A stretch of DNA of 64,000 nucleotides from NCBI RefSeq assembly GCF_011492945.1, contig NZ_CP045119.1:2356001-2420000 (forward strand). The letters are read 5' to 3'. Shown in pieces: positions 1 through 64,000 of the stretch. Each line of letters begins with the position of its first letter. Position 1 is the stretch's first letter. Made by a program: the position numbers and the translations under genes. The DNA comes from Rubrobacter tropicus. Its GTDB lineage: Bacteria; Actinomycetota; Rubrobacteria; Rubrobacterales; Rubrobacteraceae. A model generated the notes under the pieces. That model made no database searches. It was not told where the DNA came from and saw only the letters and a program-made list of their open reading frames with translations.

Positions 1-104
1 AGCGCCTCGGAGAACTCGTTCATGTTCTCGAGGACCTGCTCCAGCTCTTCGCGTTCGCGGGCGGCCTCGAAGAGGGCTTCGGCGTAGGTGGAGGCGGCGC
101 TCAA
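1..104 (-). CDS. atpH: ATP synthase F1 subunit delta (N-terminus only; runs off the window)
   Basis: Thirty-four codons on the minus strand read MSAASTYAEALFEAARE and onward, the typical N-terminus of F1 delta (OSCP homologue), which links the F1 head to the b-subunit stalk. The likely start is a TTG at 104-102 that overlaps the atpF stop as TTGA. The gene continues beyond position 1, so the central and C-terminal parts cannot be judged. Its place directly after atpF is the normal bacterial order. Confidence 0.85.
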   Translation of the reverse strand, partial: MSAASTYAEALFEAAREREELEQVLENMNEFSEA

Positions 105-646
105 GCGGTGCTTCTCCCGTTGCCCGTCGAAGAAGCGGCGACCTCGGCTTCGAGGTCGTCGAGGGCCTGGGCGACGAGGCGCTCGTGCTCGTCGTGGTCG
201 ACCGTTCGGCCGAGGACCTGCTCAGAGGCCTGGATCACCATCCCGGCGACCTCGCTGCGGACCTCGCGTATGGCGCTCTCGCGCTCGCGGCCGATCTCGT
301 CGCGGGCCCTTTGTATGATCTTGTCGCCCTCCTCGCGGGCCTCCCTCTTCGTCCGCTCGCGCTGGGCGTCGGCCTGCTTGCGGGCGTCTTCCAGGATGCG
401 GCGGCCCTCGCCGCGGGCCTCCTCGATCTGGCGCCGGTACTCGGCCAGGAGTTCCCTGGCCTCCTCGCGCGTCTTCTGGGCCTCGTCGATGGCGCCCTCG
501 ATCTCCTTCTGGCGCCTGTCGATCTGCTCCCGGATCGGCGGGTAGACGTAGCGTATGACCAGCACCAGCAAGATCGCGAAAGTGACGATCTCCCAGAAGA
601 GCAGGCTCGTCTTGATCAGGTCAAAGATGCCCGTTGGGTCAAGCAT
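101..646 (-). CDS. atpF: ATP synthase F0 subunit b
   Basis: This 181-residue protein has one N-terminal membrane helix (about residues 14-33) followed by a long, highly charged helix rich in Glu, Arg and Ala. That is the layout of the b subunit, which forms the peripheral stalk of F0F1 ATP synthase at the cytoplasmic membrane. Length is normal for a slightly extended b subunit. It follows atpE by 35 nt and ends in a TTGA overlap with atpH, so translation of the two is probably coupled. Confidence 0.95.
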   Translation of the reverse strand: MLDPTGIFDLIKTSLLFWEIVTFAILLVLVIRYVYPPIREQIDRRQKEIEGAIDEAQKTREEARELLAEYRRQIEEARGEGRRILEDARKQADAQRERTKREAREEGDKIIQRARDEIGRERESAIREVRSEVAGMVIQASEQVLGRTVDHDEHERLVAQALDDLEAEVAASSTGNGRSTA

Positions 647-681
647 GTGTTCTCCTTACCTAGCCTCGGGCGCCCCGGCCA

Positions 682-906
682 TTAAGCCGGAAGGATCCCG
701 AGCCCGATGAGCAGGGCGAAGGCGAGGCCGAAGAGCGCCTGCGCCTCGACCAGGCCGATGCCGACGAACAGCCACGTCCTCGAAAGCTCGAACGCCTCCG
801 GCTGGCGGTGGATCGACGCGATGGTCTGCCCGAACAGGTAGCCCATCCCGATTCCCGAACCGATCACCGCGGTTCCAGCGGCCACTCCGAACCCTATTGC
901 TTCCAT
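682..906 (-). CDS. atpE: ATP synthase F0 subunit c
   Basis: This 74-residue protein has two membrane helices joined by the polar RQP loop (R34-Q35-P36). The ion-binding carboxylate is E54, in GLVEAQALFG. The neighbouring residues lack the Gln and Ser/Thr pattern of sodium-binding c subunits, so proton coupling is likely; this is an inference from motif alone. An ATG start is supported by a GA-rich stretch (gagaggta) just upstream on the minus strand. It lies between atpB and atpF as expected. Confidence 0.96.
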   Translation of the reverse strand: MEAIGFGVAAGTAVIGSGIGMGYLFGQTIASIHRQPEAFELSRTWLFVGIGLVEAQALFGLAFALLIGLGILPA

Positions 907-950
907 GTTACCTCTCCTCTCTGTTTGTTTTCTTCCTCATCCTGCCGCCG

Positions 951-1742
951 CTAGTGTTCCGTGCGGTACAGGGCGATCTCGATATAAACCTGCGTCAGGA
1001 TAGCGAAAATGTAGGCCTGCAACACGGCGACGAAGATTTCGAAAGCATACAGCACTATCGCCATCGGAACGGAGACGGCGGCCATGAAGGTTCCGAAGTA
1101 CAGGATAAAGCTCAGAAAGATGAAGATGAGCAGGTGCCCGGCCAGGATGTTGGCGTAGAGCCGCATGGCGAGCGTCAGCGGCTTGGACAGCTCAGAAATC
1201 CACTCGATCACGAACATGAACGGTACGAAGACGATCTTTAGCGGCAGCCCCGGCGGCACGAACGCCGCGACATACCCGCCGAGCCCGTTGCGCCGGATGC
1301 CGACGTACTGGGTGATGATGAACGTAAGCAGCGCCAACGCCAGCGTGAACGTGATGCTGGCGGTGACGGGGTAACTGTTCGGGACGAGACCTATAAGGTT
1401 GAGCACGAGCAGGAAGACGAAGAGCGTGAGGGTGTATGGGAAGAACTTTCTGCCCTCCTCGCCCATCTGCCCGCCGAGGCTGTTCCGGCCGAAGCCGTAG
1501 ATCTCCTCGACCAGCACCTGATACGCCCCCGGACGGTTCTTGAGCAACCTGCTCCCGACGAACATGATGAGGAACGTGACCGCGGCCCCGATCCACAAGA
1601 ACACCACGGCCTTGGTTATGGAGATGTCGATCCCGAAGAGCGACAGCTCGACGAACACGTGCTGCCCCGCCTCGAAGGTGTGGATGATCTCCTTCCGCAC
1701 CTCTTCCGCGCTTACCTGCGCCAACGTGAGCGTATTGCTCAA
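951..1742 (-). CDS. atpB: ATP synthase F0 subunit a
   Basis: This 263-residue polytopic membrane protein carries the diagnostic LAMRLYANILAGH motif, with the essential arginine at R194 that acts against the c-ring carboxylate during proton translocation. The start is a TTG at 1742-1740 that overlaps the atpI stop as TTGA. The same TTGA coupling occurs at atpZ/atpI and atpF/atpH. Length and position (after atpI, before atpE) are normal. Confidence 0.96.
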   Translation of the reverse strand: MSNTLTLAQVSAEEVRKEIIHTFEAGQHVFVELSLFGIDISITKAVVFLWIGAAVTFLIMFVGSRLLKNRPGAYQVLVEEIYGFGRNSLGGQMGEEGRKFFPYTLTLFVFLLVLNLIGLVPNSYPVTASITFTLALALLTFIITQYVGIRRNGLGGYVAAFVPPGLPLKIVFVPFMFVIEWISELSKPLTLAMRLYANILAGHLLIFIFLSFILYFGTFMAAVSVPMAIVLYAFEIFVAVLQAYIFAILTQVYIEIALYRTEH

Positions 1743-2170
1743 ACCTCTGTCCTCCGTTCTACTCCCCCGTGCCCGGATCGGACAGCGGAATTCTCGCCGG
1801 CCATCTTAGCGGGCGCGCCCACCAAAAGCACGACGTTCTCTATCACGTAAACCCCCGCGAACCCGCAAAGCAGCGGCACCGCGGGCAATGAACCGAGGTA
1901 TATCGGGACCCCGAGTGCCACCGCCGCAAACGCGAGCCGCCCGAAGTACACGGCGAGCCCGAGCACTATCCTGTCCCCCGAAAGCCCCCCGCCAAGCAGC
2001 GCGGCCGTCACGGCTATGGACGTGAAACACACCACGCCGACGCCGACGCCATACAGGTAAGCACCCGCGTGTAATCCACCGAAGTAGTACCAGATCGTCC
2101 CGGTTGCGAAAAGCGAGAGCACACCCGCCACTGCCGCCCCCCCGGCGGCCAATCGCCAGTGTGTACTCAA
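1739..2170 (-). CDS. atpI: ATP synthase subunit I (AtpI family)
   Basis: This is a 143-residue hydrophobic protein with about four predicted membrane segments, placed just before atpB where AtpI assembly factors normally sit. AtpI proteins help c-ring assembly or Mg2+ uptake in other bacteria. The open frame extends upstream to 2452, but that part is the out-of-frame shadow of atpZ. The chosen start is a TTG at 2170 that overlaps the atpZ stop as TTGA. Family assignment rests on context and hydropathy because AtpI sequences diverge widely. Confidence 0.75.
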   Translation of the reverse strand: MSTHWRLAAGGAAVAGVLSLFATGTIWYYFGGLHAGAYLYGVGVGVVCFTSIAVTAALLGGGLSGDRIVLGLAVYFGRLAFAAVALGVPIYLGSLPAVPLLCGFAGVYVIENVVLLVGAPAKMAGENSAVRSGHGGVERRTEV

Positions 2171-2394
2171 CCGCCTCCCACCTGCTTCAAGGCCGTGAAG
2201 AGGTAGTAAAGCGCCGCCCCGAAACCGACCAGCATCCCAAGCAGCAAGAAGAGCGGCAACGTCCCAACCAGCCAGTCCAGCCCGTACCCGCCCGCCGTGA
2301 AGACCGCGATGATGAACATGAAAGCGAACCCGATATGGAAGAAGCGGGCGTAGTTTTGGTTCGAGTCGTTCCGTTGGGAATCGGTGTTCGGCAT
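2167..2394 (-). CDS. atpZ: AtpZ/AtpI-like small membrane protein
   Basis: This is a short protein of about 75 residues with two membrane helices, including GGYGLDWLVGTLPLFLLLG, the GxxxDxxxGTxP signature of AtpZ-type proteins. These precede atpI/atpB in many operons and are thought to assist F0 assembly or Mg2+/Ca2+ transport. An ATG at 2406 would add four residues, but it overlaps a TATGAT -10 box, so the ATG at 2394, exactly 7 nt after that box, is preferred. The mRNA would then be leaderless. Confidence 0.75.
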   Translation of the reverse strand: MPNTDSQRNDSNQNYARFFHIGFAFMFIIAVFTAGGYGLDWLVGTLPLFLLLGMLVGFGAALYYLFTALKQVGGG

Positions 2395-2401
2395 CGCCGG
2401 A

Positions 2402-2430
2402 ATCATACCCTACGGCCGAAATCGTTGCAA
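2402..2430 (-). promoter_or_regulatory. Predicted atp operon promoter, leaderless type
   Basis: On the minus strand a TTGCAA -35 box (2430-2425) and a TATGAT -10 box (2407-2402) are separated by 17 bp. The ATG at 2394 lies 7 nt after the -10 box, so transcription would start at or next to the start codon. Seen by eye; the start site is unproven. Confidence 0.6.
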
Positions 2431-2583
2431 AGAGTTTCAAGCTTTCCGGCACGCGCCCGCCCCCACACCCTTCACCCTCGCCATCGGGACCCGGAAAGGC
2501 GAGGAAATCCGCGGTTCCGTCGTCCCATCATCCATCCCAGTCACCCCGATCTCCCTCCAAAACCTGAAGTTGTAACAACATGA

Positions 2584-2637
2584 TACTCCCTTATTGACAT
2601 TGCGTCAATAGACACTGTGTCAATAAGGGAGTAGATT
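2584..2637 (+). promoter_or_regulatory. TetR promoter overlapped by a 16-bp inverted-repeat operator
   Basis: Perfect 16-bp arms, TACTCCCTTATTGACA at 2584-2599 and its complement at 2618-2633, enclose 18 nt that contain further GTCAA half-sites. A TAGACA -35 (2609-2614) and TAGATT -10 (2632-2637) are 17 bp apart, so the repeat covers the promoter core. A TetR gene follows at once, which points to autoregulation. TTGACA hexamers occur on both strands inside the arms. Confidence 0.8.
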
Positions 2638-2644
2638 GTCCATC

Positions 2645-3310
2645 GTGAGAGGAGAAGGCGAAAGACGGGGCGGGGTTCAGAGAAGGCGGAGGAGTCCCGA
2701 GGAGGCCGAGCGGGCCATCCTGGCGGCGGCGAGGTCTTTTCTGTCCGAGCGCCCTTTTCGGGAGATGAAGGTGGAGGACGTCATGGCGCGCACGGGGTTG
2801 TCGCGGCCGGCGTTCTACGCGTACTTCAAGGACCGTTACGAGTTGGTGACGCGGCTGTTGGAAGGCATCGGCGGGTTGTTGTTCGCGGTAGACCGGCGGT
2901 GGCTGGTCGGCGATCCGGGCGTGGGACGGGAAGAGTCGCGCGAGATCCTGCGGGACGCGTTACGGGGAGGAGCGGAGACCTTCGGGCGTTACGGGCCGGT
3001 GTTGCGGGCCATCTCGGAGGCGGCGAGTTACGACGGGCGGGTCGAAGAGATGTACAGGTTCGGGTTGATCCAACGCCTCACCGAGGCGGTCGCGGCCAGG
3101 ATCTCGCGCGACGTCGAGGCGGGCATCTCGCCGGAGGGCCTCGTCCCGGAGGAGACCGCCAGGGCGCTGGTGCTCATGACCGAGCGGTACCTGATCGACG
3201 CTTATGGGCGGCCTTCGGACCGGGACCGCGTCCCCGACGCCACGGTCATCAGGACGCTGGAGACGATCTGGCTCAGCACGCTCTACGGTCCGGAGATGAC
3301 GCGGCCGTGA
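2645..3310 (+). CDS. TetR/AcrR-family transcriptional regulator
   Basis: This is a protein of about 221 residues. Its N-terminal helix-turn-helix domain is recognisable: AILAAARSFLSERPFREMKVEDV, then ARTGLSRPAFYAYFKDRYELV as recognition helix and the usual YF-K-D end. The C-terminal ligand-binding half is not recognisable to a substrate class. The start is probably the GTG at 2645, exactly 7 nt after a TAGATT box; a TTG at 2636 overlaps that box. The upstream inverted repeat suggests it represses its own gene. It diverges from the atp operon, but nothing shows that it controls atp genes. The target is unknown. Confidence 0.88.
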   Translation: MRGEGERRGGVQRRRRSPEEAERAILAAARSFLSERPFREMKVEDVMARTGLSRPAFYAYFKDRYELVTRLLEGIGGLLFAVDRRWLVGDPGVGREESREILRDALRGGAETFGRYGPVLRAISEAASYDGRVEEMYRFGLIQRLTEAVAARISRDVEAGISPEGLVPEETARALVLMTERYLIDAYGRPSDRDRVPDATVIRTLETIWLSTLYGPEMTRP

Positions 3311-3566
3311 TGACGAAGATCCGCCTTTCGTCCGGACAAACCCTCGCCCCACTCGAGGGCGGATTGCCGTGAGCCACTACCTTTTCGTCGCCGGTTTTTG
3401 CCTGCTGCTGGTCCACGAGATGGACGCGGTACGGCTCGAAGAGTGGAAGATCTTCCCGCTCCTCTGCGGGATGCGGGAGGAGTCGGGTTACGTCACGTTC
3501 GCCGCCCTGCACGTCCCTATCTACGCGCTCTTGTTGCTAGGGCTTCTCACAGCGGCTTGCGTAAGG

Positions 3567-3676
3567 ATTGATCCTTCCACAAGCCGGGCTTCAGGCTACA
3601 GGTTTCAGGCATCAGGAAGGATTTAGTGGACGGACGGTGGTCGCCAACCGGGGACCTTCGGACGAGGTGGATCAAT
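3567..3676. repeat. Probable short insertion with terminal inverted repeats and CAGG heptads
   Basis: ATTGATCC (3567-3574) and GGATCAAT (3669-3676) are perfect inverted repeats bounding about 110 bp that interrupt the reading frame. Inside, 3586-3619 holds four heptad units of the form NNNCAGG. A related block in permuted order is found at 48825-48861. No target-site duplication could be fixed by eye, so a miniature mobile element is only a possibility. Confidence 0.4.
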
Positions 3677-3882
3677 ACTCATGAACTCCGCTATCAGAGA
3701 TGACGGCGCGAACGATGCCTTGATCCTCGGGCTCGACGCGTTCTTCGTAGTCCACGTCGTCCTACACATGGTCTTTCGCAACCACCCGGAGAACCGGTCC
3801 GGGTCGCCCTTTTCGTGGGCCCTCATTTTGGGCGCCGGTGCCTGCGGAACGGCCGATCTGCTCGTCTCACTCGCCATTTGGA

Positions 3883-3916
3883 GCGGGTTTCGGAAGTTAA
3901 AACTTCCGAAACCCGC
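3883..3916. terminator. Perfect 16-bp hairpin at the 3' end of the DUF6713-like gene
   Basis: GCGGGTTTCGGAAGTT (3883-3898) pairs perfectly with 3901-3916 across a 2-nt loop. It lies between converging genes and joins directly to a heptad repeat element. There is no T-run, so it may be an mRNA-end structure rather than a classic intrinsic terminator. Confidence 0.55.
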
Positions 3917-4018
3917 GCCATCAGCTATCAGGCCGCTCCGGCTTCGCCTCCGCTTTCAGCGGTCGGCTTCTTGCTCCTGTTGATTGGCTGAAAGCTGATG
4001 GCTGACCGCTAATAGCTT
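3917..4018. repeat. Heptad repeat element (copy 1)
   Basis: TCAGCNN heptads lead into the shared core CCGCTCCGGCTTCGCCTCCGC, then GCTGANN heptads return (GCTGAAA, GCTGATG, GCTGACC). It fills the gap between converging genes. See the repeat-family finding. Confidence 0.8.
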
Positions 4019-4036
4019 TCCACGTTGTGGTTCCCC

Positions 4037-4645
4037 CTATTGGTCGGCGCCTGCCCAAGCCAGGGCGTCCTCCAACCGGTCGTTGCCCCAGAAGAGCTCG
4101 CCGCCAACCACGAAGCTCGGCGCCCCGAAGATACCGAGTTCCGAGGCCCTTCGAGTTTGCTCGCGCAGGCGTTGCCTGTTGGCGGGAGCATGGGCTTCAT
4201 CGAAGATGCGCGCGCCCGGCAACCCCAGCGAGTCGAGTATCGAACGGACCTCGTCGGCCTCCCCGATCTCGCGGTCATCGGCGAAGTTGGCCCGGAAGAC
4301 CGCCCGCGCGAAGTCGGGAAGCCAGGGTTCCTTCGTCTTCCCCGCGAAGCAGGCGACCCTGGCGGCGGCCACGCCGCTGCGGGGGAAGCGCGAGGGCCTC
4401 GCGAACGGTATGCCGTATTTCGAGCACAGGCGCTCCATGTCCCGCCACATGTAGCGGCCCTTTGCGGGATAGACGTTGAACGGCGAGTCGTCCCACCCCT
4501 GCTCAGCGAAGATGGGGCCCAGTAGAAACGGCTCCCAGACGACCGGCACGCCTGCGCGGGCGGCTGCCGCCCCGATCCTGGCGGCAGAAACGTACGAGTA
4601 CGTGCTACCGAACTCGAACCAGAAGTTCAGCTCAACCGCGTCCAC
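4037..4645 (-). CDS. 2-hydroxychromene-2-carboxylate isomerase-like DsbA-family protein
   Basis: This 202-residue thioredoxin-fold protein of the HCCA isomerase / kappa-class GST type begins ELNFWFEFGSTYSYV, where the FxFGSxYSY segment carries the active-site Ser. It also has GIFGAPSFVVGGELFWGNDRL near the C-terminus, typical of the family. Such enzymes use glutathione for isomerisation in naphthalene breakdown, but homologues are common in genomes without that pathway, so the substrate here is unknown. It sits 34 nt downstream of comEB on the same strand and may be co-transcribed. Confidence 0.85.
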   Translation of the reverse strand: MDAVELNFWFEFGSTYSYVSAARIGAAAARAGVPVVWEPFLLGPIFAEQGWDDSPFNVYPAKGRYMWRDMERLCSKYGIPFARPSRFPRSGVAAARVACFAGKTKEPWLPDFARAVFRANFADDREIGEADEVRSILDSLGLPGARIFDEAHAPANRQRLREQTRRASELGIFGAPSFVVGGELFWGNDRLEDALAWAGADQ

Positions 4646-4679
4646 GCATCCCCCGACGGGCTCGGACTTCGCTGTCCCG

Positions 4680-5183
4680 CTAGGACGTGGTCCGGGACTC
4701 GAACCTGACCATCCGCAAACCGCCCTCCGCGGCGAGTTCCATCGCGAGTGGGTCGGGGTATCCGCCGGCGTAGCGGACCTCCTCGATGCCGGCGTTCATG
4801 ATCATCTTCACGCACATCAGGCAGGGCTGGTGGGTGCAGTAGATGGAGGCTCCGGTCACGGAGACGCCGTGGTATGCGGCCTGGATGATGGCGTTCTGCT
4901 CGGCGTGGAGGGTGCGCTGGCAGCTCTCGCGGCCGTCCACGATGCGGATGAGGCACCCGACGTCGTCGCAGTGGGGCATTCCGGACGGGGAGCCGTTGTA
5001 GCCGGTGGTGAGGATGCGTTTGTCGCGCACGATCACGGCGCCCACGGCGAGCCGCGGGCACGTCGAACGGGTCGCCACCTCATGCGAGATCCTCATGAAG
5101 TACTCGTCCCACGACGGACGCGCCCTCTTCAGCGCCTCGTGCTCGTGGGAGGTGTCCACCCGCGGGTCCCTAAAGCGTTCCAT
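4680..5183 (-). CDS. comEB: Deoxycytidylate (dCMP) deaminase
   Basis: This 167-residue zinc-dependent deaminase has the catalytic HAE motif (residues 93-95) and the PCLMC zinc ligands (C121, C124). HCDDVGC at 71-77 matches the extra metal-site region of ComEB-type dCMP deaminases. The reaction is dCMP to dUMP, feeding thymidylate synthesis. It overlaps upp by 14 nt and lies in the same run as glyA, a sensible nucleotide/one-carbon operon. No competence function should be inferred from the gene name. Confidence 0.92.
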   Translation of the reverse strand: MERFRDPRVDTSHEHEALKRARPSWDEYFMRISHEVATRSTCPRLAVGAVIVRDKRILTTGYNGSPSGMPHCDDVGCLIRIVDGRESCQRTLHAEQNAIIQAAYHGVSVTGASIYCTHQPCLMCVKMIMNAGIEEVRYAGGYPDPLAMELAAEGGLRMVRFESRTTS

Positions 5184-5805
5184 AAAGCCTGTCCCCCGCG
5201 TCGCCGAGACCGGGAACTATAAAGGAGCGTTCGTCGAGTTCCGGGTCCACGGCCGCGGCGTAGAAGTTGACGTCCGGGTGCTCGCGGGTCACGCGTTCGA
5301 CGCCCGGTTCGGCGGCGACGGCGTGGAGGCAGGAAATCCAGGCCGCCCCCTCCTCCTTGAGCTTGTCGATGGTCGCCGACAGGCTGCCGCCCGTGGCGAG
5401 CATCGGGTCGAGGACGAGGACCAGGTAGTCCTCAAGGTTTCTCGGCAGGTTGACGTAGTACTCGACGGGAAGCGCCGTCTCCTCGTCGCGCCGGAGGCCC
5501 ATGAAGCCGACGGTCGCGCGCGGCAGCAGGGCCAGGGCGCCGTCGAGCATCCCGAGGCCCGCGCGCAGTACCGGCACGAGGCACACGGGGCCGGAGATCT
5601 GCTCGACCTCCGTCTCGACGAGCGGGGTCCTGATCCTCTCCGGGCGGGTCGGCATCCTCCTCGTCGCCTCCGCGACCATTATGAGGGCGAGCTCGCGCAT
5701 CGCCTGCCTGAAGTCCGTCGTGGGCGTCCGCTCGTCGCGCAGGACGGCGAGCTTGTGGCGGCTTAGAGGACCGTCTACGACGAAGAGGTTCTTGGCTTCA
5801 CTCAT
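5170..5805 (-). CDS. upp: Uracil phosphoribosyltransferase
   Basis: This 211-residue type I phosphoribosyltransferase carries the PRPP-binding loop [16 protein letters not shown] and the uracil-binding C-terminal stretch ([19 protein letters not shown]). It salvages uracil to UMP with PRPP. The start overlaps the glyA end by 8 nt and its own end overlaps comEB, so the three are very likely one operon. Length is normal for the family. Confidence 0.96.
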
Positions 5806-7021
5806 AGAGCGGGAAGGCGTCGGTGAGCTGCGCGACCCGGTCGCGGAGGCCGTCCGTCTCGCCGCGGGCGGTGGCGCAGACTACGGCCGAGATCTCGCGC
5901 ATCTCATCGGGCCCCATCCCCCGCGTGGTCATGGCGGGGGTCCCGAGCCTGATGCCGCTCGTTACGGTCGGGGGCTCCGGGTCGTTGGGGACCATGTTCT
6001 TGTTGCACGTGACCCCAACGGCCTCCAGCGACTGCTCGAGCTCGTGCCCGTTGACCCCGGCGTCCCGGAGGTCCACCAGCACCAGGTGGTTGTCCGTGCC
6101 GCCGGAGACGAGGTTCAGGCCGCCTTCGAGGAGGCCCTCCGCCAGCGCGCGGGCGTTCTCGACGACGCGGGCAGAATATTCTTTGAACTCCGGCTGAAGG
6201 GCCTCGCCGAAGGCGACGGCCTTGCCGGCGACCGCGTGCATCAGGGGGCCGCCCTGCATTCCCGGGAAGACGCGGCTGTTCACCTTTTTGGCGAACTCTT
6301 CGCGGCACAGGATCATGCCTCCCCTCGCGCCCCTCAAGGTCTTGTGCGTGGTCGTGGTGACTATCTCGCAGTGCGGCACGGGAGAAGGGTGGACGCCGGC
6401 CGCCACGAGCCCCGCGATGTGGGCCATGTCCGTCAGGAAGTAGGCGCCCACCTCGTCTGCGATGGCGCGGAACTTCTCGAAATCTATGATCCGCGGGTAG
6501 GCGCTGGCGCCGGCGAGGACCATTTTGGGCCTCTCCCTGAGCGCGATCTGACGCACCTCGTCGTAGTCTATGTAGCCGTCCTCGCCCACGCCGTAGTGGG
6601 AAAAGTCGTAGGTCCTGCCGCTGAAGTTGATCTTCATCCCGTGCGTCAGGTGCCCCCCGTGCGCGAGGTCCATAGAAAGGACCTTGTCGCCGGGATCTAT
6701 CAGGGCCGCGTAGGCCGCCTCGTTGGCCTGGCTGCCGGAGTGGGGCTGCACGTTGGCGTGCTCGGCCCCGAAGAGCTCCTTCGCCCGCTCTATCGCGAGG
6801 ACCTCGACCTTGTCGACCTGCTCGCAGCCGCCGTAGTAGCGCTTGCCGGGGTAGCCCTCCGCGTACTTGTTCGTGAGCACGGAACCCTGGGCCGCGAGCA
6901 CGGCCGGGGAGGCAAAGTTCTCGCTCGCTATAAGCTCTATCGTCGTCCGCTGGCGTTCGAGTTCCCCGTCTAGCGCCTCCTGGACCTGCCGGTCCACGAC
7001 CTCCGTGTAAGGTCCTGTCAT
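5798..7021 (-). CDS. glyA: Serine hydroxymethyltransferase
   Basis: This 407-residue PLP enzyme has the Schiff-base lysine K227 in [14 protein letters not shown], the N-terminal LIASENFAS motif and the HSGSQAN phosphate loop. It converts serine and tetrahydrofolate to glycine and 5,10-methylene-THF. It is first gene of the glyA-upp-comEB operon, linking one-carbon units with dUMP supply for thymidylate. The 147-nt upstream gap to the aldo/keto reductase gene should hold its promoter, but no convincing boxes or riboswitch were recognised. Confidence 0.97.
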
Positions 7022-7168
7022 GGTCTACCTCCGCTCGGGGTTGGGGACGTCGAACGCTTCTCGCGGGCTTCGTTCCCCCGGAGTATAGAGGCTGCCCGCT
7101 ACGCCCTCAAACGGCCGCGGCGGGGCCCGGAGCAAACGGTGGGAACCCCAGGCCCGGCCGAAGAGAGG

Positions 7169-8017
7169 TTAGCCCGGGACGTAGGCGAACGTGTCGGGGT
7201 TCGGGCCGGTTCGGCCGTCCTCACCCCTGTCGAGCGCCGTGATGGCCCCCATGTCGTCGGGGTCGAGCTCGAAGTCGAAGAGCTCGAAGTTCTCCTTCAT
7301 GCGCGAGGGCGTCACGGATTTCGGGAACACGATGTCGCCCCGCTGGACGTGCCAGCGCAAGACGGCCTGCGCGGGCGTCTTGTCGGCCTTCTCGGCGATC
7401 CGGGTGATGGTCGGGTCTTCGAGCACCCCGCCCTGCGCGATCGGGGACCACGCCTCCGTGGCGATCCCGTGCTCCCGACCGTAACCGCGCACCGCGTCGT
7501 TGGCAAGGTACGGGTGGACCTCTATCTGGTTCACTGCCGGCACGGTCTCGGTCTCGGCGGCCAGCCGCTCCAGGTGCTCGACCTGGAAGTTGGAGACGCC
7601 GATCGAGCGCGCCCGGCCGTCGCCCTTGAACTCCTCCAGGGTCTTCCAGGTAGAGACGTAGTCGCCGTCGTAGAGCGTCGGCAGGGGCCAGTGGATGAGG
7701 AACAGGTCCACGTAGTCGAAGCCGAGCTCCGAGAGCGTCCTGTCGAACGCCTCGCGGGCGTCACCGGGCTCGTGGAAGGAGTTGTTCAGCTTGCTGGTTA
7801 CGAAGACGTCGCCACGGTCGAGGCCCGAGGCCCGGACAGCCTCACCGACTTCCTTCTCGTTGCCGTACATCTCGGCTGTATCGATGTGCCTGTAGCCGAT
7901 ATCGAGCGCCTCGCCGACCGCCCGCGCGGTGTCCTTCGGCTCGATCTGGAAGACCCCGAAACCGAGCTGCGGGATGGTGTTGCCGTCGTTGAGAGTGATG
8001 GTGGGAACAGGGTTCAC
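7169..8017 (-). CDS. Aldo/keto reductase (AKR5/2,5-diketogluconate reductase-like)
   Basis: This 282-residue (alpha/beta)8 NADPH-dependent oxidoreductase shows all four catalytic elements: Asp in GYRHIDTAEMYGNE, Tyr in EMY, Lys in VTSKL and His in LIHWPLP. The C-terminal FPKSVTPSRMKENFELFDFEL is the NADP-binding region. Likely substrates are reactive carbonyls or sugar ketones; none can be assigned. It stands alone, with a GTG start and short intergenic spaces on both sides. Confidence 0.92.
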   Translation of the reverse strand: MNPVPTITLNDGNTIPQLGFGVFQIEPKDTARAVGEALDIGYRHIDTAEMYGNEKEVGEAVRASGLDRGDVFVTSKLNNSFHEPGDAREAFDRTLSELGFDYVDLFLIHWPLPTLYDGDYVSTWKTLEEFKGDGRARSIGVSNFQVEHLERLAAETETVPAVNQIEVHPYLANDAVRGYGREHGIATEAWSPIAQGGVLEDPTITRIAEKADKTPAQAVLRWHVQRGDIVFPKSVTPSRMKENFELFDFELDPDDMGAITALDRGEDGRTGPNPDTFAYVPG

Positions 8018-8130
8018 GGTCGTCTAGCTCCTTTGTTGATGATATGTAGCTGTAAACCGAAACGACACAGATTACCCCCATCGGCCCGTCATCAAACGCG
8101 GCGGCTCCCGCCTGGGACCATCCAGTCACG

Positions 8131-8706
8131 CTAACCTGGCAGGCCGCTGATCGCCCCTCGAAGCGTCTCGTCGGTGAACCCCTCCGACGCGCGCAGGAGT
8201 CGAGCCCCGCCGCCCGTCAGGTCCACGACGGCCGACGCCTCGCCGCTTCCGGGGCTGCCTTGCAACACGAAATCTACGGCAGCGAGCACCCGCGCGTCCA
8301 CATCGCCGAGAGAGCGCGGAGCCGGACCACCCGACGGGTTCGCGCTCGTCGCGTGGAGGGGCTCGCCATACGCGCGCAACACGTCAACCACGGCGCCGGC
8401 CGGGACCCGGACCCCCACGGCCCCCCCTCCGCGCCGGTCTAGCACCAGCGTGAGCGGGCCGGGCCAGTAACGTTCGGCGAGCGACCGGGCCAGCGGGGGC
8501 ACGTTCGCCGCGAGCGAGAACGCCTCCCCGGCCGACCCGCAGAGCAGGGCGAGCGGTTTGCCGGGGTCGCTGCCCTTGATCTCGTTCAGCCGCCACGCCT
8601 CCGCCGCCACCAGCCCGACCACGGTCTCGGTCGGCGCCAGGACCACCCCGCCGTCACGCAGAACCCGCGCCGCCTCCCCGGCCGAACCCGTCTTCACCCT
8701 TCCCAC
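8131..8706 (-). CDS. tsaC: L-threonylcarbamoyladenylate synthase (Sua5/YrdC/TsaC)
   Basis: This 191-residue YrdC-domain protein has the early VVLAPTETVVGL and KGSDPGKPLALL segments and the SANPSGG loop of the nucleotide/bicarbonate site. It makes threonylcarbamoyl-AMP for the t6A modification of ANN-decoding tRNAs. No C-terminal Sua5 domain is present, so it is the short form. It overlaps prmC by 13 nt, a gene order (prfA-prmC-tsaC) common in Gram-positive bacteria. Confidence 0.93.
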   Translation of the reverse strand: MGRVKTGSAGEAARVLRDGGVVLAPTETVVGLVAAEAWRLNEIKGSDPGKPLALLCGSAGEAFSLAANVPPLARSLAERYWPGPLTLVLDRRGGGAVGVRVPAGAVVDVLRAYGEPLHATSANPSGGPAPRSLGDVDARVLAAVDFVLQGSPGSGEASAVVDLTGGGARLLRASEGFTDETLRGAISGLPG

Positions 8707-9554
8707 CTCAAGAGCGCCACCCGCGGCGTCCCCGCGAGGTCTTCGCGTAAACCCAGCGGCACGAAACCCGCGTCCCCACCAAGCTCCAGAACGGCTTTTC
8801 CCTGCCCGTCCCCCACCTCCAGCACCACGTCAGCACCGTTTCTTAGCAGCGGCGGCGCCTCATCGAAGATGCGCCGGTAGAAGAGAAGGCCGTCCGGCCC
8901 GCCATCGAGGGCCACACCGGGGTCCCATTCCCGCACCTCGGGGGCGAGCTCCTCGATGCCGCCCGCCTCGACGTAGGGCGGGTTGGAGACGAGGAGGTCC
9001 ACCCCGTCCTGCAAGAATTCGAGCCCGTCGAAGAGGTCCGCGCGGTGGAAACTGACGGAGGCGCCGTTTTGATCGGCGTTCCTTCTGGCCGCCTCCAGAG
9101 CCTGCGCCGAGAGGTCGGTGGCGTATACGGTCGTCCGCGGCCTCTCCTGAGCTATGGAGATCGCGATGGCGCCGGTGCCCGTGCCGACGTCGAGGACGGC
9201 GCCGGCCCCGCCGCGGCCATCGAGGCATTCGAGGGCGACATCCACCACGCTCTCGGTGTCGGGGCGTGGGATCAGGGTCTCTTCGTTCAGTTGGAGTACG
9301 AGGTTTCGGAAGTACGCGCGCCCGAGTATCCGCTGAACGGGCTCCCGGTTGGCGCGGCGTTCGATCCAGGCCGCGTAAAGCCGCGCCTGCTCGTCTGTAA
9401 GCGGCGGGTCGTGAAAAGGGATCTCACCACGCCGGACGCCGAGTAGCTCAGAGAGCAGAACCTCGGCGGAAGCCCCGGGCTCGGGGACGCCGGCCCGCCG
9501 GAGTTCCAGAGCTGCTTCGCGCGAGGCGTCCCTGGCACGGAGGCCGGTCGGCAT
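8694..9554 (-). CDS. prmC: Peptide chain release factor N5-glutamine methyltransferase
   Basis: This 286-residue SAM-dependent methyltransferase has the VLDVGTGTGAIAI SAM loop and the NPPYVE catalytic motif that binds the target glutamine. It methylates the Gln of the GGQ motif in RF1 and RF2. It lies 3 nt after prfA, which encodes its substrate, and overlaps tsaC. The N-terminal helical domain (about residues 1-75) that recognises the release factor is present. Confidence 0.95.
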   Translation of the reverse strand: MPTGLRARDASREAALELRRAGVPEPGASAEVLLSELLGVRRGEIPFHDPPLTDEQARLYAAWIERRANREPVQRILGRAYFRNLVLQLNEETLIPRPDTESVVDVALECLDGRGGAGAVLDVGTGTGAIAISIAQERPRTTVYATDLSAQALEAARRNADQNGASVSFHRADLFDGLEFLQDGVDLLVSNPPYVEAGGIEELAPEVREWDPGVALDGGPDGLLFYRRIFDEAPPLLRNGADVVLEVGDGQGKAVLELGGDAGFVPLGLREDLAGTPRVALLRWEG

Positions 9555-9557
9555 GGT

Positions 9558-10652
9558 TCAGCCGGGCGTTCCGGCGGCCTCGGCGGCGAGCTTCTCGGAG
9601 CGCTCCTTGGCTGCCAAAGCCCGGGTGAACTCCTCGAGATCCCCGCCCAGGGTGGCCTCCAGGTTGTGGGAGGTTACGCCGACGCGGTGGTCCGTGATGC
9701 GCCCCTGCGGGAAGTTGTAGGTTCGGACCTTCGCCGAGCGGTCTCCCGTGCCGACCTGCGCCTGGCGGAGGGCGCCCTCCTGCTGGGCCCGCTCCTGCAT
9801 CTCCCGTTCGAGCAGACGGCTCTTCAGGATCTTCATCGCCTGCTCCTTGTTCTGGAGCTGGCTCTTCTCGTTCTGGCACGTCACGACGAGCCCCGTGGGC
9901 TTGTGCGTGATCCGCACCGCCGAGTCCGTCGTGTTCACGCTCTGGCCGCCGGGCCCGCTGGAGCGGTAGACGTCTATCTCGAGGTCGCCCGAGTTGATCT
10001 GAACGTCCACGTCCTCGGCCTCGGGAAGAACCGCCACCGTCGCCGTGGACGTGTGTATTCGTCCCTGGCTCTCGGTCTTGGGGACGCGCTGGACCCGGTG
10101 CGTGCCGCCCTCGTGCTTGAAGACGGAGAAGGCCCCGTCGCCCTGGACCTCGAGGGAGACCTCCCGGTAGCCACCGACTTCGGCGGGGCTTGAGGAGAGG
10201 GTGTCGTGCTTAAAGCGCAGACGCTCGGCGTAGCGGGAGTACATCTCCATAAGCTCGCCCGCGAAGAGGGCCGCCTCGTCGCCGCCGGCGCCGGCCCGGA
10301 TCTCGATGATCACGTCCTTATCGTCGTTCGGGTCGCGGTCGATGAGCTCCGTCCGGATCTTCTCGGAGAGCTCCGCTATCTTCTCCTCCGCCTCCCGCGC
10401 CTCGGCCGCGTAGAACTCCCGCTCCTCGGCGTCCTCGGCCTGCGGAACCAGCTCCCTGGCCTCCCGCTCGGCCTCGACGGCGTCGAGCAGCTCCTGGCTC
10501 ATCTCGGCCCCGCGGCGCATCTTCGAGTGCTCCTTGGCGACCTCGGCGTAGTGGCGCTGGTCGTTGAAGATGTTCGGGTCGGAGAGCTCTTTGGTCAGCG
10601 CCTCGTAGCGGCCGAGGGTCTCCTCGGCCAGCTTGACGACTTGACCGTCCAT
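9558..10652 (-). CDS. prfA: Peptide chain release factor 1
   Basis: This 364-residue class I release factor has the catalytic GGQ at 235-237 in [11 protein letters not shown], and the codon-reading tripeptide at 191-193 reads PKT. The usual bacterial RF1 triplet is PxT, often PAT, PVT or PET; Lys in the middle is less common. UAA and UAG should be its stop codons. The start overlaps the stop of the upstream yqhQ-like gene (TGATG), and prmC follows after 3 nt. Confidence 0.97.
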
Positions 10653-11566
10653 CAGATCACCAGCTTGTTCGTCGCCTCGTTCGGCTCTATCTTCGACTGT
10701 TCTTCCATCGAAAGCACCTTCTTCAAAGACGCCATCGCCACCTCGACCATGTCGTCCGATGGCTCACGCGTCGTAAGCTTCTGCATCTGCAGCCCCGGCC
10801 AGACCAGTATCTTCACCAGCGGGCTCTTCTCGTTGCGCGCGCTCCACATGATGAACTCGAAGGCGATACCCGCCACGAGCGGGATGACCACCACCCGGCT
10901 CGCGATCATGTAGAGCCAGCCCTCCACGCCGAGCAGGGAGAACGCCAGGATCGAGAGGACGAGCACGTACAAGACGAAGCTCGTGCCGCAGCGGACGTGG
11001 CTCGTGTCGTACTTGTGCGAGTTTTCGGGCACCAGTTCCTCGCCGTTCTCGTAGACCTTTATGGCCTTGTGCTCGGCGCCGTGGTAGGCGAAGAAGCGTT
11101 TTATGTCTTTGCTGATCCAGGTGATCCCGACGATGTACAGGATAAAGATCCCGATCCTGATAACGCCCTCGATCAGGTTGAAGACGACCGGGTTCTGAAT
11201 GTTGGTCCCGAGCAGCGCCCCGAGGCCTTTGGTTCCGAAGACGGGCGCCACGAGGAACAGTCCGAACCCGAGCACGAGCGCGAAGAGCATGGTCCCCGCG
11301 ATCTCCTTCTTCGAGAGCTCCTCTTCTTCCCCGAGCGCGATGTTCGTGGAGAGCGTCAACGCCTTCATCCCGAGCCAGAGCGTCTCCCCGAGGGAGAGCG
11401 CGCCCCGCACTATGGGAAGCCTGAACAGCTTGCTCTTGCGGGTGACGGAGCGGAAGGGTTCGGCCCGAAGCTCCACGTTGCCCTCGGGCGCGCGGACGGC
11501 CATCCCCCAGAAGTTGGGGGAGCGCATCAGCACGCCCTCCATTATGGCCTGGCCGCCGACCCTCAA
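10652..11566 (-). CDS. DUF1385 membrane protein (YqhQ-like)
   Basis: This 304-residue protein begins [15 protein letters not shown], the hallmark of the DUF1385/YqhQ family, and has several membrane helices, a cytosolic YHGAEHKA motif and a HVRCGTSFV segment. The family has no established biochemical role. It frequently sits beside prfA and rpmE, as here, so a link to ribosome or envelope function is sometimes suggested. The start is TTG with a good GGGAGG ribosome site 8 nt upstream. Confidence 0.9.
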
Positions 11567-11575
11567 AGGGCCTCC

Positions 11576-11833
11576 CTACTGATTGCTCTGGCGGGCCCTG
11601 CGACGGTTCTCGAACCGCTGCACCCGGCCGCCGGTGTCCACTATGCGCTGCTTGCCGGTGTAAAAGGGGTGGCTGGCGCTGGAGATGTCCAGCTCGACCA
11701 GCGGGTACTCGTTGCCGTCCTCCCAGGTGATCGTGCGGCTCGTCTCGATGGTCGAGCGGCTGAGGATCGAGAAGTCGGCGCTGTTGTCGCGGAAGACGAC
11801 CGGCCTGTACTCCGGGTGGATACCTTTTTTCAT
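11576..11833 (-). CDS. rpmE: Ribosomal protein bL31 type B
   Basis: This 85-residue protein, [16 protein letters not shown] onward, ends in [18 protein letters not shown], the typical L31 core. There are no cysteines, so it is the zinc-free (C-) type B form, in many bacteria expressed under zinc limitation; whether a zinc-binding copy exists elsewhere cannot be seen. It precedes the yqhQ-like gene and follows rho on the same strand. ATG start with an AGGAAA-type site. Confidence 0.95.
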
Positions 11834-11883
11834 GGCAGTTTCCTTTTCTCTTCTTCGTCTCTACGGTCCTACAGTTTAACCAC

Positions 11884-11922
11884 GAAAAAGGGAGAGGTCC
11901 GAAAAACCCCGGACCCTCCCCT
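11884..11922 (-). terminator. Intrinsic terminator after rho
   Basis: On the minus strand, immediately after the rho stop, GGGAGGGTCCG pairs with CGGACCTCTCCC (one bulge) and is followed by a run of five T. This should end the rho transcript before rpmE. Confidence 0.8.
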
Positions 11923-11930
11923 TGATGCCC

Positions 11931-13457
11931 CTAGCCGCGGACGCGCTGGATCTCGCGCAGGAACTCGGCGTTGGAGCGGGTCTCCTTGAGCTTCTGGATC
12001 AGAAGCTCTATCTTCTGCGCCCCGTCGAGGGCGTTGAGGATGCCCCGCACCTGCCAGACCCGCTGGGCCTCGGCCGGCTCCATGAGCAGCTCTTCCTTAC
12101 GCGTAGAAGAGTCCTCGATGTTGATGGCCGGGTAGATCCTGCGGTTCGCCAGCCTGCGCTCCAGGTGGATCTCCATGTTGCCCGTGCCCTTGAACTCCTC
12201 GTAGATCACCTCGTCCATCCGGCTCCCGGTCTCGACGAGCGCGCTCGCGAGTATCGTCAAAGACCCGCCGTCCTCGATGTTCCGCGCGGCCCCGAAGAAC
12301 CGCTTGGGCGGATACAGCGCCGCGGAGTCCACGCCACCGGACAGGATGCGTCCGCTAGCCGGGGCGGCCAGGTTGTAGGCCCTGGCGAGCCGGGTGATGG
12401 AGTCCAGGATCACGACGACGTCCTCGCCCTCCTCGACCAATCGCCTCACCCGCTCCAGCAGGAGCTCGGCCACGGCTATGTGGTTGTCGGCGGGCTGGTC
12501 GAAGGTAGAGGCGACGACGGTCGCCTCCTTGACGCTGCGCTGCCAGTCGGTTACCTCCTCGGGCCGCTCGTCGGCGAGCAGGACGAAAAGCTTCGCCTCC
12601 GGGTAGTTGGCGGCGATGGACTGGGCGATCTGCTTGAGGATCGTCGTCTTGCCGGCCTTGGGCGGGGAGACGATAAGCCCGCGCTGTCCCTTGCCTATCG
12701 GGGTGATGAGGTCCATGACGCGCGGGGCTATGTCGTTGGGCTTCCACTCCAGGCGCAGGCGCTCCTGCGGGAAGAGCGGGGTCAGGTCGTCGAAGTTCTG
12801 GCGGCGGCGTCCCTTCTGGGGCTCCTCGCCGTTTACCGTCTCGATGCGGACCATCGCCGGGTACTTCTCGCCCTCGCGCGCCGGCCGGATCTGGCCGACT
12901 ACGTGGTCGCCGCGGCGGAGGTTGAAGCGCTTGATCTGGCTGGTCGAGACGTAGACGTCGCCCCTGCTCTGGCTGTACCCGCCGGTCCTGAGGAAACCGA
13001 ACCCGTCGGGCAACACGTCGAGGATGCCGCTCTGGACGTTCTCCTCGCCGCCGCGCTTCTCCTGCTGGCCGTCCCGGCCCTGCTGCTGCTTCTGCTCGGG
13101 GCGCTTGCGGTCCTCCCGGCGCTCCTCGCGCCGGCCTTCCTGACGCTGCGGGCGTCGCTGCTCGGGGGCCGGCTGGGCCTCGTCGGCCGTCTCCTCGGCG
13201 GGGGCGAGGGGCGCCTGGGGCTCGGGGAGCGTGGCGGTGGCGGTGTTCCCGTTGCCGGCCGGCGCCTCTGCCACCTCGGGGGCGCCGCCGTTGGTCGTCT
13301 CCGTCGTTTGCTGGCCGGCCTGCTCGGTGGCGACCTGGTAGATCATCTCGGCGAGCTCGGGCTTGCGGTACTTGCGGTACTGCTTGATACCGAGCTGGGA
13401 GGCGATCTGGTGCAGATCACTCAGGCGCTTGCGCTCCAGGGTTGCTTTTTCGGTCAT
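11931..13457 (-). CDS. rho: Transcription termination factor Rho
   Basis: This 508-residue hexameric RNA helicase has an N-terminal Rho-N segment (residues 1-45), then a low-complexity insert rich in Gln, Glu, Arg and Pro (about 48-140), an OB-fold RNA-binding domain, and an ATPase with P-loop [12 protein letters not shown] at 260-271. The usual P-loop reads APPKAGKT; here Ala is Ser. Long N-terminal inserts are typical of high-GC actinobacteria and can add RNA affinity. An intrinsic terminator follows. It stands between the glpX-like gene and rpmE. Confidence 0.97.
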
Positions 13458-13524
13458 GCTGATGCTCCACCCTTCTTGTTTTGCGATGCGGGTACGGCTG
13501 TTGCGGAATCGGTGCTCGTCTTTT

Positions 13525-14514
13525 TCAAAGCTGGAATCCCTTGCGCCCGGCTACGGGCTCCAGGGCGTGAATGGTGTCCATAAATCTTACCACACTGGGC
13601 TCCGTGGACATCACCACCGTGTGCGTCCTCGCCCCGCCCCGGAAGTACCTGACCCCGTTCAGGATCTCGCCCGAGGTGATGCCCGTGGCGGCGAAGACCA
13701 CGTCGTCTTCCCGGATCAGGTCGTCGAGGGTGAGCTTTTTCTCCGGGTCGTCGAAGCCGTACTCCCTGAGCTTGTCCACCTGCGAGCGCTGCGTCGGCCA
13801 CATCCTCGCCTGCATCTCGCCGCCCAGGCACTTCATTATAGCCGCGGCCAGGATGCCTTCCGGTGCGCCGCCTATACCGACTATGGCGTGGACCTCGGCG
13901 CCCCTCATTCCTACCGCTATGGCCGGCGTCAGATCCCCTTCGGGCCGGATCTGGATTCTGGCCCCGGTCTCCCGGATCTCGCCGATCAGGTTCTCGTGCC
14001 TGTCGCGGTCGAGCACGGCGACCGTGGTCTCCTCGGGCCGGCGGCCGATCGCCTCCGCTACGGCCCTCACGTTCTCGGCGACGGGCGCGTCTATGTCTAT
14101 GGCCCCCTTCGCCCCCGGCCCCACTATGAGCTTGCTCATGTACATGTCCGGCGTCCTCAGGATGCCGCCCCTCGGGGCCGCCGCGACGGCGGAGATCGAA
14201 CCCTCCTGTCCCCGGATGAGCAACTGCAGCCCCTCCACGGGCTCGACCGCGAGGTCGACCGGCAAACCGCCGGCCCCCAGCACGTCGCCCACGTTCAGGG
14301 CCCCCGGCCCGCTCCGCGGGGCGCTGACCCTGCCCTTCTCGTCCAGGCGCTCCTCGCGCAGGCTCGCGACCTCGCCTTCGTTCGAGACGCCGCTCAAGCC
14401 CTCGCCGAAGGTCTCCATGGCGAGGGTGTAAGCGCCCTCCGGATCGCCGGAACCTTCGAGGCGGGCCACCTGCAAGGCCACCATCTCGGTAACGGCCGCG
14501 TACTCGACGGCCAC
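13525..14514 (-). CDS. GlpX-like (class II fructose-1,6-bisphosphatase) protein with altered active site
   Basis: This 329-residue protein is plainly homologous to Glp[29 protein letters not shown] (217-220) and [14 protein letters not shown] are near standard. The metal and catalytic region is not. The family motif AVDPIEGT reads AVEPVEGL at 89-96, so Asp becomes Glu and the catalytic Thr becomes Leu. The upstream GEGExDEAPML segment is replaced by [16 protein letters not shown]. Fructose bisphosphatase activity is therefore doubtful; a regulatory role or a new substrate is possible. The GTG start gives a full-length fold, so this is not truncation. Confidence 0.85.
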
Positions 14515-14733
14515 GGATGCTATGGACCCCTGGCGGGGATCGACCTCTCTAATGGGTTCTCACCAGACCTCCCGTGCCGGCCAAGGTGTCCCGCCTAAAA
14601 CGGGCGCCTTTGATGGCAGGATCTGCTCGGAAACGTCGCGGAGCGGCTCTTTACCTCTCGGGGATCGGAACCAGCGTATCGGACTTCAAAAGTATACACG
14701 GTCCTTTGCGGTAAGACCACCGGGGCCTTCCCA

Positions 14734-16038
14734 TCATCCCACCGCCCCGCGCGCCAGCCGCAACAACTCCCCGTCGAGCCCCTCCCCGACGGGATCGTTG
14801 TCGCAGTACAGCACCGGCCTGCCCTCCTCCGCGCCGCGCCGGGTGATCACGTCGATGGCCGCCGCCTTTATTTCCGTGAGATACGCGTCGACGGGCGGCA
14901 TGCCGTCGAGGTCCGCGGCGAGCCGCCTCCTGTCCGAGAGGTTGCCCGACGCGGCCGCCACCTCGCACCCGTACCGGGTCTCCAGGTGACGCGCGAGCTT
15001 GTTCAGCACGGATTCCGGGGCCGTCGAGACGTAGGCGAGGCGCAACCCCGAAACGTCGCCCACGGGCCTGGGCCTGAAGACCGTCGGAACGACGGGAAGG
15101 TCGGGCCGGATCTCCCGCACCCGCTCGATAAGGTCCCGCACCTTCTCCTCGCCCGCCATGGGCTCCTCGCTCATCGTCAAGAGCAGGAGGTCGGAGATCA
15201 TGAGCCGGTAGGCGCCGAGGTAGCCCGCTACGTACTCGGGGTCCTGGTGGGCTCCCGCGACGAGTATCCTTGCGTCTACCCGGACCGGGGGCATCGCAGC
15301 GCCCGATCCGTCGAAGAGAGTAACGCCGGTCCGGAGGTCGTTGGCGATACCGGCTCCTTCTAGCACGTTGGAGACGAACGGCTCCCCGGCGAGCCCGCCG
15401 CCGCATCTGCGGCACCCGACGGTCGTAACCCGGCTCAGCGCCGCCGTCTCGTAGTAGTCGCTCGCCGCGTGCGCCCCCCGCTCCAGCGCTTCGAGAAGAT
15501 AGGCGCTCCCGACCTCCAGCTTGTGGCCTTCGATCACCTCGGGCCGCGGCGGTCCCCCGCGCCCCATCGAGACCACCCCAGGATCGAAGCCCTCCCGCGC
15601 CAGAAGGCGCGCCAGATACCCGGAGACGGCGGTCTTCCCTACCCGCTTGCCCGTGCCGACCACGGCAAGAGAGGGTTTCGTCGATACGTCGCGCAGTTTC
15701 GGCGGCCTGAGCTCGAAGTCGCTGCCGACGTAGCGGGCGCCCTCCGCCAGGGAGAGGGAGGCTATCCGCATCCTTTCGCGGTAGCCGATGACGGGCTCGT
15801 CGGAGAGGTCCACCACGACGTCCACCGCGTGTTCGGAGAGCGCCCGGGCGACGGCGGAGACCGGATCGTCCCCGTGGACGAGGGGCAGGCCGTAGTCCGT
15901 GCCCTCTTTCAGCTTCTCCGTGCCGCCGAGAAAGGCCGCCGCCACACCCACAGCACCCATCGATCCTTCGACGCTGCGCATGGCATCCAACACGACGGGC
16001 GGGTAGTGCTCGCCGTCGATCAAAAAGAGCGCCCGCAC
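14734..16038 (-). CDS. Cyclic 2,3-diphosphoglycerate synthetase homologue
   Basis: This 434-residue protein has a P-loop GTGKRVGKT at 128-136 and a C-terminal region typical of the cPGS family known from thermophilic methanogens, where it cyclises 2,3-bisphosphoglycerate with ATP to the thermoprotectant cyclic 2,3-DPG. A CRRCGGG pair of cysteines lies in the middle. It precedes glpX-like and follows a metallophosphoesterase with a 15-nt gap. Whether the bacterium makes the solute is unknown. The assignment rests on recognition of overall sequence rather than on a proven motif set. Confidence 0.8.
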   Translation of the reverse strand: MRALFLIDGEHYPPVVLDAMRSVEGSMGAVGVAAAFLGGTEKLKEGTDYGLPLVHGDDPVSAVARALSEHAVDVVVDLSDEPVIGYRERMRIASLSLAEGARYVGSDFELRPPKLRDVSTKPSLAVVGTGKRVGKTAVSGYLARLLAREGFDPGVVSMGRGGPPRPEVIEGHKLEVGSAYLLEALERGAHAASDYYETAALSRVTTVGCRRCGGGLAGEPFVSNVLEGAGIANDLRTGVTLFDGSGAAMPPVRVDARILVAGAHQDPEYVAGYLGAYRLMISDLLLLTMSEEPMAGEEKVRDLIERVREIRPDLPVVPTVFRPRPVGDVSGLRLAYVSTAPESVLNKLARHLETRYGCEVAAASGNLSDRRRLAADLDGMPPVDAYLTEIKAAAIDVITRRGAEEGRPVLYCDNDPVGEGLDGELLRLARGAVG

Positions 16039-16053
16039 GTAAGAGGCCGGGGC

Positions 16054-16875
16054 TTACTCGCCGAGGGCGACTTCGGGGTCGGCGCCGACGTCCGCGTCGA
16101 TCCTGTCTTCGTAGCGGACGTACTCGTGGGTGACCGAGTCGAAGTCGACCGTCAGCTCCCGCTGCTTGAACGGGTACTTGCGAAAGACCTTCACCCGCCC
16201 GTCCTCGATCTCGATGATGTTGTAGCAGGGCCGCGTGTTGCCCCGCAGGCGCGTCGTGGAGGCCGTGCCGGCGTTGACTATAAAGAAGTCCTCAAGCTTC
16301 CAGGAGTAAGGGACGTGCTTGTGGCCCGAGAGGACCAGGTCGACGCCCACATCGTCCAGAAGTTCGAGCACGTCGCCCGCGTCGAAGATGATGTTCCGTT
16401 CGCGGCCGGTGCCGGGGATCGGGATGAGGTGGTGGTGGATCACGAAGATCTTGAGCCGGCCTTCCGCGTTCGCGAACGACTCGTGGATGAACCCGTAATG
16501 CTCCCGCCCAACCCGCCCATCGTTCAGATCGGGCTCGGACGAGTCTATGCCCACCATCACCGCGTTGTCGAACTCGATGCAGGAGTACCGCTCCCCGAAG
16601 AGCCGCTCGAAGTGCACGTACCCGACGTTGCGCGAGTCGTGGTTGCCCGGGATGACCATCACGTTCGGGCAGTCGAAGCGCTGGATGTACTCGGCCGCGA
16701 TCTCGAACTCCTGCCTGTAACCCGCGTTCGTCAGGTCGCCAGAGACCACGACGGCCGCCGGTTCGAGGTCGTTTATCTCCAGGATCGAGCGCTCCAGAAG
16801 GTCCGGGATAAAATACGGGCTTCCGCAGTGGATGTCGCTGATCTGGCAGATCGTCAACCGGCCGCCTGTGCTCAT
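16054..16875 (-). CDS. Metallophosphoesterase (CpdA-like calcineurin fold)
   Basis: This 273-residue protein shows the full set of dimetal motifs in order: DIH near residue 15, GDLTNAGY, GNHDSR, IHHH and GHKH. The order and length resemble class III cyclic-nucleotide phosphodiesterases (CpdA/Icc), but the family acts on many phosphoesters. It lies 15 nt upstream of the cPGS homologue, probably in one operon, so it could act on a cyclic phosphate linked to that enzyme; this is speculation. Confidence 0.88.
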   Translation of the reverse strand: MSTGGRLTICQISDIHCGSPYFIPDLLERSILEINDLEPAAVVVSGDLTNAGYRQEFEIAAEYIQRFDCPNVMVIPGNHDSRNVGYVHFERLFGERYSCIEFDNAVMVGIDSSEPDLNDGRVGREHYGFIHESFANAEGRLKIFVIHHHLIPIPGTGRERNIIFDAGDVLELLDDVGVDLVLSGHKHVPYSWKLEDFFIVNAGTASTTRLRGNTRPCYNIIEIEDGRVKVFRKYPFKQRELTVDFDSVTHEYVRYEDRIDADVGADPEVALGE

Positions 16876-16919
16876 GGTCTCCCCGTCGCTAGTATTTCCT
16901 GGTAACGCCCAAAAAAGTA

Positions 16920-17066
16920 TACAGCTATCAGCAGCCAGCTATCAGCCACCTCGCGAAACTCGTCGCCCGACCTCGCGACCGCCAGTTCCACCAAGGACGG
17001 CGCCGGTCGCTGCCGACAACCGCCTCCCCCACACTAGCTGATAGCTGAGGGCTGACAGCTACTAGC
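16920..17066. repeat. Heptad repeat element (copy 2)
   Basis: Forward TCAGCNN units (16921-16949) and returning GCTGANN units (17033-17064) flank about 85 bp of unrelated sequence. It fills the gap downstream of argS. Confidence 0.7.
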
Positions 17067-18703
17067 TACATCTTCTCCGGGGCCGCGACGCCGACGAGGT
17101 CGAGCCCCGTGCGCAGCACGGTCTTCGTCGCGGCGCACAGGGCGAGCCGTCGGGCGCGCAGGTCGGCGTCGTCGACGAGGACTCGATGCACCGTGTAGAA
17201 CTGGTGGAAGCGGTTGGCTAGCGTCTCCAGGTAGGTCGGGATCGGGTGAACCTCCCGCCGAGCCGCCGCGTTCTCCACCACCCGGGGAAAGTCGAGGAGC
17301 TCCAGCACGAGTTGGCGCTCCTCGGGGGCGAGCTCGCCGGCCGGGAAGTCCTCCACGTCTGTCGGGCTTGCCCCGGCCCGCTCGAAGATGCTGGCTATGC
17401 GGGCGTGGGCGTACTGGACGTAGAAGACCGGGTTCTCGTCTGACTGGTTCACGGCGAGCTCGAGGTCGAAGTTGATCTCGCTCTTGTGCGAAGACCGGAC
17501 GTAGAAGTAGCGCGCAACGTCCTCCCCGACTTCGTCGAGCAGCTCGTCCAGCGTCACGACGTTGCCGGCCCGTCGGCTGAACTTGACCTGCCCCCCCTCG
17601 CGCACGAGCTTTACGAGCCGGACGAGCTCGACCTCGTAGAAGTCCTCCGGGAGCCCGAGCGCGAGCAGCCCTGCCCTTATGCGGGGCGGGTAGCCAGCGT
17701 GGTCCGCGCCAAGCACGTCGACGGCCGTGGCGAAGCCGCGCTCGTGCTTGTTGCGGTGGTAGGCGACGTCCGGGGCCATATAGGTGTAGGAGCCGTCCTG
17801 TTTGCGGAGGACCCTGTCCTTGTCGTCCCCGAGCTTGGAGGAGTCGAGCCAGAGGGCGCCTTCGCTCTCGTAGACGTGGCCGGACTTCTCAAGCTCGGAG
17901 ATCAGGTCCTCTATCTCCCCGGACTCGTAGAGGTCCTTCTCGTTGAAGTAATTGTCGAACCGCACGCGCACCCTGGCGAGGGTACGCTCGATGTCGTCCA
18001 TGCACCAGCGGGTCGCGAACGCCTGTATCTCAGGCAGCGCCTTCTCCGGCGGCATATCCAGGTAGACCTCGCCCCGCTCGTCCGCGAGGGCCCGGGCTAT
18101 CTCGCGCACGTACTCGCCGGGGTACAGCGCGTCCGGGTCGGCGACGGACCACTCCCTGCCGTGGATGTCGGCGTACTGGGAGGCCACGGACTCTCCGAGG
18201 ACGCGGATCTGGTTCCCACCGTCGTTGAAGTAGTACTCCCTGTAAACCGGTCTTCCCGCTGCCTCGAGTATCCTGGCGAGCGAGTCCCCGTAAGCGGCCT
18301 GCCGCCCGTGCCCGACGTGCATGGGCCCCGTCGGGTTGGCGCTGACGTACTCCAGCATGAAGGGCCTCCCCTCGGGCTCCCTCCGGCCGTAGCGCTCCCC
18401 CGCCGCGAGCAACGCCCCGACCTCCCCGCAGAGGACCTCGTCCGCGAGCCGGAAGTTCACGAACCCGGGCCCCGCGACCCCGGCCTCCCGCACGTAAGGC
18501 GCGTCGAGCGCCCCGACCAGGTTCTCCGCGACTTCCCTGGGATTACGCCTGAACACCCTGGCGTTGGCGAGCGCCACGTTGGTCGCGAAGTCTCCGTGCT
18601 CGGGGTCGTTCGGCCGCTCGACGTGGACGGTCTCTAAGTCAAGGTCGTAGACCTTCTTCACGGCCGCCCGCACGTCTCCCGCCAGACGCCCCTCGAAACT
18701 CAC
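17066..18703 (-). CDS. argS: Arginyl-tRNA synthetase
   Basis: This 545-residue class I synthetase has the HIGH signature as NPTGPMHVGHGR, an N-terminal Arg-tRNA Add1 domain (about residues 1-80), and a C-terminal DALR anticodon-binding domain. It charges tRNA-Arg. A GTG start gives MSFEGRLAGDVRAAVKKVY. Both flanks contain heptad repeat elements. A KMSKS-like loop reads KFSRRAGN, which is normal for ArgS. Confidence 0.96.
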   Translation of the reverse strand: MSFEGRLAGDVRAAVKKVYDLDLETVHVERPNDPEHGDFATNVALANARVFRRNPREVAENLVGALDAPYVREAGVAGPGFVNFRLADEVLCGEVGALLAAGERYGRREPEGRPFMLEYVSANPTGPMHVGHGRQAAYGDSLARILEAAGRPVYREYYFNDGGNQIRVLGESVASQYADIHGREWSVADPDALYPGEYVREIARALADERGEVYLDMPPEKALPEIQAFATRWCMDDIERTLARVRVRFDNYFNEKDLYESGEIEDLISELEKSGHVYESEGALWLDSSKLGDDKDRVLRKQDGSYTYMAPDVAYHRNKHERGFATAVDVLGADHAGYPPRIRAGLLALGLPEDFYEVELVRLVKLVREGGQVKFSRRAGNVVTLDELLDEVGEDVARYFYVRSSHKSEINFDLELAVNQSDENPVFYVQYAHARIASIFERAGASPTDVEDFPAGELAPEERQLVLELLDFPRVVENAAARREVHPIPTYLETLANRFHQFYTVHRVLVDDADLRARRLALCAATKTVLRTGLDLVGVAAPEKM

Positions 18704-18770
18704 CGGCCGCCCCCGGGAAATCCGTCAACCAACTCGTCTATCTGCAAACGCATATAGGTGATTCTAGCAG

Positions 18771-18965
18771 TCAGCACGGCGCCTTTGGCGCCTTTCAGCA
18801 CGCTTCGGCCTTCGGCCTCGCTCTCGGCCCGTCAGCTTCTTGCCGCGCGGGGCGTTACCAGGATGCGCCGTACGCAACGTTTCGGACGACTCGGAGGCGT
18901 GACGGATCGAGACGACTTGGCTGAAAGCCGCGAAGCGGCGTGCTGATAGCGACGCCGGAGGCGCC
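18771..18965. repeat. Heptad repeat element (copy 3)
   Basis: TCAGCNN units near 18773-18839, mixed with small palindromes such as GGCGCCTTTGGCGCC and CGGCCTTCGGCC, are answered by GTGCTGATAGC near 18940. It spans the rlmH-argS gap. No gene is seen in these 195 bp. Confidence 0.65.
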
Positions 18966-19439
18966 TCACCAATGGTATCTCTCGCCGCGCTCTATCTTGA
19001 CGGCGCGGTAGAGCTGTTCCAGGAGCACGACCCTTGCGAGGGCGTGGGGGAGCGTGATCTCCCCGAACGACCACACCTCGTCGGCCCCGCCGATTATCCC
19101 CTGCGAGAGGCCCAGGGGGCCTCCTACCAGCAACGTCAGGTCGCTTCGGCCCGCGACGCCGAGGGAGGCGAGCCTCTGGGACACCTTCTCGGAGGAGAGG
19201 CTCTTGCCGCGTTCGCGGTCGAGCGCGACGACGTGGGACCCGGCCGGGATGCGCCGAAAGATGCGTTCCGCTTCGGTGGCCAGCACCTCGGTTGGCGAGC
19301 GGCGGTTCATGTCTTCTTCGGGGACTTCGATCGTTTCGACGGCGAAGTGGCGGCGCAGGCGTTTGGCGTAGTCGGCGCAGCCGTCGGCGGGCCAGCCCTT
19401 GAGTTTGCCCACGGCGACGATGGTGGCGCGACGGATCAC
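18966..19439 (-). CDS. rlmH: 23S rRNA (pseudouridine1915-N3)-methyltransferase
   Basis: This 157-residue SPOUT methyltransferase has the LLVGGPLGLSQGI SAM-binding knot and a C-terminal LLEQLYRAVKIERGERYHW typical of RlmH. It methylates pseudouridine 1915 in helix 69. A longer open frame extends upstream to 19784, but the GTG at 19439, overlapping the MBL gene stop as GTGA, gives the normal family length and N-terminus (ATIVAVGKLKG). Confidence 0.95.
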   Translation of the reverse strand: MIRRATIVAVGKLKGWPADGCADYAKRLRRHFAVETIEVPEEDMNRRSPTEVLATEAERIFRRIPAGSHVVALDRERGKSLSSEKVSQRLASLGVAGRSDLTLLVGGPLGLSQGIIGGADEVWSFGEITLPHALARVVLLEQLYRAVKIERGERYHW

Positions 19440-20275
19440 TCGAAGCCGAAGAGCCGGCCGGCGCCATCTCCGCGCGCGTAGCGGTAGGTGTACTCGGGGA
19501 TCTCGATCGGTGCTCCTACCTCGATCCAGGGCGTCGGGTGGTTCGCGATGGCGGCCCGCACCCGCACGCCGCCGTAGCCCCCCTCCCTGAGTGCGCCGTG
19601 TACGGTCCCGCACGCCCTGGCCGGGGAGTTGTTCGTCTTCGACAGGTGCGCGAGGACCAGGTCTTTTAGCCCGTGCGGGGCGAGCGCCAGGGCGGCCTGG
19701 GCCGACTGGCGGTTGGAGAGGTGCCCGTTGGGGGAGGAGATCCTGCGCTTCAGGTGCGCCGAGTACGGACCCCGCGCGAGCCACTCGGGGTCGTGGTTCG
19801 CTTCGAGGACGACGGCTTCTGCCCCTCGCAGCCAGCCGAGCGTCTCCGGCCCGACCTCGCCGAGATCCGTCGCCACGGCGAGGTCGCGGCCGTCGCCGGA
19901 GATACGGACGCCACAGGTGGTCGAGTCGTGCGGCACGTCGAAGAAGGTGACCGTCATCCCGCCGACCTCGAACGGCTCTCCGGGTCCGACCGGCGCGACG
20001 GTCATGGGACCCAGTTTCGAACCCGTCCGTACTTCAGAGGCCGCGAAGACTGGAACGCCGAAGTCCCTCGAAAGCGCCGGCGCGCCGCAGGTGTGGTCCG
20101 AATGGTCGTGCGTGAGCAGGACGGCGTCCACGTCGTGGAGCGTCCTGCCGACGCGGGCGAGAAGTTTCTCCAGGCGCCGCCGCGAGAGGCCGGCATCGAC
20201 CAGCAGGCCGCCCTCTCCGCATTCGACGTACGCGGCGTTGCCGGAGCTACCGCTGGAAAGGACGCTCAACCGCAA
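19436..20275 (-). CDS. MBL-fold metallohydrolase (YycJ/WalJ-like)
   Basis: This 279-residue metallo-beta-lactamase-fold protein begins MRLSVLSSGSSGNAAYVE and has the metal motif THDHSDHT, matching the WalJ/YycJ group of putative single-strand exonucleases. TTG start at 20275. Overlap with rlmH by 4 nt indicates translational coupling. In Firmicutes WalJ sits with walKR and rlmH; here only the rlmH link is kept. Nuclease activity is an inference. Confidence 0.85.
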   Translation of the reverse strand: MRLSVLSSGSSGNAAYVECGEGGLLVDAGLSRRRLEKLLARVGRTLHDVDAVLLTHDHSDHTCGAPALSRDFGVPVFAASEVRTGSKLGPMTVAPVGPGEPFEVGGMTVTFFDVPHDSTTCGVRISGDGRDLAVATDLGEVGPETLGWLRGAEAVVLEANHDPEWLARGPYSAHLKRRISSPNGHLSNRQSAQAALALAPHGLKDLVLAHLSKTNNSPARACGTVHGALREGGYGGVRVRAAIANHPTPWIEVGAPIEIPEYTYRYARGDGAGRLFGFE

Positions 20276-20338
20276 GCCCGCACCATGCCCTCCGTCGGGA
20301 TCAGGACGGACGAAATCTTAGCACGGGCGTGCGGAGGT

Positions 20339-21758
20339 TCAGGTCTGCGACTCTACCAGCTCGCCCTGCACTATCAGGCGGTCTTCGTAGTCCGGCAGGG
20401 TGCAGGTCTGAAGCGTTACGAGAGATTTGCCTTCTACGGCGTTCATCACCCCGACGTCGTTCGGGCCGACTACCGTTCGCTTCGTCACGCGGTAGAGGAA
20501 CTCCCTGCCTGCGGCGTCGGTCAGCCGGATCTCGTCCCCCTCCTCCAACTCGTCCAGCCGGAAGAAGACGTAATCCGAAGGGGTCCCCGGGTACCCGATT
20601 CGGTGCCCCGCGATGAACACGTTCGCCCCGTCCTGCCAGGGATACCCCGAGGCAGGTATGTGCACGGTCCCGTCCCTGAGCTTCTCCTCGGAGACGGTGT
20701 CGAAGGCGGGCACGCCCTCCAACCCTATCTTCGGGATGTCGATGGAGAGGGTCTTGTCCTTCGGCCCTCCGGGGTTCCGTCCGAAGTTGAACGGCGTAAC
20801 CACGGGGATGGCGCCTGCGGATGAGTCGGACGAGATCAGCTTCGGCGGCTTCGGGTCTCCCTCGGAGTAGAAGTCCCTGTATTCGGGCGCCTCGACGCCG
20901 TCTGCACCGGCCGTCTCCACGTTCACCGCCGAAGCGACCTTCAAGACGCCCACGTTGAAGGACGCGCCCTCGGGTATCGCCGAGCCATCTTCGTTGTAGA
21001 TCTCCCACGCTTCGCGCTCCTTGTCGTAGCGGAAGCCCACTTCCCTATCGTTGTAGACGCCTCCCCCGCCGCCGGGGTTCCAGTTCTGGGTGACGGAGAG
21101 CCTCGCGTCCGGTTTGCCGTTCACGAGGGGGTCATCGAGGTAGGTTCCGCTCTCCGAGGTGTTGTCGGGCGTGGAGCGGTGGACGAAACGCTCGGGCTCG
21201 GGCGGGATGACCACCTGGAACGTCGCCCCGCCGGGCACCGGCGCCAGGTCCTGGTTGAAGATCGCCCACTTCCGGGCTCCGGGCTCGAACCACACGCCGA
21301 TGTTATGACCGTACTCTTCCCCACCCCCGCGGGCCCCGGTCGGCGTGGCGAAGACGACGGCGTTCGGGTCGCCGTTGAGGGCCGGATCGTCCAGGTACGT
21401 GTAGTCGCCCTTGCTGTTCTCTTGCGTGGCGCTGTGTACGAACCTCGTGCTCTCCGAAGGCTTCGAGGCCGCGGTCTCGGTCGTCCCCTTGGCCCCGGTC
21501 TCGCCGCTTGCCGCCTTCTCGATCTGCTCCGGGCTCCCGCCCGCGGCGGCCTTCTTCTCCGGCTTCGCGGCCGTGTCCCGCGCCCGGCGGGATCGTCCCC
21601 CCGCCGCCGGATGCTTCCGGGCCGCAGGACTGCGCGAGGAGCAGCACGAAGAGGAGCAGGGCGATAGTCGCCCTGCTCCCCCGGTCGGAACGACGGTTCA
21701 CGAACACCGTGTTCCTTTGCGGCGTCGGGTTAGACCCGGCCGAAGCTGTTCCTGTCAC
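20339..21758 (-). pseudogene. Sortase with N-terminal tandem repeat domains, frameshifted near the N-terminus
   Basis: An exported N-terminus (LLLFVLLLAQSCGPEASGGGG) is read from 21758 and the rest from a second frame. That frame runs from about 21598 to 20339: a Lys/Ala-rich linker, two tandem repeats of about 80 residues (RFVHSATQEN... and RFVHRSTPDN..., each with a W-x-I-x-N-x-D motif), then a sortase domain. The sortase has the catalytic set: His in AGHRIGY, Cys in TLQTC and Arg in DRLIV. Joining the frames needs one base removed, or two added at 21597-21602 and 21577-21579. Assembly error is likely. The start overlaps the ferritin-like gene by 29 nt. Confidence 0.75.
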
Positions 21759-22485
21759 GGTACTCTTCGCCGCCGGTCTCCATCATGCCGCCCATTATGA
21801 ACGGGGAGACGGCCGCGAGGACCTCGTCCATGGTGAGCGCGGCCGGGAACGCCTCGACGGCGGCCGGAAGACCGCTTATGAGGTTGGTCACGGCGACCAC
21901 GTGCTCGCCCTCGACGCCCGCGATGCTGCCGGCGGCGGCCAGCAGCTCACCCTCCTGGATCAGCGGGGCGGCGCCAAGGTAGGCGCCGACGCCGACGGGC
22001 TCCAGCGTGGCGGCCGTCTCCAGAACGGCGGCCTGGCTGACGAGCGACTCGTCCGGGAAGACGAACTCCGGCTTCGCGACCGGGGTGGCCCCCCGCTCCT
22101 CCAGCGCGGCGATTATGGCGTCGACGTGCTGAACCTCGTGGTCGTAGAGCGCCTCGACGACGGCCAAAGCGTCGCCGGAGAGCACGCCGGCGTCCAGCGC
22201 CAGGCCGTAGTACTCGGCCTCCAGGTACTCAAGCGTGAGGGCGAAGTTGAAGATCTCCACGTCGCCACCGCCGCCGGCGGAAGCGCTGGCGCTCGCCGAA
22301 GCGCTGGCGCTCGCGGAAGCGCTGGCGCTAGAGTAGTCCTGGGCTGACGCTGTGCGCGAAAGGAGCAACGAGCCACCCGCCGCGCCCGCGCCGGCCGCCG
22401 CGAGGGTCTTGAAGAAGTCCCTCCGGCTCTTGGGCCGCGACGCGAACTCCTCCGCGCCCGGCACCTTTACAGTATGCTTCTGCAT
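21730..22485 (-). CDS. Tat-exported ferritin-like protein (Ferritin_2 type) with Ser-Ala linker
   Basis: This 251-residue protein has a twin-arginine signal SRRDFFKTLAAAGAG followed by a Ser-Ala repeat linker and a four-helix ferritin-like domain. The domain shows paired motifs: LEYLEAEYY, DHEVQHVDAI and EGEHV. These Glu/His residues fit a diiron centre, though metal binding is unproven. It would act outside the membrane, probably anchored near it. It is one of two tandem paralogues 16 nt apart, divergent from an ECF sigma gene. The family is common in actinobacteria and desiccation-tolerant bacteria, with no fixed function. Confidence 0.88.
   Translation of the reverse strand: MQKHTVKVPGAEEFASRPKSRRDFFKTLAAAGAGAAGGSLLLSRTASAQDYSSASASASASASASASASAGGGGDVEIFNFALTLEYLEAEYYGLALDAGVLSGDALAVVEALYDHEVQHVDAIIAALEERGATPVAKPEFVFPDESLVSQAAVLETAATLEPVGVGAYLGAAPLIQEGELLAAAGSIAGVEGEHVVAVTNLISGLPAAVEAFPAALTMDEVLAAVSPFIMGGMMETGGEEYRDRNSFGRV
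22281..22334. repeat. 18-bp tandem repeat encoding the Ser-Ala linker
   Basis: Three 18-bp units beginning GAAGCGCTGGCGCT run head to tail at 22281, 22299 and 22317; on the minus strand they encode alternating Ser-Ala. The repeat keeps frame, so copy changes would only lengthen or shorten the linker. Confidence 0.85.
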
Positions 22486-22501
22486 CTTTAGCTATCCTCC
22501 C

Positions 22502-23149
22502 TTAAATCCCGAACGGTGCCACGGCGTCCTGAACGGCGGCCAGAGGCAGCGCCTCTTCGAAGGCGACGTCGTTCGGCGGCACGACCAGGTTCATTATGTT
22601 GATAGCGCAGCGGTGCTGGCACTCGGCGTTGTGGATGGAGATCGCCGCGGCAAGTATGTCCTTGCTCTCGAGCGCGACGGCGGCCGACTGGTATGCCCCG
22701 ATTCCCACAGGCTCGAGCGTCGCCGCGTAGCCCAGGAACGTGGCCGCATCGGCGGTGGCGTCCTCCGGGAACGTGAAGGCGGGCTCGGCTGGCACCTCGG
22801 CACCGAGGTCGCCGAGGGTAGCCGCTATGGCCTCCGCGTGGGCGAACTCGTGGTCCCTGATGACCGCGATCTGGTCGAGGAAGGTGTCCACGAACAGGCC
22901 CGAGTCGGCGCCTATCGCGTAGAAGTTGCCCTCCAAGAGCTCTAGCTGGTAGGCGAACTGCAGAATCCCCGCGTCCCCCAGGGGCACGTAGCCCTCGTGC
23001 GTGGCCTGAGCCTGCCGCACGGCGACACCGAAGCCGCCGATCCCGGCCGCCGACAGCGCGGCACCCGCCCACGCCGCGGTCTTCAAGAAGTTACGCCGCG
23101 ATGTCTCCCGATCAAGGGCGATCAGGCCGCGACTCTCTACTTCACTCAT
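22502..23149 (-). CDS. Tat-exported ferritin-like protein (second paralogue)
   Basis: This 215-residue protein has a twin-arginine signal, SRRNFLKTAAWAGAAL, and then a ferritin-like four-helix domain with LELLEGNFY, DHEFAHAEAI and NAECQH at positions matching the neighbouring paralogue. It lacks the Ser-Ala linker. A GGGAGG site stands just before the ATG. It is first gene of the pair and probably shares a promoter region with the divergent sigma factor gene. Role in iron or oxidative-stress handling is an inference from fold only. Confidence 0.88.
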   Translation of the reverse strand: MSEVESRGLIALDRETSRRNFLKTAAWAGAALSAAGIGGFGVAVRQAQATHEGYVPLGDAGILQFAYQLELLEGNFYAIGADSGLFVDTFLDQIAVIRDHEFAHAEAIAATLGDLGAEVPAEPAFTFPEDATADAATFLGYAATLEPVGIGAYQSAAVALESKDILAAAISIHNAECQHRCAINIMNLVVPPNDVAFEEALPLAAVQDAVAPFGI

Positions 23150-23313
23150 CTTCCTCCCTTTCCGTCTTCCCTGGCTTGCATCTCTTGCAACTCTCTTTGC
23201 GTCGTACGCCCCCTTCTACGGAAGCCTCCGGGCGACGGATCACCGCACCGCAATGTTTTTGCAAGCTTCCCGCAACACTTCTCAATCGAGACCTGTAAGA
23301 GCTCTTCCTGGTA

Positions 23314-23354
23314 ATGTGTCGAATTATGCAGCGACGCTACACAATTCGACACAT
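23314..23354. promoter_or_regulatory. 12-bp perfect inverted repeat in the ferritin-sigma divergent region
   Basis: ATGTGTCGAATT (23314-23325) and its exact complement (23343-23354) are separated by 17 nt. The site lies about 60 nt before the sigma gene and 165 nt before the ferritin-like genes. It is too widely spaced for one dimer helix turn, so it may bind two dimers or fold as a hairpin. Confidence 0.65.
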
Positions 23355-23404
23355 CGGCGCGTGCCCGTTCGTGATCCGTTCGGGCGACAGTCTCGTAGCT
23401 CTCG

Positions 23405-23417
23405 TACAATGTTTTTC
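23405..23417 (+). promoter_or_regulatory. -10 box for a leaderless ECF sigma transcript
   Basis: TACAAT at 23405-23410 is followed by exactly 7 nt and then the GTG at 23418. The alternative ATG at 23409 would overlap the box. No good -35 hexamer is visible 17 bp upstream. Confidence 0.5.
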
Positions 23418-24005
23418 GTGGCGAACCAGAACAGGCAGTACACGGTCCTCGCGGACGAGGACCTCATGTCGCTCCTCGAAGACGGGGACGCGGGCGCGTT
23501 TGCCGCGCTCTACGACCGCCACAGCCGGGCGGCCTACTCCCTCTCTTACAGGATGATGGGCGACAGGCAGGCGGCAGAGGACCTGACGCAGGACGCCTTT
23601 CTCAAGGTGTGGCGGTCTGCGGGCGGTTACAGGTCCGAGCGCGGGAGCGTGCGGACCTGGATCCTCTCCATCGTCCACAACCGCGGCATAGACCAGCTGC
23701 GCTCTCTGGCGAGCCGCCGCAGGACCCAGGATAGGGTGGAGCAGTCAGCCCCGAGGTCCCAGCCGAGCGAGGCCTTCGCCGAGACCTGGCGCAATCGCCA
23801 GCGCGAGCAGATCCGGGAGGCTCTCGACACGCTCCCGGCCGAACAACTAAAGATCCTGGAGCTGGCGTACTTCTCCGGCTACACGCACGTGGAGATCTCC
23901 AACCTCCTGGACATACCGCTCGGAACGGTCAAGGGCCGGATGCGCCTGGGGCTGAAGAAGATAAGGGACTACTTCGGACAGAAAGACATGGCGGTGCCCA
24001 GGTGA
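23418..24005 (+). CDS. ECF-type RNA polymerase sigma factor (SigK-like)
   Basis: This is a protein of about 195 residues. Region 2 reads FAALYDRHSRAAYSLSYRMMGDRQAAEDLTQDAFLKVWR and region 4 reads LPAEQLKILELAYFSGYTHVEISNLLDIPLGTVKGRMRLGLKKI. Spacing is as in ECF factors paired with RskA-type anti-sigmas. The open frame extends to 23253, but that part reads through the inverted repeat and is not conserved-looking. The GTG start fits the leaderless box. It overlaps the anti-sigma gene as GTGA. The tandem ferritin-like genes in the other direction are plausible targets. Confidence 0.93.
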   Translation: MANQNRQYTVLADEDLMSLLEDGDAGAFAALYDRHSRAAYSLSYRMMGDRQAAEDLTQDAFLKVWRSAGGYRSERGSVRTWILSIVHNRGIDQLRSLASRRRTQDRVEQSAPRSQPSEAFAETWRNRQREQIREALDTLPAEQLKILELAYFSGYTHVEISNLLDIPLGTVKGRMRLGLKKIRDYFGQKDMAVPR

Positions 24006-24740
24006 GCCCCATGGACGACAGGAGCTTCGACGACCTCAAGGAGGCCTACGTTCTCGGCGCGTTGCCGGAAGGTGAGCGGGCGACCGTGGAGGCGTATCTC
24101 GCCCTGCACCCAGAGCGCCAGGCGGAGGTCGAGGACCTGATGGGGGTGGCCGGCTTGCTTGCTTTGTCCGCGCCCGAGCACGATCCTCCCGCCGACCTTC
24201 GCAGCAGAGTTATGAGCGTGGTCGAATCCGAGGCCACCCCGCGCCGCGCCGACCGGGACCGTCCCGCCTCCTCCTGGCTCGGCCGGTTCGCCGACCTCCG
24301 CAACGTCGCCCTCGGGGCGGCGGCCGTGCTGCTGGTGGGCCTGCTGTCCTGGAACGTGCTGCTGCAGGGAGACGTACGCGACTTGCGCGGGGAGGTCGAG
24401 GAGGCGCGCAGCGCGGGCCAGGCGCAGGAGGCAAGAGAGATAGAGCTGGGGGAGCCTGGGCCGAGCAGGGTTCGCGCGCCGAGGTTACGGCGCTCAAAGA
24501 CGACCGGGCCATCCTCGTCGTCGAGGACATGCCCCCATGCCCGAAGGCCGGACGGGACAGGTCTGGGTAATCCACGACGAGGTGCCGGAGCCGGGCGGCC
24601 TGCTCGAGCCGTCGGGCAACATGGCGGCGACCGCCATCACGGCCCCCCTCGAAGGTGCCGACGCCATCGCGGTAACCGTCGAGCCCGCCGGCGGCTCCGA
24701 CGAGCCGACCACGGACCCGGTTCTGATCAAAGAACTGTAA
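24002..24740 (+). pseudogene. RskA-type anti-sigma factor, two homopolymer frameshifts
   Basis: The N-terminal part carries the anti-sigma fold (YVLGALPEGERATVEAYLALHPERQAEVEDL) and one membrane helix (LRNVALGAAAVLLVGLLSW). The RskA domain then continues in two other frames: VTALKDDRAILVVEDMPP, followed by MPEGRTGQVWVIHDEVPEPGG to the end. One extra G at 24448-24452 and one extra C at 24532-24536 restore a single 246-residue protein, normal for RskA. Errors in the assembly are the simplest cause. It would sequester the upstream sigma factor at the membrane. Confidence 0.85.
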
Positions 24741-24743
24741 GGC

Positions 24744-24907
24744 GTTTGCAAAGAGGTTGGGCTTCTTTGCAAGGCTATCAGCTATCAGCTTTCAGCTATC
24801 AGCAAGAGCAAGAAAGGCTGATAGCCGAGAGCGGAGGCGAAGCCGGAGCGGGCCGATCGCTGACGGCGCGGATCGCGGTGGCATTGAGCCACCGCGATCC
24901 GCTTTAA
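24744..24907. repeat. Composite heptad repeat element with two hairpins (copy 4)
   Basis: Three parts: a TTGCAAAGA/TCTTTGCAA hairpin (24746-24772), a heptad block (TCAGCTA, TCAGCTT, TCAGCTA, TCAGCAA) with the GGAGGCGAAGCCGGAGCGG core, and a perfect 15-bp hairpin GCGGATCGCGGTGGC (24868-24902). Copy 7 at 36663 has the same parts in the same order. Confidence 0.85.
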
Positions 24908-25013
24908 AACCGCTGGGTCATCGCTTTTCGCAGGACTCTCTGCGGGAGTTTATTTTTGGGCGAGCCGGGTAGACACAGACGTAGGGAGAGAGAGAACAGG
25001 TGAAAGGAGCAAA

Positions 25014-25223
25014 ATGTCCGTAGCACGCATAACCGAGCTAAGCGCGACCTCGCAGACCAGCTTTGAGGACGCCATCCAGCAGGCCATCAGCCGCGCCACT
25101 TCGACGCTTCGCGGTGTCGAGGGGGCCTGGATCAAGGACCAGAACGTTCTTATCCAGGACGGCAACATAACCGGCTACAAGGTGAACCTCGAGGTCACCT
25201 TCGTTCTGGAGGATGGCTCCTAA
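25014..25223 (+). CDS. Dodecin (flavin-binding dodecameric protein)
   Basis: This 69-residue protein, ARITELSATSQTSFEDAIQQAISRA..., ends YKVNLEVTFVLED, the full dodecin pattern with the Trp (GAWIKDQ) that stacks on flavin. Dodecins store FMN or riboflavin in dodecamers and protect it from light. An AAAGGAG site stands 4 nt before the ATG, and a strong terminator follows, so it is probably a single-gene transcript. Confidence 0.95.
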   Translation: MSVARITELSATSQTSFEDAIQQAISRATSTLRGVEGAWIKDQNVLIQDGNITGYKVNLEVTFVLEDGS

Positions 25224-25246
25224 AGAAGACGCGAGACTGAACCTTC

Positions 25247-25273
25247 GCCCCGGCCTGGCGGCCGGGGCTTTTT
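25247..25273 (+). terminator. Intrinsic terminator after dodecin
   Basis: GCCCCGGCC (25247-25255) pairs perfectly with GGCCGGGGC (25260-25268) over a 4-nt loop and is followed by five T. Confidence 0.92.
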
Positions 25274-25326
25274 ACTGCCCGCCAGAGGATGGGCACGGGG
25301 GGTGATCCGGGACGCCGGACGCGGGG

Positions 25327-26359
25327 ATGGTTTTCGCGGCGCCGCTCGCGGCGGTCCTTGGCGCTTACGTCGGCCATCGCCTGCGCTTTCCGGCCGGCTC
25401 GTTCACGGGCGCGATGGCCGGTGTCGGGCTCCTGCTCGCCCTTCTCGGGTTCCCTGAGGTCGAGACCCCGCCCCCGCTCAACCAGATGCTGCAGGTTCTG
25501 GTCGGCGTCCTGGTCGGGTTGAGGATCTCCCGCGATTCGCTGGCAGCCGGCGCGAGGACGCTCTTCCCGGCGGCCGTCCTGGCCGCGGTCTTCCTGCTCT
25601 CCGGCGTGGCCGCGGCGGCCGCCGCGGTCGGCCTGACGGGGATGTCGCCCGTAACGGCGCTCTTCGCCGCCGCCCCGGGCGGCCTCACGGAGATGGCGAC
25701 CATCGGCGTCGGCCTCGGCGCCGACGGCCCCGCGGTCGCCGCCATCCACCTCTCGCGCCTGCTGCTCGTGATCTTCGCCGCGAACCTGCTCCTCGCCCGC
25801 GCAAGGCCCAACCCGGACGAACCGGCGGGGAAAGAAGACGGGCGCGCGCCGGGTCCGCGAACCGGAGGCGCTCTATTCCGGCTCGGCCTGATCGCCGGCG
25901 CGGGCCTTACCGGGGGAATTCTCGGCCTCGCGCTGACGCCGTTGCCGGCTGGCGGCGTGCTCGGGGCGCTGCTTGGTTCCGGGCTGGCGCGCGTCTCCGT
26001 CCGGGGTTCGTCCCGGAGCGGGGGTATAACCTGCTGGTCCAGGTCTCGGGCGGGGCATCATAGGCCTCGGGTTCTCCGCCGAGTTCTTCGGCACGCTCGT
26101 CCAGCTCGCGGGCGTGGCCCTGATCGTGAACGCCGCGCAGATGCTCGTCTGGGCGTTGGCCGCGTACATCCTGGTCAGGGCCTTCCGATTCGACCCCGAT
26201 ACCGCCACCTTCGCGGCGGCCCCGGGCGGCATGGGCACGCTGCTCTCCATAACCGGCGAAACGGACGCGGACCTCGTCAGTGTGGCTTTTACGCACCTCT
26301 TCCGCCTCAGCGCGACCATCGTGGTCGTACCGCTCCTGGTCGCGACGATGTTGGCATAG
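25327..26359 (+). pseudogene. AbrB-family integral membrane protein (putative transporter), frameshifted
   Basis: The first half (25327 to about 26015) has repeated membrane helices with GAMAGVGLLLALLG and AAAPGGLTEMATIG. The last part, read two frames later, has LIVNAAQMLVWALAAYILVRAF and AAAPGGMGTLLSITGE, the matching second half. This internal duplication, with APGG motifs, is typical of the membrane family named AbrB (PF05145), unrelated to the DNA-binding AbrB. One missing G at 26020-26024 and one at 26052-26055 restore 344 residues, the usual family size. Substrate unknown. Confidence 0.85.
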
Positions 26360-26395
26360 AGACCGCGTCGTCAGCGGCTGCAAGACCGTACGGGA

Positions 26396-27346
26396 TCAGC
26401 GCGCGGACGCCATGCGGAGGGCGAGTGCCCGCATGTGGCGGTCGTCGGTTCCGCAGCATCCTCCGAGAACCCGCAGGCCGAATTCTTCGTGGATCTCCCA
26501 CATCCCGTCGGCGAAGCTCTCCGGGTCGTCGCCTTCGGGGTGATCGAGTCGGACGAGTTCCTGGGTGCTCAGGGGGGAGGCGTTTGCCTTGAACTCGTTG
26601 AGCCGGCGGGACACGAGATCCGAGAACACGGCCTCCTCCCGCAAGGCCCCGGCGGCTATGGAAGGGTGAACGCAGCTGATCGAGTAGAAGAGCGGCGCCG
26701 GCGAAGCCGCCGCGTCTATCCGCTCGATGGCCGAGTGGAGCGGCGTGCCGTCGAGCACTCTTCCGTCCCGTTCGAGCACGAAGCTGACCACGTAAGGCAG
26801 CCCCGTGTCGCCCATCGCCTGGCCGGCGCCGAGGGCCTCCTCGACCTCGGGGAAGGTCGGCGCGTACAGGAAGTCCACGCCGGCGCGGGCCAGCTCGTCG
26901 GCCTGAAGGCCATGATATTCGCGGGCTTCCGCTGCGGACAATGACTCCTCGGGACGGTAGGCATCCCCGCTCGGACCTATCACCCCGGCGACGAATACGG
27001 GCCGGTATTTCGAGTCGGCCCGGATCCCACGGTGCATCGCGGCGGCGTCGCGGTTGAGGCGGCGGACCGCCTCGGCGCCGCCGAGGCCGGCCCGGCGCGC
27101 GAAGTTGAGGCTTGCCCTGAAAGTCGGGGTGCCGATGATGACGGGCAGGCCGCAAGAGCGGGCGGCGTCGACGTAGCCCTCGAAGATCCGGCGCAGCACC
27201 GGGCCGCCGGCCGGGTCGTCGACGAGGGCGGCCACCTGGACGTGCGGAGGCAGCTGGATGCCGGTCTCGAACATCACGCGCGTCTCGATCCCACCGTCGG
27301 TCAGCATCAGGGCGCCTCTCCGAACCGCCCTCTCGAAATCGCCCAT
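26396..27346 (-). CDS. Homocysteine S-methyltransferase-family protein
   Basis: This 316-residue protein has LTDGGIETRV at the start, SCVHPS in the middle and GGCCGTDDRHM near the end; these give the three zinc cysteines that activate a thiol in this family. Members transfer methyl from S-methylmethionine or similar donors to homocysteine. The donor is not predictable here. It converges with the AbrB-like gene and has no evident operon partner. Confidence 0.88.
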   Translation of the reverse strand: MGDFERAVRRGALMLTDGGIETRVMFETGIQLPPHVQVAALVDDPAGGPVLRRIFEGYVDAARSCGLPVIIGTPTFRASLNFARRAGLGGAEAVRRLNRDAAAMHRGIRADSKYRPVFVAGVIGPSGDAYRPEESLSAAEAREYHGLQADELARAGVDFLYAPTFPEVEEALGAGQAMGDTGLPYVVSFVLERDGRVLDGTPLHSAIERIDAAASPAPLFYSISCVHPSIAAGALREEAVFSDLVSRRLNEFKANASPLSTQELVRLDHPEGDDPESFADGMWEIHEEFGLRVLGGCCGTDDRHMRALALRMASAR

Positions 27347-27421
27347 GGCCCGAAATCTACACGCTTCGGGCGCCCGAGGCGACCCGCCTCTTGTTTATCG
27401 GCAGCAAAACAGAGTCCGGTG

Positions 27422-27850
27422 TCACGTCATTGCGTCGGAACGCGGACGGCTCTGTCGGCGCCCGCCTTCGATGTGGGGTTTGATGTCGAGGATGGGCGTG
27501 CCGTCCAGCATGTCGAGCCTCCTGACGTCGATGTTCGCGCCCCTGACCCCGAGCACCTCCAGTACCGACATCCCGACCGGGTTGGGCCTGATCGGAGAAC
27601 AGAGGCTGAACACGCCCATCTCCCTGCCGTCCTGGCCGGACTTCTGCCGGAGAAACCTGGGAGAGAATCCAGGGCTACGGTGGAAGCCGAAGATCACGAC
27701 TATGCGCTGGCCCGGCTCGACATCTCGAAGCCCCTCAGAATACTCGTCCTCGATAACCAGCGTCCCCTCCACGTCGGAGACGCTCCAGTGGCGGGGGATC
27801 TCTTCTGCATCCGTACGGACGAAGCCGATGGGCCTGAATTCGATGCTCAT
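27422..27850 (-). CDS. tRNA (N6-threonylcarbamoyladenosine-N6)-methyltransferase-like protein (TrmO/YaeB)
   Basis: This protein of about 142 residues starts at the ATG at 27850 (MSIEFRPIGFVRT); an open extension to 27907 is not family-like. It has the SPIRPNPVGMSVLEVLG and LDMLDGTPILDIKP motifs diagnostic of the YaeB/TrmO family, which methylates t6A37 in some tRNAs using SAM. It is shorter than E. coli TrmO because it lacks a C-terminal extension, as is common. The 209-nt region upstream shows no clear feature. Confidence 0.88.
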   Translation of the reverse strand: MSIEFRPIGFVRTDAEEIPRHWSVSDVEGTLVIEDEYSEGLRDVEPGQRIVVIFGFHRSPGFSPRFLRQKSGQDGREMGVFSLCSPIRPNPVGMSVLEVLGVRGANIDVRRLDMLDGTPILDIKPHIEGGRRQSRPRSDAMT

Positions 27851-28059
27851 ACCACGTCCCTTCGCGTTCGCTTCGACGCTGACCCGCTTTAGCTCAAGGT
27901 ACAGCACGCGGCAGGATCGTCCAGCCCCGATGCGATCCTCCCGCGCCGGCGTGGTGGCAGACGAGGACGTCGAGACCCCGCCGATAACCTGGCGGAACGC
28001 TTTGCTAAGGTCGAGGTCCTTCGGTAACAGGCAAGGTCTCGAACCGGGTAGTTAGCTGG

Positions 28060-29397
28060 CTACTCGGTTGCGAGCCAGTCCAGCACGACGGCGGCGGTCC
28101 AGGACTGGTCGTCGGAGCCGAGGGGTTCGCCGGTGAAGGGCTCGTAGTATTCGGCGAAGTGGCCGGCGGAGAACTCGTCCAGCGCGGTGCTTCTGAGGTC
28201 CTCGGCCCGTTCGTGCTCGCCGGCGCGCAGGAGCGACCACCAGATCAACCACACAGCGACGGGCCACACGGGCCCCCGCCAGTAGCTGCGCGGGTGGAAG
28301 CCCGGCTGGTTGGGGCTGGTAGAGGGCGGCAGCGCACGCCGCAAGGCAGGATGACCGAGAAAGTCGGGCGAGTAGAGGGTCTCCATCGTCCCGGCCAGCC
28401 GTTTTGGGGGCAGGGAGCCGGCTATCAGGGGGGCGAAGCCCGCCACCGTGCGGGCATGAATCGGCGTTCCCGCCAGCACGTCGTGGTCCAGGCACAGGTT
28501 CGTCCCGGGGTCCAGGCGGGACTCCAGACCCTTCCGGCCGCGTTCGATCCAGGCCGAAACCTCGTCCCGTTCCGTTACGCATTCTCCAAGGACCTCGCAG
28601 ATCTCGAGCAGGGCCTCGTTGGCGGCGACGAGGATGGCGCTGAAGAGCACGTCCTTGACCAGGAAGGGGTGGGAACCGTAGATTTTGGCCTCGTCGCAGC
28701 GGGTCTCCTTGATCTTCTCGACCAGCCAGATGTAGCGGGCGTACTCGCGGTCCGTGGGACGCTCCGAAGGGTCGTCCACGTGCCCGAGGTCCCTGCGCCT
28801 GTACGGCGGAAGGTCGCCGACCTCAACTGCCCTAAGCGGCGCGTCCCAGCGGGGGGAGTTGTCCGTCCCGCTCTCCCAGGGGTGGTAGATCGTGACGAGG
28901 CCCGAGCCTTCCGGGTCGCGGGCCGTCGCCAGGTAACGGTGCCAGCGCAGGAGCTTCGGGTAGATCTCGCGCAGAAAAGAGTGCGCCGCGTCCCTATCCC
29001 CCCTCGGGGCGGTCTTCCAGATCCTGATCGCCCCGAGGGCCTGGGTCGGGGGCTGGCACAGGGCGCTCGTGTAAGGGGGCGCGGGCGGCGCGTCGGGAAA
29101 GAGCCCGGCGCTTACCCAGTGCTCTGGCCCCGGGAAGTAACTCTCCGCCGGGGCGTGCGGGTTGAAGACGATGTGCGGCACCTTGCCGTTCTTCCACTGG
29201 TGCTCGAAGAGCCCGAGTAGCTCCCGGGCGGCCCTGCCGGTGTCCAGGTGCGCGAGGCCGACGGCTATAAATCCGGCGTCCCAACTCCACTGGTGCGGGT
29301 ATAACTGGGGCGCCGCCCGCGTCCACCCACCCATGTCGTTCAGGCGCAACACGTCTGCGGCTTTCCGGAACAGGTTGAGGGAAGCCGCGGCTCGCAT
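28060..29397 (-). CDS. Mannosylglycerate hydrolase (GH63-like)
   Basis: This 445-residue (alpha/alpha)6 barrel hydrolase shows [32 protein letters not shown] (172-185) and [18 protein letters not shown] near the C-terminus. These match mannosylglycerate hydrolases described from Thermus and Rubrobacter, which split the compatible solute mannosylglycerate into mannose and glycerate. The acidic residues in the last two motifs are the likely catalytic pair. No mannosylglycerate synthesis gene is in the window. It diverges from uvsE. Confidence 0.85.
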
Positions 29398-29478
29398 GAA
29401 GTCTCAATGCTAACAGAACCGCCCCAAAATGGGCGTTCGGATACGGCGAACCGGGTCCAGGCGTTGTATCTTCTTTGC

Positions 29479-30375
29479 ATGATCCGAGTCGGATACCCGG
29501 CCCAGAACCTGACGCTCCCGGCGACCACGAACCGCACGCTGCGGCTGGCCGGCCTCGAGGACGCTGAGAAGGTCCGCGCCCTCGTCTGGGAGAACCTGCT
29601 CGGGCTCGAAACCATCATCCGCTGGAACGCGGAGCGGGGCTTGCGGTTGTTCAGGATCGGGCAGGGCCTGATCCCCTTCGCCTCCCACCCGGCCTTCCCC
29701 TACGACTGGGCGAGGGAGCACGGCGACGACCTGCGCGAACTCGGCGGCCTCGCCCGCACTCTAGGCGTCCGCCTGAGCATGCACCCGGCCCAGTTCATCA
29801 ACCCCGGCAGCCCGAACCCCCAGACCGCCGAACGCAGCCTGGAAGAGCTGCGCTACGCCTCCCGGGTCTTCGACCTGCTCGGGAGCGAAGACGCCGTGGT
29901 GGTGCTGCACCTCGGCGGCGCGTACGATGACAGGCCAGCGGCCGTCAGCAGGTTCGTCGAGGCGCTGCGGCCGGAGCCGGAGATCCTGCGCTACCTGGCA
30001 CTCGAGAACGACGAGAGGATCTGGACGGTCGCCGAGATCCTGCAGGCGTCCGGACCTCTCGGTATTCCGGCGATCGTGGACAACCTCCACCACCGCTTGA
30101 ACCCCGGCGGCCTGACGCTCGGGGAGGCCCTGGACCTCGCGCTGCCAACCTGGGAGGCGAGGGGGTCCAGGCCCAAGATACACCTCTCCAGTCAGGACCC
30201 GAAGAAACGCCCCGGAGCCCACGCCTACTCTATCGAACCGGATGACTGGGAGACCGTGGTCGGAGCGTTGGACGGAAGGGAGACGGACGTGATGGTGGAG
30301 GCCAAGGGCAAGGAGCTCGCCGCTTTGGGCGTCGCGGCGGGCCAGGAGAGGAGAACCGTTGCATCAGAACCCTGA
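29479..30375 (+). CDS. uvsE: UV DNA damage endonuclease
   Basis: This 298-residue TIM-barrel endonuclease opens [13 protein letters not shown] and keeps [27 protein letters not shown] and DNLHHRLNP, which supply the metal ligands of UvdE/UvsE. It nicks 5' of UV photoproducts in an excision route independent of UvrABC. The open frame starts earlier, at 29407, but the family N-terminus fits the ATG at 29479; a TATCTT box lies 6 nt before it. Its end overlaps the next gene by 17 nt. Confidence 0.93.
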
Positions 30376-30778
30376 CAGCGATGAGATCCGGGACATCCTG
30401 TCCACGTCGAGGACGGTCGCGGTCGTCGGGCTCTCGGACAGGCCCTACCGGACGAGCCACGCAATCGCCCGCGCCCTGCAGGCTTTCGGGTTCGAGATCT
30501 TCCCGGTGAACCCCCACCTTTCGGGCCCGGTTCTCGGCGAGACGCCGTTCTCGAAGGTGCAGGAGATCCCGGAGAGGGTGGACATCGTCGACGTGTTCCG
30601 CAGGAGCGAGGAGGTAATGCCTGTGGCCAGGGACGCCGTGGCCGCGGGCGCCAGGGTCCTCTGGATGCAATCGGGTATCGTCAACGAAGAGGCCGCCGCC
30701 TACGCCCGGCAACAAGGCCTGACGGTCGTCATGGACCGCTGCATAAAGGTGGATTACGCCTCGCTGGTAGGACGTTAG
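30359..30778 (+). CDS. CoA-binding domain protein (YccU-like)
   Basis: This 139-residue Rossmann-fold protein has [18 protein letters not shown] and [17 protein letters not shown], then [13 protein letters not shown] and [14 protein letters not shown], the pattern of single-domain CoA-binding proteins similar to the succinyl-CoA ligase alpha N-terminal domain. The conserved [10 protein letters not shown] end is present. No enzymatic role is established. It starts with a TTG inside the uvsE end, so the two are coupled. Confidence 0.88.
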
Positions 30779-30860
30779 CCCCGATTACGCATCGGCCGAT
30801 CCGGGTAGGTCTACGATGCCGTGCGCGGGCTAGCGCGTCTGATTCGGGAGGAGAGGGTAC

Positions 30861-31532
30861 ATGGCCAGTATCTGCGTTTTTGACGTCAACGAGACGCTGC
30901 TAGACCTCGGGGCGCTAGACCCGCGCTTCGAGCGGGTCTTCGGCGACGCCGCGGTCCGGCGGGAGTGGTTCCAGCAGGTACTCCAGTCGGCATTCGTCGC
31001 GACGATAACGGGGGCGTACTCGGACTTTGGAACCATCGGCGGCGCCGCGCTCCAGATGACGGCCGCGCGGCGCGGAGTGAAGGTTTCGGAGGAGGACCAA
31101 CAACACATCCTCGCCGGCATGCGCGAGCTGCCGCCCCACCCCGAGGCGCCAGACGCGCTCGACCGCCTGCGCGACGCCGGCATCAGGCTCGCCGCGCTCA
31201 CCAACTCGACGGAGGAGGTCGCGAACACCCAGCTCTCCAACGCCGGCCTCGCCGACCGCTTCGAGCAGATACTCTCCGCCGACACCGTACAGCGCCTGAA
31301 ACCCGCGCCCGAACCCTACCGCGCCGCCGCAGAGAGCCTGGGCGTCGGCGTGGAGGACGTCAGACTAGTCGCGGCCCACGCCTGGGACGTGGCCGGCGCC
31401 ATGAGGGCCGGCTGCGCCGCCGCCTTCGTCGCCAGGCCCGGCATGGTGCTCGACCCGCTCGCCCCGGCGCCAGAGGTCGTGGGATCCGACCTGAACGAGG
31501 TCGCCTCCCTCATTATCGCGGCCGACGCGTAA
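30861..31532 (+). CDS. Haloacid dehalogenase type II
   Basis: This 223-residue HAD hydrolase has motif I FDVNETLLD with the nucleophilic Asp, motif II LTNST, the motif III Lys in LKPAPEPY, and AAHAWDVAGA. In L-2-haloacid dehalogenases the last motif reads similarly, with Asn-rich neighbours. The second motif I Asp is replaced by Asn (DVN), as in dehalogenases rather than phosphatases. A GGAGGAG site stands before the ATG. True haloacid substrate unproven. Confidence 0.87.
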   Translation: MASICVFDVNETLLDLGALDPRFERVFGDAAVRREWFQQVLQSAFVATITGAYSDFGTIGGAALQMTAARRGVKVSEEDQQHILAGMRELPPHPEAPDALDRLRDAGIRLAALTNSTEEVANTQLSNAGLADRFEQILSADTVQRLKPAPEPYRAAAESLGVGVEDVRLVAAHAWDVAGAMRAGCAAAFVARPGMVLDPLAPAPEVVGSDLNEVASLIIAADA

Positions 31533-31556
31533 GGGCCAACAGCCGAAGCTCCGGGT

Positions 31557-32030
31557 ATGGATTGCCCCCCTTTCGATATGTTCTTCTACGGCACGCTCAT
31601 GCGCGGACAACGCAACCACGCTTACTGCCACGGCGCCTTGCGGGCGCGAAACGCGACCGTGCGGGGCTCCCTCTACGACCTGCCCGAGGGATACCCTGCC
31701 CTGGTGGTGCTCGAAGAAGACGTCCTGGCCGTCGGAACCGCAAACCCCATACGCGATGCCAGTGAGGCCCGCTTCAGGACGCGGCCGGACGGCATACCGG
31801 CCCTCGAACAACCCACCGTCTCCGGGGAGCTGTACACCTTCGACGACGCGGGGGAGCGTCTACGGGCCCTCGACCGGCTAGAAGGGTTCGTGCCGGGGGA
31901 CCCCACCAGCCCCTACGAACGCGTCCTCATACCCGCCCATGCGGAAGACGGGACGCTCACCTTCGCATGGTCTTACGTCGTGCGGCATCCGACCGGCAGG
32001 CACCTACCCGGGGGCCACTGGCCCGCCTGA
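31557..32030 (+). CDS. Gamma-glutamylcyclotransferase-family protein (AIG2-like)
   Basis: This 157-residue protein has the substrate loop FFYGTLMRGQRNH, the GSLYDLPEGYPALV segment and LDRLEGF, typical of GGCT-like proteins. Such enzymes release 5-oxoproline from gamma-glutamyl amines. It lies 24 nt after the HAD gene in the same direction and ends at a heptad repeat. No good ribosome site is visible, so translation may depend on the upstream gene. Confidence 0.85.
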   Translation: MDCPPFDMFFYGTLMRGQRNHAYCHGALRARNATVRGSLYDLPEGYPALVVLEEDVLAVGTANPIRDASEARFRTRPDGIPALEQPTVSGELYTFDDAGERLRALDRLEGFVPGDPTSPYERVLIPAHAEDGTLTFAWSYVVRHPTGRHLPGGHWPA

Positions 32031-32039
32031 CGAAGCAGG

Positions 32040-32128
32040 GCGAGCTATCAGCAATTAGCCCTCTTCGGCCTGCTCCGCAGGCCTCCGCTTTCAGCGGTCA
32101 GCTTTTTGCCCTCGCTGAAAGCTCTAAG
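32040..32128. repeat. Heptad repeat element (copy 5)
   Basis: AGCTATCAGC and TTTCAGCGGTCAGC flank a GGCCTGCTCCGCAGGCC palindrome; the return unit GCTGAAAGC follows near 32116. It lies between converging genes and overlaps the end of the PRC-barrel gene by 5 nt. Confidence 0.75.
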
Positions 32129-32963
32129 AACTCGTTCCCTGGTCGTCGGCGTCCACCACCTCTTCGCGGATGATGCGGCGTCGGATTTTGGTTCGACCGC
32201 CCTCCTGAAAGGTCTCGGTCTCCTCGGTCTGGCGGGTGGTCGATGGCGTCGACCCGGACGAGCTTTCCGACGACGAACCGCCCGTAGCGCCGGACGAACC
32301 CGTGTCTCCGTACCGGCTCTCGGTCCCTTCCGAGCTTCCGCGCTCCTCGGTATACCCTTCGGACCTTGAGGAAGATTCACTGGAACCCTGATACGCGGCG
32401 GTCCCTGCGCTCCCCGCGGATGCCGCGTCCGAGTCCCGGCGTTCACCGTACTCTGTATCCACGCCGGAAGAACCGCTCGCGTCGTCCCGGGTGTCGTAGT
32501 TCGACGACTCGCGGTCCCTATCGCCAGAATCGTACGACGACGAGCCCTGATCCGAGTACCCCCGGTCGCCCTCGTCGCGGTCCGAGGTCCCGGAAGCCGC
32601 GCCGCCGTAAGGGCCGCGCTCGGACCCGCTTCCGAGGGATTCGAGGCCGAAATGGCTGCGGATGCGCTCCTCGTATTCCCTGGTCACTTCGTCGTCGTCG
32701 CTAAAGTTTGGGGCGTCCTTGACGTGGTCCTTCGACTCGGAGACCTCTATGGTCCTGTCGTTCTCGTTGATTCGGATGATCTCGGTTGGGATCAGGGTGG
32801 ACTTGGTCCCGAAGAAGCCCATCTTGACGCCGATGTACTCCTCGTTGTCCGACTCGTCCACGAAAAGGTCGTCTACCTTCCCGATCTTGCTTCCCGCGTT
32901 GTCGTAGACGGTGTAACCTTCGTACTTCTCCTCGAGCTCCCGCAGACGCTCTTCGCTGGCCAC
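32124..32963 (-). CDS. PRC-barrel domain protein with long Ser/Gly/Asp-rich tail
   Basis: This 279-residue protein has an N-terminal PRC-barrel (about residues 10-85, YTVYDNAGSKIGKVDDLFVD and onward). A disordered tail of about 190 residues follows, built from Ser, Gly, Asp, Glu, Tyr and Thr, ending in KIRRRIIREEVVD. PRC-barrel proteins of this sort are induced by stress in actinobacteria. The basic tail end resembles the start of DUF2382 tails (T-KI-RRRV-EE). GTG start with a GAGGAGG site. Confidence 0.85.
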   Translation of the reverse strand: MASEERLRELEEKYEGYTVYDNAGSKIGKVDDLFVDESDNEEYIGVKMGFFGTKSTLIPTEIIRINENDRTIEVSESKDHVKDAPNFSDDDEVTREYEERIRSHFGLESLGSGSERGPYGGAASGTSDRDEGDRGYSDQGSSSYDSGDRDRESSNYDTRDDASGSSGVDTEYGERRDSDAASAGSAGTAAYQGSSESSSRSEGYTEERGSSEGTESRYGDTGSSGATGGSSSESSSGSTPSTTRQTEETETFQEGGRTKIRRRIIREEVVDADDQGTSS

Positions 32964-33096
32964 TTTGCTCCTCCTCTATAAACCTCTATCCACCATGTCT
33001 TGCGTACCCGCGGCGAGTCCGTGGCTAAACATCTCAAACTCGCCCACCCGGCACCCTTGCTAGACTTTGGCCGGGAGCTCTTCCGGGGGTGTGAAC

Positions 33097-34569
33097 GTGG
33101 CTTTTGACGGATCGGAGAACGCGAGGGTCTTGTCGGTTGACGTTGGCTCGTCCTCGGTGCGCGCCGCCCTGCACGACGCCAGGGGCGACGCAATCGAAGA
33201 ATCGGCCGTCAAGTTCGACCACGAGTTCGACTACACCCCCGACGGCGGCGCCACCGCGGACGCCGACGAACTCCTCGACCTGGTGGCCCGCGCGATAGAC
33301 GGCGCCCTCTCCCGCGCCGGCGACGCCAGCATCTTGTGCGTGGCAACCGGCACTTTCTGGCACTCGGTGCTCGGCGTCGGCGGAGACGGGGGCCCGACCA
33401 CCCCCATCCTGACCTGGGCCGACCGCCGGGCGGCCGGCGCCGCCGGAGGCCTGCGCGAACGGCTCGACGAGACCGCCGTGCACCGGCGGACCGGCGCCCC
33501 CCTCCACTCCAGTTACTGGCCCGCCAAGCTCCTCTGGCTCCGCCAGGCGGACCCGGCCGCGTTCCGCAGGACGAGGCGGTGGGTCTCCCCCGCCGACTAC
33601 TTCTACGCGCGCCTCTTCGGCAGATCCCCCACCATCGGCACCTCGATGGCCTCGGCCACGGGCCTTTTCGACCAGAACGCGAAGCGCTGGGATGCCGAGA
33701 CCCTGGAAGCCCTCCCCGTGTACGAGGCGCAACTCCCCGACCTTTCGGACGAGCCGCTGACAGGGCTCAAAGGCGAATGGGCCGAGCGCTGGCCCGCGCT
33801 AAAGGATGTGCCGTGGTTCCAGGCCGCGGGGGACGGCGCTTGCTCGAACATTGGAAGTGGCTGCACCGGCGGCGACCGGCTCGCGTTGATGGTCGGCACG
33901 AGCGGCGCTATGAGGGTGCTGTGGCGGGCTGACAGGGTCGAGATACCGCCCGGCCCGTGGTGCTACAGGGCGGACGCGAGCCGCTTCGTCATGGGCGGGG
34001 CGCTCTCTGACGGGGGCAACCTCGTCGGCTGGCTCAGGGACACCCTCCGCCTGCCGGATCCCGACGAGACGGAGAAGCTGCTGGCCGAGATGGAACCGGA
34101 CGCCCACGGCCTAACTTTCCTCCCGATCCTGAACGGCGAACGCGGCCCCTCCTGGGCCGACAAGGCCAACGGGACCATCTCGGGCCTCTCCATGAGCAAC
34201 ACGCCGCTGGAGATCCTGCGCGCCGCCATGGAAGCCGTCGCCCACCGCTTCGCCCTCATAGCCGAGATCCTCCAAGAAGCCTCCCCCACCGACAAACGGG
34301 TGATAGCCACGGGAGGCGGCCTCCTCAACTCCCCGACCTGGACCCAGATAATGGCCGACGCCCTGGGCCGCCCCGTGACCATCTCGGCCGTCGAAGAGGC
34401 CTCCAGCCGCGGCGCCACCCTTCTCGCCCTCGAAGCCCTCGGCGGTCCCCGCATAGAAGAAACAGAAGCCCCCCTGGGTGAGACCTTCGAGCCGGACCCG
34501 GCGAGGCACGAAACCTACAGCAACGCCCTCGAACGCCAACGCCGCCTGTACGAAGCAGTGTTGTCTTAG
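33097..34569 (+). CDS. FGGY-family carbohydrate kinase, gluconokinase-like
   Basis: This 490-residue kinase has an N-terminal ATP-fold SVDVGSSSVRAALHD, the sugar-binding region SYWPAKLLWL, and the C-terminal RVIATGGGLLNSPTW and EEASSRGATLLALEA. HSSYWPAKLLWL is the pattern of gluconokinases of the FGGY class. The GTG at 33097 has a GGGGG site at 7 nt; earlier GTG (33091) and TTG (33067) starts are possible. A TAGACT box lies at 33061. Gluconate is the most likely substrate but is not proven. Confidence 0.87.
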   Translation: MAFDGSENARVLSVDVGSSSVRAALHDARGDAIEESAVKFDHEFDYTPDGGATADADELLDLVARAIDGALSRAGDASILCVATGTFWHSVLGVGGDGGPTTPILTWADRRAAGAAGGLRERLDETAVHRRTGAPLHSSYWPAKLLWLRQADPAAFRRTRRWVSPADYFYARLFGRSPTIGTSMASATGLFDQNAKRWDAETLEALPVYEAQLPDLSDEPLTGLKGEWAERWPALKDVPWFQAAGDGACSNIGSGCTGGDRLALMVGTSGAMRVLWRADRVEIPPGPWCYRADASRFVMGGALSDGGNLVGWLRDTLRLPDPDETEKLLAEMEPDAHGLTFLPILNGERGPSWADKANGTISGLSMSNTPLEILRAAMEAVAHRFALIAEILQEASPTDKRVIATGGGLLNSPTWTQIMADALGRPVTISAVEEASSRGATLLALEALGGPRIEETEAPLGETFEPDPARHETYSNALERQRRLYEAVLS

Positions 34570-34722
34570 CTTTCAGCCGTCAGCTTTCAGCGGTCAGCCA
34601 GTCGTCTGCGGCGGAGGTCAGCCTGTGACCACGAAGGACAAAGTCAAGCGCATAGAGAGGGCGGTCATCCCTCGGAGAAAGCTGAGGGCTGACCGCTGAA
34701 AGCGCGAACGCGCCAGCGTTCG
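34565..34722. repeat. Heptad repeat element (copy 6)
   Basis: TCAGCCG, TCAGCTT, TCAGCGG and TCAGCCA run at an exact 7-nt period from 34573; GCTGAGG, GCTGACC and GCTGAAA return at 34679-34701. About 75 bp of single-copy sequence lies between. It fills the space between kinase and citrate synthase genes. Confidence 0.85.
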
Positions 34723-36060
34723 CTAGCGCTCGCCCATCGGCACGTAATCGGTCTGGCGGGGGCCGGTGTAGATCTGACGCGGGCGGGCGATCCTGAACTC
34801 CTCGTCGTTCATGAGCTCCATCCACTGGGCCGTCCAGCCGGGGGTCCGTCCGATGGCGAACATGACGGTGAAAGCGTCGGTCGGGATGCCCATCGCCTCG
34901 TAGATGATCCCGGACCAGTAGTCCACGTTCGGGTAGAGCTTGCGGTCGGTGAAGTACTCGTCGTCGAGCGCCCGCTTCTCGAGCTCTATGGCGACGTCGA
35001 GGAGCGGGCTGCTCTTGCCGGTCGCCTCCAAAACCTCGTCGACGTGGCCGCGGATGATGCGGGCGCGCGGGTCGTAGTTCTTGTAGACCCTGTGCCCGAA
35101 GCCCATCAGCCGCTCGTTGCCGTCCTTGACGCTCTGCAGGAAGTCGGGGATGTTGTCCGCGGACTTGATGCGCTCGAGCATCTTTAGGACCGCCACGTTG
35201 GCCCCGCCGTGCGAGGGTCCGTAGAGCCCGGCCACGCCCGCGGCTACGGAGGTGAAGGGGTCGTTTATCGCGCTGCCCACCACCCTCACGGCCGCGGCCG
35301 AGCAGTTCTGCTCGTGGTCGGCGTGGAGGATGAAGAGGACGTCCAGAGCCTTCTCTATCCTGGGGTCGGGCTCGTAGCGGGGCTCGGCCATCTTGAAGAG
35401 CATGGAGAGGAAGTTGCCCGTGTACGTCAGGTCGTTGTCCGGGTAAACGTAGGGCAGGCCGAGGCTGTGGCGGTAGGCGAAGGCGGCGAGGGTGGGCATC
35501 TTGGCGATCAGGCGCACGGCCGAGACGTAGCGCTGGAACTCGTCGGAGGTGTCCCTCGCCTCCGGGTAGAAGGTCGAGAGCGCGCCGACGCTCGCGAGCA
35601 GCATGCCCATGGGGTTCGCGTCGTGGCGAAAGCCGTCCATGAAGCGCTTGATCATCTCGTGAACGTAGGTGTGGTGGGTGATGTCGTAGACCCACTCGTC
35701 GTACTCTTTCTGCGTTGGCAGGTGCCCGTGAAGCACCAGGTACGAGACCTCCAGGAAGTTGGAGTGCTCGGTGAGCTGCTCGATCGGGATGCCCCTGTGC
35801 TCCAGGATGCCCTTCTCGCCGTCGATGTAGGTGACCGCACTCCGGCAACTCGCCGTGTTGGTGAAGCCGGGGTCGTAGGTCATCAGGCCGAAGTCCTCGT
35901 CGTCGGTCTTGATCTGGCGCAGGTCCATCGCCTTGACGGTCCCGTCCTTGATCTCGACGTCGTAACTCTTGCCCGTCCTGTTGTCCGTGATCGACAGGCT
36001 CTCAACACCCGAAGCCGTGCCCGCCCGACCGTTCCCCGTGCTCTGCGACTCTTCGCTCAA
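34723..36060 (-). CDS. gltA: Citrate synthase
   Basis: This 445-residue hexameric-type citrate synthase has an N-terminal beta domain (ESLSITDNRTGKSYD...) and catalytic regions LHADHEQNCSAA, GFGHRVYKNYDPRA and the Asp in the C-terminal part. It condenses acetyl-CoA and oxaloacetate. TTG start at 36060 with an AAAGGGG site; a good -10 box lies 30 nt upstream. Gram-negative-type long citrate synthases with this N-domain also occur in actinobacteria. Confidence 0.96.
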   Translation of the reverse strand: MSEESQSTGNGRAGTASGVESLSITDNRTGKSYDVEIKDGTVKAMDLRQIKTDDEDFGLMTYDPGFTNTASCRSAVTYIDGEKGILEHRGIPIEQLTEHSNFLEVSYLVLHGHLPTQKEYDEWVYDITHHTYVHEMIKRFMDGFRHDANPMGMLLASVGALSTFYPEARDTSDEFQRYVSAVRLIAKMPTLAAFAYRHSLGLPYVYPDNDLTYTGNFLSMLFKMAEPRYEPDPRIEKALDVLFILHADHEQNCSAAAVRVVGSAINDPFTSVAAGVAGLYGPSHGGANVAVLKMLERIKSADNIPDFLQSVKDGNERLMGFGHRVYKNYDPRARIIRGHVDEVLEATGKSSPLLDVAIELEKRALDDEYFTDRKLYPNVDYWSGIIYEAMGIPTDAFTVMFAIGRTPGWTAQWMELMNDEEFRIARPRQIYTGPRQTDYVPMGER

Positions 36061-36089
36061 GTGAGCCCCTTTCTAAATACCAAGGCCAG

Positions 36090-36117
36090 ATTATATATGT
36101 TTACTTCGCATATATGT
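36090..36117 (-). promoter_or_regulatory. gltA -10 box and ATATATGT direct repeats
   Basis: A perfect TATAAT on the minus strand (36095-36090) overlaps one of two ATATATGT direct repeats (36093-36100 and 36110-36117), 17 bp apart. No good -35 is present, so an activator or repressor bound at the repeats may control gltA. Confidence 0.55.
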
Positions 36118-36254
36118 ATGCGCGACCGTTGCCCCTCGCTCCCCGGCATTATCCCCCAACGCGGGGCAAAGGAAAAGGTTGCGCCGCCCGCGGGCCGAAA
36201 CCCGCCATCGTCCCCGTCGTATACGTGGGTGGCGTTCCGAGAGAAGGAGTAGGC

Positions 36255-36659
36255 GTGGACAGGGACAACTACGGGATCCAGGAGGAGAGGGACCTTCGCG
36301 TCCCCCACTCCCCCGGACTGACGAGCCCGGCCGACGAGCGCTCGTGGTCGGCGCTGGCGCATCTGAGCGCGTACCTGAACATCTTCACCGGTTTTCTGGG
36401 TCCGGTGGCGGCGTTCGTGGTGTGGCTCGTCTACAGGGAACGTTCGTCTGTGATCGCCCACCACGCGATGCGGGCCGTGATCTACCAGTCCGTCTGGATC
36501 GGCGGCCTCTTCATAGGGTGGTCCGTCACCTTCTTCCTTACGGCATTCGTTATAGGCCTCGTGTTCTGGCCCGTCATGATCCTGCTGACCCTCGGCTTCT
36601 TTGCCCACGCGTCCTACGAGGCTTACCGGGCTTACACGGACGTTCGTTCCTACCACTGA
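36255..36659 (+). CDS. DUF4870 membrane protein
   Basis: This protein of about 134 residues begins at the GTG at 36255 with a GAGAAGGAG site. After a 30-residue polar head (ADERSWSALAHLSAYL) it has two to three membrane helices and HHAMRAVIYQSVW, the DUF4870/Tic20-like pattern. No function is known. It diverges from gltA. The open frame to 36114 lacks family features. Confidence 0.85.
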   Translation: MDRDNYGIQEERDLRVPHSPGLTSPADERSWSALAHLSAYLNIFTGFLGPVAAFVVWLVYRERSSVIAHHAMRAVIYQSVWIGGLFIGWSVTFFLTAFVIGLVFWPVMILLTLGFFAHASYEAYRAYTDVRSYH

Positions 36660-36662
36660 AAC

Positions 36663-36811
36663 GGTTCGCAAAGAGGTCGGGCCTCTTTGCGAGCTGTCAG
36701 CTTTCAGCAAGAGCAAAAAAGCTGATGGCTGAAAGCGGAGGCGAAGCCGGAGCGCGCTGATAGCTGACCGCGCGGATCGCGGTGGCTCAAGGCCACCGCG
36801 ATCCGCTTTAG
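36663..36811. repeat. Composite heptad repeat element with two hairpins (copy 7)
   Basis: A CGCAAAGAGG/CCTCTTTGCG hairpin (36667-36691), a heptad block with the GGCGAAGCCGGAGCG core, and the same 15-bp hairpin stem as copy 4 (36772-36806) but with a different 5-nt loop. Stem conserved and loop changed suggests the structure matters. Confidence 0.85.
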
Positions 36812-36899
36812 ACCCGGCGTTTTCAGGCAGCGGGTGGTGATGCGGCCCTCCGCGGGGTTTAATTGTGGCCGGTCCACGACCCCACGGAGAGCGGCCAGC

Positions 36900-37490
36900 A
36901 TGGGCGAGATGCACGAGTACGTCGAAAACCCGGAAGACCAGAAGCGGGAGGACCCGCCCGCGACGGGCGTGGCCTCGCGCCGGGTCGAGCCGGGCAGGGA
37001 GGAGGAGTTCGAGGCCTGGATCTCCGGCATCCTCGCCGCGGTCAAGGAGTTCCCCGGCTACCTCGGCTCCGACGTCCTGCGCCCGAGCAACTCCGAGGAC
37101 GACGAGTACAGCATCATCTACCGCTTCGACCACGCCAGCAACCTCGAACGGTGGGAGGCCTCCGACGAGCGCCGCCGCTGGCTGGACAAGGCCGAGCCCC
37201 TGGTGCGGGAGCAGACGGTCCGCAGGCTCACCGGGCTCGAGACCTGGTTCACCCTGCCGTCCAAAGAGGGCCAGCCGGCCCCGCCGCGCTACAAGATGGC
37301 CGTCGTTACGTGGCTCGCCGTCTTTCCGACGGTCCTCATCATCTTCACCCTCTTCGGCCCGCTCCTGAACCTGCTGCCGACGGTGCTGCGGACGCTCCTC
37401 TTCACGCTAACCATGGTCAGCCTCATGACCTACGTTATCATGCCGCGCATGACCCGCCTCTTCTCGTTCTGGCTCTATCCGAAAGAGTAG
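36900..37490 (+). CDS. Antibiotic biosynthesis monooxygenase-domain membrane protein
   Basis: This is a protein of about 196 residues. The N-terminal ABM ferredoxin-like domain (about 20-120) has RVEPGREEEFEAWISGILAAVKEFPGYLGSDVLRP and ERWEASDERRRWL. Two membrane helices follow near the C-terminus (VVTWLAVFPTVLIIFTLF, LLFTLTMVSLMTYV). ABM proteins with this membrane tail are common and unstudied; some ABM domains bind haem. An ATG at 36900 is chosen over 36834 because the N-terminal extension is not domain-like. Confidence 0.87.
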   Translation: MGEMHEYVENPEDQKREDPPATGVASRRVEPGREEEFEAWISGILAAVKEFPGYLGSDVLRPSNSEDDEYSIIYRFDHASNLERWEASDERRRWLDKAEPLVREQTVRRLTGLETWFTLPSKEGQPAPPRYKMAVVTWLAVFPTVLIIFTLFGPLLNLLPTVLRTLLFTLTMVSLMTYVIMPRMTRLFSFWLYPKE

Positions 37491-37491
37491 C

Positions 37492-37618
37492 GGCCGTCAG
37501 CCTAGAGCGGTCAGCGATCAGCCCGCTCCGGCTTCGCCTCCGCTCTCAGAAGTCAGCTGTTTTGCTCTTGGCTGAGAGCTGATGGCTTTGCAAAGATGTT
37601 CATACTCTTTGCAAAGCC
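37492..37618. repeat. Heptad repeat element with GCAAAGA hairpin (copy 8)
   Basis: Same parts as copies 4 and 7 but inverted: heptads and the CCGGCTTCGCC core first, then a perfect 13-bp hairpin GGCTTTGCAAAGA at 37584-37618. It lies between converging genes. Confidence 0.85.
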
Positions 37619-37665
37619 ACTTTGAATCCGTCAGAACGCGGCGCGACACGGCGGTAAGTACTGCG

Positions 37666-37699
37666 GCCGGATCGACGCCAGAGCTGGCGTCGATCCGGC
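37666..37699. terminator. Perfect 16-bp hairpin between converging genes
   Basis: GCCGGATCGACGCCAG (37666-37681) pairs perfectly with 37684-37699 across 2 nt. It ends 20 nt before the stop of the minus-strand orphan gene. It takes the place of the GGATCGCGG hairpin in copies 4 and 7. Confidence 0.7.
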
Positions 37700-37718
37700 G
37701 GTTACCTATTCTCTTGCG

Positions 37719-38222
37719 CTAATCGTTCCCAGACGTGAGCGGGCCGGGGACGGCTAGGGGTTTGATCGCGCCTATGGTGTGGGTGCTGGAGCTGAACCCG
37801 GGATCCCTGCCCGGGTAGATCTGGAGCTGGCAGGAGATGGCCTCGACGGGGTACTTGTTCTTGAGTAGGGTGCAGACGCCCCGGCTGAGGGTCTCCCAGT
37901 AGACGCCTTCCCTGGCGTTGTCGTGCATGTAGTTTATGGCGTCGGTCCTGAGGCTCCGGAAGTCGGGGATCTCGTCCGTCGCTATCCCCGGGTCGTAGCG
38001 GTAGTGAAAGAACATGTTTAGCGTCTGCCCTTCGGCCTCGAACCCGTTGACCTGGAACATAAAATCTCGCTTGACCTGGACGACGGCCGGCGGGGCCTGT
38101 TCCCGACCGGAAGGGCCGTCCGTCCCCCCCAGGAAAGCAGGTTCCACAAACCGCACCGTCAGGAGCGCCAGCGCTGCGACGGCCACCAACACTACGACGT
38201 TCCGTTCCTTCATAAGGCGCAT
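37719..38222 (-). CDS. Hypothetical single-pass membrane-anchored protein
   Basis: This protein of about 167 residues has one N-terminal membrane helix (VVVLVAVAALALLTVRF) and an extracellular or periplasmic part with FMFQVNGFEAEGQTLNMFFHY and DFRSLRTDAINYM and YWETLSRGVCTLL. I do not recognise the family. The ATG at 38222 (or 38213) is chosen because the open frame to 38405 adds an Arg-rich, shadow-like extension. Two cysteines might pair. It converges with the ABM gene. Confidence 0.7.
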   Translation of the reverse strand: MRLMKERNVVVLVAVAALALLTVRFVEPAFLGGTDGPSGREQAPPAVVQVKRDFMFQVNGFEAEGQTLNMFFHYRYDPGIATDEIPDFRSLRTDAINYMHDNAREGVYWETLSRGVCTLLKNKYPVEAISCQLQIYPGRDPGFSSSTHTIGAIKPLAVPGPLTSGND

Positions 38223-38355
38223 TCTAATCGTCCAACGAAATTCCCGCCTCCCCGGGGAGTTGCTGCTTCGAGCTCCACCAACGTGTCTGTGGCGCCGGGA
38301 GCGAGGCGGCGGCCGGAGCCGCCACGTCCGCCGAAGCCTTCGATGTGGGCGTCCG

Positions 38356-40249
38356 TCACACCTTGCCGTTTCTGGCGGCGCCGAGCTCACCGGAGAGCCA
38401 CTCATTGAACTCGCGGCGCGTCTCGGCTATGGCGTGGCGCTGCTCTTCGAGCGGGGGCAGGTCGCCGTGGTCGAAGCCGAGGAGTTCGCCGCGTCCGGCC
38501 CGGATCTCCCCCCGCTTCGATTCGGTCGCCGCAGCGTCGACGGAGCCATCGTCCCCGACGACCACGCCGTATTCACGCTCGGCTGATTCGGCACTGACGA
38601 GGTCCCAGCGCAGGTCCTTGGCAACGGCATCGGGGTCGCGTTCGAGGGGATCGCCGACCCCGCCCGCGCCGGCCGTCTCGAAGACGAGGCGGTCGCCCTC
38701 GTAGACTGGCACGTCGCGCACCTTGGACGGCATCTCTACAGTCTCTCCGCTCGATCGGATCAGGGTCTTCCTGGAAGACGCGCCGGGTTTGCCGCCGGCG
38801 ACGCCGTAGGGGAAGGTGGCCGCCCGGTCGTCCTGGTAGGTGATCGCACCGTCGGCGAGGAAACGATAGACCTTCTTGATCCCGCACCCGCCCCGGAACT
38901 GGCCGGCCCCGCAGGAATCCGGTCGCACCGAGTACTCGTCCACGAGCATCGGGTAGTAGGTCTCCATGTACTCTGCGGGGACTGCCATGAACTCGGGCCA
39001 CCACGAATGCCCGTCCAGCCCGTCCTTGCCCGGTATAGCGGGTATTCCCCCGTACAGAATCTCCATGGTCTGAAACGGCTCGCCGTCTTTCTTGACACCG
39101 GAGTAGACGAAGTTCGGGCTCGTGCCGTAGGAGCCGGAGACGTTGAACCCGATGGCCTTCGCGTAGACCGCCCCGAGCACGTCGAAGAGGCGGGCCATTA
39201 CAACGAGGCGATTAGAGAGCGGAGCCGGCGCCTTGGGGCGGAGGACGGAGCCTTCGGGGATGTTCACGTGGATCACGTCGGCGTAGCCGTCGTTGAAGAG
39301 GATGGTCGGGTCGACGGCGGAGATCAGGAAGACCCCGGCGAACATCTGGAACATCTCCTTGTTGAGGAGGAAGTTCACGGGCCCCGGGACCTGATCGTCG
39401 GTGCCCGCCCAGTCGAGGTGCAGGCTGTCTCCCTCGCGCCACATCGCGAGCTTGAGCTTTATGGGACCGTTGCCGAGGCCGTCGTCGTCGGTGAAGTCCT
39501 CGAACTCGAAGCGCCGTCCTTCCGGGATTAGCTGCCGGATCAGGCCGATAATGCTCGTCCGAGTCCGCGCCAACAACGCGTCGCACGCCTCGAGGTACGT
39601 GCCCTTTCCGAACCGGTCGCAGATGTCCTTTACTCTTTGCGCGCCCGCCGCCGTTCCTGCCGCTATGGCCATGACGTCGGCGCGGGTCTCTCGGGGGTGC
39701 GGGAGTTGTGGCAGAAGAAGCGGAGGACCTCCTCGTTGAGCTTGCCGCCGTCGTAGAGCTTGACGGGGGCATGCGGACGCCCTCCTCGAAGATCGAACGC
39801 GCGTCGATGGGGATGGAGCCCGCGGTGGACCCCCCAACGTCCATCAGGTTGCCCCACTGCAGGGCGTATCCGATGTGATCGCCCGTGTGGAAGATCGGGC
39901 GCACAAGCAGGATGTCGGGCAGGTGCGAGGTGCTCCCCTCCATCATGTACGGATCGTTAAGGGCTATGACATCCCCGTCTTTGAGGTCTTCGGCTTTATA
40001 CGGAGAATTGTCCAGAACGGTGTCGACGGGGCTGCCGAACTGGCCGACGATCATGCGCCCCTTCTTGTCCGCTATGAGGGGGAACTCGTCGGCCTGTTCC
40101 CGGATGACGGGGCTAACCGCGGTGGTTACGAGGACGCGGTCCATCTCGTGGCGGATGTTCTTGAGGGCGTTCTCTATGATGTCGAGCGTTACGTGGTCTA
40201 TATCGTGGTCGCGGACGAAGTCCGGGAGGGTTCCCTCATGCAGCACCAT
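38356..40249 (-). pseudogene. hyuB: Hydantoinase B / oxoprolinase-family protein, two homopolymer frameshifts
   Basis: The N-terminal third (40249 to about 39770) has LDIIENALKNIRHEMDRVL and GDVIALNDPYMMEGSTSHLPD. A short middle part in another frame has PVKLYDGGKLNEEVLRFFCHN. The rest from about 39690 has the FEFEDFTDDDGLGNGPIKLKL and PDSCGAGQFRGGCG motifs. One extra base at 39765-39769 and at 39693-39697 joins all three into about 631 residues, near the family size. It follows hyuA by 4 nt. The pair would be an ATP-dependent hydantoinase or acetone-carboxylase-like enzyme. Confidence 0.87.
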
Positions 40250-40253
40250 CTCT

Positions 40254-42302
40254 TTAAGCCTCCTCGATCAGGATGTTCCCGAAACGGTCCACTTCGCCCT
40301 TGTAGCCCGGCTCGATGACGGTCGTCGTGTCGTCCTGCACCACGACGGCGGGGCCGGAGATCTCATGCCCCGGCCTGAGTTTGTTCCGGTCGAGAATGGG
40401 CGTGTCGACCCAACCGCCGAAATACCCTTGCTCCGTCCGCATCAGTGCGTCCGAAACGTCGCTACCGGCCCCGTTCTTGCTCTCGGAGAGCGTCACGCCC
40501 TTTATGGTGCCCCGCCCGATGACCCGCACGGTGGCTATCTCCAGCGGCGAGTCGGGCAGCTCGAAGTTGTAGCGCTGGGTGTGGGCCTCCTCGAAGCGCG
40601 TCCGCAGGAACGTCGAGTCTTCGCCGGAGAGCTCGTCGAGCTCGAAGCGGCAGGGGATCTGGATGTTCTGCAGGTAGTAGCGGCAGTCCGCGTACAGGTC
40701 GAAGCGCTTCTGGTCTTCGGGGACGCCCTCGCCGTCTAGCCACTCGTTCGCCTGGGAGACGAGCCCCTCCACGGTGGTCTTCAGCTCTCGGGCCGGCGTC
40801 TCTTCCGCGGTGCGCAGGTAGGTCTCGGGGAACTCGTTCTGGATGTCCGAGGAGAGGAAGCCGAAGGCGCTCATGACGCCGGGGGTAGGCGGGACGACGA
40901 CTGGGTGGGACCGGATCAGGCGCCCCAGCGCGCACGCGTGCATCGGACCGGCACCGCCGAACGCGACGAGCCCGAACTCGCGAGGGTCGTGCCCCCGCTC
41001 GACGCTGACGACCCGGAGCGCCGCGTGCATGTTCTCGTTGACGATCTCGAGGATCGCCTCCGCGGCCTCCTCCACGCTCATCTTCAGCGGCTTTGCGACC
41101 GTCTGCACGGCCTTCCTGGCCGCCTCCTCGTCCAGCTCCAGCGTTCCTCCGAGGGCGACGCCCGGCGGGATGCGGTGAAGCACCACGTTCGCGTCGGTAA
41201 CCGTCGGGGCCTCGCCGCCGCGGCCGTAGGCGGCAGGGCCGGGGTCCGCGCCTGCGCTCGCCGGTCCCACCTGCAGGGCGCCGCTCGCGGAGAGGAAGGC
41301 TATCGAGCCGCCGCCGGCGCCGACGCTGTGGACGTCCGCCGAGGGGACCTTGAAGCGGAAGTAGCCGAGGGAGATCTCGCGCTGCAGCGGCGTCTGGCCG
41401 TCCAGGCACAAGGCCACATCCGTGCTCGTCCCGCCCATGTCCAGGGTGAGGATGTCCGGGACCCCGATCTCACGCGCCAGGTACGCCGAGCCCGTAACGC
41501 CACCGGAAGGTCCGGACAGGGCGATCTGTATGGGCCGCTCGGCCACGGCCTCCGTGCTCATCGACCCGCCGTCTGAGCGGACTATGGAGAGCCGTCCCCC
41601 GAATCGTTTCTCTTTCATGGACGACTCGAACCCGCGCATGTACGTGATCGTGCGCGGCTGCACGGCCGTGTTGACCACCGTCGTCAGCGTCCGCTCGTAC
41701 TCACCGTACTCCTGCCCGATGTCCGCCGAGATGGAGACCGGCAGGTCCGGGTACGCTTTTCGGGCGACGTCGCGGGCCTTCCGCTCGTGGGCCGGGTTCA
41801 CGTAAGAGTTGAGAAAGCCGATGGCGAGCGACTCCACGCCACCGTCCACGAGCCTCTCGACGGCCTCGCGCACCTCGTCCTCGTCGAGTTCTGAGATGGC
41901 GGAGCCGTCGGCGGTCATCCGTTCGGAGATGCCGATCGTGTCGGTCGGATCGGCGGGCGGGTCGGGTTTCTGGAGGGCCATCCAGCCGTAGAGGGGCCCC
42001 GGCGTCCAGGCGCGGGCGAGGTACAGGATCTGCTCGTGCCCCTTCGTCGTCAGGAGCCCCACACGGGAACCAGTGTTCGTCAGGATCATGTTCGTCACCA
42101 CGGTCGTCCCATGAAAGAGCAACCGCAGGTCCGAAAACCCTATACCGACCTTCTCGCAAGCCCGCTCCATCCCCTCGACGACCCCCCGCGAAGGGTCGTC
42201 CGGCGTCGAGAGGACCTTGCCTTCGGTTAGTTCACCCGTTCCCTCATCGAAGACCAGCACGTCCGTGAAAGTTCCCCCGACGTCTACCGCGACGTTGTAC
42301 AT
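40254..42302 (-). CDS. hyuA: Hydantoinase A / oxoprolinase-family protein
   Basis: This 682-residue protein opens with the ATP-fold VAVDVGGTFTDVLVFDE, has LFHGTTVVTNMIL and the second ATP-fold segment LTLDMGGTSTDVAL, then SVGAGGGSIAFL and LVAFGGAGPMHACAL. It is a full-length HyuA/acetophenone-carboxylase-alpha type subunit. It pairs with hyuB for ATP-driven ring opening or carboxylation of an amide or ketone substrate. It follows the HMG-CoA lyase gene through a perfect 34-bp palindrome. Confidence 0.92.
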   Translation of the reverse strand: MYNVAVDVGGTFTDVLVFDEGTGELTEGKVLSTPDDPSRGVVEGMERACEKVGIGFSDLRLLFHGTTVVTNMILTNTGSRVGLLTTKGHEQILYLARAWTPGPLYGWMALQKPDPPADPTDTIGISERMTADGSAISELDEDEVREAVERLVDGGVESLAIGFLNSYVNPAHERKARDVARKAYPDLPVSISADIGQEYGEYERTLTTVVNTAVQPRTITYMRGFESSMKEKRFGGRLSIVRSDGGSMSTEAVAERPIQIALSGPSGGVTGSAYLAREIGVPDILTLDMGGTSTDVALCLDGQTPLQREISLGYFRFKVPSADVHSVGAGGGSIAFLSASGALQVGPASAGADPGPAAYGRGGEAPTVTDANVVLHRIPPGVALGGTLELDEEAARKAVQTVAKPLKMSVEEAAEAILEIVNENMHAALRVVSVERGHDPREFGLVAFGGAGPMHACALGRLIRSHPVVVPPTPGVMSAFGFLSSDIQNEFPETYLRTAEETPARELKTTVEGLVSQANEWLDGEGVPEDQKRFDLYADCRYYLQNIQIPCRFELDELSGEDSTFLRTRFEEAHTQRYNFELPDSPLEIATVRVIGRGTIKGVTLSESKNGAGSDVSDALMRTEQGYFGGWVDTPILDRNKLRPGHEISGPAVVVQDDTTTVIEPGYKGEVDRFGNILIEEA

Positions 42303-42323
42303 GATCGCTCCCTTCGGTCGCTT

Positions 42324-42357
42324 AGCGGTCAGCTATCAGCGCTGATAGCTGACCGCT
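42324..42357. repeat. Perfect 34-bp palindrome made of heptad units (copy 9)
   Basis: AGCGGTCAGCTATCAGC (42324-42340) is followed at once by its exact complement to 42357. It touches the stop codon of the HMG-CoA lyase gene and lies 21 nt before hyuA, where it could attenuate transcription between the two genes. Confidence 0.85.
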
Positions 42358-43235
42358 CAAAAATTCCCCGCTTTGTAGACCTGTCCCGGCAGTTCCTTCC
42401 CGAGTCGCTCCGCCAACCACTCGGCCACGCCGATCAACGACTCTAGATCGATCCCCGTCTCGTGCCCCATCCCGTGCAGCAGGTAGACGAGGTCTTCGGT
42501 GGCAATGTTGCCCGTCGCGCGTGGGGCGAATGGGCAGCCGCCGGTTCCGCCGACGGAGGCGTCGAGGACCCTCGCCCCGCTCTCGACGGCCGCCGCCGCG
42601 TTAGCGATACCCGTGTTGCGGGTGTCGTGGAAGTGGCAGCCGGCGGTTACGCCCATCTGCGCGACCCCGGCGACGAGATCCCGCACCTGGGTCGGAACGC
42701 CGACCCCGATGGTGTCGGCCAGGACTACTTCGTCGGGGTGCGCTTCGGAGACCTTTTCGGCTATCTTCAGGACGTGAGCGGGCTCGACCTTTCCCTCGAA
42801 CGGGTCGCCGAAGGCGGCGGAGAGCGTTATGGAGACCCGGACGCCGTCGAGCCGCGCCCGCTCCACGAGCCTACCCGCGAGGGCCGTGGCTTCTTCCACG
42901 GTGGTGTTCTGGTTCTTTCTGGCGAAGGTCTCCGTGACCGGGAAGGCGTAGCGGACCTCGTCAACCCCGGCCTCCACAGCACGCTCGTATCCCCTCTCGT
43001 TCAGCACCAGCCCCGCGTAGACGGTGCCCTCGTGGCGGTCGAGGCCGTTCATGACCTCTTCCGCGCCGGCCATCTGCGGGACGCGCTTCGGGTTTACGAA
43101 GCTCGCGGCCTCGACGCGCGGGAGGCCTGCGGCGGAGAGCCGGTCGCAGAGTTCGGCCCGGGTCTCGGGCGTCAGGATCTTCTTCTCGTTCTGGAGGCCG
43201 TCTCGGGGGCCGACGTCCACGATCTCGACGTACAC
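42357..43235 (-). CDS. Hydroxymethylglutaryl-CoA lyase
   Basis: This 292-residue TIM-barrel lyase begins VYVEIVDVGPRDGLQNEKK and keeps the HDTRNTG metal site and the SVGGTGGCPFAPRATGN signature with the catalytic Cys. It splits HMG-CoA to acetoacetate and acetyl-CoA, the last step of leucine catabolism. GTG at 43235 overlaps the CaiB stop by 1 nt. The open frame to 44447 is the CaiB N-terminus brought in by frameshift. Carboxylase, hydratase and dehydrogenase genes nearby complete the pathway. Confidence 0.92.
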   Translation of the reverse strand: MYVEIVDVGPRDGLQNEKKILTPETRAELCDRLSAAGLPRVEAASFVNPKRVPQMAGAEEVMNGLDRHEGTVYAGLVLNERGYERAVEAGVDEVRYAFPVTETFARKNQNTTVEEATALAGRLVERARLDGVRVSITLSAAFGDPFEGKVEPAHVLKIAEKVSEAHPDEVVLADTIGVGVPTQVRDLVAGVAQMGVTAGCHFHDTRNTGIANAAAAVESGARVLDASVGGTGGCPFAPRATGNIATEDLVYLLHGMGHETGIDLESLIGVAEWLAERLGKELPGQVYKAGNF

Positions 43236-44447
43236 TAGACGACGCCTCCGGCGCGCAACTTCTCGCGTTCTTCGTCGTTTAGCCCGAGCAGCCCGCCGTA
43301 GATTTCGTCGTTGTGCTGGCCGAGGGCCGGGCCCGTCCAGCGGACCTCGCCGGGGGTCTCCGTGAGGCGCGGGACGACGTTCTGCATCGGGAACGGCCCG
43401 ATCTCGGGGTCCTCCACCTCGACGATGTTCTCCCGCGCGGCGTAGTGCGGGTCCTCGACCATGTCCGCCGCCGTGAAGACCTTGCCCGCCGGAACACCGG
43501 CCTCGGCCATCGCTTCCAGGACCTGGTCTCCGCTGCGCTCCTTCGTCCAGGTGGAGATCCTGGCATCCAGCTCCTCCATGTTCTCGCCCCTGGCGTGGTG
43601 AGTCGCGTACTTCTCGTCCTCGGCCCACTCGGGATGGCCGACGGCTTTCGCGAGCCGCCTGAAGACGTTGTCCGCGTTGCCGGCTATGAGGACGTAGTCC
43701 TCGTCCTTTGTGGGGTAGATGTTCGACGGCGCCACGAAGGGCAGGACGGTGCCGGTGCGACCCCTCGTGTGGCCCGTCAGGACGTGCTCGGGGATGGTGC
43801 TCTCCATGAGGGCGAGCACGGCCTCGTAGATCCCGACGTCGACCACCTGCCCCCGCCCCGAATGCGCCTCGCGGTGGTAGAGGGCGGTCAGAGCGCCCAG
43901 GGCGCCGAAGGTGGCGGCCAGGGAGTCGCCCAACGACACGCCGGTTCGGGGTGGGCCTGATCCGGGAAACCCGTAACGTGCCGGATCCCCCCATGGCCTC
44001 CCCGATAGACCCGAACCCCGCCTGCTCCCTGTACGGCCCCGTCTGCCCGAACCCGGAGACCCTGACCATGACGAGGCCCGGGTTCGTAGCCGCCAGATCT
44101 CCGTACCCGAGCCCCCACTTCTCCATGGTGCCCGGCCTGAAGTTCTCGACGAGCACGTCCGCCTCGGCGATTAGCCTGCGCGCGAGCTCCTGCCCCTCTT
44201 CTTCCCTGAGGTTCAGCGTGACGCTCTTCTTGTTGCGGGCGATGATGGGCCACCAGAGGGTCCGCCCCTCCTTCCGATGGCGGCCCCACTCGCGCATCGG
44301 GTCGCCCTTGCCCGGCGCCTCGACTTTGATCACCTCGGCGCCGAAGTCTCCCAGAAGCTGGCCGCAGAAGGGTCCGGCGAGAAGGCTGCCCATCTCGACG
44401 ACGCGCAGCCCTTCGAGCGGGCGCCCGCCGTTTGACCCCTCATCCAT
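43235..44447 (-). pseudogene. CaiB/BaiF family CoA-transferase, two homopolymer frameshifts
   Basis: The N-terminal part (44447 to about 43995) has LEGLRVVEMGSLLAGPFCGQLLGDFGAEVIKVE and ARNKKSVTLNLR. The C-terminal part (from 43939) has MSLGDSLAATFGALGALTALYHRE, containing the catalytic Asp, and GRGQVVDVGIYEAV. One missing base at 43987-43992 (C run) and one at 43948-43951 restore 404 residues, the standard size. Family III CoA-transferases move CoA between acids such as formate, oxalate or succinate. The CoA acceptor here is unknown. It overlaps the GntR gene by 8 nt. Confidence 0.88.
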
Positions 44448-45123
44448 CCGCGTCCTCCTCCAGCGCCCTTATGACGAAGTCCCGGCCCTCGTAGACGTGC
44501 TCGCGCATGACGATCTCGGCCCGCTCGGCGTCGCCGGCCTCCAAAGCGCCCGCGATCTGGCGGTGGTAGTGGTTTGAGATCACGTGCTCGTGGGGCGTGT
44601 ACCAGTAGAAGGCCTTGAAGACGAGCGGCACCTGAACCGTGCGCTGGATGAGCTGCTCCAGGCGCGGGTTGCGGCCCGCGGCGGCGATGATCCCGTGAAA
44701 CTCCCCGTTCGCCCCGACGAGCCACCGGATCTCCTCCTCGTGGCTCAGGAACTGCCCGCGATCCTGCCGCTCCATTTGCCCGGCAAGATCCCAGAGTCTG
44801 TCTAGCTCTTCCCTGTTTATGCGGCTGGCCGCCCGCCGCGCCGCGTGCCCTTCGAGAACGGCGCGCAGATCGTAGATCTCCCACACGTCCTGCACGCTGA
44901 ACGAACGGACCGCAGCCCCCTTGTTCGGCTCGATCTCGACGAGCCCCTCCGCCTCCAACATGGTCAAGGCCTGCCGGATGGGCGTCCTGCTTACCCTCAA
45001 CCTCTCCGCGAGCTGCTCCTCGACCAACCGCTCGTTCGGAGCGTACTCCCCCTCCAGAATAGAACGCCGCAGAGTCTCGAAGACCCGCGAGGGCCCCGAA
45101 CTCCTCTGGCTCTTCCTCACCAC
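44440..45123 (-). CDS. GntR-family regulator, FCD (FadR) subfamily
   Basis: This 227-residue protein has the winged helix RVFETLRRSILEGEYAPNERLVEEQLAERLRVSRTPIRQALTMLEAEGLVEI and a C-terminal FCD domain with the EFHGII, RIxQxxR-like and HYHRQI metal/ligand positions. Start is one of two tandem GTG codons. An operator-like TTGTATACAA overlaps its promoter, so autoregulation is probable. It leads the CaiB-HMG-CoA lyase-hyuAB run and most likely controls it in response to an organic acid or acyl-CoA. Confidence 0.92.
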   Translation of the reverse strand: MVRKSQRSSGPSRVFETLRRSILEGEYAPNERLVEEQLAERLRVSRTPIRQALTMLEAEGLVEIEPNKGAAVRSFSVQDVWEIYDLRAVLEGHAARRAASRINREELDRLWDLAGQMERQDRGQFLSHEEEIRWLVGANGEFHGIIAAAGRNPRLEQLIQRTVQVPLVFKAFYWYTPHEHVISNHYHRQIAGALEAGDAERAEIVMREHVYEGRDFVIRALEEDADG

Positions 45124-45154
45124 CCCGAAAGCACCATGATCGTCTCGCTCCCTT

Positions 45155-45191
45155 TTGTATACAATCTAGTGACCTCCGGCTTTTGTGTCAA
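45155..45191 (-). promoter_or_regulatory. GntR promoter with TTGTATACAA operator
   Basis: On the minus strand TTGACA (45191-45186), a 17-bp spacer and TAGATT (45168-45163) form a strong promoter. The perfect 10-bp palindrome TTGTATACAA (45155-45164) lies at its start site, a form typical of FCD-type GntR operators. Confidence 0.85.
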
Positions 45192-45218
45192 GTGTTGTTT
45201 TCGGAATCTCTGGCATAG

Positions 45219-47180
45219 TCATTCTTCAAGCCCGACGAGAACGGCGCCGCCCGGCGCGAGCGAGCCCTCTTTGTAGGGGAGGGATTTGACCCGCCCGGCG
45301 TGCGGGGCGGTGAAGGGTTGCTCCATCTTCATGGCTTCGAGGACCAGCAGGAGTTGCCCCTCCTCGACCTCGTCGCCGACCGAGACCAGAACCCGTACCA
45401 CCGTGCCTGGCATGGGGGCGACGAGGCCGGCGGCGGTAGTCCCAGAGGCCGAGTCCTCCACGCCCGGAGGCCCGGGCTTCCCGAAAGGATAGGTCTCTCC
45501 GCCGTACGAAACGAAGATCATCCCATCCTCAGCGGAAACGCGGGCGGAGACGGGCGAATCATCGATCACCACGCGCAGGTCCGGCGGCCCGGCGTGACGT
45601 ACGTCCACGACGGTTTCGTTGCCGTCGAGGCGCAGCAGGAGCCGTTTGCCACCGGCCCGTTCGGCGAGGACTTCGTGGGTGTGTGGTCCCGCCGCGTAGC
45701 GCAGGCGGGTCGCGCCGAGGAGGCGCCAGGGTCCGGCCGAGAAGGGATCTGTGGAGGTGGGCGGGCGCGAGAGTTCCGCGGCGGCGGCCAGAAGTAGGGC
45801 TTCGCGGGGAATGGGTTTATTGGCCGGCGGTTCTGATAGGCGGTGCCTCTCCAGAAAGCCGGTCGTCGTCTCGCCGGCGGCGAAGGCCGGGTGGGCTGCG
45901 ATGCGGCGCAGGAGCGGGAGGTTGGTGGTGGGACCGGAGACCTCGTAGTCGGCCAGGGATGAGCGGAGGCGGCGGACGGCCGTGGGACGGTCGGGGGCCC
46001 AGACGATCAGCTTCGCGAGCATCGGGTCGTAGTCGAGGGGGACCTCGTCGCCGGGCGCGACGCCCGCGTCGTTGCGGACGCCGGGGCCTTGGGGCGGGTT
46101 GAAATCCAGCAGCCGGCCGCCCGACGGGAGGCCGTTCTCGTCTTCGGCGTAGAGGCGGACCTCGATGGCGCTGCCGCGGGGGGAGATCTCCGCCTGCGGG
46201 ATCGGGAGCTTCTCTCCGGCGGCGACCGCCAGCTGGAGGTGGACGAGATCGAGGCCCGTCACCAGTTCCGTTACCGGGTGCTCCACCTGCAGGCGGGCGT
46301 TCATCTCCAGGAAGTAGAAGTCGTCGCCGGCTTCGCCCCTCTGGAGCAGGAACTCGACCGTGCCCGCGTTGCGGTAGCCGGCCTCCCGGGCCAGGCGGAC
46401 GGCGGCCGCGCAGATCTCGGCCCTGAGTTCCGGGTCGAGGGCCGGGGACGGGGCCTCCTCGACCACCTTCTGATGGCGGCGTTGGATCGAGCACTCCCTC
46501 TCGCCGAGGTGGAGGACGTTGCCGTACCCGTCCCCGACCACCTGCACCTCGACGTGCCTGGGGTCCTGTATGAGCTTCTCCAGGAACACTGACCCATCGC
46601 CGAAGGCTGCTTCGGCCTCCCTGCTCGCCCCCCGGACGGCCTCCGCGAAGTCCTCCGGCCGGGAGACGGCCCGCATCCCGCGCCCGCCGCCGCCCGCGCT
46701 CGCCTTTACGAGGACCGGGTAGCCGATGTTTTCGGCCTCCTCCGCGAGCCTCTGCTCGTCAGCCCCTTCCCCATCGAACCCCGGCACCGTCGGGACGTCG
46801 GCCCGGCGCGCGAGCTCCTTTGCCCGAACCTTGTCCCCTACGAGGTCCATCGCCTCCGGAGAGGGCCCGACCCATACGGCGCCCGCCCCCTCTGCGGCCC
46901 GCGCGAAGGCGGCGCTCTCGGCGAGAAACCCGTACCCCGGGTGGACGGCCTCGGCCCCGCATTCGCGGATAACGGAGACCATGCTATCGACGTTCAGGTA
47001 GCTCTCCGCGGCCGGGGCGGGGCCGACGTGGTGCGCCTCGTCGGCCAGGCGGCGGTGCAGGGCCTCGGCGTCGGCGGTAGAGTAGACGGCCACGCTCCTG
47101 ACGCCGAGCTCGCGGCAGGCCCGGATTATGCGGACGGCTATCTCGCCCCGGTTGGCGATGAGGAGCTTTCCGAAGCTCAC
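45219..47180 (-). CDS. Acyl-CoA carboxylase alpha subunit (methylcrotonyl-CoA carboxylase type)
   Basis: This 653-residue protein contains a biotin carboxylase part (LIANRGEIAVRIIRAC, ATP-grasp KASAGGGGRGM, EMNARLQVEHPVTE), a middle domain, and a C-terminal biotinyl domain with EAMKM, the biotin Lys being K618. GTG at 47180 overlaps the hydratase stop as GTGA; the longer open frame to 47675 is shadow. Together with the beta subunit it would carboxylate a branched acyl-CoA. Methylcrotonyl-CoA is favoured by the neighbours. Confidence 0.93.
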   Translation of the reverse strand: MSFGKLLIANRGEIAVRIIRACRELGVRSVAVYSTADAEALHRRLADEAHHVGPAPAAESYLNVDSMVSVIRECGAEAVHPGYGFLAESAAFARAAEGAGAVWVGPSPEAMDLVGDKVRAKELARRADVPTVPGFDGEGADEQRLAEEAENIGYPVLVKASAGGGGRGMRAVSRPEDFAEAVRGASREAEAAFGDGSVFLEKLIQDPRHVEVQVVGDGYGNVLHLGERECSIQRRHQKVVEEAPSPALDPELRAEICAAAVRLAREAGYRNAGTVEFLLQRGEAGDDFYFLEMNARLQVEHPVTELVTGLDLVHLQLAVAAGEKLPIPQAEISPRGSAIEVRLYAEDENGLPSGGRLLDFNPPQGPGVRNDAGVAPGDEVPLDYDPMLAKLIVWAPDRPTAVRRLRSSLADYEVSGPTTNLPLLRRIAAHPAFAAGETTTGFLERHRLSEPPANKPIPREALLLAAAAELSRPPTSTDPFSAGPWRLLGATRLRYAAGPHTHEVLAERAGGKRLLLRLDGNETVVDVRHAGPPDLRVVIDDSPVSARVSAEDGMIFVSYGGETYPFGKPGPPGVEDSASGTTAAGLVAPMPGTVVRVLVSVGDEVEEGQLLLVLEAMKMEQPFTAPHAGRVKSLPYKEGSLAPGGAVLVGLEE

Positions 47181-47968
47181 GGCGTCCCTCTCCAGCGTGG
47201 TTCGCGCTTCTCCAGGAAGGCGGACAATCCCTCCTGCCCCTCCTCGCCGGTACGAAGTTCGGAGATCACGCGCGACATCAGGCCGGGCGCGTCCATCGGC
47301 TCCAGGCTCTCCAGTTGCCGCAAAAGGGCCTTTACGGACGCCTGGGCGTGGGGGCCTCCCGCCAGCAGTTCTCCGACCTTCCCCTCGACGGCGGCGTCGA
47401 GCTCTTGTGGTGCGACCGACTCGTGGACGAGCCCGATCTCGCGCGCCCGCGCCGCGTCGAAGCGTTCCCCGGTCAGGAAAAGGGAGCGGGCGTGGGAGGC
47501 TCCTATCTTGCGCGCCACGAACGGGGCTATGGTGGCGGGCGCGATCCCAAGCCTCACCTCCGAGAACGCGAACCGCGTCCGCTCCTCGGCCACCACGACG
47601 TCGGCGGCCGCCACAAGCCCCGCCCCGCCGCCCATCGCCGCGCCCCGGACCTTCGCGATCACCGGCTTCGGACACTCGTCCACGGCCCGAAACATTGCCC
47701 CGAGCATTCGGGCGTCCTCCAGGTTCTCCTCGTATGAGAGGCCGGCCGTGTCCCGCATGTACCCGATATCCGCCCCGGCGCAGAACGAGCGCCCCTCTCC
47801 CGACAGGACCACCACGCGCGCTCGCTCGCTCTCGGAGAGGTCATCGAAGCAGCGTGTAAGTTCCCGGATCAGGCCCTTGTTCAGCGCGTTGTGCGAGTCC
47901 GGCCTGTTCAGGGATACGGTCGTGACGGCCCCCGCGCTAGTTACCTTCAAGTGCTCGTACTCTCGCAT
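47177..47968 (-). CDS. Enoyl-CoA hydratase/isomerase (methylglutaconyl-CoA hydratase candidate)
   Basis: This 263-residue crotonase has the oxyanion segments GRSFCAGADIGYM and RGAAMGGGAGLVAAADVVVA and FAFSEVRLGIAPATIAPFV. The last closely resembles LiuC-type methylglutaconyl-CoA hydratases, which hydrate the carboxylase product to HMG-CoA. It is coupled to the carboxylase alpha gene by GTGA overlap. Family identity is sure; the substrate is inferred from context. Confidence 0.9.
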   Translation of the reverse strand: MREYEHLKVTSAGAVTTVSLNRPDSHNALNKGLIRELTRCFDDLSESERARVVVLSGEGRSFCAGADIGYMRDTAGLSYEENLEDARMLGAMFRAVDECPKPVIAKVRGAAMGGGAGLVAAADVVVAEERTRFAFSEVRLGIAPATIAPFVARKIGASHARSLFLTGERFDAARAREIGLVHESVAPQELDAAVEGKVGELLAGGPHAQASVKALLRQLESLEPMDAPGLMSRVISELRTGEEGQEGLSAFLEKREPRWRGTP

Positions 47969-48014
47969 CGTCTCCTCCCTACCAGCTACTCCGTCTGGCG
48001 ACGTATGTCCGGTT

Positions 48015-48812
48015 TCACGCGGTCGCCTGGACCTCTCTGATGTAGCGGTGCCAGGGCGTCAGGACCTCGCACCCGCCGGCGGTCACGGCGACCGTGTGCT
48101 CGTACTGGGCAGAGAGCGACCCGTCGGCGGTGGCGACGGTCCAGCCGTCTCCGAGGAACCTTATCTCCGGGGACCCTTCGTTCAGCATCGGCTCGATAGT
48201 AAAGGTCATGCCTTCCCGCAGGCGAAGGCCGCGCCCGCGGCGCCCGAAATGGTTTACGTGCGGCTCCTCGTGCAGCTTTCTCCCAACGCCGTGCCCGCCG
48301 AGTTCCCTCACCACCCCGTACCCGTGCCGCTCCGCCAGCTCTTGAATAGCCGCCCCGACGTCCCCGAGCCGCGCGCCGGGCCTCACCTCGGCGACACCCG
48401 CCTCCAGGCACTCCCTGGCGACGCCAAGCAGCCTTCCCGCCCGCGGCGACGCTTCACCGACGGCGTACGTGTAGCAGGCGTCGCCCATCCAGCCGTCGAG
48501 CAGGGCCCCGACGTCGATGCCGACGACGTCCCCGTTACGCAGCCGCCTGGGGGACGGGATACCGTGCACCACCTGCTCGTTCACCGAGGCGCAGACGGTA
48601 CCGGGAAAGGGCGGAACCGAAGGAGACGGCCGGTAGCCCTCGTACGGCGACACGGCGCCGTGCGAAGCCAGGAACTCCCCCACGACCCGGTCGAGTTCAT
48701 CCAGCCGGACGCCCGTACGGACGAGAGGCCGCAGCATCCCGAGAGCCCGGGCGACCAGGTCCCCCGCGCGCCTCATGCCCTCGATCTCCCGCCCACTACG
48801 CAGAGTCACCAT
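48015..48812 (-). CDS. map: Methionine aminopeptidase type I
   Basis: This 265-residue enzyme has the pita-bread fold ligands in order: DVGALLDGWMGDACYTYAV (two Asp), ELGGHGVGR with His, TIEPML with Glu and QYEHTVAVT with Glu. It removes the initiator methionine. It lies between the two carboxylase subunit genes in an acyl-CoA catabolic operon, an unusual place, and may be a second copy; the main map gene normally sits with secY and adk. Confidence 0.93.
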   Translation of the reverse strand: MVTLRSGREIEGMRRAGDLVARALGMLRPLVRTGVRLDELDRVVGEFLASHGAVSPYEGYRPSPSVPPFPGTVCASVNEQVVHGIPSPRRLRNGDVVGIDVGALLDGWMGDACYTYAVGEASPRAGRLLGVARECLEAGVAEVRPGARLGDVGAAIQELAERHGYGVVRELGGHGVGRKLHEEPHVNHFGRRGRGLRLREGMTFTIEPMLNEGSPEIRFLGDGWTVATADGSLSAQYEHTVAVTAGGCEVLTPWHRYIREVQATA

Positions 48813-48824
48813 ATCTTCCGGGCA

Positions 48825-48861
48825 CCTTCCTGAAGCCTGTAGCCTGAAACCTGAAGCCTAA
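48825..48861. repeat. CAGG-type heptad block
   Basis: On the minus strand the units CTTCAGG, TTTCAGG, CTACAGG and CTTCAGG run at 7-nt period. The same units in another order occur at 3586-3619. It fills the gap after the carboxylase beta gene. Confidence 0.7.
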
Positions 48862-48865
48862 AAAC

Positions 48866-50473
<1,608 letters not shown>

Positions 50474-50543
50474 GCTCCACTTTGCGCGCGGGCGAGGTGC
50501 ATCCGTCCATGGTATCCGCGCCGGATACCGGGCGCCACCGCGT

Positions 50544-51731
50544 CTACTGCGCCGTCAGCTTCGTCTTGACCTCTTCGGGGCTCTCGGTCAGGAGGGAGCG
50601 GGCTATGATCTGGCGGTTGATCTCGCTGGTTCCCTCACCTATCTCGTTGATCTTGACCTGCCGCCAGTACCTCGCCACCGCGCTCCCCTCCATGAACCCC
50701 TCCCCGCCCCAGATCTGCACGGCCTGATCCGCGGCCCGCTTCGCGGTCTCCGAGGCAAAGACCTTCGCCATGCTCGCCTCACGCCCGAAGGGTCTTCCCT
50801 GATCCTTCATCCACGCGGCCTTGAGAACCATGTTCCTGGCGATCTCGACCTCCATCGCCATGTCGGCCAGCTTGAACTGGATCGCCTGGAACTCGGCTAT
50901 CGCCCTGCCGAACTGATGCCGCTCCTTCGCCCGCGACAGCGCCTCGTCGAGGCAAGCCTGCGCCAACCCCACGGACAACGCTCCGACCGCCACCCGGCCC
51001 GCGTCGAGGGTCTGGAGAAACTGGGAGAAGCCGCGTCCGCGTTCGCCGAGGGTGTTCTCTTCCGGCACGCGGCAGCCCTCGAAGTAGAGCTGGCGCTGGT
51101 CCGAGGCCCGCCAGCCGAGCTTCTCGTAGCCGGGGCCGCGGGAGAAACCGGGGGTGCTTTGGGGGAGGATGATGGCGGTGAGCTCGGGCTTGCCGTTCTC
51201 GCGCAGGCCCGTTCTGGCGATGGCCGTGACGCCCGCCGTGATGTCCGTACCGCCGTTCGTGATCCACTTCTTCGACCCGTTCACGACCCACTCGCCGCCC
51301 TCGATCTCGGCCGTCGTCTCCGTCCCGCCGGCGTCCGTCCCGGCGTTCTCCTCCGTCAAGCCGAACGCCCAGAGGCTCTCGCCCGAGGCGCAAGGGGCGA
51401 GGTACCTCTCCTTCTGCTCGGGCGTTCCGTAGGCCGCGAGCGGGGCGCAGCCCAGGGAGATGTGGGCCTCCATGGTGATGCCGACGGAAGTGTCGGCCCG
51501 GGAGATCTCCTCCAGCGCCAGGTTGTACCCCACGAAGTCCCCTCCGGAGCCGCCGTACTCCTCCGGCAGCGTCAGGCCCATGAGGCCGAGCCGGGCCATC
51601 TCGGCGACGATGTCGTATGGAAATTTCTGCTCGCGGTCGAGCTGGGCGGCGCGGGGCGCTATCTCGGTCCGGGCGAAATCCCTCGCCAGGTCTCGCCAGC
51701 GAAGCTGCCCTTCTGTGGGATCGAAGTTCAT
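50544..51731 (-). CDS. Acyl-CoA dehydrogenase
   Basis: This 395-residue flavoprotein has the three-domain ACAD pattern: [90 protein letters not shown]. The catalytic base Glu sits in GEGT, as in short/medium-chain enzymes; isovaleryl-CoA dehydrogenases usually have Ala or Gly there and use another Glu. So the leucine context suggests isovaleryl-CoA but the residue argues for a straight or other branched short acyl-CoA. It is first gene of the carboxylase operon. Confidence 0.92.
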
Positions 51732-51795
51732 GGTCCTCCTCTTCCCTGGTGCGCACCGAATAATAGCAGCGGCTCCTGCGGACCGGCGTAACCAA

Positions 51796-51849
51796 ACGTT
51801 AGTCCAGCCGTACTAAAGGGTAGTAACGTCCTGGACCGCAAGTAGTCAA
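51796..51849 (-). promoter_or_regulatory. Promoter and inverted repeats before the acyl-CoA dehydrogenase operon
   Basis: On the minus strand TTGACT (51849-51844), a 17-bp spacer and TTACTA (51826-51821) form a promoter. An imperfect inverted repeat ACGTTAGT/AGTAACGT (51796-51803, 51822-51829) and a nested TTAGT/ACTAA overlap the -10 and start region, a likely repressor site. The 138-nt divergent space holds nothing else visible. Confidence 0.6.
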
Positions 51850-51869
51850 GATACAGGAGGTAGAAGACA

Positions 51870-52133
51870 ATGGGCGCAATCCTAGGCGCTATCATCATAG
51901 GCGGCATCGCTGGCGCGCTGGCAAAACTAATTATGCCCGGCGACGATCCGGGTGGCATCATAGTGACCATTTTGATCGGGATAGCGGGGGCATTCGTCGG
52001 GAGCTTCATCACGGTCAACCTTCTTGGTATGGGCGGCGGTGGGTTCATCTGGTCGATCATCGTGGCCACCATTGGCGCGATCATTCTCCTAGCGATCTAC
52101 CGTCTGATCGTGGGCCGCAGAACCGCGAGGTAG
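51870..52133 (+). CDS. GlsB/YeaQ/YmgE-family stress membrane protein
   Basis: This 87-residue, almost wholly hydrophobic protein has three membrane helices, with GGIAGALAKLIMPGDDPGGIIVTILIGIAGAFVGSF, the transglycosylase-associated (YeaQ) family signature. Members are induced by envelope or general stress; no enzyme activity is proven. A strong AGGAGGT site stands 9 nt before the ATG. It diverges from the acyl-CoA dehydrogenase gene. Confidence 0.92.
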   Translation: MGAILGAIIIGGIAGALAKLIMPGDDPGGIIVTILIGIAGAFVGSFITVNLLGMGGGGFIWSIIVATIGAIILLAIYRLIVGRRTAR

Positions 52134-52153
52134 TTAAACCGCAGCACTATCTG

Positions 52154-52180
52154 GGGGCCGGAGCCGAATGGTTCCGGCCC
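52154..52180 (+). terminator. Hairpin after the YeaQ-like gene
   Basis: GGCCGGAGCC pairs with GGTTCCGGCC over a GAAT loop (one mismatch region), 20 nt past the stop. Only a short T-poor tail follows. The remaining 260 nt up to 52441 hold a small open frame without gene-like features, and I see nothing else there. Confidence 0.6.
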
Positions 52181-52441
52181 TTGCTGTGCCTGAGACACTT
52201 CCGCGCGGCGGACGCTGGTCGCGCTATCTTGACGCTGGGAAGATCGGTCGCGAGAGGGACTGGTGCCGGATGGCTTCGGCTCGTGAGGCCACGTTCGGGT
52301 TGCTCCTGTCGCCCGGCATGACCAGGGTCTTCCGCAACCCGGCTCAAGAGTGCCCCTGCGGACGGAAGCCCGTCCCTGGTGAACGTGGTAGTGACTTCGG
52401 CGGGTTGAGCCTGCTCGAGTAAGTCGAACGCGCCTCGCGGT

Positions 52442-54097
52442 TCAGCCTCCTGCCGTCCGGCTCAGAGCATGCTTTTCCACCGCGGCCTCCCGGAGCTTGT
52501 ATTTCTGGATCTTGCCGCTTGCGGTCATGGGGTAGGCTTCGACGAAGTCTATGTAGCGCGGGATCTTGTGGCGCGAGATCTTACCCTCACAAAACTCCTG
52601 CACCCCTTCTACCGTAAGGTCCGAACCGGAACGTTTCTTCACGGCGGCGGCGACCTGCTCGCCGTACTTCTCGTCGGGGACGCCGTAGACCTGGACGTCG
52701 CTTATCTCGGGGTGGGTGTAGAGATATTCCTCGACCTCGCGCGGGTAGATGTTCTCGCCGCCGCGGATGATCATGTCCTTCGCCCGGCCCGTGATCTTGA
52801 CGTACCCGCCCTCGTCCATCTCCGCGAGGTCGCCCGTCCTCAGCCAGCCGTCCTCGTCCAGGACCTCGGCCGTCTTGTCTTCCATCTTGTAGTAGCCGCG
52901 CATCACGTGGTACCCGCGCGTCCAGAGCTCGCCCTGCTCGCCTGGCCCGGCGTCTTCGTCGGTCTCTATGCTGACGATGCGGACCTCCACGTCGGGGAGG
53001 GCGCGGCCCACGGTGGATACCCGGATCTCGAGCGGGTCGTCGGTGCGGGTCTGGGTGATGACGGGGCTCGACTCGGTCTGGCCGTAGGCTATGGTGATCT
53101 CGTCGGCCCCCATCACGTCCACGACCTTCTTCATGACCTCCATCGGACACGGGGACCCGGCCATGATCCCGGTCCGCAACGAGGAGGTCTCGTACTTTTC
53201 GAAGTTCGGGTGATCCAGCTCCGCGATGAACATCGTCGGAACACCCAGGAGCGCCGTGCACCGCTCTTCGTGGACCGCCTGCAGGACGGTCTCCGGGTCG
53301 AAGCTCTCGACGGGCACCATCGTCCCCTCGTGGGTGACGGTGTTTAGCGTGCCGAGCACGCACCCGAAGCAGTGGAAGAACGGCACGGGTATGCAGACCC
53401 TGTCCTCCGGCCCGAGCCTCATGCACTCCCCGATGTAAAAGGCGTTCTTGACTATGTTCGCGTGGGTGAGCTGCACGCCCTTCGGGAAGCCGGTGGTCCC
53501 AGAGGTGTACTGCATGTTGATCACCTCGTCCGCCGAAAGCGTCCCCTGCCTCTCCCGCACCTCCTCCACGCCCACAGCCCCCCGCAAAAAGTCCCCGAAA
53601 CCCATAACGGCCCCCGAGGTCTCCCCGCCCATGAGCACCACGTGCTTCAGAAAGGGCAGCCTCTCCGATGAGACCTCCCCGTCCGCCGCGTCACCCAGCT
53701 CGGGCACGGCCTCCCGCAAGACCTGCAGGAAGTCCGCGTCCTTTACGCCCGGGGTCAGGAAGAGAGCGGCGGCGTCGGATTGCTTCAGTACGTACTCGAG
53801 CTCCGTCGAACGGTAGGCCGGGTTCACGGTGACGAGGACGGCGCCTATCTTGCCCGTCGCGAACTGGAGCGTCACCCACTCGGGGACGTTCTGCCCCCAC
53901 ACGGCGACGTGGTCTCCCTTGCGGATGCCCAGCGCCATCAAGGCCCCCGCGCACCGCTCCACGGCCTCCCCGAACTCCGCGTAGGAGAGGCGCAAACCCC
54001 GGTCGGCGTAGACGAGGGCGTCGTGGTCCGGACGCCTTCCCCTCACAAGGTCGAGCAACCCCCCGACGGTCAAGCCCTCGATCTCCTCCGGCCGCAC
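52442..54097 (-). CDS. AMP-binding acyl-CoA ligase
   Basis: This 551-residue ANL-superfamily enzyme has INMQYTSGTTGFPKGVQLTH (phosphate loop), ITIAYGQTESSPV, GELWTRGYHVMRGYYKM, DGWLRTGDLAEMDEGGYVKITGRAKDMIIRGGENIYPREVE and the C-terminal catalytic Lys in MTASGKIQKYKLRE. It activates a carboxylic acid with ATP and joins it to CoA. Medium- or long-chain fatty acids are likely. It stands alone between heptad repeats and the YeaQ-like gene. Confidence 0.93.
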   Translation of the reverse strand: MRPEEIEGLTVGGLLDLVRGRRPDHDALVYADRGLRLSYAEFGEAVERCAGALMALGIRKGDHVAVWGQNVPEWVTLQFATGKIGAVLVTVNPAYRSTELEYVLKQSDAAALFLTPGVKDADFLQVLREAVPELGDAADGEVSSERLPFLKHVVLMGGETSGAVMGFGDFLRGAVGVEEVRERQGTLSADEVINMQYTSGTTGFPKGVQLTHANIVKNAFYIGECMRLGPEDRVCIPVPFFHCFGCVLGTLNTVTHEGTMVPVESFDPETVLQAVHEERCTALLGVPTMFIAELDHPNFEKYETSSLRTGIMAGSPCPMEVMKKVVDVMGADEITIAYGQTESSPVITQTRTDDPLEIRVSTVGRALPDVEVRIVSIETDEDAGPGEQGELWTRGYHVMRGYYKMEDKTAEVLDEDGWLRTGDLAEMDEGGYVKITGRAKDMIIRGGENIYPREVEEYLYTHPEISDVQVYGVPDEKYGEQVAAAVKKRSGSDLTVEGVQEFCEGKISRHKIPRYIDFVEAYPMTASGKIQKYKLREAAVEKHALSRTAGG

Positions 54098-54157
54098 GCG
54101 CCGCTCCTCTCCTCGGTCCCCACCGACACCCCGCAGTGTAGCAACCGCGCGAACAGC

Positions 54158-54396
54158 CAGTCAGCCCGGCGCTCCGCGCCTCGTCAGCACGCTTTAGCCT
54201 TCGGCTTCCGCTTTCAGCCTGTCAGCTAGTCGTCTGTGTACAAGCGCCACACGGCATTCGAACCGTTGCGCAAGGCGCTGCCAGGTAGGACTTTGGGAGG
54301 CCGAAAGCTGACCGCTGAAAGCGAGGGCTGCGCAGCAGGCCGAAGCGTGCTGAGAGCGGAGCCCGACAGGGCGGAGCGGGCTGACTGGCTGACATG
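54158..54396. repeat. Heptad repeat element (copy 10)
   Basis: CAGTCAGCCC, CGTCAGCACG and TTTCAGCCTGTCAGC units (54158-54229) are answered by AGCTGACCGCTGAAAGC and GGCTGACTGGCTGACA (54308-54394), with CGAAGCGTGCTGAGAGCGGAGC between. It occupies the whole gap of about 300 bp downstream of the lipid kinase gene; no gene is seen. Confidence 0.8.
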
Positions 54397-55347
54397 CTAC
54401 TCGTGGTCGCGCCTGGCGGCGGTGGAGCTTTGCGGGACTATGACCTTCAGGGCGTTTCCCGCCACCGAGAAGTCCTGTGGGGTCCTGGCTACGAGCTCGC
54501 CGTCTATGTTGACGGAGAGTTCGGGGTCAGTCTCGAGGCGCACGCGGGTCGTTCGGTACTGGCTCACGCTCTCGTTGCGGATAAAGTCCCCGCTCTTGAG
54601 GTAGCGGGCCACGCCGAACATGTCGCGGTGGCGTCCGAGCTGGATCGCGTACACGTCCAGGCTCTTGTCGTCTATGCCCGAGCCCGGCGCGACGACCATC
54701 CCCCCACCGTAAAACTTGCCGTTGCCGACGGCCACCTGCAGGAGCCTGTCGTGCTCGACGGTCTCGTGGTCCCCGTCGGGGAAGACGAGCCTCGCCGAGA
54801 AAGGCTCGTGGGTCATGAAGGCCTTTATGGCCGCCACCGGGTACGCCAGCGCCCCGATGGTCTTCTTCGCCCACGGCGTAAGCGCCTGCGTCGCCCCCAC
54901 GCCGAGGCCCACGGAGGCGACGTTCACGAAATAGTTGTCCCCCGCCAGGCCGAGGTCCACGTCGACGACCTTGCCGTTCGCGACCGTGTCGCAGGCCCCG
55001 TCCACCTCCGAGGGTATATCCAGCGTGCGCGCGAAGTCGTTGGCCGTGCCGAGCGGGAGTAGTCCCAGGGTTACGTGGTGGTGGGCCAGAAAGTCCACGA
55101 CAGAGCTGACCGACCCGTCGCCGCCGCCCAGGATCAGGGTCTCGTAACCCGACCCGTCGCTCAAGACCTCGCGCACCGTCTCGGGCAACCTCACGGGGTC
55201 CCTGATCGGGTAGGTCGCCCCGAGCGGCACGTTCAACTCCTGCAGCCGGTCGAGCGCCCGGAAGAAAACCCGCTCCCCACTACGCGACCGGGTATTGACG
55301 ATGAGGGCGGCCCGCCCGTGCCCCCGCTGTTGCGTAGAACGATCCAT
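54397..55347 (-). CDS. Diacylglycerol kinase-family lipid kinase
   Basis: This 316-residue protein has the nucleotide loop LILGGGDGSVSSV and LGLLPLGTANDFARTL, then VDVDLGLAGDNYFVNVASVGLGVGA and a C-terminal SVNIDGELV, the pattern of DagK/YegS/LCB5-like lipid kinases. It phosphorylates diacylglycerol or another lipid alcohol, feeding phosphatidate back to phospholipid synthesis. The ATG at 55347 is preferred to 55374. Confidence 0.9.
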   Translation of the reverse strand: MDRSTQQRGHGRAALIVNTRSRSGERVFFRALDRLQELNVPLGATYPIRDPVRLPETVREVLSDGSGYETLILGGGDGSVSSVVDFLAHHHVTLGLLPLGTANDFARTLDIPSEVDGACDTVANGKVVDVDLGLAGDNYFVNVASVGLGVGATQALTPWAKKTIGALAYPVAAIKAFMTHEPFSARLVFPDGDHETVEHDRLLQVAVGNGKFYGGGMVVAPGSGIDDKSLDVYAIQLGRHRDMFGVARYLKSGDFIRNESVSQYRTTRVRLETDPELSVNIDGELVARTPQDFSVAGNALKVIVPQSSTAARRDHE

Positions 55348-55391
55348 AAAACCATCATACGCACCATCATCCACGACGTTTCCGTCGCGGA

Positions 55392-55513
55392 GCCGGTCAG
55401 CCCGCTCCGGCTTCGCCTCCGCTCGTCAGCACGCTTCGGCCTGCTTCGCAGCCCTCGCTCTCAGCCTGTCAGCTTCTTGCTGACTAGCTGAAGTGCTGAC
55501 CGGCTGACAAGCT
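55392..55513. repeat. Heptad repeat element (copy 11)
   Basis: GGTCAGCCCGCTCCGGCTTCGCC, CGTCAGCACGC and TCTCAGCCTGTCAGC are followed by GCTGACTAGCTGAAGTGCTGACCGGCTGAC. It lies just after the ptsI stop. Confidence 0.8.
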
Positions 55514-57139
55514 CTAAATCCCCGAAACTACTTGCTTTGCGCGTGGGATAGCCGGTGCGCCCATGCTCAGTTCCGTGACCCCGAGCTCGACGAGGCGCGG
55601 GATCATGGCGGGCTCGCCAGCGGCCTCCCCGCAAACACCCACCGGGATGCCGGCGGTGCCCGCGGCGTCGCACGTCATCTTTATGAGCTTCAGGACGGCG
55701 GGATGGTCGGCGCTCTGGAGGTGGCGGAGCTTTTCGTTGCCGCGGTCGGCGGCCAGGGTGTACTGGACCAGGTCGTTGGTGCCGATGGAGAAGAAGGCGG
55801 CCTCGCGGGCGAGCTCCGCGGCGCCGAGGGCGGCCGCGGGCGTCTCGATCATGACCCCCACCTCGACGGGCCCTGTCGGCACGCCTTCCGCTTCGAGTTC
55901 CTCCTGGCACGTGCCCAGTATCCTTTTGGCGGCCCGGAACTCCGTCGCGTCGACGACCATCGGGAACATCACCTTCAGGTTGCCGTGGGCGGCGGACCGC
56001 AGCGCCGCGCGCAGTTGCGGCCCGAAGAGCTCGGGGACTTCCAGGCTCATGCGGATGCCACGCCAGCCGAGGAAAGGGTTCTCCTCCTCGGGCTGATCTA
56101 CGCCGGGCAGGCTCTTGTCCCCGCCGACGTCGAGGGTGCGCAGGATCACGGGCCGGTCCCCGAAGGCCCGCGCCACGGCCGAATACGCCTCGTACTGCTC
56201 CTCCTCGGAAGGCAACTCGTCCCGCTCCATGAACAGGAACTCCGTCCGAAAGAGCCCGACGCCCTCGGCCCCCCATTCGAGCGCCCCTTCCGCCTCCGAC
56301 GCGGACCCGAGGTTCGCCGCCACCTCGATGCGCCGGCCGTCGGCCGTGCGGGCCTCGACGTGCCGATACTCGTAGAGCGTGGCCTGCTCTTCCTCTCTTC
56401 GCGACCGGAGCTCCTCGAACGCGGCGAGCGTCTCTGGGTCCGGGTTCGCGACGGCGACTCCCGCGCCGCCGTCCACGGCCACCGTCCCGGCGTTTAAAGC
56501 CGCTTCCAAAGCGTCGCCGACGCCCACGACGGCGGGGATGCCCATGGAGCGGGCCATGATCGAGACGTGCGAGGTCCGAGACCCGCCGGCGGTTACGAAA
56601 GCGAGGGCCATGCCCCTGGGTATTCTCGCGGTATCCGAGGGCGCCAGGTTGCGGGCGAGGATCACGCTCGGCGTCCTCAGCGCTTCCAGGCCCATCGCGC
56701 CGCCCCCCATGATCTCGACCGCTATCTGGCGGGCCACGTCGCGCACGTCGTCGGCCCTGGCGGCCAGGTACTCGTCTTCCAGGGCCGCGAGCCCGCCCGC
56801 GTACTCCTCGCCGACCGCCAGGACGGCGGCCTCGGGGCTCTCCAGGTTGCGGAGCCTCTCCTCGACGCCTTCCAGGAGCTCGGGGTCGTCGGCCATCTCG
56901 GCGTGGACCTCGAAGATGGCGGCCTCTTCCTCACCGATATCGCCCTTCAGGTTCTCGCCCGTCTCCCTGAGCCTCCCTGCCACGGCCTCGACCGCGGCCC
57001 GGAAACGGGCGAGTTCTTCGTCAAAAGAACCTTCGGGTATGCGCGTGCGCTCCGGCTCGACCTCGCCTCCAAGGTGCACGTAGGCCGGGCCGAAGGCAAC
57101 CCCCTCGGACGCTCCCACGCCGGCAAACTCGACGGCCAA
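55514..57139 (-). CDS. ptsI: Phosphoenolpyruvate-protein phosphotransferase (PTS enzyme I)
   Basis: This 541-residue protein has the phosphorylated His at H191 in TAGGSRTSHVSIMARSMGIPAVVG, the Arg-rich PEP site RTEFLFMERDELPSEEEQ, and GVCGEAAGEPAMIP with the catalytic Cys. It moves phosphate from PEP to HPr. Length is a little shorter than the usual 570 because the N-terminus is compact. It starts 1 nt after ptsH ends. Confidence 0.95.
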   Translation of the reverse strand: MAVEFAGVGASEGVAFGPAYVHLGGEVEPERTRIPEGSFDEELARFRAAVEAVAGRLRETGENLKGDIGEEEAAIFEVHAEMADDPELLEGVEERLRNLESPEAAVLAVGEEYAGGLAALEDEYLAARADDVRDVARQIAVEIMGGGAMGLEALRTPSVILARNLAPSDTARIPRGMALAFVTAGGSRTSHVSIMARSMGIPAVVGVGDALEAALNAGTVAVDGGAGVAVANPDPETLAAFEELRSRREEEQATLYEYRHVEARTADGRRIEVAANLGSASEAEGALEWGAEGVGLFRTEFLFMERDELPSEEEQYEAYSAVARAFGDRPVILRTLDVGGDKSLPGVDQPEEENPFLGWRGIRMSLEVPELFGPQLRAALRSAAHGNLKVMFPMVVDATEFRAAKRILGTCQEELEAEGVPTGPVEVGVMIETPAAALGAAELAREAAFFSIGTNDLVQYTLAADRGNEKLRHLQSADHPAVLKLIKMTCDAAGTAGIPVGVCGEAAGEPAMIPRLVELGVTELSMGAPAIPRAKQVVSGI

Positions 57140-57397
57140 TCAGTGTCCTTCCGTCGCTATGAGGTTCGCCACCGCTTCCGCGGCCTCGTCGGCGTCATCG
57201 CCCTCGGCCCGGACGGTCACCCGCTCCCCCTTCCGGGCGAACCCCGTGACCTTCATTATGCTCTTCGCGTTGACCTCGCGGGTTCCCTTAACCAGTTCTA
57301 TGCGCGACGAGAACTGCTTGGCGGCCTTCACCAACTGCGCCGCCGGCCTCCCGTGGATACCCGCATCGGCGCCAACCGTGGTCTCTCTTTCGGCCAT
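57140..57397 (-). CDS. ptsH: Phosphocarrier protein HPr
   Basis: This 85-residue protein has the phosphorylated His at H15 in DAGIHGRPAAQLV and the regulatory Ser at S46 in NAKSIMKV. Ser46 suggests possible control by an HPr kinase, as in Gram-positive bacteria, though such a kinase is not in the window. No EII sugar permease is nearby. A TATGAT box lies about 37 nt upstream. ptsH-ptsI are adjacent and must be co-transcribed. Confidence 0.94.
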   Translation of the reverse strand: MAERETTVGADAGIHGRPAAQLVKAAKQFSSRIELVKGTREVNAKSIMKVTGFARKGERVTVRAEGDDADEAAEAVANLIATEGH

Positions 57398-57529
57398 GCA
57401 ACCGCTCCTCTCGCCTCCCGAACGTCCGAAGCATCATAACCCACGGCCGGAAGGAGGCGTAAGTAACGCGGCCGGATTCCGGTGTGGCGTTCGTGCTTTA
57501 CTTCGCGCGAAGCGGCGAGAGGAGATCGG

Positions 57530-58447
57530 ATGCAGAGGGGTACGCACGAAGCGGTGCCGGATAAACGCAACGAGGGCGTGCTCGTGTACATAAACGGCGA
57601 GTTCTTCCCGAGGGCGGAGGCCAGGATCTCCGTCTTTGACTCCGGTTTTCTCGTGGGCGACGGCGTCTGGGAGGGCATCCGGCTGCACGAAGGGGACTTC
57701 GCCTTTCTGGATCAGCACCTCGACCGACTCTTTCAGGGCGCCAAAGCCATCGGGATCGAGATCGGGCTGACCCGCCAGCAACTGGCCGACGCGCTTCGCG
57801 AAACGGTCCGGCGCAACGGCATGACGAACGACGTCCACATACGCCTCATGGTGACCCGCGGGGACAAGAAGACCCCCTCGCAGGACCCGCGCCTGGTGGT
57901 CGGCGGCCCGAACGTGGTGATCATCGCGGAGCACAAAAAGGCCGACCCCGAGGTCAAGGAGCAGGGCGTCAGCCTCTTTACTTCGACCGTAAGGCGTCCC
58001 CCGCCCGACACCCTCGACCAGAGGCTCAACTGCCACAGCAAGCTGCACGAGGTGGTCGCGCTGCTCCAGGCGCTCGAAGCCGGCGCGGACGAGGCGCTCA
58101 TGCTCGACCCGACGGGTGCGGTCGCGACCTGCAACGCTACCAACTTCTTCATCGTTCGCCGCGGGGAGGTCTGGACCTCGACGGGCCAATACTCCCTGAA
58201 CGGCATCACCCGGCGCATGATCGTCGAGCTCTGCAAGGAAGACGAAATCCCCGTCTCGGAGCGCCCCTTCTCCCTGACCGAGGTCTACGACGCCGACGAG
58301 GCCTTCGTAACGGGCACCTTCGGCGGCCTCACACCCGTAATAAAGGTGGACGGAAGGACGATAGGCGAGGGAGGACCGGGACCGATGACCCGGCGCCTGC
58401 ACGGGCTCTACGCCGAAGCCGTCTCCCGCTCGGTCTCGCGGGGTTAG
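57530..58447 (+). CDS. Class IV aminotransferase (branched-chain/D-amino-acid type)
   Basis: This protein of about 305 residues has the fold-type IV PLP core: VYINGEFFPRAEARISVFDSGFLVGDGVWEGIR, the PLP Lys in LNCHSKLHEVVALLQALEAGADEALMLD, ATCNATNFFIV and ETYDADEAFVTGTFGG-like VYDADEAFVTGTFGGLTPV. The ATG at 57530 has a GAGAGGAG site; an earlier open start at 57482 is less likely. It is followed after 3 nt by a sulfotransferase-like gene. Substrate could be branched-chain or D-amino acids. Confidence 0.9.
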   Translation: MQRGTHEAVPDKRNEGVLVYINGEFFPRAEARISVFDSGFLVGDGVWEGIRLHEGDFAFLDQHLDRLFQGAKAIGIEIGLTRQQLADALRETVRRNGMTNDVHIRLMVTRGDKKTPSQDPRLVVGGPNVVIIAEHKKADPEVKEQGVSLFTSTVRRPPPDTLDQRLNCHSKLHEVVALLQALEAGADEALMLDPTGAVATCNATNFFIVRRGEVWTSTGQYSLNGITRRMIVELCKEDEIPVSERPFSLTEVYDADEAFVTGTFGGLTPVIKVDGRTIGEGGPGPMTRRLHGLYAEAVSRSVSRG

Positions 58448-58450
58448 CCC

Positions 58451-59188
58451 GTGCCGGACTGCCTGAAATTGAGCGTCTGGTCGGGGCCCCGCAACGTCTC
58501 TACCGCCCTCATGTACTCGTTCCGGCAAAGACCGGACACGCTGGTGGTGGACGAGCCACTCTACGGGCACTACTTGAAGGTCACACGCGCCGACCATCCC
58601 GGAGACGAAGAGGTCCTTGCGGTCATGGATCAAGACGGCGACCGCGTGGTCCAAGAGGTGATCCTCGGTCCCTGCGAGATGTCCGTTCACTTCTTCAAGA
58701 ACATGGCCCACCACCTGACCGACCTGGACCGCGGGTTTCTTAATAGCACCACGAACGTCCTCCTTACCCGCGACCCGGCCGAGATGCTCCCCTCCCTGGC
58801 CCGGCAACTCCCGAACCCGACCATGCGCGACACCGGGTTGCTGCAGCAAGTGGAGATCCTGGACCACGCCTTACGCCACGACGATGTCCCGGTCGTCCTG
58901 GACGCGAAGCAGCTCCTACTCGACCCGCCGGGCGTCCTGCGCCGGGTTTGCGGGAGGCTGGGCATACCCTTCTACGAGGAGATGCTCCGCTGGCCCGCCG
59001 GCCCCAAGCCCGAGGACGGCGTCTGGGCCAAACACTGGTACGCTAACGTCCACGCCTCGACCGGCTTCTCGTCCTACCAGCCCAAATCGGACGCCTTCCC
59101 GCAGAGGCTCGTGCCCCTACTCGAAGAATGCATTCCCCTCTACGAGCGGTTGAGCCGATACGCTGTCCCGGCCGAGACCAGCGTCTAG
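58451..59188 (+). CDS. Sulfotransferase-like P-loop protein paired with the aminotransferase
   Basis: This 245-residue protein has WSGPRNVSTALMYSF, the phosphate-binding loop of PAPS-dependent sulfotransferases, and VLLTRDPAEML in the position of the 3'-phosphate site. Eukaryotic and bacterial homologues are often named branched-chain aminotransferase-like because the two genes or domains occur together; this protein itself lacks any aminotransferase fold. A GTG start 3 nt after the aminotransferase stop implies joint translation. The sulfated product, if any, is unknown. Confidence 0.82.
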   Translation: MPDCLKLSVWSGPRNVSTALMYSFRQRPDTLVVDEPLYGHYLKVTRADHPGDEEVLAVMDQDGDRVVQEVILGPCEMSVHFFKNMAHHLTDLDRGFLNSTTNVLLTRDPAEMLPSLARQLPNPTMRDTGLLQQVEILDHALRHDDVPVVLDAKQLLLDPPGVLRRVCGRLGIPFYEEMLRWPAGPKPEDGVWAKHWYANVHASTGFSSYQPKSDAFPQRLVPLLEECIPLYERLSRYAVPAETSV

Positions 59189-59325
59189 AGCGGTCAGCTA
59201 TCAGCCCGCTCCGGCCTTACGGCCTGCGCTCTCAGCCATCGGCTTTTTGTCCCCGGCTGAAAGCTGACCGCTGATAGCTGATAGCTTCGCAAGCAGGTTC
59301 ACCCTCTCTGCAAACCGCTTCAGGC
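59187..59325. repeat. Heptad repeat element with degenerate hairpin (copy 12)
   Basis: AGCGGTCAGCTATCAGC (59189-59205), identical to one arm of the copy 9 palindrome, leads to CCGGCCTTACGGCC and then GCTGAAA, GCTGACC, GCTGATA and GCTGATA. A decayed GCAAGCAGGTT...CTCTGCAAA hairpin follows. Converging genes lie on both sides. Confidence 0.85.
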
Positions 59326-59339
59326 CAGAACAACCCGGC

Positions 59340-59948
59340 CTACAGAACCCCCGGCGTATTTTTCCCGGGGTACATCCCCTTCTCCGTGATCACGAGGTCG
59401 ACCGGCACGTCGTGCCGGTCGACGGGGACTTTCTCCACGACCTGGACCTCGAACGCCACCGAGACGCGCGGGGCTCTCCGCGGCAGCCCGCCCGCGAGCA
59501 GACGGTCGTAGAAGCCGCCGCCGTACCCCAGTCGCCCACCCATCCGGTCGAAGGCGACGCCGGGGATCAGGGCAAAATCGACGGAGCCGGCATCTGCAAA
59601 CGGACAACGCTCCGGCACCGGCTCGCGTATACCCCAAGGTCCGGGTGACAGGTCCCGCGCGGTGTCGCGCACCTGGTAGAGGCCGAGGTCGCCGCGCTCG
59701 ACCCTGGGGAGCAGCAGGGTCTTTCCGTCGTCGAGGACGCGCCCGAGGAACTCGTCGGTCCCGAGTTCGGTTCCGAAGGAAGCGTAGGCAAGGACGACGC
59801 CGGAGCGTTCGTAGGCCGGGAGATCCCGGACGTTCGAAAGGATCGTCCTGCCGAACGCGGCGCGTTCTCTCTCGCACAGAGCCTCGCGGCGGCGCAGGAC
59901 CGACTGCCTCAGGGCGGCTTTGGCCTCGGTGGTCGCGTGGTTACGCAA
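59340..59948 (-). CDS. 5-formyltetrahydrofolate cyclo-ligase
   Basis: This 202-residue protein has the family signature LIPGVAFDRMGGRLGYGGGFYDRLL, with the ATP and folate-binding residues, and an N-terminal Lys/Arg-rich helix (KAALRQSVLRRREAL). It converts 5-formyl-THF to 5,10-methenyl-THF with ATP. It overlaps folD by 8 nt, which makes or uses the same product. Confidence 0.94.
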   Translation of the reverse strand: MRNHATTEAKAALRQSVLRRREALCERERAAFGRTILSNVRDLPAYERSGVVLAYASFGTELGTDEFLGRVLDDGKTLLLPRVERGDLGLYQVRDTARDLSPGPWGIREPVPERCPFADAGSVDFALIPGVAFDRMGGRLGYGGGFYDRLLAGGLPRRAPRVSVAFEVQVVEKVPVDRHDVPVDLVITEKGMYPGKNTPGVL

Positions 59949-60792
59949 GCGTTGCGCGGGCGGCCTGGAGAGCGTTGTGGAGCAACATCGCCCGCGTCAT
60001 CGGCCCCACGCCGCCCGGGACGGGGGTTATGGCGGAGGCTTTCGGCTCCACCTCGTCGAAGCGCACGTCTCCGGCGAGGCCGCCCTCTTGCTTTCTGTGG
60101 ATGCCGACGTCGACCACGACCGCGCCTTCCTTGACGTGCTCGGCCCCCACCATCTCTCGTTGGCCCGAGGCTACGATGAGTATGTCAGCCCTCGAAGCTA
60201 CTTCGGCCAGACCCCGGGTGCGCGAGTGGCAGACGGTCACCGTCGCGTTCTCGCGCAGGAGGAGTTGGGCCATGGGTTTGCCGACGAGGTTGGAGCGGCC
60301 CAGCACCACCGCTTCGCGGCCTTCGAGCGGGAGGTCGTGGCGGCGGAGGAGCTGGATGATCCCGTGCGGCGTGCAGGGCATGAGGGATGGCAAGCCCATG
60401 GAGAGCCTTCCGGCGCTCTCCGGGTTCAGGCCGTCGACGTCCTTTTCGGGCCTTATCCGGGAGATCAGGGGCAGCGGGTCGAGCCCTTCCGGCAGCGGCA
60501 ACTGGACTATAAAGCCCGAGACCGCGGGGTCGTGGTTGAGTTCGTCGACCAGGTCGGTGAGCCTCTGCTGGGTGACGCCGGCCGGGAACCTGTGGACCCT
60601 GGAGGCCATGCCGACCTGCGAGGCATCGGCCTCCTTGCCGCCCACGTAGGTGGCGGAGGCGGGGTCGTCGCCCACCAGCACGACATCGAGCCGCACCGAC
60701 CGGCCGGCGGCCTCTAGCTCTTCGATCCCTGCGGCGACCTCGGCCTTTATCTCCGCGGCGGTCGCCTTACCGTCAAGAATCCGGGCCATCAT
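59941..60792 (-). CDS. folD: Bifunctional methylenetetrahydrofolate dehydrogenase/cyclohydrolase
   Basis: This 283-residue protein has VGDDPASATYVGGKEADA with the catalytic Lys-containing YxGxK motif (YVGGK), GFIVQLPLPEG, PCTPHGIIQLL and GRSNLVGKPMAQLLL. It interconverts methylene-, methenyl- and formyl-THF with NADP. It overlaps 5-FCL and the carbinolamine dehydratase gene (20 nt), so all three are probably one operon. Confidence 0.95.
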   Translation of the reverse strand: MMARILDGKATAAEIKAEVAAGIEELEAAGRSVRLDVVLVGDDPASATYVGGKEADASQVGMASRVHRFPAGVTQQRLTDLVDELNHDPAVSGFIVQLPLPEGLDPLPLISRIRPEKDVDGLNPESAGRLSMGLPSLMPCTPHGIIQLLRRHDLPLEGREAVVLGRSNLVGKPMAQLLLRENATVTVCHSRTRGLAEVASRADILIVASGQREMVGAEHVKEGAVVVDVGIHRKQEGGLAGDVRFDEVEPKASAITPVPGGVGPMTRAMLLHNALQAARATLA

Positions 60793-61141
60793 CCTCCGAA
60801 ATAGTCTCGTATGCCCTGTCCGTTCTGGCCGCCATAACGAAGTCGTTGCGGTGCAGGCCGCCGATCGCGTGCGTCCACCACGCTACCGTCACCCTCCCCC
60901 ACTCCGTCAGGAGGGCGGGATGATGCCCCGCCTCCTCGGCCAACGCGCCGACCCTGTTCGTGAAGGCGAGCGCGGAGGCGAAATCCGCAAACCGGAACTC
61001 CCGCTTCAGGGAGTCGACGCCGCCGCGGTCCACCACGCACCAGCCGGGGACTTCGAGGAGGAGTCGTTCCACTTCTTTTACGTCCAGGGCGGGTACGCCG
61101 CCCCGGCACGGGACGCACCTCTCGCCCGCGAGCCCGCCCAC
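60773..61141 (-). CDS. Pterin-4a-carbinolamine dehydratase
   Basis: This 122-residue protein has the family core GHHPALLTEWGRVTVAWWTHAIGGLHRNDFVMAARTD, with the catalytic His pair and the later His. It recycles pterin cofactor by dehydrating 4a-hydroxytetrahydropterin. It starts the folate operon and overlaps folD by 20 nt. The first about 18 residues (MGGLAGERCVPCRGG) may be outside the true protein; a later start is possible. Confidence 0.9.
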   Translation of the reverse strand: MGGLAGERCVPCRGGVPALDVKEVERLLLEVPGWCVVDRGGVDSLKREFRFADFASALAFTNRVGALAEEAGHHPALLTEWGRVTVAWWTHAIGGLHRNDFVMAARTDRAYETISEDDGPDS

Positions 61142-61268
61142 GGTTCTTCCTCCGTCGTCGCGATTACGGTCACGTCGAATCTTACAGGTTCGCCCCCCAC
61201 CCGTTCGGCGGCACGACCGGGCGCGGACCCGGTAGACTATCCGGAAGGACGAAAGTGGGTGGGACGGG

Positions 61269-62708
61269 ATGGCGACGAATGGCCACGGGGAACGTCCGGG
61301 TCGCCGCAGGCTCGATAGGGCGCTAGCGCGGGTCAGCGATGCGCCGCTGCGCGAGGGAAACGGGCTTCACCTGCTCAAGAACGGTCCCGACACCTACGAG
61401 GACTGGCTCGCGGCCATCGCGCGGGCAGAGCGGTGGGTTCACCTGGACAACTACATCTTCCAGGCCGATGAGATCGGGCACAGGTTCGCCGCGGCGCTCG
61501 GGTCCAAAGCGGAATCGGGCGTTCGGGTGCGCGTGCTCTACGACTGGTTCGGCTGCCTGGACGTACCGCGCTCCTTCTGGAAAGGTCTGCGGAGGGCCGG
61601 CGCCGAGGTGCGCCCGGTCAACCCGCCCGCCTTCGGGTACCCGCTCGGCGTCATCAGGCGCGACCACCGCAAGCTTCTGGTGGTCGACGGCGAGTACGCC
61701 TCGACCGGAGGGGTGTGCATAGCCGACGGCTGGATGGTCCGCTCACCGGAGAACGGCCTGCCCTACAGGGACACCGCCGTGAGCGTCAGGGGGCCTGCCG
61801 TGGCCGACCTCGACCTCGCCTTCGCAGGCCTCTGGGACGAGAGCGGCGCGGCACCGCTGCCGGAGGAAGAGAGGCCCGGGGCCGGGGGCATAGCCAGGTC
61901 CGGCGACGGGGCGGCGCGGGTGGTCATCCAGGAGCCGCAGAAGCTGCGGACGCTCCGTTTTCTCCAGCTCCTGACCGCGGGTGTCGAGGAGAGGTTGTGG
62001 ATCACGGACCCCTACTTCCTCTCCATGCCGATCCTCACCCAGTCCCTGATGGCCGCGGCCGGCGACGGGGTGGACGTGCGCGTCCTCACGCCCGCCACGA
62101 ACGACCTGCCCTGGATCGGCGCCCTCTCCCGGACCGGCTACAGGCAGTTCCTCGAAGCGGGGGTACGCATCTTTGAGTACGCCGGGCCCATGATCCACGC
62201 CAAAACCGTCGTAGCCGACGGTTGGTACTCCAAGGTCGGCTCGACCAACCTCAACTTCAGCAGCCTCTCGGCCAACTGGGAGATAGACCTCGTCGTCGAA
62301 GACGCGGGCTTCGCGGCCCAGATGGAGGCGCTCTTCGAGCAGGACCTCGCCAACGCCAGGGAGGTCAACCTCGTCCGCTCGGGCCGCACCCGGGAAGTGC
62401 AGCCCGAGCGGCCGATGCGGGCCTCGGACCGCCGCGCCCGCCGCGGCGTGGCCGGGACCGGCTCCGGCGCGGGCGCGACCGCCTTCCGCGTCGGCAATGC
62501 CGCCCTCAGAAAAGGCAGCGTCCCGCTCCAGACCCACGAACGGACCCTGGCGGGCGCCATCAGCGGCGCCGTCCTGCTCTCCTCCCTCCTCACCCTCCGC
62601 TTCCCCCGCATCCTCGCCTGGCCCCTGGCCCTCCTCGGCTCGGTCTTCGGAGGCCTCGGCGTAATACGAGCCCTTCGCGCCAGCCTCTCCCGCGACGGGC
62701 GCGAGTAA
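61269..62708 (+). CDS. Phospholipase D-family cardiolipin synthase-like protein
   Basis: This 479-residue protein has two HKD motifs, HRKLLVVD starting at H133 and HAKTVVAD starting at H310, each followed by the GG/S-x-N element (STGG, GSTN). It lacks the usual N-terminal membrane helices of bacterial ClsA; instead the C-terminus has two helices (LAGAISGAVLLSSLLTL, WPLALLGSVFGGLGVI). It probably joins phosphatidylglycerol molecules to cardiolipin or transfers phosphatidyl groups. Confidence 0.9.
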   Translation: MATNGHGERPGRRRLDRALARVSDAPLREGNGLHLLKNGPDTYEDWLAAIARAERWVHLDNYIFQADEIGHRFAAALGSKAESGVRVRVLYDWFGCLDVPRSFWKGLRRAGAEVRPVNPPAFGYPLGVIRRDHRKLLVVDGEYASTGGVCIADGWMVRSPENGLPYRDTAVSVRGPAVADLDLAFAGLWDESGAAPLPEEERPGAGGIARSGDGAARVVIQEPQKLRTLRFLQLLTAGVEERLWITDPYFLSMPILTQSLMAAAGDGVDVRVLTPATNDLPWIGALSRTGYRQFLEAGVRIFEYAGPMIHAKTVVADGWYSKVGSTNLNFSSLSANWEIDLVVEDAGFAAQMEALFEQDLANAREVNLVRSGRTREVQPERPMRASDRRARRGVAGTGSGAGATAFRVGNAALRKGSVPLQTHERTLAGAISGAVLLSSLLTLRFPRILAWPLALLGSVFGGLGVIRALRASLSRDGRE

Positions 62709-62828
62709 GCGCTGGACTCAGAGAAGCGCGTGGTGTACGAGATCCCTCAAGGAAGAGTGCCAACCGGACTGCGCCGGTAACCTCCGGCGGGCGTCCCCGA
62801 GGTTTTCGGCCAACGGCCTGCAAACCGC

Positions 62829-62918
62829 GCTGTCAGCCATCAGCACGCTCCGGCCCGCCGCCATCAACGGTCAGCTTTTTTGTTCTGGCTGAAAGCTGGC
62901 CGCTGATGGCTGAATGCT
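62829..62918. repeat. Heptad repeat element (copy 13)
   Basis: GCTGTCAGCCATCAGCACGC and ACGGTCAGCTTTTTT are answered by GGCTGAAAGCTGGCCGCTGATGGCTGA. It lies between converging genes, next to the orphan secreted protein stop. Confidence 0.8.
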
Positions 62919-63332
62919 CTAATTGACCTCGATAAATCCGTCGGGGCAGATCACGGCGGCGCCGTTCCCGCGCTCGTAGCACCGGGTCCAGTCGCGGGTG
63001 GTCGCGTCCGGGGCCGATCCCTCGGCCAGCGCGTCGCCGAGCTCGGGGGTTACTCGCGCGTAGCCGCGCGAACGCGCCCAGGCGCCGAGGTCCGCCGCGG
63101 GGCGCAGTCGGCCCGCGCTGGTCAACACGGAGCCGCGGGGCACCAGCTGCAGGCCGGCCTCGAGGCGGGCGAGGGAGGGTGAGATCTGCCCGGCCGCTGA
63201 GATGAGGCGGGCGACCGCCGGCCGCTTCCCGGTTGCCGAGGCGGCGTCGGTGGGCGCCACGAGGCCAACGGATACGACGAGCAGGATCAGCAGAGCCAAA
63301 ACGGCAGCGAGGTGCCTGGTGCGGGTGGTCAT
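62919..63332 (-). CDS. Hypothetical secreted protein with C-terminal Cys pair
   Basis: This protein of about 137 residues starts at the ATG at 63332 with a GGAAAGGAG site. It has a signal peptide (LAAVLALLILLVVSVGLVAPTDAASA) and a mature part rich in Arg and Ala, ending RCYERGNGAAVICPDGFIEVN with two Cys that may pair. I do not recognise the family. Both sides carry heptad repeats. The open frame to 63386 is likely too long. Confidence 0.7.
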   Translation of the reverse strand: MTTRTRHLAAVLALLILLVVSVGLVAPTDAASATGKRPAVARLISAAGQISPSLARLEAGLQLVPRGSVLTSAGRLRPAADLGAWARSRGYARVTPELGDALAEGSAPDATTRDWTRCYERGNGAAVICPDGFIEVN

Positions 63333-63497
63333 AGTTTGCGGTGCTCCTTTCCAGACGCGGACCGTGAAGTTCGTAAGGACGGCCATCTGTCATCCGAAGG
63401 ACCGTGCCGTCCTTCCCGACACACTTGTCGACGCTTCCGGCCGCGCCCTTAAGCCCCCGACTCACATGTGACGCAGTGGGACAACGCCACGCCGCAC

Positions 63498-63574
63498 CCC
63501 GCTTTAGGCACGCCCCGACTTCGCCTCCGCACTCAGCCATCGGCCCTTTTGCTCTTGGCTGAAAGCCGATGGCT
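63498..63574. repeat. Heptad repeat element (copy 14)
   Basis: A weak forward part (CCCCGACTTCGCCTCCGCACTCAGCC) and a good return part (GGCTGAAAGCCGATGGCT) around TTTTGCTCTTG. It abuts the stop of the response regulator gene. Confidence 0.75.
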
Positions 63575-64000
63575 CTACAAAGTATCCTTCGTCCCGAGCC
63601 CGGCCTCGCGGGCCCGGACGATTGCCTGGGGGCGGTCGGTAACCTGGAGCTTGGTGAAGATGCTCGATACGTAGTTGCGCACGGTCTTTGGGCTCAGGTA
63701 GAGGCGGGTGGCTATGGCCGTATTGGTGTAGCCCCCCGCCATGAGAGAGAGGATCTCGCGCTCCCGCTCGGTAAGGTTCGGGAAAGCGTGCGAGGGACCG
63801 GTTTTGCGGCCCCTTTCGGGGCTGGCGAAGTATTCCGTCAGGCGGCTTGTGATCGTGGGCCCGAAGATGGCCTCCCCGTCCGCGACTGCGTGGATCGCGC
63901 GCAGCGTCTGGGCACCGTCGGAGCCCTTGAGCAGGTAGCCGTGGGCCCCGGCGCGCATGGCGGCCAAGACCGAGTCGTCGTCCTCGAACATCGTGAGCAT
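63575..64000 (-). CDS. NarL/LuxR-type response regulator (C-terminal part; runs off the window)
   Basis: The visible 142 residues hold the end of a receiver domain (LTMFEDDDSVLAAMRAGAHGYLLKGSDGAQTLRAI, including the conserved Lys in YLLKG) and a complete LuxR helix-turn-helix (LTEREREILSLMAGGYTNTAIATRLYLSPKTVRNYVSSIFTKLQV). The phosphorylated Asp lies beyond position 64000. A sensor kinase gene may follow there. Confidence 0.92.
   Translation of the reverse strand: MLTMFEDDDSVLAAMRAGAHGYLLKGSDGAQTLRAIHAVADGEAIFGPTITSRLTEYFASPERGRKTGPSHAFPNLTEREREILSLMAGGYTNTAIATRLYLSPKTVRNYVSSIFTKLQVTDRPQAIVRAREAGLGTKDTL

Follow-up and report, generated by a model that had tools for sequence, protein, structure and literature searches.

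Rubrobacter tropicus encodes a homolog of the class II fructose-1,6-bisphosphatase (FBPase) GlpX whose active-site death is well supported. The gene lies in a 64,000-nucleotide stretch of the genome, here called the window. A reasonably likely explanation, drawn from sequence comparison, is that the protein is a catalytically dead FBPase that has kept hexose (bis)phosphate binding and acts as a sensor or regulator, with a pyrophosphate (PPi)-dependent phosphofructokinase (PFK) carrying out the gluconeogenic step. Full-text literature searches turned up no publication on a GlpX pseudoenzyme and none on Rubrobacter together with fructose-1,6-bisphosphatase.

Family membership and predicted fold

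The gene, as listed mechanically, is:

13525..14514, minus strand: coding sequence of the GlpX-like pseudoenzyme, GTG start, 329 amino acids

The stop-to-stop frame comprises 344 amino acids and reaches 14559. Residues 2–316 match PF03320 (E 1.5e-98; 329.9 bits against a gathering score of 27), which places the protein in the GlpX sequence family over its whole length. Against the NCBIfam equivalog TIGR00330 it scores 237 bits, below the cut-off of 259.3. No other PF03320 match exists in the 4.58 Mb genome to which the window belongs, and a second, active GlpX elsewhere in that genome is thereby ruled out.

An AF2 model built from the orthologs alone was set aside (pLDDT 44); with seven distant relatives added, the model (32 sequences) reached a mean pLDDT of 89.4 and a pTM of 0.89. 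Its best matches in structure comparison, including Foldseek, are all class II FBPases. Compared with E. coli GlpX carrying fructose-1,6-bisphosphate (F1,6BP) (2r8t), it gives a Z of 44.4 and an rmsd of 1.5 over 305 residues, and the next family, IMPase/SuhB, follows at a Z of about 12–13. Family match and predicted fold agree with the first-pass annotation of this DNA, which held that the fold-defining segments are kept.

Loss of the catalytic center

The active site of class II FBPases is formed by Asp33, Glu57, Asp85, Glu88, Thr90, Tyr119, Lys164, Arg166, Asp188, and Glu213 (PMC5892879; E. coli numbering). The 6-phosphate is held by a Tyr/Arg/Arg triad, catalysis requires the interaction of Thr90 with Asp33, and the Thr84Ala mutant of Mycobacterium tuberculosis FBPase II, equivalent to Thr90, is inactive (PMC5892879). 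The furanose hydroxyls are bound by a DGD motif, and the Thr is the proposed nucleophile (PMC10289334). We aligned 30 distinct Rubrobacteraceae orthologs, E. coli GlpX, and a further 14 GlpX proteins, which places the corresponding residues of the window protein as follows (numbering of the 329-residue form):

14428..14430, minus strand: Tyr29, at the position of the catalytic and metal-binding Asp33; Tyr in 29 and Phe in 1 of the 30 aligned orthologs
14227..14247, minus strand: VEPVEGL, residues 90–96, replacing VDPIEGT; Asp85 becomes Glu91, Thr90 becomes Leu96, and Glu88 is kept as Glu94
14140..14142, minus strand: Tyr125, equivalent of Tyr119 in the 6-phosphate pocket; invariant in the alignment (role from PMC5892879)
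13999..14007, minus strand: Arg170-x-Arg172, equivalent of Lys/Arg164 and Arg166 in the 6-phosphate pocket; invariant (role from PMC5892879 and PMC10289334)
13933..13941, minus strand: Glu192-Gly-Asp194, the furanose-binding DGD, with Asp186 changed to Glu and Asp188 kept (role from PMC10289334)
13858..13860, minus strand: Glu219, equivalent of Glu213; invariant in the alignment

All 14 canonical GlpX proteins keep Asp33, Glu57, Asp85, Thr90, and Asp186. Among the orthologs, the catalytic Thr90 is Leu in 30 of 30, and both metal ligands, Asp33 and Asp85, are replaced, the latter by Glu in 29 and by Val in one (L047); Asp186 is Glu throughout. Glu88, Tyr119, the Arg at 164, Arg166, Asp188, and Glu213 are unchanged in all 30, so that the 6-phosphate/furanose pocket (Tyr119, Lys/Arg164, Arg166, Asp188) is invariant. 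Read with the published roles, these changes place the losses on the side of the active site that cuts and the conservation on the side that grips.

The replacement of VDPIEGT by VEPVEGL had been pointed out in the first-pass annotation, which took the changed positions to be those of metal ligands and the catalytic Thr. Both points hold, since Leu at Thr90 recurs in every ortholog and is no accident of one sequence, and the positions have active-site roles in PMC5892879. It recommended an alignment with GlpX structures; the alignment with GlpX proteins finds Thr90, Asp33, and Asp85 replaced across the clade. A DNA pattern for VEP[IV]EGL, run over 396 genomes of the phylum, also gave many raw matches outside the Rubrobacteraceae, and the motif may not be confined to the family.

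The GEGE segment is altered in another way:

14296..14361, minus strand: remodeled GEGE segment, residues 52–73, LREERLDE with an insert of about 8 residues; from the alignments, and the lowest-confidence loop of the model

The claim that the GEGExDEAPML region is lost was too strong, as it is remodeled rather than missing. One alignment puts Arg at the Glu57 position; a second, with one extra residue upstream, puts an invariant Glu (Glu54) at that position and retains the DE of GEGExDE. The residue at Glu57 is thus Arg or Glu depending on the alignment, in a part of the model (residues 51–70) that is its least certain, and this metal ligand may survive. With Glu88, Glu213, and perhaps Glu57 remaining, one metal could still bind.

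Inheritance, selection, and deletion

The gene occupies a conserved neighborhood, which includes:

11931..13457, minus strand: rho, directly downstream; conserved neighbor in Rubrobacteraceae loci
14734..16038, minus strand: cyclic 2,3-diphosphoglycerate (cDPG) synthetase homolog, upstream neighbor; 417 bits to PDB 8ORU; conserved
16054..16875, minus strand: calcineurin-type metallophosphoesterase; conserved neighbor

Where the fetched stretch reaches, the order in the Rubrobacteraceae is argS, phosphoesterase, cDPG synthetase homolog, glpX-like gene, rho, rpmE, DUF1385, prfA, prmC, TsaC. This conserved order indicates that the glpX-like gene is most likely a vertically inherited family copy and not a recent import. 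In the tree the 30 orthologs cluster together with strong support, set apart by a long stem (1.44 changes per site). The nearest row is L017, with intact motifs, and given the risk of long-branch effects the exact sister is unsure.

Between close ortholog pairs dN/dS is approximately 0.07–0.17, indicating that the protein is under selection, and 107 columns are invariant across the ortholog alignment. The protein thus combines missing catalytic residues with conservation and purifying selection, the hallmarks of a pseudoenzyme. An ortholog is present in 31 of 36 Rubrobacteraceae genomes, in one of them split over two contigs, and two incomplete assemblies (G003 and G025) have no match. In the other three (G010, G013, and G024, the last 99% complete in 3 contigs) the gene is absent with its neighbors in place, and a decayed 3′ end of it remains before rho. 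The best alignment scores of these fossils are 97 (G010), 66 (G013), and 96 (G024), against shuffle maxima of about 30–40. The glpX-like gene can therefore be lost.

One of the deletion genomes, the metagenome-assembled genome (MAG) G013, carries a GlpX whose GEGE and DPLEGT motifs are intact (L018, contig C346). RuBisCO subunits, an AAA protein of the cbbX type, and an aldolase lie on the contig with it, in a RuBisCO-cbbX-glpX-aldolase cluster, and the contig may be bin contamination. In another Rubrobacteraceae genome a RuBisCO large-subunit match falls in two pieces (L154, G030:C1:3453629-3454463, minus strand), and that gene is perhaps broken.

The strongest rival explanation is that the protein still works as an FBPase: Glu91, Glu94, Glu219, and perhaps Glu54 would hold one metal, an activated water would replace the Thr, and hydrolysis would be slow yet useful. 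The invariant Glu88 and Glu213 equivalents, the alignment that keeps Glu57, and the one-metal mechanism proposed for Francisella tularensis FBPaseII (PMC10289334) all lend it something, as does the position of this protein as the sole GlpX of its genome. We nevertheless consider it unlikely, given the inactivity of the M. tuberculosis Thr-to-Ala mutant (PMC5892879), an aromatic residue at Asp33 in all 30 orthologs, the Val at Asp85 in L047, and the three deletions, in two of which (G010 and G024) no other GlpX was found. The protein very probably has no FBPase activity, to judge from the residues replaced.

The neighboring genes

The first-pass annotation named the neighbors correctly as a cDPG synthetase homolog and a phosphoesterase. 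The former is a strong homolog of the archaeal enzyme, is conserved near rho in the Rubrobacteraceae, and has no Pfam family match. This setting suggests a second rival, in which the protein acts on a new substrate or catalyzes a new reaction, perhaps as part of cDPG metabolism together with the adjoining synthetase and phosphoesterase. The three genes adjoin one another in the Rubrobacteraceae and the synthetase homolog next door is a strong one, but the block runs on into rho, rpmE, prfA, and argS, which makes neighborhood alone a weak guide, and the synthetase and phosphoesterase remain where the glpX-like gene has been deleted. Moreover, the residues that bind the sugar side of F1,6BP are unchanged in all 30 orthologs, a sign that the ligand is still of the same kind. 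The new substrate that the first-pass annotation had offered as an option is accordingly left without support, and this rival seems improbable.

Adjacency to rho raises a further idea, that the role is non-metabolic, for example in transcription beside Rho, in the way that SuhB, of the same fold, acts in rrn antitermination. In Rubrobacteraceae loci the glpX-like gene immediately precedes rho, and the model resembles the SuhB chain of the rrn antitermination complex (6tqn_S, Z 12.4). Such a role would have no need of invariant FBP-pocket residues, the adjacency may be mere old synteny, and no contact with Rho or Nus factors is known; we regard it as quite improbable.

A candidate rho promoter in the 3′ end

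The 3′ end of the gene may serve as DNA as well as coding sequence:

13584..13592, minus strand: TGGTAAGAT, in the 3′ end of the glpX-like gene; candidate extended −10 promoter for rho, kept in orthologs and recognizable in the three fossils

Over residues 321–340 of 344, divergence at fourfold sites is 0.35, down from 0.58, and the low-divergence segment holds TATGGTAAGATT-like DNA in the orthologs, with recognizable forms in the three fossils. The segment resembles an extended −10 element serving rho, and such a role would account for the sparing of the 3′ end in all three independent deletions. A sigma-70 scan found no two-hexamer promoter site. That the locus is kept mainly for such DNA reasons, with the protein as a passenger, would fit both the spared 3′ ends and the drop in divergence, but is very improbable and already disfavored by the purifying selection on the whole protein (dN/dS and 107 invariant columns, above).

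Probable start codon and leader mini-ORF

The conserved N-terminus extends upstream of the listed GTG (14514) to the codon at 14553–14551, and the region appears to be organized as follows:

13525..14553, minus strand: probable true coding sequence of the GlpX-like protein, 343 amino acids, ATT start, suggested by an in-frame N-terminus conserved in 30 orthologs
14551..14553, minus strand: putative ATT start codon, from the aligned first codons of the orthologs
14549..14563, minus strand: mini-ORF GTG AGA ACC CAT TAG, its stop overlapping the ATT start; a like mini-ORF occurs in 28 of 30 orthologs
14567..14573, minus strand: Shine-Dalgarno-like GGGAGGT, from the sequence

The aligned first codon of the 30 orthologs (L019–L058) is ATT in 14, ATC in 6, ATG in 7, GTG in 2, and TTG in 1, where for L052 and L057 the count uses the ATC that follows one codon later. 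In L024 the first approximately 32 codons contain no ATG, GTG, TTG, or CTG. A strong Shine-Dalgarno sequence lies 11–20 nucleotides upstream of the aligned ATT/ATC/ATG position, as a rule too far from it, and a GTG or ATG 4–5 nucleotides past the GGAGG opens a mini-ORF of 4–9 codons in 28 of 30. Translation thus appears to start at the conserved ATT/ATC codon behind the mini-ORF, and we interpret this arrangement as re-initiation at AUU/AUC coupled to the leader. In this segment pN/pS is 0.47 with pS lowered, compatible with coding together with RNA constraint, weaker than in the rest of the gene. A programmed +1 frameshift is disfavored as the source of the odd start: the mini-ORF lies in different relative frames from species to species, and every codon at the aligned position is a start codon or a near-cognate one.

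Conversion of fructose bisphosphate in the Rubrobacteraceae

The search for a normal FBPase that the first-pass annotation recommended was run on the window genome and returned no other GlpX and no class I, III, or V enzyme; classes III and V were not found in any of ten Rubrobacteraceae genomes, this one included. The window genome has three IMPase-like proteins, none reaching the cut-off for class IV (bifunctional FBPase/IMPase), which could nonetheless supply FBPase activity. An IMPase-like match at G000:C1:1110575-1111045 (minus strand; L004) accounts for just positions 1–162 of the 271 in the family, beyond which the frame appears to be out of register, perhaps through a frameshift. A search for PEPCK as a sign of gluconeogenesis, covering the GTP type, found none.

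The proposed replacement is a PFK (L070) placed by NCBIfam in TIGR02483 PFK_mixed, which carries GGDDT and PKTIDND, with GGDD in place of GGDG. The Lys of PKTIDND is a second marker of PPi-dependent PFKs. GGDD is the mark of these enzymes, which are readily reversible (PMC12203962). A PFK with both GGDDT and PKTIDND occurs in 21 Rubrobacteraceae genomes, 18 plus G024, G027, and G030, and the PPi type is kept in all three deletion genomes. The window genome has further PFK copies of ATP-type or odd character. Its second PFK (L064, G000:C1:4095144-4095965, minus strand) shows GGGGS and PATIDND at the positions that set donor specificity, a combination that is neither the usual ATP type nor the PPi type.

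No PPi-type PFK was found in five MAGs of the genus to which the window belongs, one of which (G006) is 98% complete, so, judged by the available assemblies, the replacement does not extend to every member. Three outgroups (G036, G041, and G048) have a GGEDT/PKTIDND PFK alongside an intact GlpX, indicating that a PPi-dependent PFK alone did not force the loss. In most members of the Rubrobacteraceae, the conversion of FBP to fructose 6-phosphate (F6P) is quite probably performed by this PFK.

Proposed function and significance

As a pseudoenzyme, which the first-pass annotation had suspected, the protein is borne out by the clade-wide replacement of the Thr, the activating Asp, and the M1 Asp, by the inactivity of the Thr-to-Ala mutant (PMC5892879), and by the lack of any other FBPase found. 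In the explanation that we favor, that of a dead FBPase still able to bind its ligand, a class II FBPase inherited vertically in the Rubrobacteraceae lost its catalytic center before the family diversified, namely the nucleophile Thr, the M2 Asp that activates it, and the M1 Asp. What it retained is the fold, together with the pocket gripping the 6-phosphate and the sugar of F1,6BP or F6P. The protein would no longer hydrolyze F1,6BP; it would bind hexose (bis)phosphate without turnover and act as a metabolite-responsive partner or sensor, and the reversible PPi-dependent PFK would make F6P from FBP, removing the need for FBPase catalysis. That hexose-phosphate binding, as sensor or partner, is the retained function has in our estimate an even chance. 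A fuller scenario, in which a dead FBPase serves as a dedicated sensor of hexose (bis)phosphate or as a regulatory subunit, has its dose controlled through an AUU/AUC start coupled to the leader mini-ORF, and leaves the PPi-dependent PFK as the sole FBP-to-F6P enzyme, is speculative and rather doubtful as a whole.

The Rubrobacteraceae, a family of hardy soil bacteria, look like a natural case in which an FBPase has been inactivated by replacement in most lineages and deleted in three, with the PPi-type PFK kept. The apparent lack of any FBPase replacement other than the reversible pyrophosphate enzyme makes the question of sugar synthesis in these bacteria directly testable. In a published comparison of genomes, R. 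radiotolerans is credited with an FBPase (EC 3.1.3.11; PMC6741124), a call that is probably wrong if, as is likely, it was based on the glpX-like gene.

Comparison with known systems

The closest known systems are the class II FBPases of E. coli (GlpX, 2r8t/3d1r), M. tuberculosis (6ayy/7txb), and F. tularensis (7txa), which have the same whole fold and length as the GlpX-like protein. E. coli GlpX is 36% identical to it, and the Tyr/Arg/Arg 6-phosphate pocket, Asp188, Glu213, and Glu88 are common to both. Unlike these enzymes, the GlpX-like protein has Leu for the Thr nucleophile, Tyr or Phe for Asp33, Glu or Val for Asp85, and a remodeled GEGE loop with an insert, and it falls below the TIGR00330 equivalog cut-off. 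The cyanobacterial FBP/SBPase (3roj, 5a5l) and the GlpX of the CBB operon in G013 (L018) belong to the same family and fold, but in both the catalytic motif is kept. SuhB is an example of the IMPase superfold doing non-enzymatic work. It shares that superfold with the GlpX-like protein (6tqn, rrn antitermination complex; Z 12.4), at only 11% identity.
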